A program made the translations under genes and the position numbers. 64,000 nucleotides of DNA from an uncultured Pelagibacteraceae bacterium. Lineage in GTDB: Bacteria; Pseudomonadota; Alphaproteobacteria; Pelagibacterales; Pelagibacteraceae. The notes under the pieces were generated by a model that saw only the letters and a list, made by a program, of their open reading frames with translations, was not told the origin of the DNA and searched no databases. Shown piece by piece: positions 1-64,000 of the stretch. The stretch covers positions 62,001 to 126,000 of the forward strand of contig CABZRS010000001.1 in NCBI GenBank assembly GCA_902528135.1. The letters run 5' to 3'. Position 1 is the first letter of the stretch, and every line of letters starts with the position of its first letter.

Positions 1-403
1 ACTTTAAATCTGAGAATTTTATTTCATTTTTTTTTTCAATTAAATCTCCAAAAAAATCCTCATATTTAACCTCACATTCTCTGTATAAGTTGTCACTTTT
101 AACCTCATCAGTAATTTTAAATCTGCATATTCCGTTTAAAATTATTAAATATCTTCCATCATCTGTCTCATTAAAACTAGTAATTTTACCTGCACAACCA
201 ACACTATGTAAATCAGGTTTTTTCAGTTCGCCTGTTTTTTTAGGCTGTATCATGCCTATAATTCTATTACTTTTCATACTTTGGTCCACCATTTGTATAT
301 ATCTTGGTTCAAAAATATTTAATGGAACAGTCGTTCTTGGAAAAATTATAAAGTTAGATAAAGGAAAAACTGGTAATATATTTGGAAGATCTTCTTTTTT
401 CAT
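1..403 (-). CDS. LON N-terminal (substrate-binding) domain protein, 3' end runs off the window
   Basis: Manual reverse translation from ATG at 403: MKKEDLPNILPVFPLSNFIIFPRTTVPLNIFEPRYIQMVDQSMKSNRIIGMIQP..., the typical LonN 'FPL.N.ilfP...PL.IFEpRY..M' pattern. Missing from the ORF track because it is open at the window edge. Confidence 0.85.
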   Translation of the reverse strand, partial: MKKEDLPNILPVFPLSNFIIFPRTTVPLNIFEPRYIQMVDQSMKSNRIIGMIQPKKTGELKKPDLHSVGCAGKITSFNETDDGRYLIILNGICRFKITDEVKSDNLYRECEVKYEDFFGDLIEKKNEIKFSDLK

Positions 404-429
404 TATATTTAAAATATAACACATAATTA

Positions 430-2073
430 ATGAATTCAAATAATTTTGAAAATAAAAAATTAAAAATTTTAGATCTTTATAAAAAACAAAAATTTGCTGA
501 AGTGATTAAAATTGGCTCAGATTTACACAATAGTAATCCTAATGACCATCAAGTAACATATATTTTGGGTTTAGCTTATGTTAGTCTTAAAAATTTTATA
601 AAAGCTGAAAAATATTTTGGATTGTTAATACCTTTAACAAAATCATATGAATTATATTATATTTTTGGAAATATTCAAAAAAAACTAAAAAAATATAAAA
701 GTGCAATTACCTCATTTGAAAATGCAATTGAGTTAAAACCAGATTTTTCAGAAGCATATAATAGCTTGGGAAATGCAAAAAAATTATTGAATTTTAAAGA
801 TGAGGCGGAGCAATGTTACAGAAAAGCAATAAGTTTAAAAGAAGACAATATTGAAGCTTATCTTAACTTATCAAATATTTTAAAAGAAAGTAATAAGTAC
901 CAAGATTTAATTTTGATTTATCAAAAAATATTAAAATTAGATGAAAACAATGTTAAAACTATTTATAATCTAGGTTCTGCTTATCTTTTCTTAGGAGAAA
1001 TTTCAAAAGCACGTGAATATTTTAAAAAAGCAATTAGTATCAATCAGAAACATTTACCAAGTTATAGAAATTATATTTCTGTAACAAAAATAGATGAGAA
1101 AAATGATGTTTTCAAAAAATTGGTAGATTTTAATTTTGACGAATTAAATGTGGATGATAAAATTTTGTCTTTTAATGCATTAAGCAAAAGTTATTTCGAC
1201 TTAAATAATATTGACCTAGGATTTAATTATCTAAATAAGTCAAATTTATTAAAAAAAGAAAAGTCAAAATTTTCTATGAAAGATGAGGAAAAAAAATTTA
1301 TGGATATAAAATTATTTTTTAAAAACTTTGATAAATCAGATTTGAAATTTGATAATAATTTAAATAAAAGACCAATCTTTATAGTTGGTATGCCTAGATC
1401 AGGAACAACTTTAATTGAGCAAATACTATCGTCTCATTCTAAAATTCATGGTGCTGGGGAACTAAATTATTTACAAAAAATTATAGATAAATTAGGTCTA
1501 GAAAAACCAACTAATTTTAAGGATTATTTTTCTCAAATTAGAGAATTTTATAATGAAAGTATTAGTAAAATTTCAAAGAAAAACTTTATCATTGATAAAA
1601 TGCCTGCAAATTTTAGATGGATAGGATTTATTTTTAAATCATTACCTGAAGCTAAAATTATTCATATAGATAGAAACCCAATGGCAGTCTGTTGGTCAAA
1701 TTATAAAACCTTTTTTGTAGATAGTGGAATGGACTTTAATTTGTCCCAAAAGGATGTAGCTTATTACTATTCGATTTATGCTGATTTAATGAAATTTTGG
1801 AAACAAAATTTTCAAGAACGGATTTTAGACGTAAACTATGAAAATTTCGTGCAAGACTATGAAGAAAACACCAAAAAAATACTTTCTTATCTAGACTTAA
1901 ATTGGGAAAACACAATTAGAAATTACGATAAGAACGACAGAGTTGTCACAACTGCATCTTATAACCAAGTAAGAAGAGGAATAAAAAAAAATACTTCTGA
2001 AGAATGGAAGAAGCACAAGGACCATTTAAAAATTATGCAAGAAACTCTCAAAAGTAAGCAAATTGATTTTTAA
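430..2073 (+). CDS. TPR-repeat protein with C-terminal sulfotransferase domain
   Basis: Multiple 34-aa TPRs, then PIFIVGMPRSGTTLIEQILSSHSKIHGAGEL (PAPS-binding loop) and HIDRNPMAVCWSNYK. Confidence 0.85.
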   Translation: MNSNNFENKKLKILDLYKKQKFAEVIKIGSDLHNSNPNDHQVTYILGLAYVSLKNFIKAEKYFGLLIPLTKSYELYYIFGNIQKKLKKYKSAITSFENAIELKPDFSEAYNSLGNAKKLLNFKDEAEQCYRKAISLKEDNIEAYLNLSNILKESNKYQDLILIYQKILKLDENNVKTIYNLGSAYLFLGEISKAREYFKKAISINQKHLPSYRNYISVTKIDEKNDVFKKLVDFNFDELNVDDKILSFNALSKSYFDLNNIDLGFNYLNKSNLLKKEKSKFSMKDEEKKFMDIKLFFKNFDKSDLKFDNNLNKRPIFIVGMPRSGTTLIEQILSSHSKIHGAGELNYLQKIIDKLGLEKPTNFKDYFSQIREFYNESISKISKKNFIIDKMPANFRWIGFIFKSLPEAKIIHIDRNPMAVCWSNYKTFFVDSGMDFNLSQKDVAYYYSIYADLMKFWKQNFQERILDVNYENFVQDYEENTKKILSYLDLNWENTIRNYDKNDRVVTTASYNQVRRGIKKNTSEEWKKHKDHLKIMQETLKSKQIDF

Positions 2074-2090
2074 ATTATATTTAAATTACC

Positions 2091-2180
2091 ACTTGCTAAA
2101 TTTTTAAAAAGTTACTACTTCCAATATTTATAGAATAGACAGGCATAGCTCAGTGGTAAAGTGTCTCGTTTTCAACGAGG
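2091..2180 (+). repeat. Direct repeat copy 1 (tRNA-Gly upstream region plus decayed tRNA 5' half)
   Basis: 79/90 positions identical by eye to 3591-3680, no indels, offset exactly 1500 bp. Confidence 0.8.
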
Positions 2181-2200
2181 TAGTCCACGTTCCTTTGCAA
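2139..2200 (+). pseudogene. Decayed tRNA-Gly copy (anticodon loop TTTTCAA instead of TTGCCAA)
   Basis: acaggcatagctcagtggtaaagtgtctcgttttcaacgagg matches the 5' half of the tRNA at 3639. D-stem is mismatched and the T-arm/acceptor 3' half is not recognisable. Confidence 0.75.
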
Positions 2201-2202
2201 TA

Positions 2203-3522
2203 CTAATCAATAACTTTTCTTAATTCAGATTGATTTGCGATTTTTTGATTTAAAAATGTTTTACTAATTTCATTATCATAAATAAGTTTATAACTAGAAT
2301 CCCCAATTATTTTTGCATAATTAATCCAATTTTTTATAACTAAAACATCAGAAAGATTAACTTTTCCTGTTGTTTTACTATATTTTTTTATATCTCTATT
2401 TTCTCGTTTTGGAATTTTATTATCAAAGATATTTTCAATCTTTGACCAATTCTTTTTATATTTCATTTCTTGTTCTTTGTTAAAATTAATTTTTTTATAA
2501 TCTGGGTATTTCTCATAATATTCTGAACAACCATGTTTCAATTCGATCTTTTTTTTAAAAATTCCTATTTTTTTTATTTCATTTTCTAAAATTTGCTTAA
2601 TTTTTTGTGCTTCCAAAGAGCTATTACAATATATGTATCCCTTATAATTACCTTGAATTTTTGACCTTATTTCCACCATACATTTTCTTACATTATTATT
2701 TTCTAAATAAATTTCATTAAATAGAAAAGAAAGTTTAATCAGGTCTATTACGTTATACATTATTACTTGAACTTTGTAGCAGTCAAAACAAAATTTTGGA
2801 ATAATTTCATGCTCTTCAAAAATTTTTAAATGTCTTTTGCAATTTAAATTTTTAGCATTTTTTTTTACAATCTGGGTATCCAAATGAAATAGGTCATTTT
2901 CTTTATTGAGAATTTTATCAACTCTGTCTAAAAATTTTTTAATATTAGTTTGCTCATAGATTTGATTACTTTTAAATTTATGAGCTAATTTTATAATTTC
3001 CTCATTTGTTTTTAAAATATTATTATTTAAATTATTTTGTGGAGTTATAAAATTTAGTACACTAATCAAGTATATTTTACATCTAATGTTACTAGGATTT
3101 AATTTAAGATTTTTTACGAAATTTTCAATAGCAGACTCAAACATACCAATTTCATTGTAAGAAATTGCTAAATTTTCATACGCTAATCCATAATATTCAT
3201 TTTCTTTAATTGCTTTTTTATAAAAAATAATTGACTCGTTTATTTTCCCCATTTGAAATTTAGCTACTCCCATATTACATAAAATTTCATATTTTAATTC
3301 CAATTTTGGTAATAATTTAAAACAAGTATCTAAATATAACTTCCACTCTTTTTTTTTAAAATAAATTAAGGAATATATTTTAAGGTTTTGAATTTGATTA
3401 ACATTTCCCTTTTTTACTTTTCCCAACAATTCTAATGCCTTATTTAATTTGTTATCTTTATAATTTTGTATAATTTTACTTAGTTCAATATCATTCATAA
3501 TAAGTAAACTATAAAGTATCAT
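2203..3522 (-). CDS. TPR-repeat protein with uncharacterised Cys-containing C-terminal domain
   Basis: N-terminal TPRs; C-terminal region with PKFCFDCYKVQV, GYIYCNSSLEA, LKHGCSEYYEKYPDYK. Start could be the internal Met of MNDIELSK. Confidence 0.65.
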   Translation of the reverse strand: MILYSLLIMNDIELSKIIQNYKDNKLNKALELLGKVKKGNVNQIQNLKIYSLIYFKKKEWKLYLDTCFKLLPKLELKYEILCNMGVAKFQMGKINESIIFYKKAIKENEYYGLAYENLAISYNEIGMFESAIENFVKNLKLNPSNIRCKIYLISVLNFITPQNNLNNNILKTNEEIIKLAHKFKSNQIYEQTNIKKFLDRVDKILNKENDLFHLDTQIVKKNAKNLNCKRHLKIFEEHEIIPKFCFDCYKVQVIMYNVIDLIKLSFLFNEIYLENNNVRKCMVEIRSKIQGNYKGYIYCNSSLEAQKIKQILENEIKKIGIFKKKIELKHGCSEYYEKYPDYKKINFNKEQEMKYKKNWSKIENIFDNKIPKRENRDIKKYSKTTGKVNLSDVLVIKNWINYAKIIGDSSYKLIYDNEISKTFLNQKIANQSELRKVID

Positions 3523-3590
3523 AAAATTAATAAAACTAAACTTGCACTGGGATTATTATGACTGAAATGTTAACTATAATTCTTTTTGCT

Positions 3591-3680
3591 ACTTGCTAAA
3601 TTTTTAAAAAGCTAATACTTTCAATACTTATAGAATAGGCGGGCATAGCTCAGTGGTAGAGCGTCTCGTTGCCAACGAGA
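3591..3680 (+). repeat. Direct repeat copy 2 (tRNA-Gly upstream region plus tRNA 5' half)
   Basis: See 2091-2180. Confidence 0.8.
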
Positions 3681-3713
3681 AGGTCGTGGGTTCGAGTCCC
3701 ATTGCCCGCTCCA
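3639..3713 (+). tRNA. tRNA-Gly(GCC), CCA encoded
   Basis: Acceptor GCGGGCA/TGCCCGC, anticodon stem-loop TCTCG-TTGCCAA-CGAGA, T-loop GGTTCGAGTCC, 3' TCCA. Confidence 0.95.
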
Positions 3714-3727
3714 TTTGTATTCATATT

Positions 3728-4573
3728 ATGATTATTTGGATTGCTTCATATCCTAAAAGTGGAAATACCTATATAAGGTCATTCATTGCCTCTTATTACT
3801 TTTCAAAAAAAGGAAAATTCAATTTTGATTTACTTTTAAATATTCTTCAATTTCCCTCTATCAAATTTTCAAAAAAGAATATTCACTCTGAAAAAGATGC
3901 AAGTGATCATTGGATTTATAATCAAAATGAATTTTTCTCTGGAGATAAAATAAATTTTTTAAAAACACATAATTCACTTGAACCGTTCAATGGTAATCAA
4001 TTTACATCCAGCAATCAAACTTTAGGAGCAATCTATATTGTTAGAGATCCTAGAAACTTAATTACCTCTTTAATGCATCACTATTCTTTAAATTATGATG
4101 AAGCCTACTCTAAGCTTACAAACAAAGATGCTTCTCTTTTAGAAAAATCTCAAGATAATGATCATAGTAATTTCACTTTCCTAGGGTCATGGTCAAATCA
4201 CTTCTCTTCTTGGAAAAATTCGAAAGATTTTAAAACGTTATTTATTAAATATGAGGACTTAGAAGATAACAAATATGATACATTTAAGAAAATTTTAAAA
4301 TTTATTAATGAATTGAAAAAAGATGAATCTTCTATTAATGAAAAAAAATTTCTAAATTCTATTAATTCTACAAATTTTTCTAACTTAAAGAACAAAGAAG
4401 AAAATGAAGGATTTGAGGAAAGTGTGTATTCAAAATCAGGACAAAAAAAACGATTTTTTAATTTAGGTTTCAACAATAGATGGCAAAAAATTTTACCAAA
4501 AAATATATTAAAAAAGTTAAATAAATCTTTTCAAAATGAGATAAATGATTTAGGATATGAAATCTATGACTGA
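3728..4573 (+). CDS. Sulfotransferase domain protein
   Basis: MIIWIASYPKSGNTYIRSFIASYY (PAPS loop) and IYIVRDPRNLITS. ORF-track start at 3653 lies inside the tRNA, so the start is moved to ATG 3728. Confidence 0.85.
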   Translation: MIIWIASYPKSGNTYIRSFIASYYFSKKGKFNFDLLLNILQFPSIKFSKKNIHSEKDASDHWIYNQNEFFSGDKINFLKTHNSLEPFNGNQFTSSNQTLGAIYIVRDPRNLITSLMHHYSLNYDEAYSKLTNKDASLLEKSQDNDHSNFTFLGSWSNHFSSWKNSKDFKTLFIKYEDLEDNKYDTFKKILKFINELKKDESSINEKKFLNSINSTNFSNLKNKEENEGFEESVYSKSGQKKRFFNLGFNNRWQKILPKNILKKLNKSFQNEINDLGYEIYD

Positions 4574-4904
4574 TTTAGCAGAGAAAAAATGTATACCTTG
4601 CGAAGGTGGAATTCCAAGTTTTAATCTTGAAGAAATTCACAAATATCTCAAAAAAGTTGATGGTTGGAATGTGGAAAGCATGGATAAAAAAGATTATTAT
4701 ATCACTAAAGACTTTAAATTTAATAATTTTTTAGAAAGTCAGTCTTTTGTAAATAAAGTTGGAGAAATTGCTGAGCAAGAGGGCCACCATCCTGACATAT
4801 GGTTTGGTTGGGGATATGCAAAAATTAAAATACAAACGCATGCTATTAATGGGCTGCATGAAAGTGATTTTGTTCTTGCTGCAAAAATTGATAAAATTAA
4901 CTGA
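4557..4904 (+). CDS. phhB: 4a-hydroxytetrahydrobiopterin dehydratase
   Basis: GWNV...ITKDFKFNNFLESQSFVNKVGEIAEQEGHHPDIWFGWGYAKIKIQTHAINGLHESDFVLAAKID. Confidence 0.9.
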   Translation: MKSMTDLAEKKCIPCEGGIPSFNLEEIHKYLKKVDGWNVESMDKKDYYITKDFKFNNFLESQSFVNKVGEIAEQEGHHPDIWFGWGYAKIKIQTHAINGLHESDFVLAAKIDKIN

Positions 4905-4907
4905 ATC

Positions 4908-6452
4908 TTAATGTTTAAAATGTCTGGTTTTTGAAAAAACCAAGATCACGCCTAGTTTATCGGCAAATTTAATAATTTCTTTGTCACGAATAGATCCTGA
5001 AGGTTGTATTATTGCGCTTACTCCATTTTGAACTAAAGTTTCAATTCCATCTATAAAAGGGAAAAATGCATCTGATGCCCCTATGATTAGGTCGTTTTCG
5101 TTAATTTTTTGGAATTTATTCATTTTGTCTATTGCTATTTTGCAACTATCTAATCTACTTGGTTGACCTGATCCAATTCCAATTGTCGAATTATTTCTAG
5201 TCAAAACAATTGCATTAGATTTTACATTTCTACATACGTTGAAAGCAAATAACAGCTCATCAAAAACTTTTTTTGATGGTTTTATCTTAGACACAATTTT
5301 AAAATTATTTTTTTTAAAAACATAATTATCAGCACTTTGAATTAAATAAGAGTCAAAGTAACTATTTATATTTGTTGAGTTTTGTGCTCTTAATTTAGAT
5401 GCATCAATTAATCTTAAATTTTTCTTTTTTTTTAGAATTTTTAGTGATTCCTGATCAAAACCAATCCCAATAATTACCTCTAAAAATATTTTGTTTAATT
5501 CAAGAGCTATTTTTTTAGTTACTTTAAAATTACATAAAACAATTCCTCCAAATGCACTAATAGGATCGCATGCTAGAGCTTCTTTATAACTCATAATTTT
5601 GTTATTATTAACTGACACACCACATGGATTAGCATGTTTTATAATTACAGTTCCTGTATTTTTTGGAAGTGTTTTTGAAATATTTATAGCTGCGTATATA
5701 TCATTATAATTATTATAACTTAATTTTTTTCCACTCAATTTGGATATGTCTAAATTATCTTTTTTGCTATAAATAGCTGATGTTTGATGAGGGTTTTCAC
5801 CATATCGTAATATTTCAACCAAATTTCCATGAAATATTTTTCTTTGAGGAAAATAATCTTTATTTTCAATATTTAAATATTCTGAAATTATAGTGTCATA
5901 GTATGCCGTTAAATTGAATGCTTCTTGAGATAGTTTTTTTCTGAACTCTAAACTTGTGTTTCCTTTGTTCTTTTCTAAATTTAAAATAAATTCTTTATAT
6001 TGATTAGGAGAAGTTAGAACAGTTGTATATTTATAATTTTTAGCTGCTGCTCTCACAAGACTTGGACCCCCAATATCTATATTTTCAATTAGTTTATTTC
6101 GATTTTTTGTATTTTTTAACGTGTCTTCAAATGGATAAAAATTAACTATAACTAAATCTATTTCGTCAAAATTATTCTTTTCAAGCTCTTGTTTATGTTT
6201 TTTGTTTTCTCTCATGCTTAAAATACCAGCATATATCTTTGGATGAAGTGTTTTTACTCTTCCATCCAAAATCTCATCATTATTTGTATATTTTGATACT
6301 TCAGTACATTTAAAGCCTAATTTCTTAATTTCTTTAAATGTACCCCCTGAGCTAATTATATTAACCTTATATTTTTTAAGAGTATTTAAAATTAAGTCAA
6401 TTTCTGATTTATCCGAAAGAGATATAATTGCTTTTTTTATTTTTTTAATCAT
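4908..6452 (-). CDS. purH: Bifunctional AICAR formyltransferase/IMP cyclohydrolase
   Basis: AIISLSDKSEIDLILNTLKKY, SSGGTFKEIK, DGRVKTLHPKIYAGIL, LRYGENPHQTSAIY, IKHANPCGVS, GSGQPSRLDSCKIA. Confidence 0.97.
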   Translation of the reverse strand: MIKKIKKAIISLSDKSEIDLILNTLKKYKVNIISSGGTFKEIKKLGFKCTEVSKYTNNDEILDGRVKTLHPKIYAGILSMRENKKHKQELEKNNFDEIDLVIVNFYPFEDTLKNTKNRNKLIENIDIGGPSLVRAAAKNYKYTTVLTSPNQYKEFILNLEKNKGNTSLEFRKKLSQEAFNLTAYYDTIISEYLNIENKDYFPQRKIFHGNLVEILRYGENPHQTSAIYSKKDNLDISKLSGKKLSYNNYNDIYAAINISKTLPKNTGTVIIKHANPCGVSVNNNKIMSYKEALACDPISAFGGIVLCNFKVTKKIALELNKIFLEVIIGIGFDQESLKILKKKKNLRLIDASKLRAQNSTNINSYFDSYLIQSADNYVFKKNNFKIVSKIKPSKKVFDELLFAFNVCRNVKSNAIVLTRNNSTIGIGSGQPSRLDSCKIAIDKMNKFQKINENDLIIGASDAFFPFIDGIETLVQNGVSAIIQPSGSIRDKEIIKFADKLGVILVFSKTRHFKH

Positions 6453-8077
6453 ATTTTACTGATTTGCCATTCAATTAACTGTTCATTATTTTGAGTAATG
6501 CCCGAGATAAAAATATTTTGGTTTTCTATATAACTATTTTTATTACCGAAATATAATCCAGTTTCAACCCCTATCAATCCATCATTAGAATAGAATCTCC
6601 ATCCAGAATTATCCAACTCGATTAAAACAGATTTATTGTCTTGAAGTTTCGTTACTTTAATATTTGGTAAAAGATGAAACCTTATTTCAAAGTTTATAGT
6701 TTTAAAATTCTTTTTTTTAATAAGGTTTTCTTTTCCAAAAAGTATATTTTTAACAGAATCAAATTCTAATTTTCTTTGATGAATTATTCCATATCTTGAT
6801 AAATATCCATCATGAGAACATTTAATACTCCAATAATTTTTCTTATAAATTACTTTATTATCAAATGTTTTGAATCCTTTGCTAATTAAATTCAGACCTC
6901 TACCATTTTTTTTGAAATTACATGCAGAGGAGCTATCTAAAATTAATGTAGAGTGAGTTGCTGTTGTTTTAGATATTGAATTAAGTTGATGGTTATGATC
7001 TTGAAAATAACCAGAATTTGTAATTAGTTTTTTGTCTTTAAAAAAAAATTCAAATGACAAAGGTCCGCTTTGATAATTTTCAGAATAATTTTTTGATGGA
7101 TTGTTTCCTGTATCCATTGCAAGAATTGCATTTTTATTTTTTAAGATTGTATACCCAGAAACTTCGAATTGATCACTCATAAATTTATATCTAAAAAGAG
7201 ATAGGTATTTATCAAAGTCTTTATTATTTGAATTATTATTTCCGTTAAACAATAAACTCTGCCCTATTGATCCCCAAATAAAATTATAGGATTTACCAAG
7301 AAAATGAATTATTTCATCTAAGTATTCTGGAATATCATTTAAAGAATCTTTTAAAAGCTCTCTGATCAAAATAAAATATTTTAAATAAAAAACCATCTGT
7401 CTTATATTTCTTGATTTTGGAAAGTAGTTATTATCAAAAGAACTATTAATAATTTTTTTAAGCAAATCTAATCCATACTTCAAAAACTTGTTATTTTTGT
7501 ATGCTATGCCAGCAAGGGTTATTGCCGTACAACCGATCATTTTATCGTTTAAATCAGAAGATCTGTTTATTTCATTTATTAGATGATTTATTTGCTTACT
7601 GATTATTTCGTTGAAAATATTTTTATAGTTGTTTCCAGATTTATCATAGGTTATTTTTGAATTTGAAATCCAAGCTATTACTCTTTTAGAAAGAATGTCT
7701 ATTTCCCAACTCTTAGCTTCATAATTTTGATTTTTTTTAATCCAATTCTCAACAATTGACTGAGTAACTTCATTAGAAGATTTAAGATCTATTGAAAATA
7801 GCCAGTAAAAACTATGAAGTTTTTTAAAATTATTGTAACTTAAATTTTTATTTTCCCATATAGATTGAATTTTAAAATCCTCAATTTTAATTTTTGTTTT
7901 ATCGTATTTTATTAATGAGCTAAGTATATTAAGGTTTGGTTGATAAGCTAAAACATTCTCATCAACTTTTGAAATTTTTCTATTATAAATAGATGAATTA
8001 AGATAAATTTTTCGTATTTGGATTTTAAAAATATAATAAAATTCATTGATATAATTAAAAGAACTTTTTAAAAACAT
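6449..8077 (-). CDS. Heparinase II/III-like family protein
   Basis: WIKKNQNYEAKSWEIDILSKRVIAWISN, AMDTGNNPSKNYSENYQSGPLSFEFFFKDKKLITNSGYFQDHNHQLNSISKTTATHSTLILDSSSAC. Confidence 0.8.
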   Translation of the reverse strand: MFLKSSFNYINEFYYIFKIQIRKIYLNSSIYNRKISKVDENVLAYQPNLNILSSLIKYDKTKIKIEDFKIQSIWENKNLSYNNFKKLHSFYWLFSIDLKSSNEVTQSIVENWIKKNQNYEAKSWEIDILSKRVIAWISNSKITYDKSGNNYKNIFNEIISKQINHLINEINRSSDLNDKMIGCTAITLAGIAYKNNKFLKYGLDLLKKIINSSFDNNYFPKSRNIRQMVFYLKYFILIRELLKDSLNDIPEYLDEIIHFLGKSYNFIWGSIGQSLLFNGNNNSNNKDFDKYLSLFRYKFMSDQFEVSGYTILKNKNAILAMDTGNNPSKNYSENYQSGPLSFEFFFKDKKLITNSGYFQDHNHQLNSISKTTATHSTLILDSSSACNFKKNGRGLNLISKGFKTFDNKVIYKKNYWSIKCSHDGYLSRYGIIHQRKLEFDSVKNILFGKENLIKKKNFKTINFEIRFHLLPNIKVTKLQDNKSVLIELDNSGWRFYSNDGLIGVETGLYFGNKNSYIENQNIFISGITQNNEQLIEWQISKI

Positions 8078-8078
8078 T

Positions 8079-8738
8079 TTACATTGATTTTAGTTTTTCA
8101 ATATTGGTTTTAACATTACCATTGTTTTCTTTGAAGACCGTTGTTCCAGATACTAGAATATCAGCCCCAGCTTCTAAAACTAATTTTGAATTACTAAAAT
8201 TAATTCCTCCATCAACTTCAATATCAAAGTGATACTGGTTTTTATCTTTTATTTTTTTTAATTTTCTTATTTTATCCAAAACTTCAGGCATAAATTTTTG
8301 CCCACCAAAACCAGGATTAACACTCATTACTAGAATTAAATCAATATTTCCTATCTCTTCAATTAAAGTTTTTATTTCAGTTTTTGGGTTTAGAGATACA
8401 CCAACTTTTTTACCAAATTTTTTTATCAAATTTATTGAGTCTTTTAAGTTTTCAGTAGCCTCAGGATGAATAGTTATTATATCAGCACCAGCATCTGCAT
8501 AACTTTCTATAAATTCGTGTACTGGAGAAATCATTAAGTGTACATCAAATGGAAGTTTGGTATATTTTCTTAGGTTTTTTATAACGGGAGGTCCTATTGT
8601 TAAATTTGGAACAAAGTGGCCGTCCATCACGTCGACATGAATTAAGTCAGCTCCACCTTCTTCTAGCTTCTTAATTTCACTACCAAGCTGGCTGAAGTCA
8701 GCAGATAATATAGATGGAGAAATTTGAATTTTTTTCAT
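8079..8738 (-). CDS. rpe: Ribulose-phosphate 3-epimerase
   Basis: ISPSILSADFSQLGSEI, HVDVMDGHFVPNLTIGPPVI, MSVNPGFGGQKFMP, DIEVDGGIN. Confidence 0.97.
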   Translation of the reverse strand: MKKIQISPSILSADFSQLGSEIKKLEEGGADLIHVDVMDGHFVPNLTIGPPVIKNLRKYTKLPFDVHLMISPVHEFIESYADAGADIITIHPEATENLKDSINLIKKFGKKVGVSLNPKTEIKTLIEEIGNIDLILVMSVNPGFGGQKFMPEVLDKIRKLKKIKDKNQYHFDIEVDGGINFSNSKLVLEAGADILVSGTTVFKENNGNVKTNIEKLKSM

Positions 8739-8781
8739 TTGATACTAAAAATATTAGTATCAATTTTTTGTTCTATTTGAA

Positions 8782-9132
8782 TTAGTTTTTACTGAATATT
8801 CTATATATTTCCCTAGCAATTTCACTCTCAAGAGGGAATGAAAGCATACCCATAACTGAATAACCAAGTAAATAAGGCATTAAATAGAAACGACCCATGT
8901 AAAAGAACCAAGCCACATAAAGTGGCACTAAAGGTCCTATAATAAAGTTTGGGGTAATTGGTTTAAATATTTTTATAAGTGGGTTTGTTAATTTCACAAA
9001 TACTTTCATAAAGAAAAATTGTGAATCTTCTTTCTGAAATATATTCATCGCAACTCGTCCAATTAGAGTCCACATTATAACTCCAAGGATATAATCAATT
9101 ATATAAACTAAGGGGTGAAAGTTTGCTGACAT
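8782..9132 (-). CDS. Conserved hypothetical membrane protein
   Basis: 116 aa with several hydrophobic segments; family not recognised. Confidence 0.6.
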   Translation of the reverse strand: MSANFHPLVYIIDYILGVIMWTLIGRVAMNIFQKEDSQFFFMKVFVKLTNPLIKIFKPITPNFIIGPLVPLYVAWFFYMGRFYLMPYLLGYSVMGMLSFPLESEIAREIYRIFSKN

Positions 9133-9145
9133 TTTAGATCTTATC

Positions 9146-9168
9146 TAGGGGCGAAATTTTCGCCCCTA
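9146..9168. other. Intergenic hairpin (taggggcgaa/ttcgccccta, 10 bp stem, 3 nt loop)
   Basis: Perfect inverted repeat between the symporter stop (9185) and the next minus-strand gene; no U-tract on the minus strand. Confidence 0.75.
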
Positions 9169-9184
9169 AAATAATATATTTTAA

Positions 9185-10999
9185 TTAATGTTGTTTCCCA
9201 AGTATGGTTTTACCACTTGGTACACGTACATCATCAACCATCTTCTGAGTAGCTGCGTCCGGTGCTGCAGTTATTAAGCTGACAACAATCATCGAAACTA
9301 AACTTACAGCTGCTCCAACTATTCCAAAAGTTAGTTGAGTTATGCCTAAGAAACCAGATCCACCACTTCGTACCCAAATTAGATACGCAGTTCCTGAGAT
9401 CAGTCCTAATAGCATTCCCGCAACAGCTCCTGGAGCATTAGCTCTCTTCCACCATACACCAAGTACAAGTGGGAAGAATAGTCCAGACATCGCAAAGTCA
9501 AAAGCCCAAATTACCGAACCTAGAATACCTTGTATCTCTAGTGCAGCAATCGTAGCTCCTGCAAAACCAATTAATACAAGTAATACCCTTGCAACAACTA
9601 ATCTTTTTGCAGTTTCAGCTTTTGGATTAATGATCTTGTAGTAAACATCATGTGATAACGCATTTGAAATAGCTAAAACTAATCCATCCGCAGTTGACAT
9701 GGCAGCAGCCATACCCCCAGCAGCAACTAGTCCAGATATTACATAAGGTAATCCCGCAATTTCAGGTGTTGCTAATACAACAGCACTACCTTTCATAAAG
9801 AACTCATTAAGTTCTAGAGTTCCATTGCCATTAAAGTCACTTACAAACATCAACTTCGCTTGGTTCCAGTTTTGATACCAGTCAAGAGCTTGAACTTCAG
9901 TTATCGATTTACCGATAATTCCAGTAGCTAGATTAGGATCCATCAAAGAAATTTTGGATAGAGTAGCTAACATTGGAGCTGAAGAGTAAAGTAGGAATAT
10001 AAAGAATAATGACCAACCTACTGATCTTCTAGCTGTTCTTACACTTGGAGTAGTAAAGTATCTCATCATAACATGAGGTAGTGAAGCTGTTCCAGCCATC
10101 ATACATACTGCTAGTGAAATAAATGCCCAAGGCGTTGCATTAACTGAAGAGTGTGGTTTAGTAATTCCCGCCAATCCTTTTGGAACTGTAGCTAAATCTG
10201 CAGCTGAGTTTTTAACAAATCCAAATTGACCTTCAAGTTCTGCAATTCTTGCTACTTCGTCAGCTAACATGAAGTGTGGGAAGAAACCTGCACCAATATT
10301 GTTACTTATCCAGAATACTGGGAGTAAATAAGCAATAATTAGTACAATGTATTGAGCAACTTGTGTCCAAGTTACTGCTCTCATTCCACCAAGCATTGAG
10401 CACATCAGAATACTAGCTAGTCCAACGTAAACTGCAATTTCAAATGGAATATCTAAAGCAACAGAAGCAATTGTTCCTGTTGCGTTAATTTGAGCAGTCA
10501 CATAAGTGAATGATGCAACGGTTAAGACTATAACAGCACTAAATCTTGCTAAGTTACCACCATAACGAGTTCCTATAAAATCTGGAACAGTGTAACATCC
10601 AAATTTTCTAAGATATGGTGCTAACAAAGATGCAACTAGTACATATCCACCAGTCCATCCAACAAGCAGTGCCATATAACCATAGCCTTTAAAGTAAATA
10701 CCACCTGCCATGGCTACAAAAGATGCACCAGACATCCAGTCTGCTGCAGTTGCCATTCCATTAAATACGGTAGGTACCTGCCTTCCAGCTACGTAATAAG
10801 CGTCTGTTTGAAGTGTTCTTGATAACCAACCAATTAAAGCATAAATCAAAACTGTAAAAGCAACAAAAAAGATACCAATCATTTTTGCTGTCATTCCAGC
10901 TTGTTCAGCTATTGCCATTATGATGATAAATACTAGAAAACCTCCAGTATATATCCCATAGACCTTAGGTAGATTATCTATAAATTTACCTTTTATCAT
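9185..10999 (-). CDS. Sodium:solute symporter family large subunit (probable acetate/monocarboxylate uptake)
   Basis: SSS-family signatures (YYVAGRQVPTVFNGMATAADWMSGASFVAMAG; ISGLVAAGGMAAAMSTADGLVLAISNALSHD); paired small subunit upstream; acs nearby. Confidence 0.9.
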   Translation of the reverse strand: MIKGKFIDNLPKVYGIYTGGFLVFIIIMAIAEQAGMTAKMIGIFFVAFTVLIYALIGWLSRTLQTDAYYVAGRQVPTVFNGMATAADWMSGASFVAMAGGIYFKGYGYMALLVGWTGGYVLVASLLAPYLRKFGCYTVPDFIGTRYGGNLARFSAVIVLTVASFTYVTAQINATGTIASVALDIPFEIAVYVGLASILMCSMLGGMRAVTWTQVAQYIVLIIAYLLPVFWISNNIGAGFFPHFMLADEVARIAELEGQFGFVKNSAADLATVPKGLAGITKPHSSVNATPWAFISLAVCMMAGTASLPHVMMRYFTTPSVRTARRSVGWSLFFIFLLYSSAPMLATLSKISLMDPNLATGIIGKSITEVQALDWYQNWNQAKLMFVSDFNGNGTLELNEFFMKGSAVVLATPEIAGLPYVISGLVAAGGMAAAMSTADGLVLAISNALSHDVYYKIINPKAETAKRLVVARVLLVLIGFAGATIAALEIQGILGSVIWAFDFAMSGLFFPLVLGVWWKRANAPGAVAGMLLGLISGTAYLIWVRSGGSGFLGITQLTFGIVGAAVSLVSMIVVSLITAAPDAATQKMVDDVRVPSGKTILGKQH

Positions 11000-11262
11000 T
11001 GTTCGCCCTCTCTTTCAGTAAATCCGAACTCATCATCTATTTTCTCTTGTCGACCGGCAAACCAGAAAATTAGAATGACGAATATTGCAAGCGATCCCTG
11101 ACATGTAAACCAATACGTTAAAGGATATCCAAATGGTCTAATGCTTGATTCTTGCATTTCGGCTCCGAAAAGAAAGATGCCAATTGAGAAAACAAACCAA
11201 ATTGCTAATGTAATAAAGAGCAAGTTCCTGGTTTTTTCCCAGTGTTGTTCTTGTTTCGACAT
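10996..11262 (-). CDS. DUF4212-type symporter small subunit
   Basis: EKTRNLLFITLAIWFVFSIGIFLFGAEMQESSIRPFGYPLTYWFTCQGSLAIFVILIFWFAGRQEKID; overlaps the large subunit by 4 bp. Confidence 0.85.
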   Translation of the reverse strand: MSKQEQHWEKTRNLLFITLAIWFVFSIGIFLFGAEMQESSIRPFGYPLTYWFTCQGSLAIFVILIFWFAGRQEKIDDEFGFTEREGEQ

Positions 11263-11382
11263 TTTTTCTCTCTCCTATAGGTTAAATAAAGAACCATACC
11301 GATAATCAAATTTATTTAAACCCCTAAAAACACTCGATATTGTGTCATTTTTACATTATACATCAACATATTAGTTAGATAA

Positions 11383-12009
11383 ATGGCCCTTAAATACAGA
11401 TTCAACTTAAAAGATATAAAACTTGAAGATTTCAAAGTTTATTTAGTTGCAATGTTTAAAGGCATTTTGCCAAAGAAAAAAATAAAGAATGTTGATGATT
11501 TGAAAGAATTTATTCAGCAAAAATCAGCATGGGTATCACAAGTTACTTTATATAATTATTTGAAAACAAGAATGGGCACTAAATGGGTTCTCCATTTTGA
11601 TGATGAAAAATTTTTAAAATCAATTAACACTGCTAAATGGAATATATATGCAATTTCACTTCAAGATTTATCTTTTTATACTGTTTCGTATTTAAATGTT
11701 TTTTATAATTTCCGAGAAACTAATAAAGCCTCTGAAATTTATAATAATATTTTGGACAAAGAATTAGAGAATGGCATGCCTAAGGAAATTGTTGATCAAG
11801 CGAGAGTTAGTTTTCAGAAAAGATTTGATCAAATTAAATGGAATGACTATTATAAATCTTGGCCATTTAATGAAAGTGCTCTTGCATTATATAATTGGGC
11901 TCCAGTAGCTACTGAACTAAAATCTATTGATAGAAAAATAGTCCTTAATTCTATGATTTTGAAATGGGATAATATTAAAGAAGAGTTTTCTAAACTAATA
12001 AAGATCTAG
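11383..12009 (+). CDS. Hypothetical protein
   Basis: 208-aa ORF, good start/stop context, no family recognised. Confidence 0.65.
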
Positions 12010-13991
12010 ATATTTTTTCTATTATCGACCAAGCTTTCAACAACCGAAGGATCCGCTAAAGTTGTTGTATCTCCTAATTGACCATGCTCATTAGCAGCGA
12101 TTTTTCTCAGAATTCTTCTCATTATTTTACCTGATCTTGTCTTTGGAAGTCCTGGAGCAAATTGAATTAGGTCCGGAGTTGCTATTGGACCAATTTGTTT
12201 CCTAACCCAAAGCTTTAAATCTCTCTCTAAATCAAGAGTACTTTTTTCTCCAGCATTTAAAGTTACATAACAGTAAAGCCCGTTTCCTTTTATATCATGA
12301 GGATAACCAACCACTGCTGCTTCAGCCACTTTTGGATGAGCTACAAACGCACTTTCAATTTCTGCAGTACCTAAATTATGACCAGAAACTATAATTACAT
12401 CATCTACTCTTCCTGTAATCCAATAGTATCCATCCTTATCTCTTCTGCAGCCATCACCTGTAAAATATTTCCCATCAAATTGTGAAAAATAAGTATCTAT
12501 AAATCTTTGATGGTCACCATAGACACTTCTCATTTGTCCAGGCCACGATTGTGAAATACAAAGTCTACCTTGTGCTTCTCCATTTAAAACCTTGCCATCT
12601 TTATCTAGGATCTCTGGTTTAATTCCGTAAAATGGTTTGGTTGCGGAACCAGGTTTTAAATCTATCGCTCCAGTTTGAGGACTAATCAAAATCCCACCTG
12701 TTTCTGTTTGCCACCATGTATCAACGATTGGACATCTACTATCGCCAACAGTTTTGTAGTACCATTCCCAAGCTTCAGGATTAATTGGTTCACCAACAGT
12801 ACCTAAAAGTTTTAAAGTTTTTCTAGATGTTTTCTTTACAGGTTTATCACCTTCCCTCATTAAAGCTCTGATTGCCGTTGGAGCTGTATAAAAAATATTA
12901 ACTTTATATTTATCAACTATTTGCCACCATCTAGATGTATCAGGATAATTAGGTATTCCTTCAAACATGATTGTAGTTGCGCCGTTAGCAAGTGGACCAT
13001 AAATAATATAACTATGTCCTGTAACCCAGCCTATATCAGCCGTGCACCAGTAAATATCTTTAGGTTTATAATTAAAAATATATTGGTGAGTCATTGATGC
13101 ATAAACCATATATCCACCAGTTGTATGTAGAACACCTTTTGGTTTCCCAGTTGAACCAGATGTGTAAAGAATGAATAATGGATCTTCAGCATTCATTTCC
13201 TCAGGCTCACATTTTGCTGAAACTTTACTAATCATTTTGTGATACCAAACATCACGATCATTGTACCAATCAATTTTTTTCGTACCTGTTCTCTTTACAA
13301 CGATACATTTCTTTACGTTTGGGCAGCTTTGTAAAGCTTCATCTGTAATAGATTTTAAAGGGATTGTTTTGCCACCTCTTACTCCTTCATCTGCAGTGAT
13401 TACATAATCAGATTCGCAATCATTAATTCTGCCTGAAATACTATCTGGTGAAAAACCTCCAAATATTATGGAGTGAACCGCACCTATTCTTGCACACGCA
13501 AGCATTGTGTAGGCAAGTTCTGGTATCATAGTAAGGTAAATAGTTACTCTGTCACCCCTTTGAACTCCCAGATTTTTTAATCCATTTGCTGCTTTTGAAA
13601 CTTCTTTATGAAGTTCTTTATATGTAATTTTTTTTTGAACCTTAGGATCATCTCCTACCCATATAATTGCAGTCTTATTAGCATTTTTTTTAAGATGTCT
13701 ATCAATGCAATTCGCTGAGGCATTTAAAGTACCATCATAGAACCATTTGATATGAACATCATCTTTACTATATTTAACGTCTTTAATTTTTTTATAAGGC
13801 TTAATCCAATTAATTCTTTTTCCTTCTTTTTTCCAAAATCCATCATTGTCTTTAATCGACTCGTTATATTTCTTTATATATTGAGATTTATTAACGGTAG
13901 CTTTACTTATCCATTCTTTCTTTGTTTTATAAACTGTCTCTTTGGGTTTTTTAGAGATAACTTTTTTTTTAACTTTTTTTTTCATAGGCAT
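12006..13991 (-). CDS. acs: Acetyl-CoA synthetase
   Basis: [97 protein letters not shown]. Confidence 0.97.
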
Positions 13992-14001
13992 GAATTTTTT
14001 T

Positions 14002-14418
14002 TTAATTAATTCTACCCATCTTCAAAATTATTTTCCAGCTTTTAGTATCAATAGGCATGACAGATAGTCTACTTTGTCTAATTAGATATAAGTTCTCTAA
14101 AGCCTTAGTTTTTTTGATGTTTTCAAGTGTTACAGGATTTTGAAGTTTATTTTTAAATCTAACTTTAACTGCAACAAACCTTTTTTCCTTATCCGTTGGA
14201 TCAATGAATGCCGTTTTAATAACTTCGACTATACCAACTATCTCTTTTCCAATATTAGAATGATAAAAAAAACAAAGATCTCCTTTTTCCATTTTTTTTA
14301 AATTACTTGCTGCTTGATAATTTCTTACACCATCCCAGTCAGTTCCTTTTTCTCCAGCTTTGATTTGTTGATCAATTGACCATACATCTGGCTCAGATTT
14401 CATTAACCAATATTGCAT
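14002..14418 (-). CDS. EVE domain-containing protein
   Basis: [15 protein letters not shown]...[30 protein letters not shown]. Confidence 0.9.
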
Positions 14419-14535
14419 TTAATTTTTTTTCTTTTTCTTTTCTTTTTTAAGTTTTCTTTTTTCCTTTATAGAAAGTTTAGCTTGTTTCATTACGCTAGCA
14501 TCTTTAAATGACTTACCACTATATCTTTTCGACAT
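14419..14535 (-). CDS. Small basic Lys-rich protein (38 codons)
   Basis: Manual translation MSKRYSGKSFKDASVMKQAKLSIKEKRKLKKEKK...N*; fits exactly between tsaD stop and the EVE gene start; below the ORF-track size cut-off. Confidence 0.55.
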   Translation of the reverse strand: MSKRYSGKSFKDASVMKQAKLSIKEKRKLKKEKKKKKN

Positions 14536-15609
14536 TTATAATCTAACTCCTGCTCCTTTTAAAAACTTTGCTTTTTCGTCAAGTGGTAGTCTTGGACTTG
14601 CAGGAAGATCCAAATTATCAAATTTTTTGATTTTATACTTTTCAAGACCAACTAGAGCAATCATAGCTGCATTATCCCCACATAATTTTGGTTCAGGAAA
14701 AATTGGTCTAAAATCATTCTTATTACATACTTTTATTAATTTTTTTCTAATACCCTTGTTGGCAGCAACACCTCCAGCGATTACAAAAGTTTTACTTTTC
14801 TTTTTATTGGTCTTTTTGAACTCATCAAATGCAATTTGTGTTTTTACTTCTAAAATTTCTTCAATTGTTTTTTGAAAAGATGCTGCAAGATCATATTTTT
14901 CTTGTTTAGATTTTATAGTGCTTGAAATCCTTAAAATTGCAGTTTTAAGACCTGCAAATGATAAATTACATCCCCCTTTATTTATAATTGGTTTAGGAAG
15001 TTTAAATTTATTTGCATCTCCCTGCTTTGCAAAACCTTCTAACTTCGGTCCTCCTGGAAATTCAATACCTAATAGTTTTGCAGTTTTGTCAAATGCTTCT
15101 CCTAGAGCATCATCAATTGTTGTTCCTAATCTTTTATATTTTCCAAGTCCATTCACACTAAGATATTGCGTATGTCCTCCTGAAATTAATAACAACAAAT
15201 ATGGAAAATCTAAGCTTGTATTAAGTTTTGGACTTAAGGCATGCCCTTCAAGATGGTTTACACCAATAAAAGGTATATTTAGGCTTGCAGATAATGCTTT
15301 GCCAAAATTTAAACCAACAGTAAGGCAAACAATTAAGCCTGGACCAGATGTTGAAGCAATTGCAGAAACATCATTTAAATTCACACCACTTTCATTAATT
15401 GCTTTTTTTGCAATTAAATCAATTTTTTCTACATGAGATCGTGCTGCAAGCTCAGGAACCACACCTCCAAATTCTTTATGAATGTCAAATTGACTTGAAA
15501 CTACGTTTGATAATATTTTTACCTTACCGTTTTTATCTTCCTTTATGATTGATACCGCAGTTTCATCGCAACTTGTCTCAATTCCTAGTATTATTTTTTT
15601 TTCATTCAT
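14536..15609 (-). CDS. tsaD: tRNA N6-adenosine threonylcarbamoyltransferase
   Basis: ILGIETSCDETAVSII, GGVVPELAARSHVEKI, NHLEGHALSP, LLISGGHTQY, AGGVAANKGIRKKL. Confidence 0.97.
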   Translation of the reverse strand: MNEKKIILGIETSCDETAVSIIKEDKNGKVKILSNVVSSQFDIHKEFGGVVPELAARSHVEKIDLIAKKAINESGVNLNDVSAIASTSGPGLIVCLTVGLNFGKALSASLNIPFIGVNHLEGHALSPKLNTSLDFPYLLLLISGGHTQYLSVNGLGKYKRLGTTIDDALGEAFDKTAKLLGIEFPGGPKLEGFAKQGDANKFKLPKPIINKGGCNLSFAGLKTAILRISSTIKSKQEKYDLAASFQKTIEEILEVKTQIAFDEFKKTNKKKSKTFVIAGGVAANKGIRKKLIKVCNKNDFRPIFPEPKLCGDNAAMIALVGLEKYKIKKFDNLDLPASPRLPLDEKAKFLKGAGVRL

Positions 15610-15663
15610 AAATATTTATAATTAATACAATTAAACTATAAGAATGTAATAAAAATAAGAATT

Positions 15664-16575
15664 ATGAAAAGAGATAAATTTATTATTGGTACTAGAGGAA
15701 GTCAGTTAGCTCAAATTTATACCAAAAAAGTGACAAACCATCTTAAAAAAGTTTCATCGACTCAAATAGAAACAAAAAAAATAGTCACAAGTGGAGATGA
15801 AAACCAAAAGGATAGGTTATCAAATATTGGAGGAAAAGGATTATTTTCAAAAAAAATTGAAATAGAATTAATTAATAATAATATTGATATTGCTGTTCAT
15901 GCTTTAAAAGATATGCCATCGATTGAAACAACGGGGCTAACAACAAATTTTTATCTAAAAAGAAATTCGCCCAATGAAATTTTTATTAGTAAAGACGACA
16001 TAAATTTCCATGACCTTAAACCTAATTCAATAATTGGTACTTCTTCTTACAGAAGGGAATACCAATTAAAAAGTATTAGATCAGATTTGAATTATAAATT
16101 AATAAGAGGAAATGTGGATACTAGGATAAAGAAATTAGAGAATGGAGATTACGATGCAATTTTACTTTCTAAAGCTGGCATTGAAGCTTTAGGTTTGACA
16201 AATAAAATTACACATGAATTTAATACTGAAGAACTAATACCATGTGCTGGACAAGGTATTATTGCTATACAATGTAGAGAAAACGATCAAGAAATAATTA
16301 ATATTTTAGAAAAAATTAATGATGATCAGTCAAGAATTATTGCAAATGCTGAGAGAAAAATCCTAAAAATACTCGAGGGTGACTGCGATACAGCTGTTGG
16401 TGTGTATGCAAAGATTGATAAAGATTTTGTAAATATAAAAGCTGAACTTTTTTCAGTAGATGGTAAACAAAGATTTTTTGTTGAAGAAAGTGAAAATAAA
16501 AAAATGATTAAAGATTTAAGTATTAAGATTGGAGAAAAACTAAAATCAGAGTCAAAGGGATCTTACAAAAGGTAA
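15664..16575 (+). CDS. hemC: Hydroxymethylbilane synthase
   Basis: IGTRGSQLAQIYTKKV, DIAVHALKDMPS, RGNVDTRIKKLENGDYDAILLSKAG, LEGDCDTAVGVYA. Confidence 0.97.
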   Translation: MKRDKFIIGTRGSQLAQIYTKKVTNHLKKVSSTQIETKKIVTSGDENQKDRLSNIGGKGLFSKKIEIELINNNIDIAVHALKDMPSIETTGLTTNFYLKRNSPNEIFISKDDINFHDLKPNSIIGTSSYRREYQLKSIRSDLNYKLIRGNVDTRIKKLENGDYDAILLSKAGIEALGLTNKITHEFNTEELIPCAGQGIIAIQCRENDQEIINILEKINDDQSRIIANAERKILKILEGDCDTAVGVYAKIDKDFVNIKAELFSVDGKQRFFVEESENKKMIKDLSIKIGEKLKSESKGSYKR

Positions 16576-16576
16576 A

Positions 16577-17275
16577 ATGCATATTTTATTAACAAGACCA
16601 TTAGAGGATAGTAAAGAATTAATATTAAAATTTAGTTCTTTAGGACATAAAGTTTCTCATTTACCCGTAATAAAAGTTGAAACAATTAAATACGATGAAC
16701 CTGACTATAGCCAATTTAAGGGAATAATATTTACAAGTTCAAATGCGATTAAGAATTTAGATTTAAATAGAGTTGATAAAAAAATTGAATGTTATTGTGT
16801 TGGCTCTGCAACAGAAAAAGTTGCAAAGCTAAACGGTTTTCAAAATATTATCTCTGCAGAAGGAAATGTTAATAATTTAAAAGAATTAATATTACAAAAC
16901 TATGACCCAAAGAATGGATCACTTCTTTATGTGAGTGGTGAGATAGTTTCTAGTAGGCTAGATAAAGATCTAATTTCTGAAGGTTATTCTTTAAAGAGAT
17001 TGATTAACTATACGGTTTTATCAACTCAAGAAATAAAAGAGGAATTTAGAGCACAATTAAAAGCTTCAATCCCTGATATAATTTATGTTTACTCAGAAAA
17101 TAGCGCTAAGAGTTTATTAAATTTACTTAAAAAGTATGATCTTTTAGACAGTTGGATGGATACCAATTTGATGTGTATGGGTGAAAAAGCATCAGCAATT
17201 TTAAATGTGATCAAGTGGAAAAAAATTTTTCTATTTAACTCTGGTGAAGAAGAGTTTTTGCTATATAAAATTTAG
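16577..17275 (+). CDS. hemD: Uroporphyrinogen-III synthase
   Basis: HILLTRPLEDSKEL, GIIFTSSNAIKNL, YVYSENSAKSLLNLL; directly after hemC. Confidence 0.88.
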   Translation: MHILLTRPLEDSKELILKFSSLGHKVSHLPVIKVETIKYDEPDYSQFKGIIFTSSNAIKNLDLNRVDKKIECYCVGSATEKVAKLNGFQNIISAEGNVNNLKELILQNYDPKNGSLLYVSGEIVSSRLDKDLISEGYSLKRLINYTVLSTQEIKEEFRAQLKASIPDIIYVYSENSAKSLLNLLKKYDLLDSWMDTNLMCMGEKASAILNVIKWKKIFLFNSGEEEFLLYKI

Positions 17276-17277
17276 CC

Positions 17278-18363
17278 ATGAGTGTTTTTGAGAACTTTTC
17301 AGGACTTTTTTTGTCTGTATGGCAAAAAGGAATTTTAGGTGTTAACTTTGTAGAGATCTTAATTGGTCTTGGAATATTCTTTGTATTCCTAGTTTTCAGA
17401 GGGTTAATAAGTAAATTAGTTATTAAAAAATTAGAATTAATATCACAAAGAACAACCAACAAACTTGATGACACTTTCGTTAAGGCGATGGAGGGGCCAG
17501 CTAGATTTCTTCCAATTGTGCTAGGAGTATTTTTTGCAAGCTATTACATGTCTTTTGCAGAGGATACGAGATTATTTTTAGATAATGTAAATAGAACTTT
17601 GATAACAATATTGCTCTTTTGGATCATTCATCAAATTATTGAACCAATTTCTTACATACTAAGTGGATTCGATAAGATTTTAACTAGAGAACTAATTGGC
17701 TGGATTATCAAATCATTAAAAATTTTAATTTTAATCTTAGGAGCTGCAGCTGTTTTAGAATTATGGGGAATTAAAATTGGTCCAATTATTGCAGGACTTG
17801 GTTTATTTGGTGTTGCAGTTGCTTTAGGAGCACAAGATTTATTCAAAAATTTAATATCAGGAATTTTAGTACTTGTTGAAAAAAGATTTAAAATGGGTGA
17901 TTGGATTGAAGTTGAAGGAATAATCGAGGGTGTAGTTGAAAAAATAGGTTTTAGATCAACTGTTATAAGAAAATTTGATAAGTCTTTAGCAATTATTCCA
18001 AATTTTCAGTTTGCAGAAAATGCTGTAATTAATAAAAGTCAAATAACAAATTGGAGAATTAGTTGGACAATAACACTTCAGTATGACTCTACTGTTGAAC
18101 AATTAAAAACTATACGAAATGAGATAGAAGATTTTATAAATAGTTCAGAAGATTATGATATTAAAGTTGGTGTTTCTGTTAGGGTTGATAAATTTGCTGA
18201 TAGCTCAATAGATATGTATGTGAGATGTTATACAAAAACAAATAGTTGGAGTGAAATGTTGTTAGTTAAAGAAAGACTGGCAATTAAAATTAAAGAAATT
18301 GTTGAGGGTAATAAAGCATCTTTTGCTTTTCCAAGCACCTCTGTATATGTAGAGAAGAAATAA
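17278..18363 (+). CDS. Mechanosensitive ion channel (MscS family)
   Basis: GLGLFGVAVALGAQDLFKNLISGILVLVEKRFKMGDWIEVEGIIEGVVEKIGFRSTVIRKFDKSLAIIPN. Confidence 0.93.
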   Translation: MSVFENFSGLFLSVWQKGILGVNFVEILIGLGIFFVFLVFRGLISKLVIKKLELISQRTTNKLDDTFVKAMEGPARFLPIVLGVFFASYYMSFAEDTRLFLDNVNRTLITILLFWIIHQIIEPISYILSGFDKILTRELIGWIIKSLKILILILGAAAVLELWGIKIGPIIAGLGLFGVAVALGAQDLFKNLISGILVLVEKRFKMGDWIEVEGIIEGVVEKIGFRSTVIRKFDKSLAIIPNFQFAENAVINKSQITNWRISWTITLQYDSTVEQLKTIRNEIEDFINSSEDYDIKVGVSVRVDKFADSSIDMYVRCYTKTNSWSEMLLVKERLAIKIKEIVEGNKASFAFPSTSVYVEKK

Positions 18364-18654
18364 ATGATAGCTATTTTTTATTTAGCTTTACAATTATTAA
18401 AATTATATTCTTATGTAGTAATCGCTAATGTTGTTATAAGCTGGCTAATAGCTTTTAATGTCTTAAATACTTCAAATAGATTTGTTTATTCAATATTAGA
18501 GTTTACTTATAAGCTTACTGATCCAATACTTAATAAAATAAGGGGCTTTTTGCCAAGTCTAGGTGCTTTTGATATATCACCTATCATTCTTCTTTTGTTG
18601 ATCTGGTTTGTAGAAATGTGTATGAAACTCTACATAGCACCACTTATTTTTTAA
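18364..18654 (+). CDS. YggT family membrane protein
   Basis: LLKLYSYVVIANVVISWL...YKLTDPILNKIRGFLPSLGAFDISPIILLLLI. Confidence 0.88.
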   Translation: MIAIFYLALQLLKLYSYVVIANVVISWLIAFNVLNTSNRFVYSILEFTYKLTDPILNKIRGFLPSLGAFDISPIILLLLIWFVEMCMKLYIAPLIF

Positions 18655-18659
18655 TAATC

Positions 18660-19508
18660 ATGATTTTAATAGACGGAAAAAAACAATCGGCTGAACTTAG
18701 AGAAGAATTAAAAAGAGAAGTAGATGGCCTGAAAGAAAAATATAATAAAGTTCCAGGTCTTACAGTAATCTTAATCGGAGATTTGGCTCCAAGTCAGATT
18801 TATGTAAGAAATAAAGAAAAATCAGCAACGCAAGTTGGTTTAAAATCTGAAGTTATTAAATACCCAGATACCGTAGATGAAAAAACAGTCTTAGATAAAA
18901 TTGAAGAACTTAATGATGATGAAACTGTTTCAGGGATTTTGGTTCAATTGCCGCTACCAAAACATATTAACAAGCAACACGTTATAGAAACTATTTCACC
19001 ACATAAAGATGTTGATGGTTTACACCCTATGAATGTTGGCAATCTTTCATCTGGATACCAAGGTTCAATTCCTTGTACACCTCTTGGATGTTATTATTTA
19101 TTAAAAAAAATAGAACCTAACTTAACAGGAAAAAAAGCTGTAATGATTGGGCGATCAAACTTAAATGGTAAAGCGATGGCACAACTATTACTTCAAGAAG
19201 ATTGCACAGTAACAATTACTCACTCAAAAACTAAAGACCTCCAGCATGAATGTTTAGAGGCAGATGTCATTGTTGCTGCTGTTGGAATTCCTGAACTTAT
19301 AAAAGGTAATTGGGTGAAAAAAGATGCAATTGTTATTGATGTTGGAATAAACAAAACAGAAAATGGTTTAGTAGGTGATGTTGATTTTGAAGAGGTTTCA
19401 AAAGTTGCAAAAGCTTTAACTCCAGTTCCAGGAGGAGTTGGACCAATGACAATTGCTTGTTTGTTAAAAAATACAATTGAGTGTTTCAAAAGAACCTTAA
19501 ACAACTAA
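18660..19508 (+). CDS. folD: Methylenetetrahydrofolate dehydrogenase/cyclohydrolase
   Basis: VILIGDLAPSQIYVRNKEK, GILVQLPLPKHI, PHKDVDGLHPMNVG, GRSNLNGKAMAQLLL, VPGGVGPMTIACLLKNT. Start moved from 18618 to ATG 18660. Confidence 0.96.
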   Translation: MILIDGKKQSAELREELKREVDGLKEKYNKVPGLTVILIGDLAPSQIYVRNKEKSATQVGLKSEVIKYPDTVDEKTVLDKIEELNDDETVSGILVQLPLPKHINKQHVIETISPHKDVDGLHPMNVGNLSSGYQGSIPCTPLGCYYLLKKIEPNLTGKKAVMIGRSNLNGKAMAQLLLQEDCTVTITHSKTKDLQHECLEADVIVAAVGIPELIKGNWVKKDAIVIDVGINKTENGLVGDVDFEEVSKVAKALTPVPGGVGPMTIACLLKNTIECFKRTLNN

Positions 19509-19514
19509 AGATTA

Positions 19515-20573
19515 TTGCCAAAGTTAACAATTTTAATTGTTATATTTTTTATTTATAATTCTTTTACATTATCTATGGAAAAAACACCTTATCATCATTT
19601 ACCTGACGGTAGTTTTAGAAATCCTGAAGGATCTCCAGAACGAAACTCAAATTTTAAGTGGTCATTTAAAATATTTAATAAGGAAAAGAAAAAGCTTGAT
19701 ATGGCTATTCCCGAAGATCATATTATTGAAAAACAAAAAGTACTTGCAGATTTAGAAAGTCTAAAAAATGACGATTATATTGGCTGGATAGGACATGCAA
19801 CCTTCTTAATTAAGCTCGGAAACACAACAATAATAACTGATCCAGTATTTTCAAAAAATGCAGGACCCTTAATTTTTGGTCCAAAAAGATTTACCAAAAC
19901 TGCCTTAAACTTAAATGAACTTCCTAAAACTGATTTATTTCTTCTGACACATAATCATTACGATCACCAAGATATGAGAACAATAAGAAAATTTCCTTTT
20001 AAAGATGCAAAGGTTCTACTTCCTTTAAGACTTGGCAAATATTTTACAAGAAACAAATATAAAGATGTGAACGAAATGGATTGGTATGAAGATATTAAGA
20101 TTAATGAGGATCTAAAAGTAACATTAGTTCCTGCGGTGCATTGGTCAAAAAGAAGTTTGACAGATACTAACAAAACATTGTGGGGAAATTTTTTAATCCA
20201 ATATAAAAATAAAAAAATACTTTTTGCATGTGATACTGGTGTAGGAAATATTTATAAAGAATTAGGTGAAAAATATGGTCCTATTGACCTAACTTTTATT
20301 AATATTGGTGCTTATAATTTTTATCCATTATCTCCAAATAAAGATAAATCTTCTTATCATACTAATCCTGAAGAGGCTCTAAGCATCGCCAGAGATCTAA
20401 AAAGCAAAAAAGTTTTAGGGATGCATTGGGGAACTTTCGTTTTATCTTTAGAGCCAATAATGGAACCACCAATTAGATTTAAAGATAATGCAGAAAAATA
20501 TGGTTTTAAAAAAGAAGATGCAATTATTTTTAAAATTGGTGAATTTCAGTCTTTAAATAGTTTAGGAATTTAA
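19515..20573 (+). CDS. MBL-fold metallohydrolase (NAPE-PLD-like)
   Basis: IGWIGHATFLIKLGNTTIITDPVFS, LLTHNHYDHQDMRT, VPAVHWSKRSLTDTNKTLWGNF, FACDTGVG; TTG start. Confidence 0.88.
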   Translation: MPKLTILIVIFFIYNSFTLSMEKTPYHHLPDGSFRNPEGSPERNSNFKWSFKIFNKEKKKLDMAIPEDHIIEKQKVLADLESLKNDDYIGWIGHATFLIKLGNTTIITDPVFSKNAGPLIFGPKRFTKTALNLNELPKTDLFLLTHNHYDHQDMRTIRKFPFKDAKVLLPLRLGKYFTRNKYKDVNEMDWYEDIKINEDLKVTLVPAVHWSKRSLTDTNKTLWGNFLIQYKNKKILFACDTGVGNIYKELGEKYGPIDLTFINIGAYNFYPLSPNKDKSSYHTNPEEALSIARDLKSKKVLGMHWGTFVLSLEPIMEPPIRFKDNAEKYGFKKEDAIIFKIGEFQSLNSLGI

Positions 20574-20806
20574 CAACAGCCGCAAGTTTTTTTTGGCTTG
20601 CTCTTTTCTTCTTTTAATAACTCTGCTTCAGCCTTTGCTATTTCTAACTCTTTTGCACTTTCTTCTAGGCTAATTTTTTCTTGTAAAAGTTTGTTTTCAA
20701 AATATGTATAAAGAGATTTAAATCCTAGCTTAGAGGCTTTTTTTTCTTCGTAATTTTTTCTACCTTTTAAATTATCGATTATTTCTAATATTTGTGGGTT
20801 TTGCAT
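20570..20806 (-). CDS. Small hypothetical protein ending in CGCC
   Basis: 78 aa, charged helical body, C-terminus KPKKTCGCC. Confidence 0.6.
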   Translation of the reverse strand: MQNPQILEIIDNLKGRKNYEEKKASKLGFKSLYTYFENKLLQEKISLEESAKELEIAKAEAELLKEEKSKPKKTCGCC

Positions 20807-20847
20807 ATCATTTTTATCTCATAAATTAAAAAAATTTCAATTATAAT

Positions 20848-21990
20848 TTATTCAAGGTTTTCAACTATTTTAGGAATATATTTTTTAAAGTTAAAAAAAC
20901 CTTTGTTACAAAACTTCCATGAATTTTGATCTAATTTTCTATAAAGAAACTCAATATTTTTTTGTGAGTTTTGATTTATGTAATCTAAATTTTCTCCAAC
21001 AGTTGGATAAAGGCAGTAACAATTTTCCAAGTTTTTAATTTCGTTTATATCAATAATTTCGCAATTAATTGATTTTTCCACTAACCTTTTCTTTTGTTCC
21101 TCAATTAAACTAGCCTTAAAATTCATTACATTTTCACTGAGCTTAATATTTCTATTTTCATTTTTATTTTTAACAAGAAGAATTTTTTTGAATTTTTGAA
21201 TTGCAAAGTCAGTAATTTCAAATGCTAAGTTATTTTCAAAAACTAGCAAGTTTTTCTCTTCAATATTTATCGGATTTTCAAAAGTTTTATGAAGTATAGT
21301 ATAATTTTTATCACTTATTATTGGGGGTGCATTTTCGTTAAGTTTTGTATTTTCAAATCTATTATTTGTAAATTTTTTAATATTCCACTCACTGGCAAGA
21401 TAATGTTTTCCTTGAGTTTGAATACCTGCTACCCAACGCCAACCTAAAGTATTTGATGCAGTATCACCATCATACAAATGTTTCATAAAAAATTCTGCAC
21501 CAAGTTGCCAAGGTAATTCTAGTGTAAATATCCAAATGCTTGCAAACCACATCCTTGTATGGTTATGCAAATAATTAAAGGTCTTTAATTCATTTACCCA
21601 TTCATTAAAGCATTCAATTTTAGTTTTACCTTTAATTGCATTTAAATAATCTCCATTATCTTTAAATTCCTCTTTTATTATTTTTAAATCTAATAAATAG
21701 TCATCCCATACTCCAGATCGAAGTTCCATCCATCCTTTCCAATAAGTTCTCCATAGAACTTCTTGAATAAATTTTTCATTTTTTGAAAAAGAAAATTTAT
21801 CTAGTGATTTTCTTATCACCTCCTTTTCATTAATCACCCCATGTGTTATGTAAGGTGATAAGCAAGATGTATTAGATCTTTTGTCAGGACCAAAGTCAAA
21901 ATTTCTTAGTTTTGAATAATCCTCTAAATTTTTTTCAATGAAGATATTGAGATTTTCAATAGCTGTTTGTCTTGTTGGTTTTAAATTCAT
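20848..21990 (-). CDS. Photolyase/cryptochrome-like FAD-binding protein
   Basis: GFD-type CPD/CRY FAD-domain signatures: EKFIQEVLWRTYWKGWMELR, YLHNHTRMWFASIWIFTLELPWQLGAEFFMKHLYDGDTASNTLGWRWVAGIQTQGKHYLAS. Start set at internal ATG (MNLKPTRQ). Confidence 0.88.
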   Translation of the reverse strand: MNLKPTRQTAIENLNIFIEKNLEDYSKLRNFDFGPDKRSNTSCLSPYITHGVINEKEVIRKSLDKFSFSKNEKFIQEVLWRTYWKGWMELRSGVWDDYLLDLKIIKEEFKDNGDYLNAIKGKTKIECFNEWVNELKTFNYLHNHTRMWFASIWIFTLELPWQLGAEFFMKHLYDGDTASNTLGWRWVAGIQTQGKHYLASEWNIKKFTNNRFENTKLNENAPPIISDKNYTILHKTFENPINIEEKNLLVFENNLAFEITDFAIQKFKKILLVKNKNENRNIKLSENVMNFKASLIEEQKKRLVEKSINCEIIDINEIKNLENCYCLYPTVGENLDYINQNSQKNIEFLYRKLDQNSWKFCNKGFFNFKKYIPKIVENLE

Positions 21991-22090
21991 AATTTTAAAT
22001 TTTATTTTTAATAATTTAAATTTGAAAAATGTAAAGAGCTCAAAAAAACCCAACTGGAGTCTTTTATCATTGGAAAATAATTTCTTTATT

Positions 22091-23275
22091 TTATCTTAAT
22101 TTTTTCTTATGAAAATTAATAAATCTTTCAACGTTTGATTTATTGAAAGTTTTATTTTCCTCAAAAGAGACTTTTTTCATAGAGTAAGCATTACTTGAAG
22201 TTTGTCTGGATTGAATTGTAATATTACCTTTATAAAGTTTTAGTTTAATTGATCCATTCACTTTGTTTCTTTTTAGATCGACTATTTTTTGAAGTTTAAA
22301 TCTTTCCTTAGAATACCAATAACCATTATAAACAAGTTCTGCATACCTTGGCATAACCTTGTCTTTTTTATGCATTGTATCTTTATCAAGAGTTACAGAT
22401 TCTATTGCCCTGTGTGCCACAAGCAATAATGTTCCTCCTGGAGTTTCATAAACTCCTCTCGATTTTATTCCAATGAATCTATTTTCAACTAAATCTACTC
22501 TCCCTATTCCATTTTTACCGGCTAATTCATTGAGTTTATCCAAAACTTTTGCAGGTGATAATTTTTTTCCATTCAAACCAACTGGGTCGCCGTTCTTATA
22601 ATTAATTGTTATAAAACTTGCTTTATTTGGGGCTTTTTCAGGGGAAGTTGTTCTTTGAAATATAAATTCAGGTGCAGAATTTTTTGGATTTTCTAAAACT
22701 TTACCCTCCGTTGAAGTATGGAATAAATTATCATCCACTGAGAATGGTGGCGCTCCCTTTTTATCTTTAGGTATTGGTATTCCATGTTTTTTTGCATAAT
22801 TAATGAGATCTGTTCTTGATTTTAATTTCCAAATCCTCCAAGGAGCTATTATTTTAATTTTAGGACCAAAGTAATGATAACCTAGTTCAAATCTCACTTG
22901 ATCATTTCCTTTTCCTGTTGAACCATGTGAGACAGCATAAGCATTAAATTTTTTAGCCACTCTAATTTGATCTTTTGCAATTAGTGGTCTCGCAATTGAT
23001 GTTCCTAATAAATAAACACCTTCATAGAGAGCATGACCTCTTATCATTGGATAGACATAATCTTTAACAAAAATATTTTTTAGATCTTGGATGATAACTT
23101 TTTTTACACCTAATTTTTTTGCATTCTTTGTAATTTTTTTTCTATCCATCTCTTGCCCAACATCAGCTGTATAGGCTATTACTTCAGCATCATAATTTTC
23201 TTGAAGCCATTTAAGAATGATAGACGTATCCAAACCACCTGAATAGGCGAGCACAATCCTCTTTTGCTTTTTCAT
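22091..23275 (-). CDS. argG: Argininosuccinate synthase
   Basis: IVLAYSGGLDTSIILKWLQENY, GTSIARPLIAK, SHGSTGKGNDQVRFELGY, GRVDLVENRFIGIKSRGVYETPGG. Confidence 0.98.
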   Translation of the reverse strand: MKKQKRIVLAYSGGLDTSIILKWLQENYDAEVIAYTADVGQEMDRKKITKNAKKLGVKKVIIQDLKNIFVKDYVYPMIRGHALYEGVYLLGTSIARPLIAKDQIRVAKKFNAYAVSHGSTGKGNDQVRFELGYHYFGPKIKIIAPWRIWKLKSRTDLINYAKKHGIPIPKDKKGAPPFSVDDNLFHTSTEGKVLENPKNSAPEFIFQRTTSPEKAPNKASFITINYKNGDPVGLNGKKLSPAKVLDKLNELAGKNGIGRVDLVENRFIGIKSRGVYETPGGTLLLVAHRAIESVTLDKDTMHKKDKVMPRYAELVYNGYWYSKERFKLQKIVDLKRNKVNGSIKLKLYKGNITIQSRQTSSNAYSMKKVSFEENKTFNKSNVERFINFHKKKLR

Positions 23276-23788
23276 TTAAGTGCAGCTTTTTTTTGCAGCG
23301 TTATAAGCTTTTGTAAAACCCATTAAAGAATAGTCATCAGTAGTTTGAGTACCACTTTGTTTATAAGCAGTTATCATTAGTCTAGATGCCTTTTTCATTC
23401 TTTTAATTATTTTTTGTTCTGTTTTTCCACTAGAAATCCAAGCAAATTTATTTTGTGGTAAATCAAACTCAAATTTAGACTTGCCTGATGTGGCTAAAAT
23501 TGCATTTTGTGGATTAAAATCGTAACCAGATGTTATGCTCACCTCATCTGAAATTTTGTCTTCAGGTCTAAATGAAACAAATAATCTAGCTTCTCTATTG
23601 CTTGCTTTAGGAGATTGTCTAACTGGAACCGAATAGGCAAAACAGATTTTTCCAGTTTCATTAAAAACTGCAACTGCGTTCCAATCTTTAAATGTACCTA
23701 ATTTTGTTAAATCTTCAGACTGAGCAAAGGATATTGAAAATACTGATAATATTAGTGTTTTTAAAAATATTCTTTTAATTATGGACAT
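23276..23788 (-). CDS. Invasion-associated locus B (IalB)-like secreted protein
   Basis: Signal peptide; LGTFKDWNAVAVFNETGKICFAYSVPVRQSPKASNREARLFVSFRPEDKISDEVSITSGYDF. Confidence 0.78.
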   Translation of the reverse strand: MSIIKRIFLKTLILSVFSISFAQSEDLTKLGTFKDWNAVAVFNETGKICFAYSVPVRQSPKASNREARLFVSFRPEDKISDEVSITSGYDFNPQNAILATSGKSKFEFDLPQNKFAWISSGKTEQKIIKRMKKASRLMITAYKQSGTQTTDDYSLMGFTKAYNAAKKSCT

Positions 23789-24813
23789 GGATTAGGATAT
23801 TTTTTTTGTACATTATTTATTTCTTTTATTACTTCACTATCAAGATTCACTTTTACACTTTCTACGTTAGTTTTCAACTGCTCCATAGTTGTTGCTCCAA
23901 TAATTACACTAGTCATAAAGTCTTGAACTTCACAGAATTTTATCGACATTTGACTCATATCAAGATCAAATTTTTGACTAATTTTGTAATATTCCTCAAC
24001 AGCCTCTTCCATGTTTGGTTTTCTATACCTTGTCCAAAAATCAAAATCTCTTTCCATCCTTGATCCTTTTGGAAATTGTTTATTTCTATATTTACCTGTT
24101 AAATAACCACTGGCTAAAGGTGAATATGATAAACACCCTATATTTTCTCTGATAGATACTTCTGCTAAACCAACTTCATAAGACCTATTTAATAAACTGT
24201 ATGGATTTTGAATTGACATCATTCTTGGTAAATCTTTATCTCGAGAAAGTTGAAGATAATTCATAACTCCCCATGGGGTTTCATTTGACAAACCAACATA
24301 CCTAATTTTGCCCTCCTCAATAAATTTTTTTAAGTTTTCAAGAACATCTTCAAATTTATTCCAGTCATTTTCTTTGTGTTCATAGCCCAATCTTCCAAAG
24401 TTATTTACGTTTCTTTCAGGCCAATGCAATTGATAAAGATCAATATAATCGGTTTTTAATCTTTTTAGACTTCCATGGAGTGCATCCTCTAAGTTTTTGC
24501 CTGTAAAACTATTTTCTCCATTTCTCATATATTTTCTACTAGGACCACCCACTTTGGACGCCAGTATTACGTCTTTTCTTTTTTTTGTTTTTTCAAACCA
24601 ATTACCAATAATCGTTTCGGTATAACCATATGTTTCAGCTTTTGGTGGAACTGCATAAAGTTCAGCTGTATCCCAAAAATTTACTCCACTATCTAAAGAG
24701 TAATCCATTTGTTCAAATGCCTCATTTTGGGTATTTTGTTCACCCCAAGTCATTGTCCCAAGACAAATTGTACTCACATTTAGGTCTGTATTTCCTAGTT
24801 TTTTATAATTCAT
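23779..24813 (-). CDS. Aldo/keto reductase
   Basis: LNVSTICLGTMTWGEQNTQNEAFEQMDYSLDSGVNFWDTAELYAVPP, DYIDLYQLHWPER, YSPLASGYLTGKY. Confidence 0.93.
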   Translation of the reverse strand: MNYKKLGNTDLNVSTICLGTMTWGEQNTQNEAFEQMDYSLDSGVNFWDTAELYAVPPKAETYGYTETIIGNWFEKTKKRKDVILASKVGGPSRKYMRNGENSFTGKNLEDALHGSLKRLKTDYIDLYQLHWPERNVNNFGRLGYEHKENDWNKFEDVLENLKKFIEEGKIRYVGLSNETPWGVMNYLQLSRDKDLPRMMSIQNPYSLLNRSYEVGLAEVSIRENIGCLSYSPLASGYLTGKYRNKQFPKGSRMERDFDFWTRYRKPNMEEAVEEYYKISQKFDLDMSQMSIKFCEVQDFMTSVIIGATTMEQLKTNVESVKVNLDSEVIKEINNVQKKYPNPCP

Positions 24814-24883
24814 ACTAATGTAGTATTTGTTACATTTATTTTGACGACTTGAAAATCTTAAAAAAAAATCTTATATAAATAAT

Positions 24884-25642
24884 ATGGAATTCAATAAAGA
24901 TAATATTTTAAATAAAGCATCAACGACCAAACAAACTATTGTTATGGATGAAGGCTTAAGAGCCTACATGCTTAAAGTTTACAACTATATGGCAACCGGT
25001 GTTTTGCTTACTGGAATAATCGCACTTTTATCATTTAAAATGTCTGTAGTGACAGATCCAAATGGAGCAATTGTTGGATTAACAGAATTTGGAAATGCAA
25101 TTTATTTATCAGGTTTAAAATGGATTGTAATGTTAGCCCCATTAGGAATCGTTTTTTATATGAGTTTTGGAATTAATAAAATGAGTGCTTCAAGAGCTCA
25201 AACGACTTTCTGGGTATTTGCTGCATTAATGGGATTATCTCTTTCTTCAATATTACTAGTTTACACAGGTTTAAGTGTAACAAGAGTATTCTTTATTTCT
25301 TCAGCAACATTTGGTGCAATGAGTATTTATGGTTATACAACAAAAAGAGATTTAACTAAGATGGGATCTTTTTTGATGATGGGTTTAATAGGAATTATAA
25401 TTGCATCAGTGGTAAATATATTCCTCAAATCATCAATGATGTATTTTGCAATATCAATAATAGGTGTTTTAGTATTTGTTGGCTTAACGGCATACGATAC
25501 ACAAAAAATTAAAAACATGTATGCTGCCTCTGACAGCGGTGAGTTAATGGGTAAAAAAGCTGTTATGGGAGCACTAACTTTATATTTAGATTTTATAAAT
25601 TTATTTATAATGCTTTTAAGATTATTCGGTCAAAGAAGATAA
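24884..25642 (+). CDS. Bax inhibitor-1/YccA family membrane protein
   Basis: LRAYMLKVYNYMATGVLLTGIIA, ...VGLTAYDTQKIKNMYAASD...GALTLYLDFINLFIMLLRLFGQRR. Confidence 0.93.
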   Translation: MEFNKDNILNKASTTKQTIVMDEGLRAYMLKVYNYMATGVLLTGIIALLSFKMSVVTDPNGAIVGLTEFGNAIYLSGLKWIVMLAPLGIVFYMSFGINKMSASRAQTTFWVFAALMGLSLSSILLVYTGLSVTRVFFISSATFGAMSIYGYTTKRDLTKMGSFLMMGLIGIIIASVVNIFLKSSMMYFAISIIGVLVFVGLTAYDTQKIKNMYAASDSGELMGKKAVMGALTLYLDFINLFIMLLRLFGQRR

Positions 25643-25645
25643 AAG

Positions 25646-25984
25646 CTAAATTTTTTTCCAATCAACTTTATTCAAGAGTATCTTAAGATCGTACGAATTT
25701 TTTAGTATTTTACCGTTAGTATCTGTAATTAAATATTTAAGATTTTTGTTTGAAGGCTTAAAATTTTTACAAATTTTATATATAGCTTTTTCAGCAGCAT
25801 TTTTAAAAACACTAAAACTTACTTGCTTTCCCGAAATAGAAAGACCATAGTCTTTCCAATTGCCCGAGGAAACCATTTTTGCATAAAGATCTAAAATAAT
25901 TTTTAATTCAGTTCTCTCAAAAAAAAGTTTTTTATCTTCATCTTTATTCGTATTATTTACTACTAATTTTAAATTTCTATTCAC
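25646..25984 (-). CDS. DUF2794 domain protein
   Basis: FFERTELKIILDLYAKMVSSGNWKDYGLSISGKQVSFSVFKNAAEKAIYKI. Confidence 0.8.
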   Translation of the reverse strand: MNRNLKLVVNNTNKDEDKKLFFERTELKIILDLYAKMVSSGNWKDYGLSISGKQVSFSVFKNAAEKAIYKICKNFKPSNKNLKYLITDTNGKILKNSYDLKILLNKVDWKKI

Positions 25985-26561
25985 TCAGTTTGTATTTGTT
26001 TATTAAACCTATTTGAAAAGCTGTAAAAATAAAGGTTATTGGCAACATTCCCCAAACTTTAAAGTTAACCCAAAATTCTTCTGATTGTGTTCTCCAAATT
26101 ATTTCGTTTAAAATCGCTAATCCAAAAAAGAAGTATGTCCATCTTTTATTTAAAATCTCCCACCCTTCATCACTTAGGGGCATAGATTTTCCAAGTAATT
26201 TTTTTAAAACTGGTTCATTTGTAAAGTATTTGCCAAACATTAATGCAAGACCAAACAAAATATTAATTATTGTTGGCTTCATGTAAATAAATATAGGATC
26301 ATCAAAATAAATTGTTAAACCACCAAACAATGTAATCAATATTCCGCTTATTAATGGTACCTTTGGAACTGTTTTTTCAACAATCCACATAACTAAAACT
26401 GCAATTATTGTTGCAACTATAAGTGGAGGTATTGCAACAATTAAATTTTTATCATTGTTATAATAAAAATAAAAAAATATTACTAAAGGCCCTAAATCAG
26501 TTACAAATTTTAAAATAGATTTATTCACTGCTACATAATAGCAGAATAATAAAACATTCAC
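25977..26561 (-). CDS. yciB: Inner membrane septation protein YciB/IspZ
   Basis: LVTDLGPLVIFF-like start, GGLTIYFDDPIFIYMKPTIINILFGLALMFG, WTYFFFGLAILNEIIWR...FWVNFKVWGMLPITFIF. Real start may be GTG near 26528. Confidence 0.9.
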   Translation of the reverse strand: MNVLLFCYYVAVNKSILKFVTDLGPLVIFFYFYYNNDKNLIVAIPPLIVATIIAVLVMWIVEKTVPKVPLISGILITLFGGLTIYFDDPIFIYMKPTIINILFGLALMFGKYFTNEPVLKKLLGKSMPLSDEGWEILNKRWTYFFFGLAILNEIIWRTQSEEFWVNFKVWGMLPITFIFTAFQIGLINKYKLSE

Positions 26562-26605
26562 ATTTTTTTTATTGATTTTTAATTTTAAATATCCATATTT
26601 AAAAT

Positions 26606-26926
26606 GTGAGTGTTCAAAAAGGAAAATTTTCTATTGGAGACGTTGTAAAACATAAGCACTTCGACTTTAGAGGTGTAATTTATGATGTTGATTTTGAGTT
26701 TAATAATTCTGAGGAATGGTATCAATCTATACCAAAAAACGTAAGACCTAGAAAAGATCAACCATTCTACCATTTGTTAGCTGAAAATGACGAAATCACT
26801 TATGAAGCTTACGTTTCTGAGCAAAATTTATTAGTTGATGATTCTGATGAACCAATTAAACACCCTCTAATCAACGAGATATTTTCAGGGAAAAAAGGCT
26901 CTGGTTACTTTAAGCCTTCTAATTAA
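26606..26926 (+). CDS. hspQ: Heat shock protein HspQ
   Basis: FSIGDVVKHKHFDFRGVIYDVDFEFNNSEEWY...PFYHLLAENDE..YEAYVSEQNLL. Confidence 0.9.
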   Translation: MSVQKGKFSIGDVVKHKHFDFRGVIYDVDFEFNNSEEWYQSIPKNVRPRKDQPFYHLLAENDEITYEAYVSEQNLLVDDSDEPIKHPLINEIFSGKKGSGYFKPSN

Positions 26927-26993
26927 TCTAATTTACATTATTTAAACACATTTAGTGCAAACCTTCGTCATAGATTATGTCTAAAATAAATTA

Positions 26994-27057
26994 TATTTTG
27001 ACCAAGGATGCTTTAATCCCATTTATTTTATCTCCCTCAGTGTTCTTGGTCAGAATA
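26994..27057 (+). other. Intergenic stem with 38 nt loop upstream of ccmC
   Basis: tatttTGACCAAG ... CTTGGTCAgaata: 8 bp perfect core plus one G.U and 4 further pairs. Confidence 0.5.
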
Positions 27058-27108
27058 ACCCACCAGAAAAATTTTCATAATTTAAATTTGTGTTATAGAT
27101 AACAGAAA

Positions 27109-27816
27109 ATGTTTAAGTATTTAAAACCAAACAATTTATTAAAAATAATAAATAAAACACAAAAGTTCGTATTTATTATTTTTTTAGTAATTATAAGCAT
27201 TGGTCTTGTTGAGGCATTAATACTTTCTCCTGAAGACTATAAACAAAGCGACTCAGTGAGAATTATGTATGTCCATGTTCCGGCAGCTTGGATTTCTCTT
27301 GGAATTTTTTCATTAATTGCTGTTTTGTCATTTGGTATTTTAGTTTTTAAAAATAAAAATCTTTCTTTAATAACAAAAAGCTTAGCACCATCTGGTTTTG
27401 TCTTTAATATCATTGCTTTGGTAACAGGATCCATCTGGGGTAAACCTACTTGGGGAACCTGGTGGGCATGGGATGCAAGAATAACATCAATGTTATTACT
27501 TGCTTTTTTCTATTTGATATTTCTTCTAAGTTGGAGGGTAACTGACAATGAGGAAAAAGCTGTAAAGATTAGTTCGTACATAGCGATAATAGGTTTAATA
27601 AATGTTCCAATAATCAAATTTTCTGTTGAATGGTGGTCAACATTGCACCAACCTTCTTCAGTAAATATTTTTACAGAAACTTCCATTCATGCTTCTATGT
27701 TGTTACCTTTAGGTATAATGACTGCGGCATTTGCACTTTTTTCGCTTTTGATATTTTTGATGAAATATAATACAGAACTGATAAAAATAAAAAATAAAGG
27801 ATTAGATAGATTATGA
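27109..27816 (+). CDS. ccmC: Heme exporter protein CcmC
   Basis: VRIMYVHVPAAWISLGIF, SIWGKPTWGTWWAWDARITSMLLLAFFYLIF, SVEWWSTLHQPSSVN. Confidence 0.96.
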   Translation: MFKYLKPNNLLKIINKTQKFVFIIFLVIISIGLVEALILSPEDYKQSDSVRIMYVHVPAAWISLGIFSLIAVLSFGILVFKNKNLSLITKSLAPSGFVFNIIALVTGSIWGKPTWGTWWAWDARITSMLLLAFFYLIFLLSWRVTDNEEKAVKISSYIAIIGLINVPIIKFSVEWWSTLHQPSSVNIFTETSIHASMLLPLGIMTAAFALFSLLIFLMKYNTELIKIKNKGLDRL

Positions 27817-28046
27817 TTAACGAAGTTTTATACATGAATGGATATGGTCTCTATGTATGGTCTTCTTTTGCATTTACTCTTTCTTGTTTCTGTATTTTAT
27901 ATTCAGTAATCAAACTTCAACTTGTTAAAGAGCAAAAGAAATTCAGGACTCGTTTTGAAAATTTAGATACTGATAAAATTGAAATAGCAAAAAAACAAGA
28001 GACATATAAAGAAATACTAGCTACTTCATCTGTATCTAAAATTTAA
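27813..28046 (+). CDS. ccmD: Heme exporter protein CcmD
   Basis: [23 protein letters not shown]; position between ccmC and ccmE. Confidence 0.85.
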
Positions 28047-28057
28047 TTTTTATTTTC

Positions 28058-28480
28058 ATGTATGGTAAAAAAGTTAAATTAAGAGCCATCTTTATATTAT
28101 CTATATTCTTTTCATTAATCTTAATTGTATTTTTAGTTTTTAAATCACTTGAGGAAAACGTTGTTTATTTTAAATCACCTACAGAAATAAAAAATTTAAC
28201 AGAGTTGACATCAAAAAAAATAAGAGTTGGAGGAATGGTTAAAGAAAAATCAATTAATGTTAATCAGTCAGAAGTTAACTTTGTTATAACTGACTTTAAA
28301 AATGAATTAATCGTTAATTATAGTGGTTCCGTTCCAAATTTATTTGAAGAAGGAAAAGGAGTTGTGGCTGAAGGTTTTTTAAAAGATCGTAATTTTTTAA
28401 CTGCAGTTAAAATATTAGCAAAACACGATGAAAATTATATGCCACCTGAGGTGAAAGAGGCACTAAAAGAGAGTAATTAA
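28058..28480 (+). CDS. ccmE: Cytochrome c maturation chaperone CcmE
   Basis: [13 protein letters not shown]...[23 protein letters not shown]...[13 protein letters not shown]. Confidence 0.96.
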
Positions 28481-30351
28481 TGCTAAACCAAATTGGAAAC
28501 TATTCACTTTATATTGCTTTACTGTCATCTATTTTAATAATCATTCAATCTTCAATATTATTAAATCGAAATAATATAAATGTTAGTGGAAGAATTTTTT
28601 CACTAATTTCTATTCAATCATTAATGGTTATAATAAGTTTCATTGCTCTTATAATAGCCTTTATAATCTCAGATTTTAGTAATGAGACAGTCTATACTAA
28701 TTCTCATACCTCTAAACCTTTATTCTATAAAATCTCAGGAACATGGGGAAACCATGAGGGAAGTTTACTTCTTTGGTTATTAGTATTATCAATTTTTTTA
28801 TTAATTTTTACAATTACTTCAAAAAATCTTTCAAACAAATATAGAATTCTAACTTTGTTTTTTCAGGAAATAATAATTTTAGGATTTTTGTTATTTATTC
28901 TTTTTACTTCAAATCCCTTTATGAGTTTATTTCCAATTCCAAAGGAGGGAACTGGTTTAAATCCAATACTCCAAGACCCCGCACTAGCAATTCATCCACC
29001 AATATTATATTTAGGATATGTTGGAACATCTATTATTTTTTCTTCTTCACTCGCAGCCTTAATATCAGGTTCTGTAAATAAAACCTGGGCCAAGCATATA
29101 AAGGATTGGGTTTTAGTTTCATGGATTTTTTTATCTATTGGAATTTTATTAGGATCTATATGGGCTTATTATGAACTAGGATGGGGAGGTTTTTGGTTTT
29201 GGGATCCAGTTGAAAATGTATCCCTTATGCCATGGTTTTGTCTAACAGCTTTATTTCACACTATTTTAATTTTAGAGAAAAGAGAAATGTTTCATTCTTG
29301 GGCAGTAATTTTATCAATTGCAACATTTTCATTAAGTATGAGTGGAACATTTCTCGTTAGATCTGGTATTTTAAACTCAATCCATACTTTTGCAAATGAT
29401 CCATCAAGGGGAGTTTTTATTCTTTGTTTTTTATTTATATTGATTACGTTGTCTATATTTATCTATTTTTTTTATCAAAACAAAATCAAAAACAATTTCA
29501 CAAAAACTTATATTGTTAGTAAAGAAACAGCTGTTCTAGTCAATAACTTGTTCATGATGTTTTTTTTATCAGTTGTCTTAATCGGCACAGTTTATCCAAT
29601 ATTTCTAGAAGTAGTAAATAATGATAAAATTTCAGTTGGTCCCCCCTTTTATCATAAATTAATTGTACCTTTTTTGATTCCTTTTTTAATTTTTATGGCA
29701 ATTGGACCAAATTTGAATTGGATTAAAGATAAAATAAATAAAATTAATCTACAGCAGATTTTATTTTTTATTTTATCAATAATTATTTCTTTTATTTTTT
29801 TAAAAAGAGTTGGAATTTCATATCTATTTTCACTCCCACTTTTTATTGCAAGTATTTTTCTTTTCTTAATTACTATTAAAGATTTTTCAGTAAAAAAAAC
29901 AAATTTATCTCAAAAAATATCTCATTTCGGTTTTAGTTTGTTTATTTTAAGTGTTTTAGTCAATGGTGTTCTTGCAAAAGAGTACTCATCAAATATGAAA
30001 GTTGGAGATGAAAGAAAATTTTTAAATAAAACAATTAAATTTGAAAGTCTTAAAGTAAATGAAAGTAAAAATTACCAGTCTTTAGAGGCAAATTTTAAAA
30101 TTTCAGACAAAAATAATTCGATCAATCTGAAACCAGAAGTAAGAGTTTATGATCAACCACAAACAATAACTAGTGAGGCCGATATAAAATCAACATTATA
30201 CTCTGATAATTTTTTGGTGTTTAATATATTAAAAAATGATGGATTTTATAATGTCAGGTATCAAATAAAACCGTTTATGATATGGATTTGGATATCAATA
30301 ATATTAATCTCCTTTGGAGGGATATTAAGCATTGTTAAAAAAAATGGTTAA
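28480..30351 (+). CDS. ccmF: Heme lyase subunit CcmF
   Basis: GTWGNHEGSLLLWLLVLS, DPALAIHPPILYLGYVG, WAYYELGWGGFWFWDPVENVSLMPW. Confidence 0.97.
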   Translation: MLNQIGNYSLYIALLSSILIIIQSSILLNRNNINVSGRIFSLISIQSLMVIISFIALIIAFIISDFSNETVYTNSHTSKPLFYKISGTWGNHEGSLLLWLLVLSIFLLIFTITSKNLSNKYRILTLFFQEIIILGFLLFILFTSNPFMSLFPIPKEGTGLNPILQDPALAIHPPILYLGYVGTSIIFSSSLAALISGSVNKTWAKHIKDWVLVSWIFLSIGILLGSIWAYYELGWGGFWFWDPVENVSLMPWFCLTALFHTILILEKREMFHSWAVILSIATFSLSMSGTFLVRSGILNSIHTFANDPSRGVFILCFLFILITLSIFIYFFYQNKIKNNFTKTYIVSKETAVLVNNLFMMFFLSVVLIGTVYPIFLEVVNNDKISVGPPFYHKLIVPFLIPFLIFMAIGPNLNWIKDKINKINLQQILFFILSIIISFIFLKRVGISYLFSLPLFIASIFLFLITIKDFSVKKTNLSQKISHFGFSLFILSVLVNGVLAKEYSSNMKVGDERKFLNKTIKFESLKVNESKNYQSLEANFKISDKNNSINLKPEVRVYDQPQTITSEADIKSTLYSDNFLVFNILKNDGFYNVRYQIKPFMIWIWISIILISFGGILSIVKKNG

Positions 30352-30877
30352 AAATATTAAGCTAATAGCAGTACTTTTTTTAGTTATTTTAAGTTTTTTT
30401 ATTTTTCTTAAAGGCCTTAATAAAACAAATAATTATTCCCCCAATTTAAATTCAAGTAATATTGATTTTAACTTTAAAGCTAAGTTTCTTTATTCTAATG
30501 AGAAGACAACATTATACGAATTGATAAATGATAAAGATTTTTCATTAATAAATATATGGGCCTCATGGTGTCTACCATGTCGAGATGAGCACCCTTATTT
30601 ATTAAATTTAAATTCGTTAAGTAAATTAAACATTATTGGAATTAACTATAAAGATAGTGAGGTAAATGCAAAAAAATTTATTAAAGAATTGGGTAATCCT
30701 TATTCTAAAATTGTAGTTGACCCTTCAGGAGTTAATTCAATTGAGCTAGGTGCATATGGAGTACCAGAAACAATTCTTATAAATAACAAGACTAAAACTA
30801 TTTTAAAAAAATATATTGGTCCACTAGATGATAAAAAACTTGCTGAACTTAAAATGATAATCAAAAATGAAAATTAA
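30332..30877 (+). CDS. ccmG: Thiol:disulfide interchange protein CcmG/DsbE
   Basis: LINIWASWCLPCRDEHPYL, GAYGVPETILI. Confidence 0.93.
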   Translation: MLKKMVKNIKLIAVLFLVILSFFIFLKGLNKTNNYSPNLNSSNIDFNFKAKFLYSNEKTTLYELINDKDFSLINIWASWCLPCRDEHPYLLNLNSLSKLNIIGINYKDSEVNAKKFIKELGNPYSKIVVDPSGVNSIELGAYGVPETILINNKTKTILKKYIGPLDDKKLAELKMIIKNEN

Positions 30878-31229
30878 AATTTTAGTCCTTACAATATTTT
30901 ACTTAATAAGTTCTTTTAATCTATCATATGCAGCTAATTCTGAAAAGGTTGATCAAATTTCAAAAAATTTGAGATGTTTAATTTGTCAAGGACAATCAGT
31001 TTATGACTCTCAATCTGATTTTGCTTTAAGTATGAAAATTTTAATTCAAAATAAAATCGATGAAGGTAAAAATGATGAACAGATTTATGATTTTCTTAAG
31101 AACAAATATGGAGAGTGGATAGTTTATGATCCAGAAATTAACAAAAACACAGTTTTACTTTGGGTATTACCTTTGATTTTATTTGTTTTTGGCGGTATTT
31201 TAATTTTTAGAAAAGTATCTATAAAGTAG
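30867..31229 (+). CDS. ccmH: Cytochrome c maturation protein CcmH
   Basis: KNLRCLICQGQSVYDSQSDFA...LKNKYGEWIVYDPEINKNTVLLW. Confidence 0.95.
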   Translation: MKIKILVLTIFYLISSFNLSYAANSEKVDQISKNLRCLICQGQSVYDSQSDFALSMKILIQNKIDEGKNDEQIYDFLKNKYGEWIVYDPEINKNTVLLWVLPLILFVFGGILIFRKVSIK

Positions 31230-31242
31230 GTACAAATTTTTT

Positions 31243-31743
31243 ATGCAAACCATACTAAAATTATTGTTAATTTATTTTTTGCTGGGTTTTAATTTAGCAA
31301 AAGCAGATGGACATACTTCTAATGAAAATTGGAGTTTTTACACTGGGACTTTTGATTTTAGTGATGAGGGAAAAAAGTCTACTTTATTTGGCATACAGCA
31401 TGTTAATACTGGAAAAGATAAAGAGAGCTTTTTAGGAATTCTTCAACCAGTAACAGGTCTAATGGTGACAGCAGATAGCGCGGCATATATTTATACAGGT
31501 TTTCAAATTTACAATGAGGGTCCTTTGAAGTTTACTCCAAGCTTTACTCCTGGTCTATATTCTAAAGGTGATGGTAAAGATTTAGGACATGTGATTGAGT
31601 TTAAAACAGAAATACAAATTTCTTATGAATTTTCATCAAGTAGTGAAATAGCACTGTCATATAACCATATATCAAACGCGAGCCTTGGGGATAAAAATCC
31701 TGGGGCAAATAGTTATATGTTTAATTATATAAAAAAATTTTAA
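31243..31743 (+). CDS. PagL-like lipid A deacylase (acyloxyacyl hydrolase family)
   Basis: Signal peptide; C-terminal YNHISNASLGDKNPGANSYMFNY resembling the PagL H-x-S-N motif. Confidence 0.7.
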   Translation: MQTILKLLLIYFLLGFNLAKADGHTSNENWSFYTGTFDFSDEGKKSTLFGIQHVNTGKDKESFLGILQPVTGLMVTADSAAYIYTGFQIYNEGPLKFTPSFTPGLYSKGDGKDLGHVIEFKTEIQISYEFSSSSEIALSYNHISNASLGDKNPGANSYMFNYIKKF

Positions 31744-31752
31744 ATTAAAACT

Positions 31753-32904
31753 ATGAATTTAAAAGACTGTCACAATTTTGGTGATTTTAGAAAACTAGCT
31801 AAAAAAAAATTACCTTCTCCAATTTTTCACTACATTGACGGTGCAGCTGATGATGAGATAACGTATTCTAGAAATACTAGTGCTTTTGATGATGTTGATT
31901 TAGTTCCAAATGTTTTAAGAGGAGTTGAAAATGTTGATCTTTCAACAACAATATTTGGAAAAAAATTGGATTTACCATTTTATCTAGCACCTACAGCATT
32001 ACAAAGACTTTTTCATTATGATGGAGAAAGAGCAGTTGGAAAGGCAGCAAAAAAATTTAATACAATGTTTGGTGTTTCAGCTTTGGCTACAGTCAGTGTA
32101 GAAGAAATTTCTGCTATGATTGATACTCCTAAGATGTTTCAATTTTATTTTCACAAAGATAGAGGATTGAATGACTCTTGTTTAGAGAGAGCTAAAGCAG
32201 CAAAATTCGATGTAATGGCTTTAACGGTGGATACTATTACAGGTGGAAACCGAGAGAGAGATTTAAGAACTGGTTTTACATCTCCGCCTAAATTAACTCT
32301 ATCAAGTTTGTTTAGTTTTGCCACTAAGCCTATGTGGGGAATAAATTATATGACAAAAGGTAAATTTGAATTACCTCATCTTCAAGATTTTGTAAAAGAA
32401 GGTACAAGCACTAACTCCTCAATTGGAAGTTATTTTTCTACTATGTTAGACCAATCTATGAATTGGAAAGATGCAGAAAAACTTTGTTCTCAATGGGGTG
32501 GCCACTTTGCCCTTAAAGGTATTATGAGTGTTGAAGACGCAAAAAAAGCTGTAGATATTGGTTGTACTGGAATAATGGTTTCAAATCATGGTGGAAGACA
32601 ACTTGATGGGTCTAGATCTCCTTTTGATCAACTTGCAGAAATTGTTGACGCAGTTGGTGACAAGCTTGATGTTATATGTGAAGGCGGAATTCACAGAGGA
32701 ACTCATATGCTGAAAGCATTATCCCTCGGTGCTAAAGCTTGTTCAGGCGGAAGACTCTATCTTTATGCTTTAGCTGCAGCAGGTCAAGCAGGAGTGGAAA
32801 GAGCACTAAATCAATATAAAACAGAACTGCAAAGAGATATGAAACTAATGGGTTGCACAAAAATCAGTGATTTAAACAGAAGTAATTTAAGATTCAGAGG
32901 ATAA
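31753..32904 (+). CDS. FMN-dependent alpha-hydroxy-acid oxidase/dehydrogenase, copy A
   Basis: IFHYIDGAADDE, FQFYFHKDRG, ALTVDTITGGNRERDLRTGF, ALKGIMSVEDA, VSNHGGRQLDGSRSPFDQL. Confidence 0.92.
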   Translation: MNLKDCHNFGDFRKLAKKKLPSPIFHYIDGAADDEITYSRNTSAFDDVDLVPNVLRGVENVDLSTTIFGKKLDLPFYLAPTALQRLFHYDGERAVGKAAKKFNTMFGVSALATVSVEEISAMIDTPKMFQFYFHKDRGLNDSCLERAKAAKFDVMALTVDTITGGNRERDLRTGFTSPPKLTLSSLFSFATKPMWGINYMTKGKFELPHLQDFVKEGTSTNSSIGSYFSTMLDQSMNWKDAEKLCSQWGGHFALKGIMSVEDAKKAVDIGCTGIMVSNHGGRQLDGSRSPFDQLAEIVDAVGDKLDVICEGGIHRGTHMLKALSLGAKACSGGRLYLYALAAAGQAGVERALNQYKTELQRDMKLMGCTKISDLNRSNLRFRG

Positions 32905-34055
32905 TGAGTTTAAGCAATTGTTATAACTTTGATGATTTTAGAAAGTTAGCAAAAAAAAAACTTCCTGCACCTATTTTTCATTATATAGACGGAGGAGCAG
33001 ACGACGAAGTTACAATGAATAGGAACACTAACTCATTTAATGACTGTGATCTAATTCCTAATATTTTAAATAGTGTTGGTGAACCTGATTTAAAGACAGA
33101 GGTTTTTGGAACAAAAATGGATATGCCAATTTTTTTGTCTCCTACAGCTATGCAAAGTTTATATCACCCTGATGGAGACAAAGCTTCTGCTCGAGCTGCA
33201 GAAAAATTTGGTACGATATACAGTATGTCTACTATGGCATCTTTTTCGATTGAAGAAATTGCAAATCTTTCAAGTGGTCCAAAAATTTTTCAATTATATA
33301 TTCATAAGGACCAATCTATAACTAATGATTTAATTGATAGATGTAAGAGGGCAAACTTCAATGGAATGTGTATTACAGTCGATACTATTGTTGCTGGAAA
33401 CAGAGAAAGAGATCATAGAACAGGTTTTACAACACCACCAAAATTTACTTTAGATAGTTTAATGAGTTTTGCTATGAGACCTCAGTGGGTGTTTAACTAT
33501 TTTACGCATAAGAAATTTGAATTAGCAAATCTTAAAGATAAAGTTGATAAGGGTACAAATATTGCCCAATCCGTTATGGGGTATATAAATGAACAATATG
33601 ATCCTGCCATGAATTGGAAAGATGCAGAATATTGTATAAAAAAATGGGATGGTCCAATTGCACTTAAAGGAGTTATGTCAGTTGATGACGCTAAAAGAGC
33701 AATAGATATAGGATGTACTGCTGTGATGATATCAAATCATGGAGGAAGGCAACTTGATGGGTCTAGATCTCCTTTTGATCAAGTAAAAGCTATCAGAGAT
33801 GCTGTAGGAGATAAATTAGAGGTAATTTTAGATGGTGGAGTTCGAAGAGGAACTCATGTTCTTAAAGCATTAGCAGCAGGTGCGACAGCTTGTAGTTTCG
33901 GTAAAGCTTTTTTGTTTAGTTTAGGGGCTGGTGGTCAACAAGGAGTAGAAAGATTACTGCAAAATATGCATGATGAAATAAGACGTAACATGATATTGAT
34001 GGGATGCAAAAGTATAAAAGATCTGGATGAGTCTAAAATTATCTATAGAAGATAA
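32904..34055 (+). CDS. FMN-dependent alpha-hydroxy-acid oxidase/dehydrogenase, copy B
   Basis: Same length (383 aa) and motif set as copy A; start overlaps copy A stop region; tandem paralogue. Confidence 0.92.
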   Translation: MSLSNCYNFDDFRKLAKKKLPAPIFHYIDGGADDEVTMNRNTNSFNDCDLIPNILNSVGEPDLKTEVFGTKMDMPIFLSPTAMQSLYHPDGDKASARAAEKFGTIYSMSTMASFSIEEIANLSSGPKIFQLYIHKDQSITNDLIDRCKRANFNGMCITVDTIVAGNRERDHRTGFTTPPKFTLDSLMSFAMRPQWVFNYFTHKKFELANLKDKVDKGTNIAQSVMGYINEQYDPAMNWKDAEYCIKKWDGPIALKGVMSVDDAKRAIDIGCTAVMISNHGGRQLDGSRSPFDQVKAIRDAVGDKLEVILDGGVRRGTHVLKALAAGATACSFGKAFLFSLGAGGQQGVERLLQNMHDEIRRNMILMGCKSIKDLDESKIIYRR

Positions 34056-34120
34056 AAATTTTAATTAATAGACATAATTAATCTTTTCAGTTAGTTTTCT
34101 TTCTTTAAAAAACTAATATT

Positions 34121-35287
34121 ATGATACTGGCAAAAAATTTAGAAAACTTAGGAACAGAGTCTGCGTTTAGTGTACTAGCTGAAGCTAAAGCATTAGAGGC
34201 AAAGGGTCACCCAATGATACATTTGGGATTAGGTCAACCAGATTTTAAAACCCCAAAACATGTAGTTGAAGCTGCAAAAAAAGCTTTAGACGACGGTCAT
34301 CATGGATATGTGATGTCTAACGGAATTCCAGAATGTAGAGAAGCTGTAACTAGATGGATTAAAAAACGTTACAATGCAGATATTGATGCTGAAAGAATTT
34401 TAATTATGCCAGGTGGAAAGCCAACAATGAGTTATGCAATTCAATGTTTTGGTGAACCAGGAGCAGAAATAATTCATCCTACACCAGCCTTTCCAATTTA
34501 TGAGTCAATGATAAATTATACTGGCTCAACACCTGTTCCATATGATCTTACAGAAGATAAAGATCTTAAATTTGATCCTGATAAGATATTATCTTTAATT
34601 ACTGATAAAACTAGATTGTTAATACTAATAAATCCAAACAATCCTACAGGAAGTTTTGTTGAAAAACCAGTAATAGACTATTTTGCAAAAGAATTAGAAA
34701 AACATCCTCATGTTACAATCTTAAGCGATGAGATTTATAGTAGACAAATTTTTGACTATAAAGAAATGCCATCGTTTTTTCATTATGAGGCTTTAAAAGA
34801 AAGATTAATTGTTTTAGAGGGTTGGAGTAAAGCTTACTCAATGACAGGTTGGAGATTGGGATGGAGTTATTGGCCTAAAGAAATGGTTGCACATGTTAAC
34901 AAACTTTTAATAAATAGTGTATCTTGTGTAAATGCAGCTGCGCAATTTGCAGGGATTGCAGCATTAGACGGTCCAGATGACTCAATCAATGACATGTTAG
35001 ACAAATTTACTTTAAGAAGAAATTTAATTCACAAAGGCTTAAATGATTTACCTGGAATAGAGTGTAGTCTTCCAGGTGGAGCTTTTTACGCTTTTCCAAA
35101 CGTCAAAGGTACTGGAATGACAGGTGCAGAATTTTGCAAAAAAGCAATGCATGAGGCTGGTGTTGCAATAGTGCCTGGAACAGCATTTGGACAAACTTGC
35201 CAAGACTACGTAAGATTTAGTTTTGCCGCATCTAGAGATAACATACAGCAGGCCTTAGAAAATATAGGCAAGATGCTTTCTAAATAG
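34121..35287 (+). CDS. PLP-dependent class I/II aminotransferase
   Basis: HLGLGQPDFKTPKHV, INPNNPTGSFVEK, LSDEIYSRQIFD, EGWSKAYSMTGWRLGWSYWP. Confidence 0.93.
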   Translation: MILAKNLENLGTESAFSVLAEAKALEAKGHPMIHLGLGQPDFKTPKHVVEAAKKALDDGHHGYVMSNGIPECREAVTRWIKKRYNADIDAERILIMPGGKPTMSYAIQCFGEPGAEIIHPTPAFPIYESMINYTGSTPVPYDLTEDKDLKFDPDKILSLITDKTRLLILINPNNPTGSFVEKPVIDYFAKELEKHPHVTILSDEIYSRQIFDYKEMPSFFHYEALKERLIVLEGWSKAYSMTGWRLGWSYWPKEMVAHVNKLLINSVSCVNAAAQFAGIAALDGPDDSINDMLDKFTLRRNLIHKGLNDLPGIECSLPGGAFYAFPNVKGTGMTGAEFCKKAMHEAGVAIVPGTAFGQTCQDYVRFSFAASRDNIQQALENIGKMLSK

Positions 35288-35324
35288 GCTGTATTTTTAA
35301 AAGATTTTTCTGTAATATTTACTT

Positions 35325-36698
35325 ATGAATGAGATTGTACAAACAGAATTGAAAAAAATCTTTAACGGTAGATTTTCAACCTCAGAGTCCACTCGAGCAA
35401 ATTATGCAAGAGGTGAAGATACGTATGATCCAATTCTTTCAAAAGCTGTAGTATTTCCAGAGACAAATGAGGAAGTTTCTCAATTATTAAAAATATGTAA
35501 CGAACACAAAATACCAGTCGTTCCATTTGGTACAGGCACTTCTTTAGAAGGTCACGTAGTAGGAAATCAAAATGGTATTACTATTTCTCTTGAAAAAATG
35601 AATAAAGTTTTAAGTGTCAATGCTGAGGACTTTGATTGTAGAGTTCAAGCAAATGTAACAAGAAAACAATTAAACGAATATTTGAGAGAAGATGGAGTAT
35701 TTTTTCCAATTGATCCAGGTGCAGATGCTGCTCTTGGTGGAATGGCAGCTACATCAGCATCAGGAACTATGGCTGTTAAATATGGAACTATGAGAACTGT
35801 AATTTCAGGTCTTACAGTTGTTCTTCCAAACGGAGATATTATTAAAACAGGAGCTAGAACAAAAAAAACTTCTGCTGGATATAATCTCACAAATTTATTT
35901 ATAGGTTCGGAGGGAACGCTTGGGATAATTACCGAAGTACAATTAAGATTGTCACCAATACCTGAAAGCATAATGAGTGCAGTTTGTTATTTTCCAGATT
36001 TAGACTCAGCAGTAAAAGCTTCTCAAGAAGTTATTCAATATGGTGTTCCCATTGCAAGAATTGAAATGCTTAATAAAGATCAAATGGAAATTAGTATTAA
36101 GTATTCTAAATTAGACAATATAAAAGCGTCACCTACTCTATTTTTTGAATTTCATGGTAGTGAAGCATCAAATAATGAAAATATTGGAATTGTAGAAGAA
36201 ATTTCAAAAAGTAATGGTGGAAGTGATTTTCAATGGGCGTCATCTCCTGAAGAGCAAAAAAAATTATGGAAAGCAAGACATGACGTTTACTACTCTGTAA
36301 AAGCTTTAGGAAATGATATGAAAGTATATTCTACAGATGTTTGTGTTCCAATTTCAAGATTAGTTGAGTGTATTTCATGGGCAGAAAAAGAAGTTCAAAA
36401 GCTGGGCCTAACTGCTCCGATGGTAGGTCATGTTGGTGACGGAAATTTTCATTCTATAGTTCTTTATGATCCAGATGATGAAGATAAACAAAAAAGAATA
36501 AGACAATATAGTGATGATTTGATCAATAAAGCACTTGAACTCGAAGGAACTATAACTGGAGAACATGGTATAGGTCTTCAAAAAAAACATTACTTACTTA
36601 GAGAACATCCAGATAACGTACCTGTCATGAAATCTATTAAACGATCAATAGATGTAAATAACATAATGAATCCTGGTAAAATCTTCGATTTAAATTAA
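35325..36698 (+). CDS. FAD-linked oxidase (GlcD / D-lactate dehydrogenase family)
   Basis: VVPFGTGTSLEGHVVGNQNGI, FFPIDPGADAALGGMAATSASGTMAVKYGTMR, NLFIGSEGTLGIITEV, HVGDGNFHSIV, GEHGIGLQKKHYL. Confidence 0.93.
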   Translation: MNEIVQTELKKIFNGRFSTSESTRANYARGEDTYDPILSKAVVFPETNEEVSQLLKICNEHKIPVVPFGTGTSLEGHVVGNQNGITISLEKMNKVLSVNAEDFDCRVQANVTRKQLNEYLREDGVFFPIDPGADAALGGMAATSASGTMAVKYGTMRTVISGLTVVLPNGDIIKTGARTKKTSAGYNLTNLFIGSEGTLGIITEVQLRLSPIPESIMSAVCYFPDLDSAVKASQEVIQYGVPIARIEMLNKDQMEISIKYSKLDNIKASPTLFFEFHGSEASNNENIGIVEEISKSNGGSDFQWASSPEEQKKLWKARHDVYYSVKALGNDMKVYSTDVCVPISRLVECISWAEKEVQKLGLTAPMVGHVGDGNFHSIVLYDPDDEDKQKRIRQYSDDLINKALELEGTITGEHGIGLQKKHYLLREHPDNVPVMKSIKRSIDVNNIMNPGKIFDLN

Positions 36699-36707
36699 TC
36701 TAACTTA

Positions 36708-37661
36708 ATGAAAAAAATATTGGTCACGAGAAGATTGCTAAGATCTTGTGAGGACAAAGCAAAAGAGATTTTTGATGCAAATTTAAATCTTAACGATGAA
36801 CTATATTCACAAAAAAAATTAATTGAAATGAGTGAAGGCTGTGATGGTATACTATCGGCTTTAACTGATAAGCTTGATGCCGATACAATCAATCAATTAC
36901 CAGACTCAGTAAAAATACTTTCTAACTTTGCAGTTGGATTTGGAAATATTGATTTAGAAGCAGCAAAAAATAGAGGAATAGCAGTAACTAATACTCCAGA
37001 TGTTTTAACTGATGCAACAGCAGAAATAGGAGTTCTGTTAATTCTTGGTGCTTGCAGAAGAGCTTCAGAGGGAATTGAAAGAGCTAGAGAAGGTGGATGG
37101 GTTTGGTCAGCAGATTTATTAATTGGAAAACAATTAACAGGTACAAGGTTAGGTATCTTAGGAATGGGAAGGATCGGACAAAAAATTGCAAAAGTTGCTA
37201 AATCTCTAGGCATGGTTATTCATTATCATAATAGATCGAAGTTAAGTGACGATAAAGAACAGGGAGCAGTTTATCACGATAATCTTAAGGATTTGTTATC
37301 AATTTCTGATGTACTATCCGTCTGCTGTCCAGCATCAAAAGAGACAATTGATATGATTAATAAAGATACAATCGAATATTTACCAAAGGGTGCAGTGGTT
37401 ACTAATGTTGCAAGAGGAGATATAATTGAAGATGAGGCAATGGTTGATGCACTGAATAGAAGAAAAGTTTATGCAGTTGGGTTAGATGTTTATAAAAATG
37501 AGCCAAACTTAAATAAAGGCTACTACAAACATAAAAGTGCATTTATTCTTCCTCATTTAGGAAGTGCAACAAAGGAAACCAGAACTGCAATGGCAAATCT
37601 AGCAATAGATAATTTAGCTGAATTTTTCGAAACAGGTGATTGTAAAAATAAAGTTAATTAA
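36708..37661 (+). CDS. D-isomer-specific 2-hydroxyacid dehydrogenase (glyoxylate/hydroxypyruvate reductase-like)
   Basis: GTRLGILGMGRIGQKIAKVAKSLGM, VTNVARGDIIEDEAMVDAL, GLDVYKNEPNLN, ILPHLGSATKETR. Confidence 0.92.
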   Translation: MKKILVTRRLLRSCEDKAKEIFDANLNLNDELYSQKKLIEMSEGCDGILSALTDKLDADTINQLPDSVKILSNFAVGFGNIDLEAAKNRGIAVTNTPDVLTDATAEIGVLLILGACRRASEGIERAREGGWVWSADLLIGKQLTGTRLGILGMGRIGQKIAKVAKSLGMVIHYHNRSKLSDDKEQGAVYHDNLKDLLSISDVLSVCCPASKETIDMINKDTIEYLPKGAVVTNVARGDIIEDEAMVDALNRRKVYAVGLDVYKNEPNLNKGYYKHKSAFILPHLGSATKETRTAMANLAIDNLAEFFETGDCKNKVN

Positions 37662-37773
37662 CAATCTCAAGTTGTATTAATAAAATCCATTATTAATTAA
37701 AATTATTCTAACCTGCTAGACTTATTTTTTAATTCAATCTACAATTTAAATATAAAAATAAAGAAGGGGTATA

Positions 37774-38835
37774 ATGAAAGCACAAGTATTACATAAGTAT
37801 GACCCAGAAATGAAAGAGGAAGTTTGGGTTACAGGGCATGATTTGCCAGATCCTAAAATAGAGAAAGCCAGTGATGTAATAGTAAAAATAGGTGCAGCTG
37901 GAGTTTGCAGAACAGATTTACATATTATTGAAGGTGTATGGAAACATATTCAAGACCCAGATGGAAAATTACTTCCTTGCGTTATGGGTCATGAAAATGC
38001 AGGTTGGATAGAAGATGTTGGAAAAGATGTAACGGAATTTAAAAAAGGGGATCCAGTAATTTTGCACCCTTTAATTTCAGGAACAGATGGAACCTGTTTA
38101 GATTGTAGAAGAGGTAATGATATGCATGCAGCAGCAGGTGCATTTCCAGGATTAAGTATTAAAGAAGGTGGATATTCAGAACTTTTAAAAACAAGTGTTA
38201 GAAACTTGATTAAATTACCGAAAGTCCTAGCTCCCAAAGATGTGGCTCCTTTTTCAGATGCAGGTTTAACAGCTTATAGAGTTGTTAAAAAAGCGACAAG
38301 ACACTTGCTTCCTGGTCAAAGTTGTGTGGTGATAGGTGCTGGAGGTTTAGGTCATATTGCAATTCAATGTTTAAAAGCAATGTGTGCAGCTGATATTATT
38401 ATAGTTGAAAAATCTGAAAAAGCTTTAAAACATGCAATGGAACTCGGAGGAGATCATGGAGTAATTATTGATGGAAACGAGGTTGAAAAAGTTAAGGAAA
38501 TAACAAAAGGTGTTGGTGCAGAAGCAGTTATAGATTTTGTTGGAGAAAAAGGTTCAACATCAATGGGTCTTAATATGACTTCTAACGGCGGTTTCTTTTA
38601 CATAGTTGGTTATGGTGAGGAAATAAAAATACTTGCTGTTGATGTAATCATATCTGAAAGAAACATAATTGGAAATTTAGTAGGAACGTGGTCTGAGTTG
38701 TATGAATTAATGGAATTAGCTGACAGAGGAAAAGTCAAATTGTCCATGCAAGAATATAAATTAGACGATGCTAACAAAGCGCTACATGATCTTAATGATG
38801 GAAAAGTCAAAGGTCGTGCAGTGTTAGTTCCATAA
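37774..38835 (+). CDS. Zn-dependent alcohol dehydrogenase
   Basis: GAAGVCRTDLHIIEG, LPCVMGHENAGWIEDVGKDV, SCVVIGAGGLGHIAIQCLKAM. Confidence 0.92.
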   Translation: MKAQVLHKYDPEMKEEVWVTGHDLPDPKIEKASDVIVKIGAAGVCRTDLHIIEGVWKHIQDPDGKLLPCVMGHENAGWIEDVGKDVTEFKKGDPVILHPLISGTDGTCLDCRRGNDMHAAAGAFPGLSIKEGGYSELLKTSVRNLIKLPKVLAPKDVAPFSDAGLTAYRVVKKATRHLLPGQSCVVIGAGGLGHIAIQCLKAMCAADIIIVEKSEKALKHAMELGGDHGVIIDGNEVEKVKEITKGVGAEAVIDFVGEKGSTSMGLNMTSNGGFFYIVGYGEEIKILAVDVIISERNIIGNLVGTWSELYELMELADRGKVKLSMQEYKLDDANKALHDLNDGKVKGRAVLVP

Positions 38836-38852
38836 ATAACAAAAGAGAGGAA

Positions 38853-40394
38853 ATGAAGATGAAGACAATAAAAACTTGCGTAACTGCTCTTATATCAGCT
38901 TTGTTGGTATTTAGTCCTGTTGCGTATGCTGATAAGTGGAGTGATCAATTTCCACATATCAAAACCACTGGGGATATTCCTGGTGAGTGTTCTTACGAGT
39001 CAATGTCAAAAAAAGACTACTCTGGTAAAACACTAAAAATAAACACGCATGCTGTGCCAGTTATGGGTGAGCCAACAGCTCTTCATGCTGAACAGTTTGC
39101 TAAATTAACTGGAGCAAAAGTTGATGTAACTCATACACCAGCTGGAGACCTATATGCAAAAGCTATGGTTCCTTTCCAAGCAGGTCAAGCTCCTTACGAT
39201 ATAGTATTTGGATTTTCTAATTTCATTAATGATTGGAGAAGATACCTAGAGCCAGTGCCAAAAAAATATGTTGAGATGAAACAAATGCAAGACGTTACTC
39301 CATCTCATATTGGTGTAGCTTCTTGGGATGGTGTTATGTATCAGTTTCCAGTTGATGGAGATAGACATTATCTTAAATATAGAAAAGATGTCATTGATAA
39401 TCCTGAATATCAAAAAAAATATAAAGCCGATACTGGTAAAGAGTTAAGAGTTCCACAAACTTGGAAAGAGTATGGAGAAATGGCTGCATACTTTAATGAT
39501 TGGGACTGGGATGGTGATGGTGAGAAAGAATATGGATCAGCAGAGGTTATGAAAAAAGATGACCTTATGTATGCTGCTTTCTATTCTAGATCAGCTGCTT
39601 ATTCTAAAAATCCAAAAACACCAGGTGGTTTTTTCTTTGATTTAGATACAATGACTCCACTTATTAATAATCCGGGTTTTGTAGAAGCTCTAACTGACTG
39701 GGTTGCAGCTACTAAATACGTTCCACCAGGAGGAATTAACTTCGGTTTAGGTGATGAAATTGGATCATTTGGTGGTGGACAAACTTTATTTAGTTTTTCA
39801 TGGGATGACGCATTTGTTGCAGCTATGCAACCAGACAGTCCAATTAACAATAAAGTTGGTGCTGCACAACTACCAGGTGCTATGAAAGTTTGGAATAGAA
39901 AATCTAATTCTTGGGATGAAGGTTTTAACCAAGCTCCTTTCTTCGTATGGGGATGGGCAGTTGGAGTTGCTAAGAAAAGTAAAGAGAAAGAAATGGCATT
40001 TGACTATTTGTGTTTCTTTGCTAACGAAGCAAATCACCAAGCTGATATAGGAATTGGTAGATTTGGAGTAAATCCATTTAGAAATGATGACTTTAAAGCT
40101 GAAGTTTGGACACAAATCGGTTGGGACAAAGATATTGCAGAGTCTTATGTAGATACTCTTGCAAAAATGGAAGAAAGTAAAAATAGAGTTTTTCCATTAA
40201 GAGTTCCAGGTACATTTGAGTTTAACGCTGCACTAGCAACTGCTGCAGCAAAAGCTTTAGCCGGACAATTATCACCACAAGCTGCTCTAGATGAAGCTGC
40301 TAAACAGTGGAATGATATACTTAATAGAGTAGGAAAAGATAATGTAAGAAAAGCTTACTCCGTTGGTGTATCAATGGAAGATAATAAGCTTTAA
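38853..40394 (+). CDS. ABC transporter extracellular solute-binding protein (family 1)
   Basis: Signal peptide; HAVPVMGEPTALHAEQFAKLTGAKVDVTHTPAGDLYAKAMVPFQAG; followed by two permeases and two ATPases. Confidence 0.9.
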   Translation: MKMKTIKTCVTALISALLVFSPVAYADKWSDQFPHIKTTGDIPGECSYESMSKKDYSGKTLKINTHAVPVMGEPTALHAEQFAKLTGAKVDVTHTPAGDLYAKAMVPFQAGQAPYDIVFGFSNFINDWRRYLEPVPKKYVEMKQMQDVTPSHIGVASWDGVMYQFPVDGDRHYLKYRKDVIDNPEYQKKYKADTGKELRVPQTWKEYGEMAAYFNDWDWDGDGEKEYGSAEVMKKDDLMYAAFYSRSAAYSKNPKTPGGFFFDLDTMTPLINNPGFVEALTDWVAATKYVPPGGINFGLGDEIGSFGGGQTLFSFSWDDAFVAAMQPDSPINNKVGAAQLPGAMKVWNRKSNSWDEGFNQAPFFVWGWAVGVAKKSKEKEMAFDYLCFFANEANHQADIGIGRFGVNPFRNDDFKAEVWTQIGWDKDIAESYVDTLAKMEESKNRVFPLRVPGTFEFNAALATAAAKALAGQLSPQAALDEAAKQWNDILNRVGKDNVRKAYSVGVSMEDNKL

Positions 40395-40403
40395 AAATAC
40401 TTA

Positions 40404-40430
40404 TTGTGGCCGTCAACTCGACGGCCACAA
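40404..40430 (+). other. Intercistronic hairpin after the binding-protein gene (ttgtggccgtc-aactc-gacggccacaa)
   Basis: 11 bp perfect stem, 5 nt loop, no following U-tract. Confidence 0.85.
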
Positions 40431-40457
40431 ATTTAATAAATCCAAAAAATTATATTT

Positions 40458-41324
40458 ATGAATTTTAAGCACAAGTTTGTTTTTTTATTTCCAGGTTTAT
40501 TTGTGCTAATAGGAATACTTATATTTCCTATCATTTTTACAATAAGATTAAGTTTATCAGGATGGAACAGTTATACGCCTGAGATGAATTTTATTGGAAT
40601 TACAAACTATATAAGACTGTTTACAGATGATCCAAGATTTTGGGAGTCATTTTTCAGATTAAGTTTTTTATCAGTAACAACAGTTATACTTCAATATGTA
40701 ATAGGTTTTGCATTAGCACTTATGGTTTGGAGAGAAATAAAATTTAAAAGGTTTTTTAGAGTAATTTTCTTAATTCCAATGATGACTACGCCAGTTATTA
40801 TGACAGTAATTTGGAGAACTTTTTTCCATGAGTCTCTTGGGCCAGTAAATGACCTTTTAGGAAATATAGGGGTTAAACCTATTTTATGGCTCAGCGATCC
40901 AGTTATAGCTAAGTTTACTGTAATTATCGTTGAAGTATGGCAATGGACGCCATTTATGTTTTTATTACTACTTGCTGGTCTTTTATCTCTTCCTAAGGAA
41001 CCTTTCTTAGCCGCTGCAATTGATGGAGCAAGTCCTTATAGAAAGTTTGTTTATGTTACATTTCCATTAATGGCTCCTATTTCAATTGGTGCAATTATCA
41101 TAAGATTAATTGAGGCCTCAAAAATAATGGATACTGTTTTTGTTCTGACATCTGGAGGACCTGGAACTGCAACTGAAACCTCAAGTTTTTATATTTATAT
41201 TAAAGGATTAAGAGAATTTCAAATGGGTTATGCTGCAACACTTTCATTTACCTATCTGGTTATAATGATCATAAGTTTAACCATCATAGCAAAAGTTTTA
41301 ACAAAATTAATGATTAAGGAATAA
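40458..41324 (+). CDS. ABC transporter permease (MalF-type)
   Basis: FLFPGLFVLIGILIFPIIFTIRLSLSGW; EAA loop AAAIDGASPYRKFVYVTFPLMAP. Confidence 0.92.
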   Translation: MNFKHKFVFLFPGLFVLIGILIFPIIFTIRLSLSGWNSYTPEMNFIGITNYIRLFTDDPRFWESFFRLSFLSVTTVILQYVIGFALALMVWREIKFKRFFRVIFLIPMMTTPVIMTVIWRTFFHESLGPVNDLLGNIGVKPILWLSDPVIAKFTVIIVEVWQWTPFMFLLLLAGLLSLPKEPFLAAAIDGASPYRKFVYVTFPLMAPISIGAIIIRLIEASKIMDTVFVLTSGGPGTATETSSFYIYIKGLREFQMGYAATLSFTYLVIMIISLTIIAKVLTKLMIKE

Positions 41325-42172
41325 TGGAAAAGCTCTATACATTTTTAAAATATACCTTTATCACTCTTTGGACAGTTTTTATTGTTGCCCCTTTTCTCTG
41401 GGCTGTTTCTACATCATTTAAAGATTTTCAATCAGTAAATAGTAAAGTTACTTATATTCCTTGGTTAGATTTTGAACCAACACTAGAGGGATGGCGTGTA
41501 TTAGTTAAATCACCTGCAAGAGGCGGGGTCGATATTGTCGAACCATACTTCAATAGTATTTTTGTAACTTGCACTGCAAGTTTAGTTAGTATTGTTTTGG
41601 GGACTTTGGCTGCTTATGCTTTATCAAGGTTTACTTTTAAAGCAGGCTTTGTAAGAAATAATGACATTACTTTCTTTTTTATATCTCAAAGAATTATGCC
41701 ACCGATTGTTTTATCAATACCTTTCTTTATATTTTTAAGTACGATTGGATTATTAGACAGCCTACTTGGCTTAGTGGTAGTTTATATTGTATTATTAATG
41801 CCAATTGCAGTTTGGATAATGGTCGACTTTTTTAATAGAGTGCCAAAAGAATTAGATGAAACTGCATTGATCGATGGATGTAATCCTTATCAAGCATTTT
41901 ACAAAGTTGTGCTACCAAATTCTATACCAGGATTAATTGTAGCTGGAATGTTTTGTATAATATTTGGTTGGATAGATTTTTTCTTTGCTTTTATTTTAAC
42001 TTTTACCGAAGTACAGTTGCTACCAGTAAAAGTTGTAGCATTAAACTCATCAATTACTCCATGGTGGAGTTTGTCAGCCTCTGCATTAATTTCAGTTGCA
42101 CCGTTAATTATTGTAGCGTTTGTAGTTGAACGATATTTATCCAAAGGAAATTTATCTGGAGCATTGAAATAA
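41324..42172 (+). CDS. ABC transporter permease (MalG-type)
   Basis: LWAVSTSFKDFQSV; EAA loop ETALIDGCNPYQAFYKVVLPNSIPGLIV. Confidence 0.92.
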   Translation: MEKLYTFLKYTFITLWTVFIVAPFLWAVSTSFKDFQSVNSKVTYIPWLDFEPTLEGWRVLVKSPARGGVDIVEPYFNSIFVTCTASLVSIVLGTLAAYALSRFTFKAGFVRNNDITFFFISQRIMPPIVLSIPFFIFLSTIGLLDSLLGLVVVYIVLLMPIAVWIMVDFFNRVPKELDETALIDGCNPYQAFYKVVLPNSIPGLIVAGMFCIIFGWIDFFFAFILTFTEVQLLPVKVVALNSSITPWWSLSASALISVAPLIIVAFVVERYLSKGNLSGALK

Positions 42173-43251
42173 TGAATTTAATTGGAGAACATATAACTTA
42201 CAAACCAGATGACCAATTTCATTTAAATAATGTATCTTTTAATTTTAAAAAAGGAAATCTATACACAATTTTAGGAAGAACTTTGTCTGGAAAAACCACA
42301 TTTCTAAAAACAATTGCTGGTTTGCTAAATCCTGATAGTGGAAATTTATCTTTTGAGGAAAAAGATTTTAGCAAAATTCCAGTCTGGGAAAGAAATGTGG
42401 CCATGGTTTATCAACAATTTATTAATTATCCTCACCTTAACGTTTATGAGAACATTATTTTCCCGCTTAAACAAAGAAAACTAAGCCAAGATAAAATTAA
42501 GACCGATGTTGAAGAAGCCCTTAAGACTGTAGGGTTAATTGGTTTTGAAAATAGAAAAATTCAAGAATTATCAGGAGGTCAGCAACAAAGAGTAGCTCTT
42601 GCTAGATCTTTAGCTAAGAAAGCTAAGATATTACTTCTAGACGAACCATTAGTAAATCTTGATTATAAGCTTAGAGAACAATTAAGAGAAGAATTTAAAA
42701 AAATTTTCTCTGAAGGTATGTCACAAGAAACGATTTTAATTTATTCAACAACAGATCCACAAGAAGTGATGGAGTTAAATGGAGAAGTAATTGTTCTTGA
42801 TGAGGGAAAAGTTTTACAAAAAGGACCTGCAAAAGAAATTTTTGAAAACCCATTAAATTTGAAAGTTGCAGAGATTTCAAATGACCCTCCAATGAACATT
42901 TTAAAAGGACTAAAAAATTTAGACAATTTAAATTTTGAAAATATTTCTATTAAATCTCCTAAACATTTCAAACACCTTGAAAATCAAAACTACAATTTTG
43001 GAATTAGAGCGTCAGAAATAAAATTAGATGAAAATGGTGAAGAATTTGAAATTGAACTTGCAGAAATTAGTGGATCTGAAACTTTACTTCATTTAAAAAA
43101 AGGTAATTCAAAATTGATTGCATTAATTGAAGAAGTAATGAATTTTAAGATTCATCAAAAAGTTAAAATAATTTTTAATTCAAATAAATTTTATGCATTT
43201 AATCAGAGTGGAGAGTTAGTATCTTCACCATATGGAATAAACAATGGCTAA
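42172..43251 (+). CDS. ABC transporter ATPase 1 (intact LSGGQ, altered H-loop)
   Basis: GRTLSGKTT, LSGGQQQRVALARSL, ILLLDEPLVNLD, IYSTTDPQEVM. Confidence 0.92.
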   Translation: MNLIGEHITYKPDDQFHLNNVSFNFKKGNLYTILGRTLSGKTTFLKTIAGLLNPDSGNLSFEEKDFSKIPVWERNVAMVYQQFINYPHLNVYENIIFPLKQRKLSQDKIKTDVEEALKTVGLIGFENRKIQELSGGQQQRVALARSLAKKAKILLLDEPLVNLDYKLREQLREEFKKIFSEGMSQETILIYSTTDPQEVMELNGEVIVLDEGKVLQKGPAKEIFENPLNLKVAEISNDPPMNILKGLKNLDNLNFENISIKSPKHFKHLENQNYNFGIRASEIKLDENGEEFEIELAEISGSETLLHLKKGNSKLIALIEEVMNFKIHQKVKIIFNSNKFYAFNQSGELVSSPYGINNG

Positions 43252-44317
43252 AATAGATTTATCAAATATTTCTCATTCATATAATCCTAATGATGCAAAT
43301 CCAACGTATGCATTAAATCCATTTTCAATGACTTGGGAAAATGGCAAAAGATATGCAATTTTAGGACCATCAGGCTGTGGTAAGACAACTATGCTAAATA
43401 TTGTTTCAGGTTTAGTTAAACCATCTAAAGGGAATATTTTATTTGATGAAAAAGATGTAACAAATCTTATTACTGAAGAAAGAAATATAGCACAAGTTTT
43501 TCAGTTCCCAGTTATTTATAGTACAATGACTGTTTATGATAACCTAGCCTTTCCCTTAAAGTGTAGGAACTTTTCCAAAGAAAAAATTGATGAAAGAGTA
43601 AAATCAGTTTCAGATACTTTAAGACTTTCATCTTTTTTAAATTTACCAGCCAGAAAACTTACTGCAGATCAAAAACAACTCATTTCACTTGGAAGAGGAT
43701 TGGTAAGAGAAGATGTTGCAGGTGTATTAATGGACGAACCATTAACTGTAATTGATCCGGATTTAAAATTTAGACTTAGGAGAAACCTAAAAGAAATTAA
43801 TGATCAATATAAAACGACTCTAGTCTACGTAACCCATGATCAAAATGAAGCTATGACGTTTGCTGATAATATTATTGTTATGGATCAGGGAGAAATAGTC
43901 CAAGTTGGACTTCCAAAAGATCTTTTTGAAAGACCCAAAACAACATTTGTCGGTTACTTTATTGGATCTCCAGCCATGAATATTTTTGAAAGTCAGGTCT
44001 CTTCTGAATATTCTGTAAAAATTAATAATATTGAAATTAAAACAAACTCGAACCTCACGAAATTAAAAGATAAAAACGTAAAACTTGGGATTAGGTCAGA
44101 ATTCATAAATGTTGTAGAAAAAGAGGGTGAAAATACAATTAAAGCTTCACTTACTAGAGTTGAAGATTTTGGAAATTTCAAATTATTGACGGCAAATATG
44201 GATAATTTTGTAATCAAATCTAAAGTGGATAGAGAATTGCCAATTTCAATTGGAGATATCAATCTTTATATACCCCCTGAAAAATGTTGTGTGTATGAGA
44301 ACGAAAAGTTAATTTAA
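43244..44317 (+). CDS. ABC transporter ATPase 2 (altered signature, intact H-loop)
   Basis: GPSGCGKTT, LTADQKQLISLGRGL, VLMDEPLTVIDP, VYVTHDQNEAM. Confidence 0.92.
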   Translation: MAKIDLSNISHSYNPNDANPTYALNPFSMTWENGKRYAILGPSGCGKTTMLNIVSGLVKPSKGNILFDEKDVTNLITEERNIAQVFQFPVIYSTMTVYDNLAFPLKCRNFSKEKIDERVKSVSDTLRLSSFLNLPARKLTADQKQLISLGRGLVREDVAGVLMDEPLTVIDPDLKFRLRRNLKEINDQYKTTLVYVTHDQNEAMTFADNIIVMDQGEIVQVGLPKDLFERPKTTFVGYFIGSPAMNIFESQVSSEYSVKINNIEIKTNSNLTKLKDKNVKLGIRSEFINVVEKEGENTIKASLTRVEDFGNFKLLTANMDNFVIKSKVDRELPISIGDINLYIPPEKCCVYENEKLI

Positions 44318-44338
44318 TACAATCTTGGATTGTATTTT
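44316..44338 (+). terminator. Hairpin aatacaatc-ttg-gattgtatt then TTCC, overlapping the ATPase 2 stop
   Basis: 9 bp stem, 3 nt loop, short T run. Confidence 0.5.
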
Positions 44339-44422
44339 CCAAAATGTCTTAATTTTTAAAATGACTCTAAGTTACAATTATGTTTAATTGTCATTAGTTA
44401 ATTAACTATAGAGGAGAAATAA

Positions 44423-45556
44423 ATGATTAAAGACAAAAAATCTTTGAAGGTAAAAAAATCACCTTCAAGACGTAAGTTCTTTAAAGCTGCTGCTGCAACG
44501 GGTGTTGCTGCTGTTGCTGCATCATCTTTAGCTGCTCCAGCTGTTGCTGCTGAAAGAATAGAAGCATCAATGGTTGCTACTTGGGGAAGAGATTTTCCAG
44601 GTCTAGGAACAGGAGCACAAAGATTTGCACAAAGAATAACAGACATGAGTGACGGTAGAATACAAGTTACTTACTATGCTGCTAACGAAAGAGTTAAAGC
44701 TTTTGACTCATTTGATGAAGTAGCATCAGGTAACTCTCAAATGTATCATGCCGCTGACTATTACTGGGTAAAGAAAAATCCTGCTTGGGGTTACTTTACT
44801 GCAGTACCTTTTGGTTTCACTTACACTGAAATGAATGCTTGGATCAGATTTGCTGGTGGTCAAGAGTTATGGGACGAACTAGCAGATGGTTTTGGTCTTA
44901 AAAACTTCATGTGTGGTGATACAGGAGTTCAAATGGGTGGATGGTTTAACAAAAAAATCAGAAGTCCAAATGACTTTAAAGGTTTAAAAATGCGTATGCC
45001 TGGTTTAGGTGGACAAGTAATTGGTAAACTTGGAGGTTCTCCAGTTTCACTACCTGGTGGACAGATTTATGAAAACTTAGTTTCTGGTGCAATCGATGCA
45101 ACAGAGTGGGTTGGTCCATGGAATGACGAAGCTATGAAATTCCAAGAAGCTGCTAAATACTACTACTATCCTGGTATGCACGAGCCTGGATCAATGTTAG
45201 CATGTGGAACTAATAAGTCTTGGTTCACAAGCTTATCTAAAGCTGACCAATTATTAATCGAAGCTGCTGCAGCAATGGAAAATGACGTTATGATGTCTGA
45301 GTACAATGCTAAAAATGGTGCAGCACTTGCAAGATTGATTAATGATCATGGTGTTAAACTAGAGAAGTTTAGCGACAAGGTTTATGACGGTTTTGGAAAA
45401 GCAGCAGAGGAAGTCTTTGAGGAGACAAGAGCGAGTAGTGGTCTTGCTGAAAGAATCCATACAAGTTTCTTAAAAGCTAGAAAAGAAATTGGTGCTTGGA
45501 CAAACCTATCAGACTCACCTTACATTCAGCAAAGAAACAGAGTGCTAGGAATGTAA
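44423..45556 (+). CDS. TRAP transporter substrate-binding protein DctP (TakP-like), twin-Arg signal
   Basis: SRRKFFKAAAATGVAAVAASSLAAPAVA; ATWGRDFPGLGTGAQRFAQRITDMSDGRIQVTYYAANE, KGLKMRMPGLGGQVIGKLGGSPVSLPGGQIYENLVSGAIDATEWVGPWND. Confidence 0.92.
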   Translation: MIKDKKSLKVKKSPSRRKFFKAAAATGVAAVAASSLAAPAVAAERIEASMVATWGRDFPGLGTGAQRFAQRITDMSDGRIQVTYYAANERVKAFDSFDEVASGNSQMYHAADYYWVKKNPAWGYFTAVPFGFTYTEMNAWIRFAGGQELWDELADGFGLKNFMCGDTGVQMGGWFNKKIRSPNDFKGLKMRMPGLGGQVIGKLGGSPVSLPGGQIYENLVSGAIDATEWVGPWNDEAMKFQEAAKYYYYPGMHEPGSMLACGTNKSWFTSLSKADQLLIEAAAAMENDVMMSEYNAKNGAALARLINDHGVKLEKFSDKVYDGFGKAAEEVFEETRASSGLAERIHTSFLKARKEIGAWTNLSDSPYIQQRNRVLGM

Positions 45557-45576
45557 TTACGTTTTTTATGTAATTG

Positions 45577-45606
45577 AAAGGGCCCTTAATTGGGCCCTTT
45601 TTTTTA
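45577..45606 (+). terminator. Rho-independent terminator/attenuator between dctP and dctQ
   Basis: aaagggccc-ttaatt-gggccctttttttt: 9 bp stem, 6 nt loop, T-tract. Confidence 0.9.
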
Positions 45607-45645
45607 TGTTTAATAAAAGTTAAAATTTAGTATTTAGAATAACTA

Positions 45646-46695
45646 ATGGACGCCAAAAGTAAAAGTATTCATCTTTATTTAAGAATTATAAGCTATTCAG
45701 TGATAGCTTTTACATTAGCTTTTTTATTAAACAACCTTCTTACTGTTTGGGCAGAATGGCCTGGTGTAAGAAAAATTTTCTCTCACTACGAATTGTTTGG
45801 TCATAAACAAAAATCATTACAGGGATCAGACTTAAATCTTGGTTATATGCAAATTGGATTATATCTGATTTGTATAGGACTTCTGATTTTTTACGTATTT
45901 AAAACATATTCCCAAACTTTAGAAACAGACTCAGAAATATTATCAAAATTTTCAGCTTACATAGTGAGGTCATCTTTTTGGGCCGTATTCTTAGTTGGTT
46001 TGGCTGATTTTATTATATCTTTTATGGTTGTTGAAAGATTATGGGAAACAATATTTAGTCCAGAAGTTAAAGCCTTTATGGTCAAAGCTCCTGAAAGGAT
46101 AACATTTATACACTTTCCAATTATAGCAGTTTCGTTCATTATTGGTTACTTTACTAAATCTGTCGGTTTTATCTGGCTAGCAGTTTTAGTTGTCTTAAGT
46201 GAATTTTTTATAGTTTTATCAAGATTTATATTTTCATACGAACAAGCTTTTCAAGGAGATCTTGTAAGGTTTTGGTACGCAGCATTATATTTATTTGCAA
46301 GTGCTTACGCATTAATACACGAAGGTCATGTTAGAGTTGATGTTTTATACTCTAATTTTAGTGAAAGGAAAAAAGCATGGACTAATGCAATTGGTTCTGC
46401 AGTACTTGGGGTACCACTTTGTTTAATTGTTATTTTTTTAGGGTTAAATGGAAAAGCAAGTATTATTAATGGACCAGTGGTTGCTTTTGAAGTAACACAG
46501 CAGGGTTCTAATGGATTATATTTACTTTATTTAATGGCAGTGTATCTAGCAGTATTCGCTATTACGATGTTGTTACAGTTTACAAGTTTTTTTATGAGTA
46601 GCAGTTACAAGCTTCTGTTGAATGAGAATGAGTCGAAAATTTCAAATGTGAATAATACAAACGAAGTTAATGTAGAAAACATGGAAAGCCAATAG
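45646..46695 (+). CDS. TRAP transporter small permease (DctQ)
   Basis: Membrane protein with C-terminal RFWYAALYLFASAYALIHEGHVRVDVLYSNFSERKKAWTNAIGS typical of DctQ. Confidence 0.87.
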   Translation: MDAKSKSIHLYLRIISYSVIAFTLAFLLNNLLTVWAEWPGVRKIFSHYELFGHKQKSLQGSDLNLGYMQIGLYLICIGLLIFYVFKTYSQTLETDSEILSKFSAYIVRSSFWAVFLVGLADFIISFMVVERLWETIFSPEVKAFMVKAPERITFIHFPIIAVSFIIGYFTKSVGFIWLAVLVVLSEFFIVLSRFIFSYEQAFQGDLVRFWYAALYLFASAYALIHEGHVRVDVLYSNFSERKKAWTNAIGSAVLGVPLCLIVIFLGLNGKASIINGPVVAFEVTQQGSNGLYLLYLMAVYLAVFAITMLLQFTSFFMSSSYKLLLNENESKISNVNNTNEVNVENMESQ

Positions 46696-49346
46696 TGGAA
46701 TTATTTTTCTTAGCAGTTTTGGTTTTAATTATGATTGTTGCTCTTGCATCTGGTTACCCAGTTGCATTTGCTCTACCAGGTTCAGCTATAATATCTATAG
46801 GTTTAGCGGCCTTTTTTGGCTATTTATTTGAGGGAGATGCTGATGCATTCTTCGCAGTAGATGGGCCAATTGAATGGCTTGTTGCTGGAATAACTAATTT
46901 TAGAAGTAACTATTGGGATGTAGAAACAGACACCTTAATTGCAATTCCTTTATTCATTTTTATGGGAATTATGCTTCAAAAATCTAAAATTGCTGAAGAT
47001 TTATTAATTACAATGGGTCAGTTATTTGGTCCAATTCCAGGAGGTTTAGGTATCTCAGTTATATTTGTTGGTGCTTTATTGGCTGCAACGACAGGTATTG
47101 TAGGAGCAACAGTAATTGCAATGGGATTAATCTCATTACCAACAATGTTGAATAACAATTATGACAGAAAACTTGCAAGTGGAATTGTATGTTCCTCTGG
47201 AACACTTGGACAAATTATTCCTCCATCTATCGTATTGATTATTATTGCAGACCAATTAGCGAGTGCGTCTGATGTTGCAAATAATATGAGACAGAATGAT
47301 TACAAAGCTTTAACTGGTGAATTTAACATGCCAGGTGAATTTAGAGTTGGATCATCAAGTGCTGGGGACATGTTCCTTGGCGCACTTTTGCCGGGATTAG
47401 TATTGGTAGCTCTTTATATGATTTATGTTTTCTTCTATGCAAGAATCAAAAAAGGAGTTGCGCCGCCAGTTCCATTTAAGGGTGAATTTAATTTTAGATT
47501 TTGGATGAGAGTAATTGTTATTATTATTCCACCTCTTGCATTAATATTTGCAGTTTTAGGTTCTATATTAATGGGTATTGCAACTGTTAACCAAGCTGGT
47601 TCTATTGGTGCCATAGGTGCAACACTAATGGCAGGTTACAGATTATTTGAAGGAAAGAAAAGTGCCTTTTATCCTCTTTTACTTATTATAGGTTCGTTGA
47701 TACCAATCACTTTTTTCGCCTCAAATTATGAACTCAACATAAAAAATTTAGAAGAAAGAGATATTGGAGCAATATACGCAACTGCTTTCTTTGTTATCCT
47801 TCTTGTAATCGGAATATCATGGAGCTTCTGGAGAACTTATAAAACAGAGAATGTTTTAAAAGAGGTTGTTACTGAGACTTGTATAACTACTTCAATGGTA
47901 TTTATCATTCTTTTAGGAGCTGCGATGCTTACTTCTGGATTTAGAGCGTTTGGTGGTGAGGAATTAGTCAGAGATTTCTTACAGGATTTACCTGGTGGAT
48001 TTTGGACTCAGTTTGTAGTTGTTATGATTGTAATATTTTTACTGGGTTTCTTTTTAGATTTTATTGAAATTGCTGTTGTTGTTGTTCCAATAATTGCACC
48101 AATATTGTTGGCTGAAACAGGAGCTAATGTAACGGCAGTTTGGTTAGGAGTTATGATTGGAGTGAACTTACAAACTTCTTTTCTAACCCCACCATTTGGA
48201 TTTGCATTATTTTATTTAAAAGGTGTAGCTCCAAAAGTAGTGCAAACACTAGATATTTGGAAAGGCGTTGTACCATTCATAGTTCTTCAGCTTATTGGTT
48301 TAGCTATTGTTGGTTCTTATCCATCACTTGTGAATTATCTTCCTAACAGAGTTTATTTAACTTCAAATGTAGCACCACCACCAATGAATCCTAAGCTACA
48401 GTATTGTCTACAAGAATATAAATTTGCAAATTATACAAATAATGCGGATTTAATAAAGAATAGTATTGACGATTTTGACTCAATTATACTTGCAAATTTA
48501 CCAGCTGATAAACTAAGTTATTTCCAACGTCACGTAGATAATTCAAATTACACTTTCGAATTAGTTGATGAAGTCAAAAGTGCAGAAGCTATTTATAACG
48601 ACTATGCCGTTGATTATAGAGACTTGCATTTTAAGACTAGAAAAAAGCAGAAGAAAATTTCTAAACTCAATAAAAAAATTGATAAATATAAAGCCGAAAT
48701 TAGAAATTTAGATGATGATGAGGTTTCAGAAAAAAATAAAATTGAACAAAGAATTGAAAATGTAAAACTTGAAATTGAAGAAATCGCCAATTCAATTTCA
48801 AAAGACTGGAAACCAAAGAATGATGAATTTAATAAGATTAATAAAGCTAAAAATTTAGCTGTTAAAAAATATCGTAAAACAGCAGATAATGCATACGATG
48901 ATTTAATGCTTATTAAATTATTTATTTTAGATGGAGAAAAATTTGAAGAATTGAGTAATGATATTAAAATTCTTAAATCTAAAATTGATAATCGAGGTTA
49001 TCTAGATGCTATAGATCATATTGACAATATGTTTGACAAAGTTGGAGAAATATCAGGTTCAGATGAATTTGCAGATAAATTAGATTACTTGATAACTATT
49101 ATGGATGAAGATGAAAAAGATCCCGATCAAATTGCAAAAATAGCTAATGAGACTTATGCACATTTTGATAAAGAGGTAAGTTGGAGAAATGAATTTCAAA
49201 AAAAATATATTGATAGAATAAATAATCACTTACAGGTACTAAGCGATAATATTGGCTTAAGGTTACAGCAAAAACTCACTAAAGAACAAGCGATTTATGT
49301 TTCGAGATGTAATTCAGTGCACAGAGATATTTCTTTAAACTTTTAG
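46695..49346 (+). CDS. TRAP transporter large permease (DctM) with long charged C-terminal extension
   Basis: PLFIFMGIMLQKSKIAEDLLITMGQLFGPIPGGLGISVIFVGALLAATTGIVGATVIAMGLISLPTML, SGTLGQIIPPSIVLI; then about 325 aa non-membrane region. Confidence 0.92.
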   Translation: MELFFLAVLVLIMIVALASGYPVAFALPGSAIISIGLAAFFGYLFEGDADAFFAVDGPIEWLVAGITNFRSNYWDVETDTLIAIPLFIFMGIMLQKSKIAEDLLITMGQLFGPIPGGLGISVIFVGALLAATTGIVGATVIAMGLISLPTMLNNNYDRKLASGIVCSSGTLGQIIPPSIVLIIIADQLASASDVANNMRQNDYKALTGEFNMPGEFRVGSSSAGDMFLGALLPGLVLVALYMIYVFFYARIKKGVAPPVPFKGEFNFRFWMRVIVIIIPPLALIFAVLGSILMGIATVNQAGSIGAIGATLMAGYRLFEGKKSAFYPLLLIIGSLIPITFFASNYELNIKNLEERDIGAIYATAFFVILLVIGISWSFWRTYKTENVLKEVVTETCITTSMVFIILLGAAMLTSGFRAFGGEELVRDFLQDLPGGFWTQFVVVMIVIFLLGFFLDFIEIAVVVVPIIAPILLAETGANVTAVWLGVMIGVNLQTSFLTPPFGFALFYLKGVAPKVVQTLDIWKGVVPFIVLQLIGLAIVGSYPSLVNYLPNRVYLTSNVAPPPMNPKLQYCLQEYKFANYTNNADLIKNSIDDFDSIILANLPADKLSYFQRHVDNSNYTFELVDEVKSAEAIYNDYAVDYRDLHFKTRKKQKKISKLNKKIDKYKAEIRNLDDDEVSEKNKIEQRIENVKLEIEEIANSISKDWKPKNDEFNKINKAKNLAVKKYRKTADNAYDDLMLIKLFILDGEKFEELSNDIKILKSKIDNRGYLDAIDHIDNMFDKVGEISGSDEFADKLDYLITIMDEDEKDPDQIAKIANETYAHFDKEVSWRNEFQKKYIDRINNHLQVLSDNIGLRLQQKLTKEQAIYVSRCNSVHRDISLNF

Positions 49347-50363
49347 TTAATTTGTAATTTGATCAATTATTTTTGATCTTTTGTATAATCCCAAGCCCTC
49401 AGCTTTATGTTTTAACTTGTTATATTCAGACTTTAAGTTTTCAGTATTTACATTAATTTTATTTCCAATTTCAATTATTGATCCAATGATTGGATCAATT
49501 TCTAGGGGACGTTTTGCGTGTAAATCTTGAGTAGTTGATGGTTTGTGGCCTTTTATTGAAATTGCTGCCTTAATTCTATGATCTATCGAAACATTAAATT
49601 TAACGCCAATTTTTTCTCCCACTGATTGACATTCTTCCATCAATTTTTTCACTATTTTTAACAGTTCTGGGTCGTTACCAATTTCATCTAAAGATTTATC
49701 GTGTAGTGCACTCACAATATTAAACGAGCAATTACCCCAGAGCTTTATCCAAATTTCATCTCTTAGATTACTTTTTTGTGGAGCTTTTAAACCTCCTGCA
49801 ATTAATAAGTCTGCAATAATTTTAAGTCTTTCTGATTTTGACCCATCTGGTTCGCCTAATGTAAATCTTTCACCACCATTGTGTTTAATAACACCAGGTT
49901 TAGTAATTTCAGCTGCTGGATAAACTACACATCCAAGAGCTCTTGAAGGCCTCAAAGAATTCCAAATTTTACCATCAGGATCAACACTATCTATGTGTTT
50001 CTCATCTAAGTTTGTCCCCGTGTTAGCTTTATGAAAATACCACCATGGTAAGCCATTCACAGCAGATATTATAGTTGTATTTTCTCCAATTAAGCTTTGA
50101 AGAGACTCTACTATATTAGAAATTGCATGAGCTTTTACTGAAATAAAAATATAATCTTGAATTCCAAGTTCTTTGGGATCATCTGTTACTTTTAATTTAA
50201 AGTTTTCTGTTTTATCTTTTTTAATTAATGTTAAACCATTTTCCTCGATAGCTTTTTTGTGTGGACCTCTAGCTATAAGTGATAAATCAATATTATTTTT
50301 ACTTAAACATGCAGCTAAATATCCACCAATTGATCCTGCACCAAATATACAAACTTTTATCAT
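49347..50363 (-). CDS. Ketopantoate reductase (ApbA/PanE) family protein
   Basis: IKVCIFGAGSIGGYLAACLSKNNIDLSLIARGPH, NGLPWWYF, EIWIKLWGNCSFN. Confidence 0.88.
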   Translation of the reverse strand: MIKVCIFGAGSIGGYLAACLSKNNIDLSLIARGPHKKAIEENGLTLIKKDKTENFKLKVTDDPKELGIQDYIFISVKAHAISNIVESLQSLIGENTTIISAVNGLPWWYFHKANTGTNLDEKHIDSVDPDGKIWNSLRPSRALGCVVYPAAEITKPGVIKHNGGERFTLGEPDGSKSERLKIIADLLIAGGLKAPQKSNLRDEIWIKLWGNCSFNIVSALHDKSLDEIGNDPELLKIVKKLMEECQSVGEKIGVKFNVSIDHRIKAAISIKGHKPSTTQDLHAKRPLEIDPIIGSIIEIGNKINVNTENLKSEYNKLKHKAEGLGLYKRSKIIDQITN

Positions 50364-51871
50364 TAATTATTTAAACCAAATTTTTTTGCTAAAACATTTC
50401 TTTGTAATTTTCCTGTTGCTCCTTTTGGAATTTCTTCAACAAAAAAAATTTTTTTTGGTATTTTAAACTTAGCAAGTTTTTCTTTTGCATATTCTAAAAC
50501 ATCATTTTCTGAACATATCTCACCGCTTTTTATTATAATTGCACTAGCAATGTTTTCTCCAAGCATTTTGTCTTCATACCCAAAACAAACTGCTTGATCT
50601 ATTAATGGATGGTCCATTAATACATTATCAACTTCTAATGGAGATATTTTTTCTCCACCTTTATTAATTATTTCTTTCAATCTTCCTGAAATCTTTAAAT
50701 AACCCTCATTATCGAAATAACCTTGATCGCCAGTTCTAAACCAACCATTGGTAAAACTTGTTTTGTTTGCATCTTCATTATTATCGTATCCAAGAGTTAC
50801 ATTTTCACCTTTTATACACACTTCTCCTTCATCACCTTGTTTTAGCACTTCCCCATTTTCATTCATAATGCATACCTCTGGACCTGCTGGAAGGCCTACA
50901 AATCCTGCTTTTTGTTGCTTAGGTGGTAATGGATTAGAAGTCATCTGATGAGTAGCTTCTGTCATACCGTATGCTTCAATTACTGGACAACTAAAAACAT
51001 CATTTAAATCATTAAATACTGCTGGTGGTAAAGATGCAGATGATGACCTAATTAATCTTAGTTCTAGCCCCTTAGCAATTTCTAAATTTTTATGTGCTCT
51101 TAACAAAATAGTTTGATGCATTGTGGGTACTCCAGAGTACCAAGTTATTTTTTCTGATTTAGCTATATCTAAAAACTTGATAGCATTAAAACCATTTGAT
51201 GCACATACAGATGCACCAGCTTTCATTGATGAAGCTAAAATAGCTATTAGACCATGTATATGAAAAAGTGGCATAATATTAAGACAATGGTCATTTTCTG
51301 AAAGATTTAAACTTTTAGAAATATTTTCTGCTGAAGAAAAAATATTTTTATTTGTTAAAGGAACAATCTTTGGTCTCGATGTAGTACCAGAAGTGTGTAG
51401 CACTAATGCTTCATCATTTTCTTTGGGTAAAGAATATTCACTTTCTTTTTCGTAAATATTAAATATTCCTGAAGGTCCATCCTTTTCAGGATTAATTTCA
51501 CATAATTCTATTTTTAATTTTTTTGCTACATCTACAACTGGATTTTCAGAATTTTTCTCAACCAAAACAATTTTTGGATTTAAATCTTTTAAATAAAATT
51601 CATACTCCTCAGATTTATATGATGGATTTAAAGGGGCAGCAGACATATAGCTTGAAATAGCCAAAAAACTTGAAGCCATGTATGGTCCATTTGGTAAAAC
51701 TATCGCTGCTCTATCTTTGTTTGATAATCCATTTCCAGCCAGTTGTTTAGAAATTTTATTGATAAATAATTTTAAATCTTTGTAACTTAGTTTTGAACTG
51801 ATTTCAGAGGTTAGAGCAATATTTTCATCATCCACATTTTCAAAAATGTTTCTAACAATTCTTTTTGACAT
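50363..51871 (-). CDS. AMP-dependent acyl-CoA synthetase/ligase
   Basis: LVLHTSGTTSRPKIVPLTNKNI, EAYGMTEATHQM, TGDQGYFDNEGYLKISGRLKEIINKGGEKISPLEVD, PKGATGKLQRN. Confidence 0.93.
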   Translation of the reverse strand: MSKRIVRNIFENVDDENIALTSEISSKLSYKDLKLFINKISKQLAGNGLSNKDRAAIVLPNGPYMASSFLAISSYMSAAPLNPSYKSEEYEFYLKDLNPKIVLVEKNSENPVVDVAKKLKIELCEINPEKDGPSGIFNIYEKESEYSLPKENDEALVLHTSGTTSRPKIVPLTNKNIFSSAENISKSLNLSENDHCLNIMPLFHIHGLIAILASSMKAGASVCASNGFNAIKFLDIAKSEKITWYSGVPTMHQTILLRAHKNLEIAKGLELRLIRSSSASLPPAVFNDLNDVFSCPVIEAYGMTEATHQMTSNPLPPKQQKAGFVGLPAGPEVCIMNENGEVLKQGDEGEVCIKGENVTLGYDNNEDANKTSFTNGWFRTGDQGYFDNEGYLKISGRLKEIINKGGEKISPLEVDNVLMDHPLIDQAVCFGYEDKMLGENIASAIIIKSGEICSENDVLEYAKEKLAKFKIPKKIFFVEEIPKGATGKLQRNVLAKKFGLNN

Positions 51872-51874
51872 TAT

Positions 51875-53458
51875 TTAGTACCCTTTTGCGTAACCGTCTT
51901 TTCTAGGATCAGATCCTCCTAAAAGGTCCCCTTCTGATCGATTTATTTTAATAGCTTGACCTCCACCATGAGTACCATCAATATACTCAACATTATGACC
52001 GATTTCTTTCAATTCATTAAAAATTTGATTATCTACTGATTTTTCAAGCTTATAAATATTGTTAAAATGAAAAGCTCTTGGAAAACTTAAAGCCTCTTGA
52101 GGACCCATACCGTAATCAATCATATTATTTAAAACATGCACCTGTCCTACTGGTTGATATTGTCCTCCCATAACTCCATAACTCAAAGTTGCGTTGTTAT
52201 CTTTGTCAATGACCATACCTGGAATAATAGTGTGTAATGGTCTTTTTAAGCCCTCAATACAGTTTGGATGTCCATGCTCTACTCTGAAATTTGTACCCCT
52301 GTTATGTAAAAGTATTCCACTTTTATTTGTAGTGATACCTGATCCAAATACGTAACAAACTGAATTAATGATGGACACACTATTTAAGTCTTTATCTACA
52401 ACTGTTAGATAAATAGTTTCTGGGTGAGCTGGAATATTTAAGTCACCAACATCACTGCATGAATTGAGCTTAATTTTATTAAAAATATCCTCAATATTTT
52501 TATCACTTAAAATTTCATCTAAATCAAAATTTACAAAATTTGGATCGCCAAAGCTTGTTTCTTTAACTTTATAAGCTTGTTTTGTAACTTCGGCTTCAAG
52601 ATGAAATCTTTCTGTACTATTGAATTTATAGTTATGAATATTTAGTTTTTCTAACAATTTCATCATAATCAAAACAGTTACGCCAGGTCCATTTGGAGGA
52701 CATTGATGAATAAAATCACCCTTATAACTAGATTTTATTGTTTCTGATCTTATTGTGTTCTGTTTTGAAAAATCCTCAAAAGTATGAACACCCCCTAATT
52801 CACTTAAACTTTCAATTATATCTTTTGCAGTTTCACCCTCATAAAATTCTTTACTTCCTTTTTTACTAATTGCCTCTAATGTTTTTCCTAATGGAATATT
52901 TTTCATTAATTCATTTTCTTGATAAGTACGACCTTCTTTCAAAAAAATTTTTTTAGAATTTTCATTTCCATTAATTTTATTTAAGCTATTATGCCAAGCA
53001 TTTGACACTACTTTAGAAATCTTGTGACCATTTTTTGCAATTTCAATTGCACCTGTAAATAATTGTTCAAAATCTAATTTTCCAAATTCTTTATGAATAG
53101 TTTCCCAAGCATGAACTGCACCAGGAACCGTTACTGAATGAGGACTTGTTAATCCAATTTTATCTATATTTTTTTCCTTGAAGAAATCATAACTTAATTT
53201 CTCTGGTGCTAACCCAGATCCATTAAAAGATACTGCATCTTTATTATTCATTTTGACAATTGCAAAACAGTCTCCACCAATACTTGTTGCATTAGGCTCA
53301 ACTACAGATAAAACAATTGAAGCTGCTATAGAAGCATCTACTGCATTTCCACCCATTTTTAGTATTTTTAAGGCCTCTTCGGTCGCTAATGGATGAGAAG
53401 TTGCAGCCATAGCATTTGATGAGCGTGCATCTTTATCTTTTGTTGATTGATTATTCAT
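51875..53458 (-). CDS. Gamma-glutamyltransferase family protein
   Basis: MAATSHPLATEEALKILKMGGNAVDASIAASIVLSVVEPNATSIGGDCF; HPETIYLTVVDKDLNSVSIINSVCYVFGSGIT. Confidence 0.93.
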   Translation of the reverse strand: MNNQSTKDKDARSSNAMAATSHPLATEEALKILKMGGNAVDASIAASIVLSVVEPNATSIGGDCFAIVKMNNKDAVSFNGSGLAPEKLSYDFFKEKNIDKIGLTSPHSVTVPGAVHAWETIHKEFGKLDFEQLFTGAIEIAKNGHKISKVVSNAWHNSLNKINGNENSKKIFLKEGRTYQENELMKNIPLGKTLEAISKKGSKEFYEGETAKDIIESLSELGGVHTFEDFSKQNTIRSETIKSSYKGDFIHQCPPNGPGVTVLIMMKLLEKLNIHNYKFNSTERFHLEAEVTKQAYKVKETSFGDPNFVNFDLDEILSDKNIEDIFNKIKLNSCSDVGDLNIPAHPETIYLTVVDKDLNSVSIINSVCYVFGSGITTNKSGILLHNRGTNFRVEHGHPNCIEGLKRPLHTIIPGMVIDKDNNATLSYGVMGGQYQPVGQVHVLNNMIDYGMGPQEALSFPRAFHFNNIYKLEKSVDNQIFNELKEIGHNVEYIDGTHGGGQAIKINRSEGDLLGGSDPRKDGYAKGY

Positions 53459-53487
53459 AGTACAGATTAAATCTCAAAAATTTATAA

Positions 53488-54699
53488 ATGATTACTAAAG
53501 TAAATAAAAGCATTATCATATTCTGTATTTTTGCCTTTGGTTTTTTATTATCAAATCTTGTGAGATCTATTACTGCAACATTAACGCCGGTCCTGACATA
53601 TGAATTTGATTTAACTGCAGGGAATTTAGGACTGTTAGCAGGAGGCTATTTTATTGGCTTTTCAATTATGCAAGTCCCAATAGGACTACTACTTGATAAA
53701 TTTGGTCCAAAAAAGGTTGTTGGGTATTTTTTGATAATTGCATTGGTAGGAACCATATCATTTGCATTAGCAAAAAGTTTTTCTGGGTTGCTTATTTCAA
53801 GAATATTTATTGGGATCGGAGTGAGTGCTTGTATGATGGGACCTCTAACAGGATACAGAGTTTGGTTTGCTGAAAAATATCAACAACGCGCTAATTCATG
53901 GATGTTAATGGTAGCAAATATAGGTTTTGTATCATCTACTTTACCTGTACAGATTTTATTGCCATACATAGGATGGAGATGGATTTTCATTTTAATAGCT
54001 ATACTTATTTTAATAAGTATTATTTTAATTTTCTTATTCACTCCTAATTGGGAACAGAAAGAAAACTTCACTGTTGATGAAGAAAAAAAAGGTTTAGCAC
54101 AAATTTGGAAGAATAAGTTTTTTATCAGTATGGTACCATTAGCATTTATTAATTATGGTGGTATACAGGCAATCCAAACGCTTTGGGCCGGTCCTTGGAT
54201 GCTTAATATTACAGGGTATTCCCCATTTCAAAGTGCTACAGGCTTGTTTTGGATCAATGTAACTATGTTAGCATCATACTTTTTATGGGGATATATTCTC
54301 CCCAAATTCTCTGATTATGGAATAAGTAGTGTTAAACTTATTAAATTTGGTCTCCCAATAAGTTACTTTGTTTTTTTTCTAATAATCTTTTTTGGTCCTA
54401 AAGCTGGAGCTTTTTTATTTGCAATATACATTATGACTTCAATTGTAATTTCTCTAACTCAACCAGCAATAGCTTTAAACTTTTCACAAAATTTAGCAGG
54501 CAAGTCACTTACTTCATATAATGTATTTATTCATTCAGGAACATTCTTTATGCAATGGGGTATTGGATTATTTATAGACTTATTTAATTCTAAAGGATTT
54601 GATATTGTAAGTAGTTATAAAATTTCTTTTTCAATTTTTTTAATTCTTTGTATATTAAGTTATATTTTTTTCATTTATCTAAATAGAAATAATGATTAA
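53488..54699 (+). CDS. MFS transporter
   Basis: 12-TM profile; LAGGYFIGFSIMQVPIGLLLDKFGPKKVVGYF. Confidence 0.9.
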   Translation: MITKVNKSIIIFCIFAFGFLLSNLVRSITATLTPVLTYEFDLTAGNLGLLAGGYFIGFSIMQVPIGLLLDKFGPKKVVGYFLIIALVGTISFALAKSFSGLLISRIFIGIGVSACMMGPLTGYRVWFAEKYQQRANSWMLMVANIGFVSSTLPVQILLPYIGWRWIFILIAILILISIILIFLFTPNWEQKENFTVDEEKKGLAQIWKNKFFISMVPLAFINYGGIQAIQTLWAGPWMLNITGYSPFQSATGLFWINVTMLASYFLWGYILPKFSDYGISSVKLIKFGLPISYFVFFLIIFFGPKAGAFLFAIYIMTSIVISLTQPAIALNFSQNLAGKSLTSYNVFIHSGTFFMQWGIGLFIDLFNSKGFDIVSSYKISFSIFLILCILSYIFFIYLNRNND

Positions 54700-55501
54700 T
54701 AAAAAAATGACACTAACAAATATATTATTATTAGTATTAATAATTTATACGTTTATTTGCATTTTTATTTTTTTTTATCAAAGAAATCTTCTGTACCATC
54801 CAGGAGAAAATAATTATTTAGACGAAGGACCTTTAAATCATAAAATAGAAAAGGTATTTATTAACTCTGAAAGTAGTTTGGTCGGATGGCACTTTCAAAA
54901 GAACGAAAATTATAAGACTATATTACTTTTTCATGGCAATGCAGGCAAACTTGATAATCGTATTTATAAGTTAAATGAATTCTCAAAAATGAATGTTAAC
55001 TATTTGATATTTGCTTATAGGGGATTTAGTGGAAATGATGGAAAACCTTCAGAAATAGGCCTTTATGAAGATGCTTTGGCAGCAAAGAAATGGCTAAATT
55101 CCAAGAAAATTGAAGATAAAAATATAATCTTGTACGGGGAGTCGTTGGGTACAGCAATTGCATTAAATCTAGCACAAGATTATTCTTTTAGTGGTGTGAT
55201 ATTAGAGTCACCGTTCACATCTATGGAAACACTAGCAAAAAGTTATTATCCATATTTGCCAGTTAAATATTTGTTAAAAGATAAATACAATTCGATTAGC
55301 AAATTGAATAAAAATACATCTCCAATTCTTGTAATGCATGGTATGAAAGATCAAATTGTGCCATTTAAAATGGGAAAAGAAATTTATGATAAATTTAATG
55401 GAAAAAAATCAAGTTTTTTTGTTGAAAATGATGATCATATGATGGATTTTAACGAATATCTCATAAACTCAATTGAGTTATTTATTACAGAATTAAATTA
55501 A
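54692..55501 (+). CDS. Alpha/beta hydrolase (DUF/ABHD13-like)
   Basis: LLFHGNAGKLDNRIYKL, FAYRGFSGNDGKPSEIGLYEDALAAKKWL, LYGESLGTAIALNLA, VMHGMKDQIVP. Confidence 0.92.
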   Translation: MINKKMTLTNILLLVLIIYTFICIFIFFYQRNLLYHPGENNYLDEGPLNHKIEKVFINSESSLVGWHFQKNENYKTILLFHGNAGKLDNRIYKLNEFSKMNVNYLIFAYRGFSGNDGKPSEIGLYEDALAAKKWLNSKKIEDKNIILYGESLGTAIALNLAQDYSFSGVILESPFTSMETLAKSYYPYLPVKYLLKDKYNSISKLNKNTSPILVMHGMKDQIVPFKMGKEIYDKFNGKKSSFFVENDDHMMDFNEYLINSIELFITELN

Positions 55502-55550
55502 GACACAATTCAAACAAATATTAAGCAACTTTATATTTTTAAAGTCATAT

Positions 55551-56111
55551 ATGGCAAGAATTTTATCTATATTTATTGTAATTTTTTTTTCAAATTTTTC
55601 TTACGCTGAAATTAGCAACGAAACTAGGAATAAATATTTTTATGTTGGTAAAATGAAATCATATAATAGTCAATTTACATTATATTTCAAAACAAGAGAC
55701 AAAGCCATTTTGGCTAAGGGAGAAGATGCAAACTATATTAATGATTATCCACAAGATCTATATATTTATAATCATAATTCAAAAGAAGATCTCCCTTTAC
55801 TAACATATGAATGGTTTCCTAAAAAAGTAAAAAAACTTGTAAAAAATTATACCTATCCAGTTTTTCCTGAGGACTTTGCATATTATTTAATGAAAGATAA
55901 TAATACTTTAATTTTAGTAAGTGGTAAAAAAAATTTTCATCAAAATCTAGAATATAATATTCAGTCTAAAAAATTAAAAAATTTCGAGAATGACGGGAAA
56001 CTAAATTTCATTATTTCAAGTTATGCAAAAGTTTGTGGATATAAAACAAATAAGAATAATTTTGAATGTTCTATTGAAAAACCTTTAATTTCTAAAAATC
56101 TAATTAATTAA
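55551..56111 (+). CDS. Hypothetical secreted protein
   Basis: Signal peptide (ARILSIFIVIFFSNFSYAE), 186 aa, no family recognised. Confidence 0.6.
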   Translation: MARILSIFIVIFFSNFSYAEISNETRNKYFYVGKMKSYNSQFTLYFKTRDKAILAKGEDANYINDYPQDLYIYNHNSKEDLPLLTYEWFPKKVKKLVKNYTYPVFPEDFAYYLMKDNNTLILVSGKKNFHQNLEYNIQSKKLKNFENDGKLNFIISSYAKVCGYKTNKNNFECSIEKPLISKNLIN

Positions 56112-57021
56112 ATTGAGTAAATGCATCTGCAAATTGTTCAGCATTGAAAATTTGTAAATCGTCTTCTTTTTCTCCAAGTCCAAGGCCTAAAATTGGAACC
56201 TTATATTTTTTTGAAATTGCAATTAGTACTCCTCCTTTTGCTGTCCCATCAAGTTTTGTCATAATTAAACCAGTAATTTTTATAATTTTATCAAATTCTT
56301 CAAGTTGATTTATTATATTTTGCCCGGAGGTTGCATCTAGAACTAAAACAACATCATGGGGTGCACTTTCATCTGTTTTTTTTATAACATTTGCAATTTT
56401 TTTGAATTCATCCATTAAATTTTTCTTATTTTGCAATCTGCCAGCGGTATCAATTAGTACCCGTCTAATATTGTTGTTTTTTGCATGTTCTATCGCTTTG
56501 TAAGCTACTGAAGCAGGGTCAGACCCTGGATTTGATTTGATAATTGTCGCTCCAATCTTATCAGACCAAGACTCTAATTGTTCTATTGCTGCTGCCCTAA
56601 AGGTATCACAAGCAGAAAATATTACTTCTGAGCCGTTATCTTTAAATATTTTACCAATTTTACCAATAGTGGTCGTCTTACCTACCCCATTTACACCAGA
56701 AATTAATGTTACGTTTAAATTTTCTTTATTTTCAAAAAAATCTTTTCTTTCTAAGGGTACCATTAACTCTAAAATATATTCTTTTAAAATAGCATTAATT
56801 TCCTCAACCGCATTTTTCTTAGGATCAATTTTTTTTTGAGAGATAATACTTTTTATTTCAGCTGAAGCGTCAATGCCAACATCAGAACTAATCAAAAATT
56901 CCTCTATTTTGTTTAATGTTTCATCATCAATTTCTTTTTTAACTATTATATCTCTAAGCCCTGAGGAAATATTATCAGCACTTTTTTTAAAACCTAATTT
57001 AAACTTTTCGAAAATACCCAT
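56104..57021 (-). CDS. ftsY: Signal recognition particle receptor FtsY
   Basis: LISGVNGVGKTTTIGKIGKIF, FSACDTFRAAAIEQL, RVLIDTAGRLQNKKNLMDE, MTKLDGTAKGGVLIAI. Confidence 0.97.
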   Translation of the reverse strand: MGIFEKFKLGFKKSADNISSGLRDIIVKKEIDDETLNKIEEFLISSDVGIDASAEIKSIISQKKIDPKKNAVEEINAILKEYILELMVPLERKDFFENKENLNVTLISGVNGVGKTTTIGKIGKIFKDNGSEVIFSACDTFRAAAIEQLESWSDKIGATIIKSNPGSDPASVAYKAIEHAKNNNIRRVLIDTAGRLQNKKNLMDEFKKIANVIKKTDESAPHDVVLVLDATSGQNIINQLEEFDKIIKITGLIMTKLDGTAKGGVLIAISKKYKVPILGLGLGEKEDDLQIFNAEQFADAFTQFN

Positions 57022-57845
57022 TAGATATTTATATCTATTTCTCTGATACTAGATACAGGTCCTTTCATATGAATTTGTTGACTTTCATCAATAGAAATTA
57101 TTAATTTTCCTAAACTGAATTCAATTTCAGTTCTAGAATTTTCTAATTTTTCTAAATTAGCAGCCACTGCTGTTGCGCACGCAGCAGTTCCACATGCTTT
57201 TGTTAAACCTGCACCTCTTTCCCAAACTTTAATTTTATAATGATTTTCATTTAATTTTTGAGCAAGGGTGAAATTACATTTTTCCGGAAAAAATTTATGA
57301 TTTTCGATCTTAGGTCCAATTTTTTCTAAATTGAAATTTTCTACATCATTTACAAAAAAAATAGCATGAGGATTACCTACGTTAATAGCTATACCGCCAC
57401 TCACTGCTTGGTTATTGTTATCTTCTATAATAATTCCTAAATTTTTAGTGTCTAGTTTTTTAGATAAAGGAATTTCATTCCAATTAGTTTTTGGTACACC
57501 AATTATTGTTTCAACTTGACCATCATCAAGTAACTTTGAATTCAACTGTTTTGATGCTACTTGAACGATTATATTTTTTGTATTTTTTTCTTTTGATAAT
57601 AAAAAGGCTACACATCTTGTACCGTTTCCACATGCGTCAGCTGCCGAACCATCAGAATTATAAAACTCTAGATCAGCATCAGCATTATCACTGTTGTTAA
57701 TATAGACTAGTTGGTCACAACCAATAAAATTTCGATCACAAATTTTAATAATTTGATCCTTGTTTAATTCCACATTATTTGACCTATTATCAATAATTAC
57801 AAAATCATTTCCAAGACCATCCATTTTAAAAGCTTTAAATTCCAT
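57021..57845 (-). CDS. dapF: Diaminopimelate epimerase
   Basis: FKMDGLGNDFVIIDNR, FYNSDGSAADACGNGTRCVAFLL, VNVGNPHAIFF, WERGAGLTKACGTAACATAVAA. Confidence 0.97.
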   Translation of the reverse strand: MEFKAFKMDGLGNDFVIIDNRSNNVELNKDQIIKICDRNFIGCDQLVYINNSDNADADLEFYNSDGSAADACGNGTRCVAFLLSKEKNTKNIIVQVASKQLNSKLLDDGQVETIIGVPKTNWNEIPLSKKLDTKNLGIIIEDNNNQAVSGGIAINVGNPHAIFFVNDVENFNLEKIGPKIENHKFFPEKCNFTLAQKLNENHYKIKVWERGAGLTKACGTAACATAVAANLEKLENSRTEIEFSLGKLIISIDESQQIHMKGPVSSIREIDINI

Positions 57846-57869
57846 ATACTTCAGTATTTAACTTATTTA

Positions 57870-57897
57870 TTGACATTTTGAACCTCTATTATAGTTT
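57870..57897 (+). promoter_or_regulatory. Possible sigma-70 promoter for ffh (TTGACA ... TAGTTT, 16 bp spacer; alternative -10 TATAGT)
   Basis: Exact TTGACA at 57870-57875; weak -10 candidates at 57890-57897. Confidence 0.45.
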
Positions 57898-57902
57898 ATC
57901 GC

Positions 57903-57990
57903 CGTTTCCGCAAAATACAGCAATTTGCGGTGTCTTTGGTAACAAAGAGATCGACACCAGTCAGCGAGAGTTCGCCCACTGGTGCGATAC
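57903..57990 (+). ncRNA. Candidate structured 5' leader or small RNA upstream of ffh
   Basis: Three stacked hairpins: CCGCAAA/TTTGCGG; TCTTTG-GTAA-CAAAGA; TCG(A)CACCAGT(CA)GCGA-GAGT-TCGC(CC)ACTGGTGCGA; alternative pairing GGTGTC/GACACC. About 51% GC across 57901-58000 in an AT-rich genome. Confidence 0.65.
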
Positions 57991-58005
57991 TTGCTGGATG
58001 TGATT

Positions 58006-59364
58006 ATGTTTGAAAATTTAACAAATAAATTTGAAGAAATATTTTCTTCTTTAAAAAAGGCGCCTTCGCTTGATGAAAAGCAAGTAGATGAGGGTTTAAG
58101 AGAAATTAGGCTTGCTCTTTTAGAAGCGGATGTATCTTTAGAAGTTGTAAAAGAATTTATAAATAGAGTGAAACCCAAAGCTCTTGGTCAAGAGATCATT
58201 AGGTCTACTTCACCAGGACAGATGGTAGTTAAAGTTGTTAACGATGAGTTAATTTCTTTCTTGGGTGATAAAAATTCTGATATTGAATTAAATGCAGTAC
58301 CTCCTGTTCCAGTGATGTTAGTTGGGTTACAGGGTTCTGGAAAAACTACAACTACAGCTAAGTTAGCAAGATTTTTAGAGGCTAACAAAAAGAAAAAAGT
58401 TATGATGGCTAGTCTAGACGTTTACAGACCTGCTGCACAAGAGCAACTAAGACTTTTGGGTGAGCAAAATAATATAATAACGCTTCCAGTCATTAAAGAT
58501 CAGCTTCCTGCAGATATTTGTAGAAGAGCGATTAGTGCTGCTAATCTTAATGGAGCAGATGTAATTCTATTTGATACAGCCGGAAGAACTCAGATTGATT
58601 TACAAATGATGAGTGAGATTAAACAAATTGAAAGTATTATAAATCCGTCAGAAACAATTCTTGTCGCAGATTCTTTGACTGGCCAAGTAGCAGCTAATGT
58701 TGCTAAAGAATTTAAAAGTACTGTTAATCTGACAGGTATTATTCTTACAAGATCAGATGGTGATGGAAGAGGTGGAGCAGCATTAAGTATGAAATATGTT
58801 GCAGATGTTCCAATTAAATTTTTAGGAGTTGGTGAAAAGATAGAAAATTTTGAAGTTTTTCACCCAGACAGAATTGCCAATAGAATTTTGGGTATGGGAG
58901 ATATTGTTTCCCTTGTTGAAAAGGCTGCAGAAGATCTAGATGAAGAAAAATTAAAAAAAACAGAGGAAAAATTAAAAAAAGGTCAGTTCTCGTTAGAGGA
59001 TTATCTTACTCAGCTAAGACAAATGAAAAAAATGGGTGGTATTGAAGGTATAATGTCTTTTTTGCCTGGTGTTTCGAAAGTTAAATCTCAAATGGATCAA
59101 GCTGGAGTGGATGAAAAAATAATTACTCAAAACGAGGCGGTAATATTATCTATGACTAAAAAAGAGCGTGAAAACCCTAAGATTATAGATGGTTCTAGAA
59201 AAAAAAGAATTGCTAATGGCTCAGGAACAGACGTAGCCACTATCAATAAATTGCTTAAGCAATTTAAGATGATGTCAGAAATGATGAAAAAAATGTCCAA
59301 AGGAAATACAAAAGGGATGATGGATAAAGGCATACCACCAGAACTTTTTAATCAATTAAAATAA
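58006..59364 (+). CDS. ffh: Signal recognition particle protein Ffh
   Basis: MFENLTNKFEEIFSSLKK, VGLQGSGKTTTTAKLARFL, MASLDVYRPAAQEQLRLL, LFDTAGRTQIDLQMMSE. Start at ATG 58006 rather than GTG 57982, which lies within the hairpin. Confidence 0.97.
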   Translation: MFENLTNKFEEIFSSLKKAPSLDEKQVDEGLREIRLALLEADVSLEVVKEFINRVKPKALGQEIIRSTSPGQMVVKVVNDELISFLGDKNSDIELNAVPPVPVMLVGLQGSGKTTTTAKLARFLEANKKKKVMMASLDVYRPAAQEQLRLLGEQNNIITLPVIKDQLPADICRRAISAANLNGADVILFDTAGRTQIDLQMMSEIKQIESIINPSETILVADSLTGQVAANVAKEFKSTVNLTGIILTRSDGDGRGGAALSMKYVADVPIKFLGVGEKIENFEVFHPDRIANRILGMGDIVSLVEKAAEDLDEEKLKKTEEKLKKGQFSLEDYLTQLRQMKKMGGIEGIMSFLPGVSKVKSQMDQAGVDEKIITQNEAVILSMTKKERENPKIIDGSRKKRIANGSGTDVATINKLLKQFKMMSEMMKKMSKGNTKGMMDKGIPPELFNQLK

Positions 59365-59376
59365 ATAGGAGAACAA

Positions 59377-59847
59377 ATGTTAAAAATGCGTTTATCAATG
59401 GGAGGAACTAAGAAGAGACCAGTTTATAAGATAGTGGTTGCTGATAGTAGATTTCCAAGAGATGGAAGATTTATAGAAAAATTAGGTTTTTTTAATCCTC
59501 TAATTCCGAGAGAAAAAAAAGAAAGAATGGGATTAGATGTTGAGAGAGTTAAGTATTGGCTGGGTCAAGGGGCACAACCAACAACTAGAGTTGCAAGATT
59601 ATTAGGAGAAAATGAGATTATGCCTATGCCAGCAAAAGGTAATAATCCTCAAAAAGCAATTCCAAAAAAAGATAGAAAGAAAACTGATGAAGGTGGCGAA
59701 GCTAAAGCAGATGCTACTAAAACAGAAGCTCCGAAGGAAGAAGCTAAAACAGAAGCTCCAAAAGCAGAGGCACCAAAAGAAGAAGCTAAAACAGAAGCTC
59801 CGAAGGAAGAAGCTAAAACAGAAGCTCCGAAGGAAGAAGCTAAATAG
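59377..59847 (+). CDS. rpsP: 30S ribosomal protein bS16 with repeat-containing C-terminal tail
   Basis: [41 protein letters not shown]; tail of (TEAPKEEAK)n. Confidence 0.97.
59700..59844 (+). repeat. In-frame 27-nt-type coding repeat (TEAPKEEAK) in rpsP
   Basis: Repeated unit acagaagctccgaaggaagaagctaaa with small variants. Confidence 0.9.
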
Positions 59848-59851
59848 AATA

Positions 59852-60535
59852 ATGTTTTTGTCTAGAGTATTTACGTTGTATCCTGAATATTTTCCTGGTT
59901 ATTTGAGTAAAGGCCTTTTTGGAAAGTCAAAAGGAAAAGAATGGGATTTAGAAACAGTAAACATAAGAGATTATGCTTTAGATAAACATAAAACTGTTGA
60001 CGATACTCCTTATGGTGGAGGGAATGGAATGATTATGAAAGCAGATGTTTTGGCAAATTCATTAGATGCAAATATCAAGGCTAAAGAAAAGACTCTTTAT
60101 TTAAGTCCAAGAGGAAAAGTTTTTAATTCTAAACTTGCAAGAGAGTTTTCGAGTGAAAAAACAATCAATTTAATTTGTGGACACTTCGAAGGAGTAGATG
60201 AGAGAATACTAGAAAGTAGAGATATTGAAGAGATTAGCATTGGTGACTTTATATTGTCAGGGGGTGAGGTTGCTGCATTTGTTATAACAGACTCTATTTT
60301 AAGATTTATTCCAGGAATTCTAGGTAATATTAATTCCTCAAGAGATGAGAGTTTTGAGAATGGCCTTCTTGAATATCCACAATTCACAAAACCTCAAGTT
60401 TGGGAGGAAAAAAAGGTCCCAAATGTGCTAATTTCAGGTGATCATGCCAAAATTAAAGACTGGCGTTTATCCCAATCTGAGGCTATAACACGCGACCGAA
60501 GACCAGACTTGTGGCAAAAATATAAGAAAAATTAA
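59852..60535 (+). CDS. trmD: tRNA (guanine-N1)-methyltransferase
   Basis: [75 protein letters not shown]. Start moved from 59612. Confidence 0.97.
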
Positions 60536-60536
60536 A

Positions 60537-61106
60537 ATGAAAAATATTGAAGAAATAAACAGATCAAATTTAAACAAGATTATTTCTGAGAGAAAACATC
60601 CTGATTTTTTCCCTGGAGACATTGTTAAAGTTGGGGTTAGGATAACAGAGGGTAAAAGAGACAGAATTCAATATTTTGAGGGTGTATGTATCGCAAAAAA
60701 GAGTAGAGACATCAATTCATCTTTTACTGTTAGAAAAATTTCTTTTGGTGAGGGAGTAGAAAGAACTTTTGCATTATATAGCCCAATTGTTGATACAATA
60801 AAAGTTGTAAGATCAGGAAAAGTAAGAAGAGCAAAATTATACTATCTAAGAGATAGAACTGGTAAATCTGCTAGAATAGCTGAAAAAATTAAGAAGACGA
60901 TTGGTATTGATTTAGAAACTAAAATTAATGAGGTTACTGAGGAAAACGTAATGCCATCAACTGATCCTCAAACAGAAGCTCCTAAAGAAGAAGTTAAAGC
61001 AGAAGCTCCTAAAGAAGAAGTTAAAGCAGAAGCTCCTAAAGAAGAAGTTAAAGCAGAGCCTGTAAAAACTGAAGAACCGAAAGAAAATCAAGAACAGAAA
61101 AAATAA
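60537..61106 (+). CDS. rplS: 50S ribosomal protein bL19 with repeat-containing C-terminal tail
   Basis: [60 protein letters not shown]; tail (AEAPKEEVK)3. Confidence 0.97.
60970..61057 (+). repeat. In-frame 27-nt coding repeat (AEAPKEEVK) in rplS
   Basis: Three near-identical copies of gcagaagctcctaaagaagaagttaaa. Confidence 0.92.
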
Positions 61107-61117
61107 TTTTTTTCTAA

Positions 61118-62521
61118 ATGCCTTTTACAACTTACGATAAAATTTGGAACGATCATCTAGTTGATGAACAACCTGATGGTACATCACTTTTGTTTGTAGA
61201 TAGACATTTAATTCATGAAGTTACAAGCCCTCAAGCATTTGAAGGCTTAAGAAATTCAAACAGAAAAGTAAGACACCCTAAACTAACTCTTGCTGTTGCA
61301 GATCACAATGTTCCGACAACTGACAGGTCAAAAGGTATCGCAGATGAAGACTCGAGAATTCAAGTTGAAACTTTGAACAAAAACTGTAAGGAATTTGGAG
61401 TAGAGATTTTTGGAATGGATGATAAAAGACAAGGTATTGTCCATATCATAGGACCTGAACAAGGTTTTACACAGCCTGGAAATATAATTGTTTGTGGTGA
61501 TAGTCATACTGCAACTCATGGAGCATTTGGAGCTTTAGCTTTTGGAATTGGAACTTCAGAAGTAGAACACGTTTTAGCAACACAAACCTTAGTTCAAAAA
61601 AAATCTAAAAACTTTAGAATTAGCGTAAATGGTTCATTACCTATTGGCGTAACATCAAAGGATGTCATCCTGCAGATAATTGGAAAAATTGGAACAGCTG
61701 GTGGTACGGGTTATGTGATTGAGTATGCTGGTAACCTTATATCTAATCTAAGTGTTGAACAAAGAATGACGATTTGCAACATGACGATTGAGGGTGGTGC
61801 AAGAGCAGGACTAATTCAACCAGATGAAAAGATATTTCAATATTTAAAAGGTAAACCAATGTCACCAACAGGAGAAAACTGGGAAAAAGCTTTAGAATAT
61901 TGGCGTACATTGAAATCTGATACGGATGCAAAGTTTGATAAAGAATTAACATTAGATGGATCTCAAATTAAGCCAATGGTAACTTGGGGAACATCTCCCC
62001 AGGATGTGGTTGAAATAGATGGTAAGGTTCCCAATCCTGAAAGTGAAACTGACCCGGATAGAAAAAATTCAATTAATAGATCATTAAACTACATGGGATT
62101 AAAACCCAATACAAACATTCAAGATATTAAGATTGATAAGGTTTTTATAGGAAGCTGCACTAACGGGAGAATAGAAGATATCAGAGAGGCAGCTAAAATA
62201 TTAAAAGATAAAAAAGTTGCATCACATGTACATGCAATGATTGTTCCAGGTTCTGGCTTAGTTAAAGAGCAAGCCGAGCAAGAGGGGCTAGATAAAATAT
62301 TTTTACAATCAGGATTCGAATGGAGAGAGCCAGGCTGTTCAATGTGTCTAGCAATGAATGCAGACAAGCTTAAACCTGAAGAAAGATGTGCATCTACCTC
62401 TAATAGAAATTTTGAGGGTAGACAGGGAAGAGGTGGTAGAACACATTTAGTTAGTCCAGCAATGGCTGCAGCAGCTGCAATTTCTGGAAACTTAGATGAT
62501 GTTAGAAAATACCAAAATTAA
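61118..62521 (+). CDS. leuC: 3-isopropylmalate dehydratase large subunit
   Basis: [83 protein letters not shown]. Confidence 0.98.
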
Positions 62522-63127
62522 ATGAATAAATTTATCTCTATAAAAAGTATTCCAGCTTATCTACCTATCGTCAATATAGATACAGACATGATAATTCCTA
62601 AACAGTTTTTAAAAACTATAAAAAGAACTGGACTAGGAAAAAATTTATTTTTTGAAATGAGATATGACCAAAGTGGTAAAGAGATAGATGACTTTATTTT
62701 AAATAATAGTCCATACAATAATTCTAAAATTTTAATTGCAGGAAAGAATTTTGGATGTGGCTCTTCTAGAGAACATGCTCCTTGGGCTTTAATGGATTTT
62801 GGAATAACTTGCGTAATTAGTTCAAGTTATGCAGATATATTTTATAATAACTGTTTTAAAAATGGGATTTTGCCAATTACACTTCCAGAAGGTCAAATTA
62901 AAGAAATTTCAGATTACTCAAAAAGAAAAGAGGAAATTTCTGTGAATTTACCTGAGCAAACAATAAGTTTTGGTAATAAAGAAATTAAATTTGAAATAGA
63001 TCAATTTAAGAAAAAATGTCTAATAGAGGGATTAGATGACATTGCTTTATCACTAGAAAAATCTGAAAAAATAGTTTCATACGAAAATAAAATTAAAGAA
63101 GCAAAACCTTGGATATTTAATGATTAA
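62522..63127 (+). CDS. leuD: 3-isopropylmalate dehydratase small subunit
   Basis: [48 protein letters not shown]. Confidence 0.97.
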
Positions 63128-64000
63128 AATTAAAAAAAGAAAAATTTTATTATTACCAGGAGATGGTATCGGACCTGAGGTAATTGCTGAAGTAAAAAAA
63201 ATAATTGAATGGTTTAACTCAAATAAATCTTTGGATTTTGAAATTGATCAAGATTTGGTTGGTGGTGCTGCTTATGACAAACATGGAACTCCAATAACTG
63301 ATGAAGCTTTTTACAAGGCACAAGAAAGTGCTGCAGTGATATTAGGTGCTGTTGGTGGACCAAAATGGGATAATATTGATTTTTCAAAAAAACCAGAGAG
63401 AGCTCTATTAAAATTAAGAAAAGAATTAAAATTATTTGCAAATTTGAGACCTGCAATTTGTTTCAAACAACTTGTTGATGCCTCAAGTTTAAAGCCTGAA
63501 TTTGTTTCTAATTTAGATATACTTTTTGTTAGAGAATTAACGGGTGGGATTTATTTTGGTGAACCTAGAGGGATAAAACCAATAGACAATGGTGAAAGAA
63601 AAGGAATTAATACTCATGTCTATACTACTAGTGAAATTGAGAGAGTAGCCCGAGTTGCATTCGATTTAGCTAGAAAAAGAAATAATAAAGTCACCTCTTG
63701 TGAAAAGTCGAATGTCATGGAGGCAGGTCAATTATGGAAAGAAGAAGTTCAAGCAATTCATGAAAAAGAATATAGTGATGTAGAATTAAAGCATATGCTA
63801 GCAGATAACTGTGCAATGCAGTTAGTTAGAAATCCCAAACAATTTGATGTGATAGTAACAGATAATCTTTTTGGTGACATGTTATCAGATGAAGCTGCAA
63901 TGTTGACTGGTTCTCTAGGGCTTTTGCCATCTGCGTCCCTTGGAGCCAAAGATAAAAACGGTAATATGAGATCTTTATATGAGCCAGTTCATGGATCAGC
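63120..64000 (+). CDS. leuB: 3-isopropylmalate dehydrogenase, 3' end runs off the window
   Basis: Manual translation [32 protein letters not shown]...; 8 bp overlap with leuD; open to the window end. Confidence 0.95.

Follow-up and report, generated by a model that had tools for sequence, protein, structure and literature searches.

The window, that is, the whole 64,000-nucleotide stretch of DNA that was analysed, is part of a SAR11 (Pelagibacterales) assembly that is 79% complete. Near its start, two genes on the plus strand, a TPR-sulfotransferase gene (430–2073) and a sulfotransferase gene (3728–4573), enclose a decayed 5' half of tRNA-Gly (2139–2179, plus strand), a gene for a 439-residue TPR protein on the minus strand (2203–3522) and an intact tRNA-Gly(GCC) gene (3639–3713, plus strand). 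The start codon of the sulfotransferase gene was read from the sequence at 3728, in place of the 3653 given in the list of open reading frames, which lies inside the tRNA. The initial annotation had already placed an opposite-strand TPR gene between sulfotransferase genes; our reading agrees with it, and the TPR reading frame is intact. Both tRNA copies belong to a longer repeat: positions 2091–2180 and 3591–3680 agree at 79 of 90 positions with no indels and an offset of exactly 1500 bp, values that were reproduced on recomputation, and at full extent the repeat covers 2086–2179 and 3586–3679 (82/94, 87%). The 79/90 match is far beyond chance, since no other 90-base segment of the window, on either strand, agrees with the intact copy at more than 46/90 positions (mean 24.5, s.d. 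4.1). Its identity drops sharply at the edges, to 9/35 past 2180 and 15/40 ahead of 2086.

The intact gene scores 75.3 bits with Rfam. The relic breaks off just past the 3' arm of its anticodon stem; its anticodon loop reads TTTTCAA, as originally noted. A covariance check on the relic, also proposed in the initial annotation, returned 22.8 bits, under the gathering cut-off of 29; six of its 41 tRNA bases are changed, every one of them to A or T, and the changes extend to the acceptor and D-stem. Rfam matches near the locus to HPnc0260, SAM-II and Plastid-ycf2 were weak, under their own gathering scores, and were rejected. A scan for the sigma-70 consensus returned 19 sites against 13.0 (s.d. 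3.3) in shuffled sequences and placed none ahead of either tRNA-Gly copy. No second close match to the tRNA-Gly of the window was found in its own genome (79% complete).

Comparison with related loci identifies the interval between the two copies as an insert. With this insert removed, the flanks of the window align contiguously to L033 over 62–2973 of 2975 bases (71.5%) and to L036 over 326–2966 (71.6%); the TPR-sulfotransferase and sulfotransferase flanks are contiguous in these two genomes, and strains with an empty site, whose presence the initial annotation had regarded as informative, therefore exist in SAR11. A third genome, L112, has flanks 86% identical to those of the window and carries a different insert, a beta-propeller cassette, in the same slot. 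The sequence at 2086–2138 (plus strand), ahead of the relic, belongs to the repeat and corresponds in place and type to the upstream region in L112 and in the empty-site genomes, which marks it as the original host upstream (promoter) region of tRNA-Gly, now stranded. Directly after the relic, at 2180–2211 (plus strand), the 32 bp GTAGTCCACGTTCCTTTGCAATACTAATCAAT are identical at 31 of 33 aligned positions, with one gap, to the left end of an integrase-bearing element in L124. The locus thus has an intact tRNA at one end, a tRNA fragment at the other and empty sites in relatives, which is the pattern of integration at a tRNA gene. A profile of attL sequences, with the window copy among those from which it was built, matches the relic with E=4.6e-17 (60.5 bits). 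The relic is almost certainly the attL scar of an integrated element.

The same junction recurs across SAR11. In five genomes of the genus, the window included, the 5' half of tRNA-Gly breaks at the same point and unrelated genes follow; the four besides the window, found among the genus genomes searched, likewise show an additional 5' fragment ahead of an intact tRNA-Gly. The shared break reads ...CAACGAG/GTAGTCC... (the slash marks the break), with decay visible in the older copies, and the sequence that follows is alike between genomes despite the unrelated genes beyond. In L148, the shared segment reaches further, into the T-stem. Of the 397 genomes scanned in the order, 14 contain the junction pattern; a backward control gave 0. 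Scanning one genome per species returned 31 records, 29 of which are Pelagibacteraceae or Pelagibacterales; the remaining two, L118 and L143, come from unrelated taxa, have no tRNA half and were set aside as chance matches. An intact tRNA-Gly lies downstream in 23 of these 29 records; for the remaining six, the DNA fetched does not reach that far.

Several of these elements carry a tyrosine integrase. The exact junction was found in one viral contig, L085, from the viral collection IMG/VR, in which a terminal redundancy of 123 bp defines a 5875-bp unit. Its attP consists of the tRNA-Gly 5' half and GTAGTCC, directly before the tyrosine integrase gene, and the contig additionally encodes a terminase small subunit and an AAA ATPase; the combination of an integrase, a replication gene and a packaging-related gene in a small genome from a viral sample is that of a phage satellite. 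A complete integrated element of 6067 bp occupies the site in L108 (genome G293), where the relic is followed by the integrase, small open reading frames, a DUF5906 primase and the intact tRNA. In L124, L134 and L146, the integrase likewise comes straight after the relic, so that integrase and matching attP occur together in L085, L108, L124, L134 and L146, but not in the window insert. Because the L085 attP holds the 5' half and the L108 element lies whole between relic and tRNA, it is the element that brings the tRNA 5' half and upstream region. Since the tRNA half in the L085 attP is the promoter-proximal one, the upstream region and 5' half of the host remain at the integrase end, which is attL. 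A search of INPHARED phages gave only unrelated tRNA-Gly matches.

The equivalent place holds a tRNA-Val 5' half in two related satellites, L100 and L101, and at an integrase fragment in L154. When 20 integrases, taken from viral contigs as well as from SAR11 genomes, were placed in a tree, eight with 5'-half sites (six Gly, two Val) formed one clade with support of 99/98, the nearest neighbours of which use tRNAs in the opposite orientation. Two more distant 5'-half integrases fall elsewhere in the tree. In L157 and L158, from other genera of the family, distant integrases stand behind tRNA 5' halves that by eye are of tRNA-Ser and tRNA-Met. Owing to the distance of the latter integrases, the 5'-half mode may have had more than one origin.

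We propose, with a probability of about 0.82, that the relic is the attL of a small element of phage-satellite type that targets SAR11 tRNA-Gly(GCC), and that the cassettes found at the site derive from such elements. The tyrosine integrase of the 5'-half satellites is the presumed catalyst: it would recombine the element attP, made of the tRNA-Gly 5' half and upstream region directly ahead of the integrase gene, with the tRNA gene, the exchange taking place at the anticodon stem-loop or close to it. Insertion would strand the host promoter and 5' half at the left, where both decay, and would join the upstream region and 5' half of the element to the host 3' half, giving an intact tRNA behind the incoming promoter region. 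In the window, comparison of right ends and the repeat would make 3586–3638 (plus strand) this incoming region, with a predicted promoter from which tRNA-Gly would be expressed, and the gene at 3639–3713 would be attR, its 5' part coming from the element and its 3' part from the host. Helper phages may package the satellites. Many members appear to have lost the integrase and satellite genes and to persist as cargo cassettes between attL and attR, probably mobilised in trans, their ends being recognised by the integrases of satellites. An excised circular cassette would be expected to read upstream region, tRNA 5' half and GTAGTCCTTGG, with no host flank. The initial annotation had called duplication of a promoter and 5' half atypical for integration at a tRNA, and an attP composed of a tRNA 5' half and upstream region accounts for this. 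It had left the choice between segmental duplication and a different insertion mechanism; the second is borne out as site-specific integration, whereas the first does not hold, as an element end and not host DNA follows the break.

Most inserts at the tRNA-Gly site lack an integrase. The cargo of the 29 records is a choice-of-anchor-I beta-propeller protein in 20, PhnD–PhnC–PhnE with a UbiE-like methyltransferase in two, an integrase in three, a DUF4268 protein in one and other or short open reading frames in three. Other inserts carry an FkbM methyltransferase (L068), a 626-residue HATPase-domain protein (L109) and, in L048, a protein without a Pfam match, the scan having been done on its relative in L038. 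The DUF4268 protein of the L114/L133 cassette (AG-913-I14) matches the PADLOC candidate-defence family PDC-S11 at 1.3e-122; PADLOC gave no match for the TPR, HATPase and L113 proteins. The beta-propeller, phn, DUF4268 and HATPase cassettes have no integrase and keep both attL and attR, a CIME-like condition. Unrelated cargos share common ends that include arm-like repeats, TCGACACACTCACGACACACTTCGACACA at the left and TCGACACACTCACGACACAG at the right, the right one beginning 94 bp ahead of the tRNA; L068 has a different repeat of its own at the −94 position. Repeats of this kind are what the arm-binding domain of an integrase would recognise, and those of the cassettes are probably bound in this way. 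In L051, an arm-like repeat with 4/20 mismatches to the L068 type stands at about −94, after a sulfotransferase gene that lies upstream of the tRNA; no relic is visible, and this is perhaps an older cassette.

One cassette shows spread as an exact unit. The 1.65-kb beta-propeller cassette is 99.7–99.9% identical in L057, L105, L106, L110, L111 and L112, while purH of these six carriers is 68–86% identical and the adjoining host DNA cannot be aligned. Followed along the locus, identity rises from 0.37–0.45 in the host DNA to the left to 1.00 across the relic, is 0.99 through the body and 1.00 over the last 100 bp before the tRNA, still reaches 0.96 in tRNA positions 43–75 and falls to 0.37 just downstream. 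Near-identity therefore ends at the edges of the unit, and the cassette moves as that unit. Insertions also stack: L134 reads decayed relic, FkbM gene, fresh relic and then integrase. In L130 and L135, a beta-propeller body is joined to an L124-type left end, which argues that cassette ends can be exchanged; in L136, an L124-type left end is joined to another short insert. In L195 and L197 (around base 1502, reversed), an arm repeat after the beta-propeller gene is joined to an integrase gene at its ribosome-binding site and start codon, and tRNA-Gly was not found in the fetched stretch; this fusion suggests that cassettes may form by recombination between arm repeats. Searches of IMG/VR by junction or arm pattern found no one-gene cassette and no circular form, which counts against the cassette model.

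A phosphonate operon occupies the same position. In L129, which is AG-899-N21, phnCDEubiE lies at 3205–7207, exactly between attL and attR, and the end repeats of the phn cassette are the same as those of beta-propeller cassettes (L129, L120, L107). This genome served in published work as evidence that phnCDEubiE passed recently between HIMB59 and Pelagibacterales, and adjacent tRNA genes and tyrosine recombinases were noted for the transferred operon (PMC12416821). From its position and ends, the cassette is likely the vehicle of this published transfer of a phosphonate-uptake operon (PMC12416821).

For the window insert, attL is present, but arm repeats are missing at both sides, the best candidate for a right arm having been rejected at 10/20 mismatches, and no integrase was found in the window or in its incomplete genome; both absences count against the proposed assignment. 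The insertion is evidently old, given the missing arm repeats and a relic in which six of 41 bases have turned to A or T; judged by its junction and left end, the window copy belongs to the element family as an old member that lacks an integrase. The TPR gene, whose final codons and stop codon fall within the element end, likely arrived as cargo of the attL element. Against this, TPR relatives with 42–45% identity precede tRNA-Gly in other genomes where no relic can be seen. No TPR cargo was found in IMG/VR, and a single-sequence structure model of the protein gave a mean pLDDT of 34.8. Relatives of the window TPR protein also lie near tRNA-Met(CAT) or tRNA-Arg(TCT) in L169, L170, L179, L184, L186 and L191, with no duplicated tRNA fragment found in the fetched DNA. 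In about 50 genomes of the genus, sulfotransferase, TPR-sulfotransferase and FkbM genes vary on both sides of tRNA-Gly, and no relic was seen on its downstream side.

These relatives bear on a composite history, in which the attL scar of an L124-type satellite is genuine and the body was later exchanged for a donor TPR gene together with its native promoter and tRNA-Gly, so that the TPR gene was never cargo. Several genomes have such a gene upstream of tRNA-Gly with neither relic nor arms, and the intact copy of the window lacks a right arm and stands behind a promoter region of host type, as this history would predict. It is nevertheless unlikely: two events are required where one suffices, host-type promoter regions are also combined with arms in the cassettes of L114 and L145, cargo is also fused to shortened left ends in L136 and L114, and the near relatives L033 and L112 have no TPR gene at the locus. 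A cargo TPR gene remains the preferred reading. It is improbable that the cassettes spread without a site-specific recombinase, by DNA uptake and homologous recombination inside the tRNA. The tRNA is indeed the sole boundary homology (42 bp at the left, 75 bp at the right), and an integrase of the 5'-half family was not seen in most carrier genomes, many of which are incomplete single-cell or metagenome assemblies; but elements with an integrase have the identical junction, unrelated cargos have arm-like repeats at fixed distances in common, and one boundary recurs with different cargos.

Two further explanations concern the relic itself. A functional role for the relic, as a small RNA whose 5' half resembles that of a tRNA, could draw on the preserved upstream region and anticodon stem, yet it is very improbable for a sequence with six A/T changes reaching into the acceptor and D-stem, and with a weak fold, slightly better than shuffles (z = −1.6); moreover, the relics of L068 and L048 have decayed at different positions. 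Expression of a 3'-less tRNA-like transcript, which the initial annotation had thought conceivable, is likewise disfavoured by the changes and the fold. Segmental duplication, or loss of a tandem tRNA gene followed by decay, would explain why both copies have 52 bp upstream of the tRNA in common. We regard it as refuted, since L033 and L036 have contiguous empty sites, related loci have one intact tRNA each and the sharp break is followed by element sequence; a second intact tRNA, which the initial annotation had named as the sign of tandem gene loss, was looked for, and all 50 of the 50 related loci with a gene found by ARAGORN have one intact tRNA-Gly. Integration by a satellite-type element thus remains the reading that we adopt.

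In pTN3-type elements, the attachment site lies inside the integrase gene. Archaeal pTN3-like integrases use a tRNA 5'-half site, a mode described as seldom met in bacteria, and restore the tRNA behind the element promoter; a split integrase has been described for these elements (PMC8371274). The SAR11 elements are alike in that L085 (Gly), L100 and L101 (Val) carry the promoter-proximal tRNA half, with a predicted promoter role, but they differ in their bacterial host and in that their attP lies ahead of an integrase gene which is intact after integration in L108; membership of the pTN3 family is excluded because of the location of its site. The cassettes resemble CIMEs and the accretion of ICEs and IMEs (PMC5704250) in the loss of integration genes with attL and attR kept, and in newcomers inserting beside an older element; in contrast, the SAR11 units have no conjugation genes, have satellite-like parents, are one-gene units and restore the tRNA from the 5' side. 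The marine satellites VEIMEs, tycheposons and PICMIs (PMC11389934, PMC10803314, PMC10872708) are likewise small and tRNA-associated or satellite elements with a tyrosine recombinase and a primase. The DUF5906 primase also occurs in the PICMI model, and L085 has a terminase small subunit. Full SAR11 elements, however, measure about 6 kb and have an attP of the 5'-half type, and most occupants of the site are integrase-less cargo cassettes. The tycheposon has been described as having a tRNA at its border, a tyrosine recombinase and a size of 4–200 kb (PMC10872708); set against this description, full SAR11 elements of about 6 kb have the tRNA and recombinase, whereas the cassettes are smaller and recombinase-less. 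Like MITEs and CALINs (PMC11389934), the cassettes are non-autonomous, have standard ends and probably depend on the recombinase of another element, but they use a single tRNA-gene site through attP and attB rather than transposition or attC recombination. Integrase-less one-gene cassettes that have standard ends, spread as exact units and supply the promoter region of a tRNA were not met as a combination in the literature compared, with the original VEIME and tycheposon papers and Williams 2002 lying outside that comparison.

The integrases described here form a bacterial clade with the rare 5'-half mode, in which the element putatively takes over the promoter region of a tRNA; in the window, this concerns a tRNA-Gly with no second close match in a genome that is 79% complete. 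SAR11 bacteria are streamlined, and the route by which they gain adaptive genes is an open question, for which a vector with defined ends is now offered. Because attL and attR bound the cargo exactly, one short pattern is enough to list it in any genome or metagenome of SAR11. On balance, we lean towards a general picture in which recombinase-less, one-gene cassettes of SAR11, whose standard ends consist of the tRNA-Gly 5' half, the upstream region and arm repeats, are excised and inserted in trans by satellite integrases, stack at a single tRNA gene, swap the promoter region of the tRNA with each insertion and deliver genes across species. If this is true, one-gene cassettes would bring nutrient, surface and defence genes across SAR11 species.
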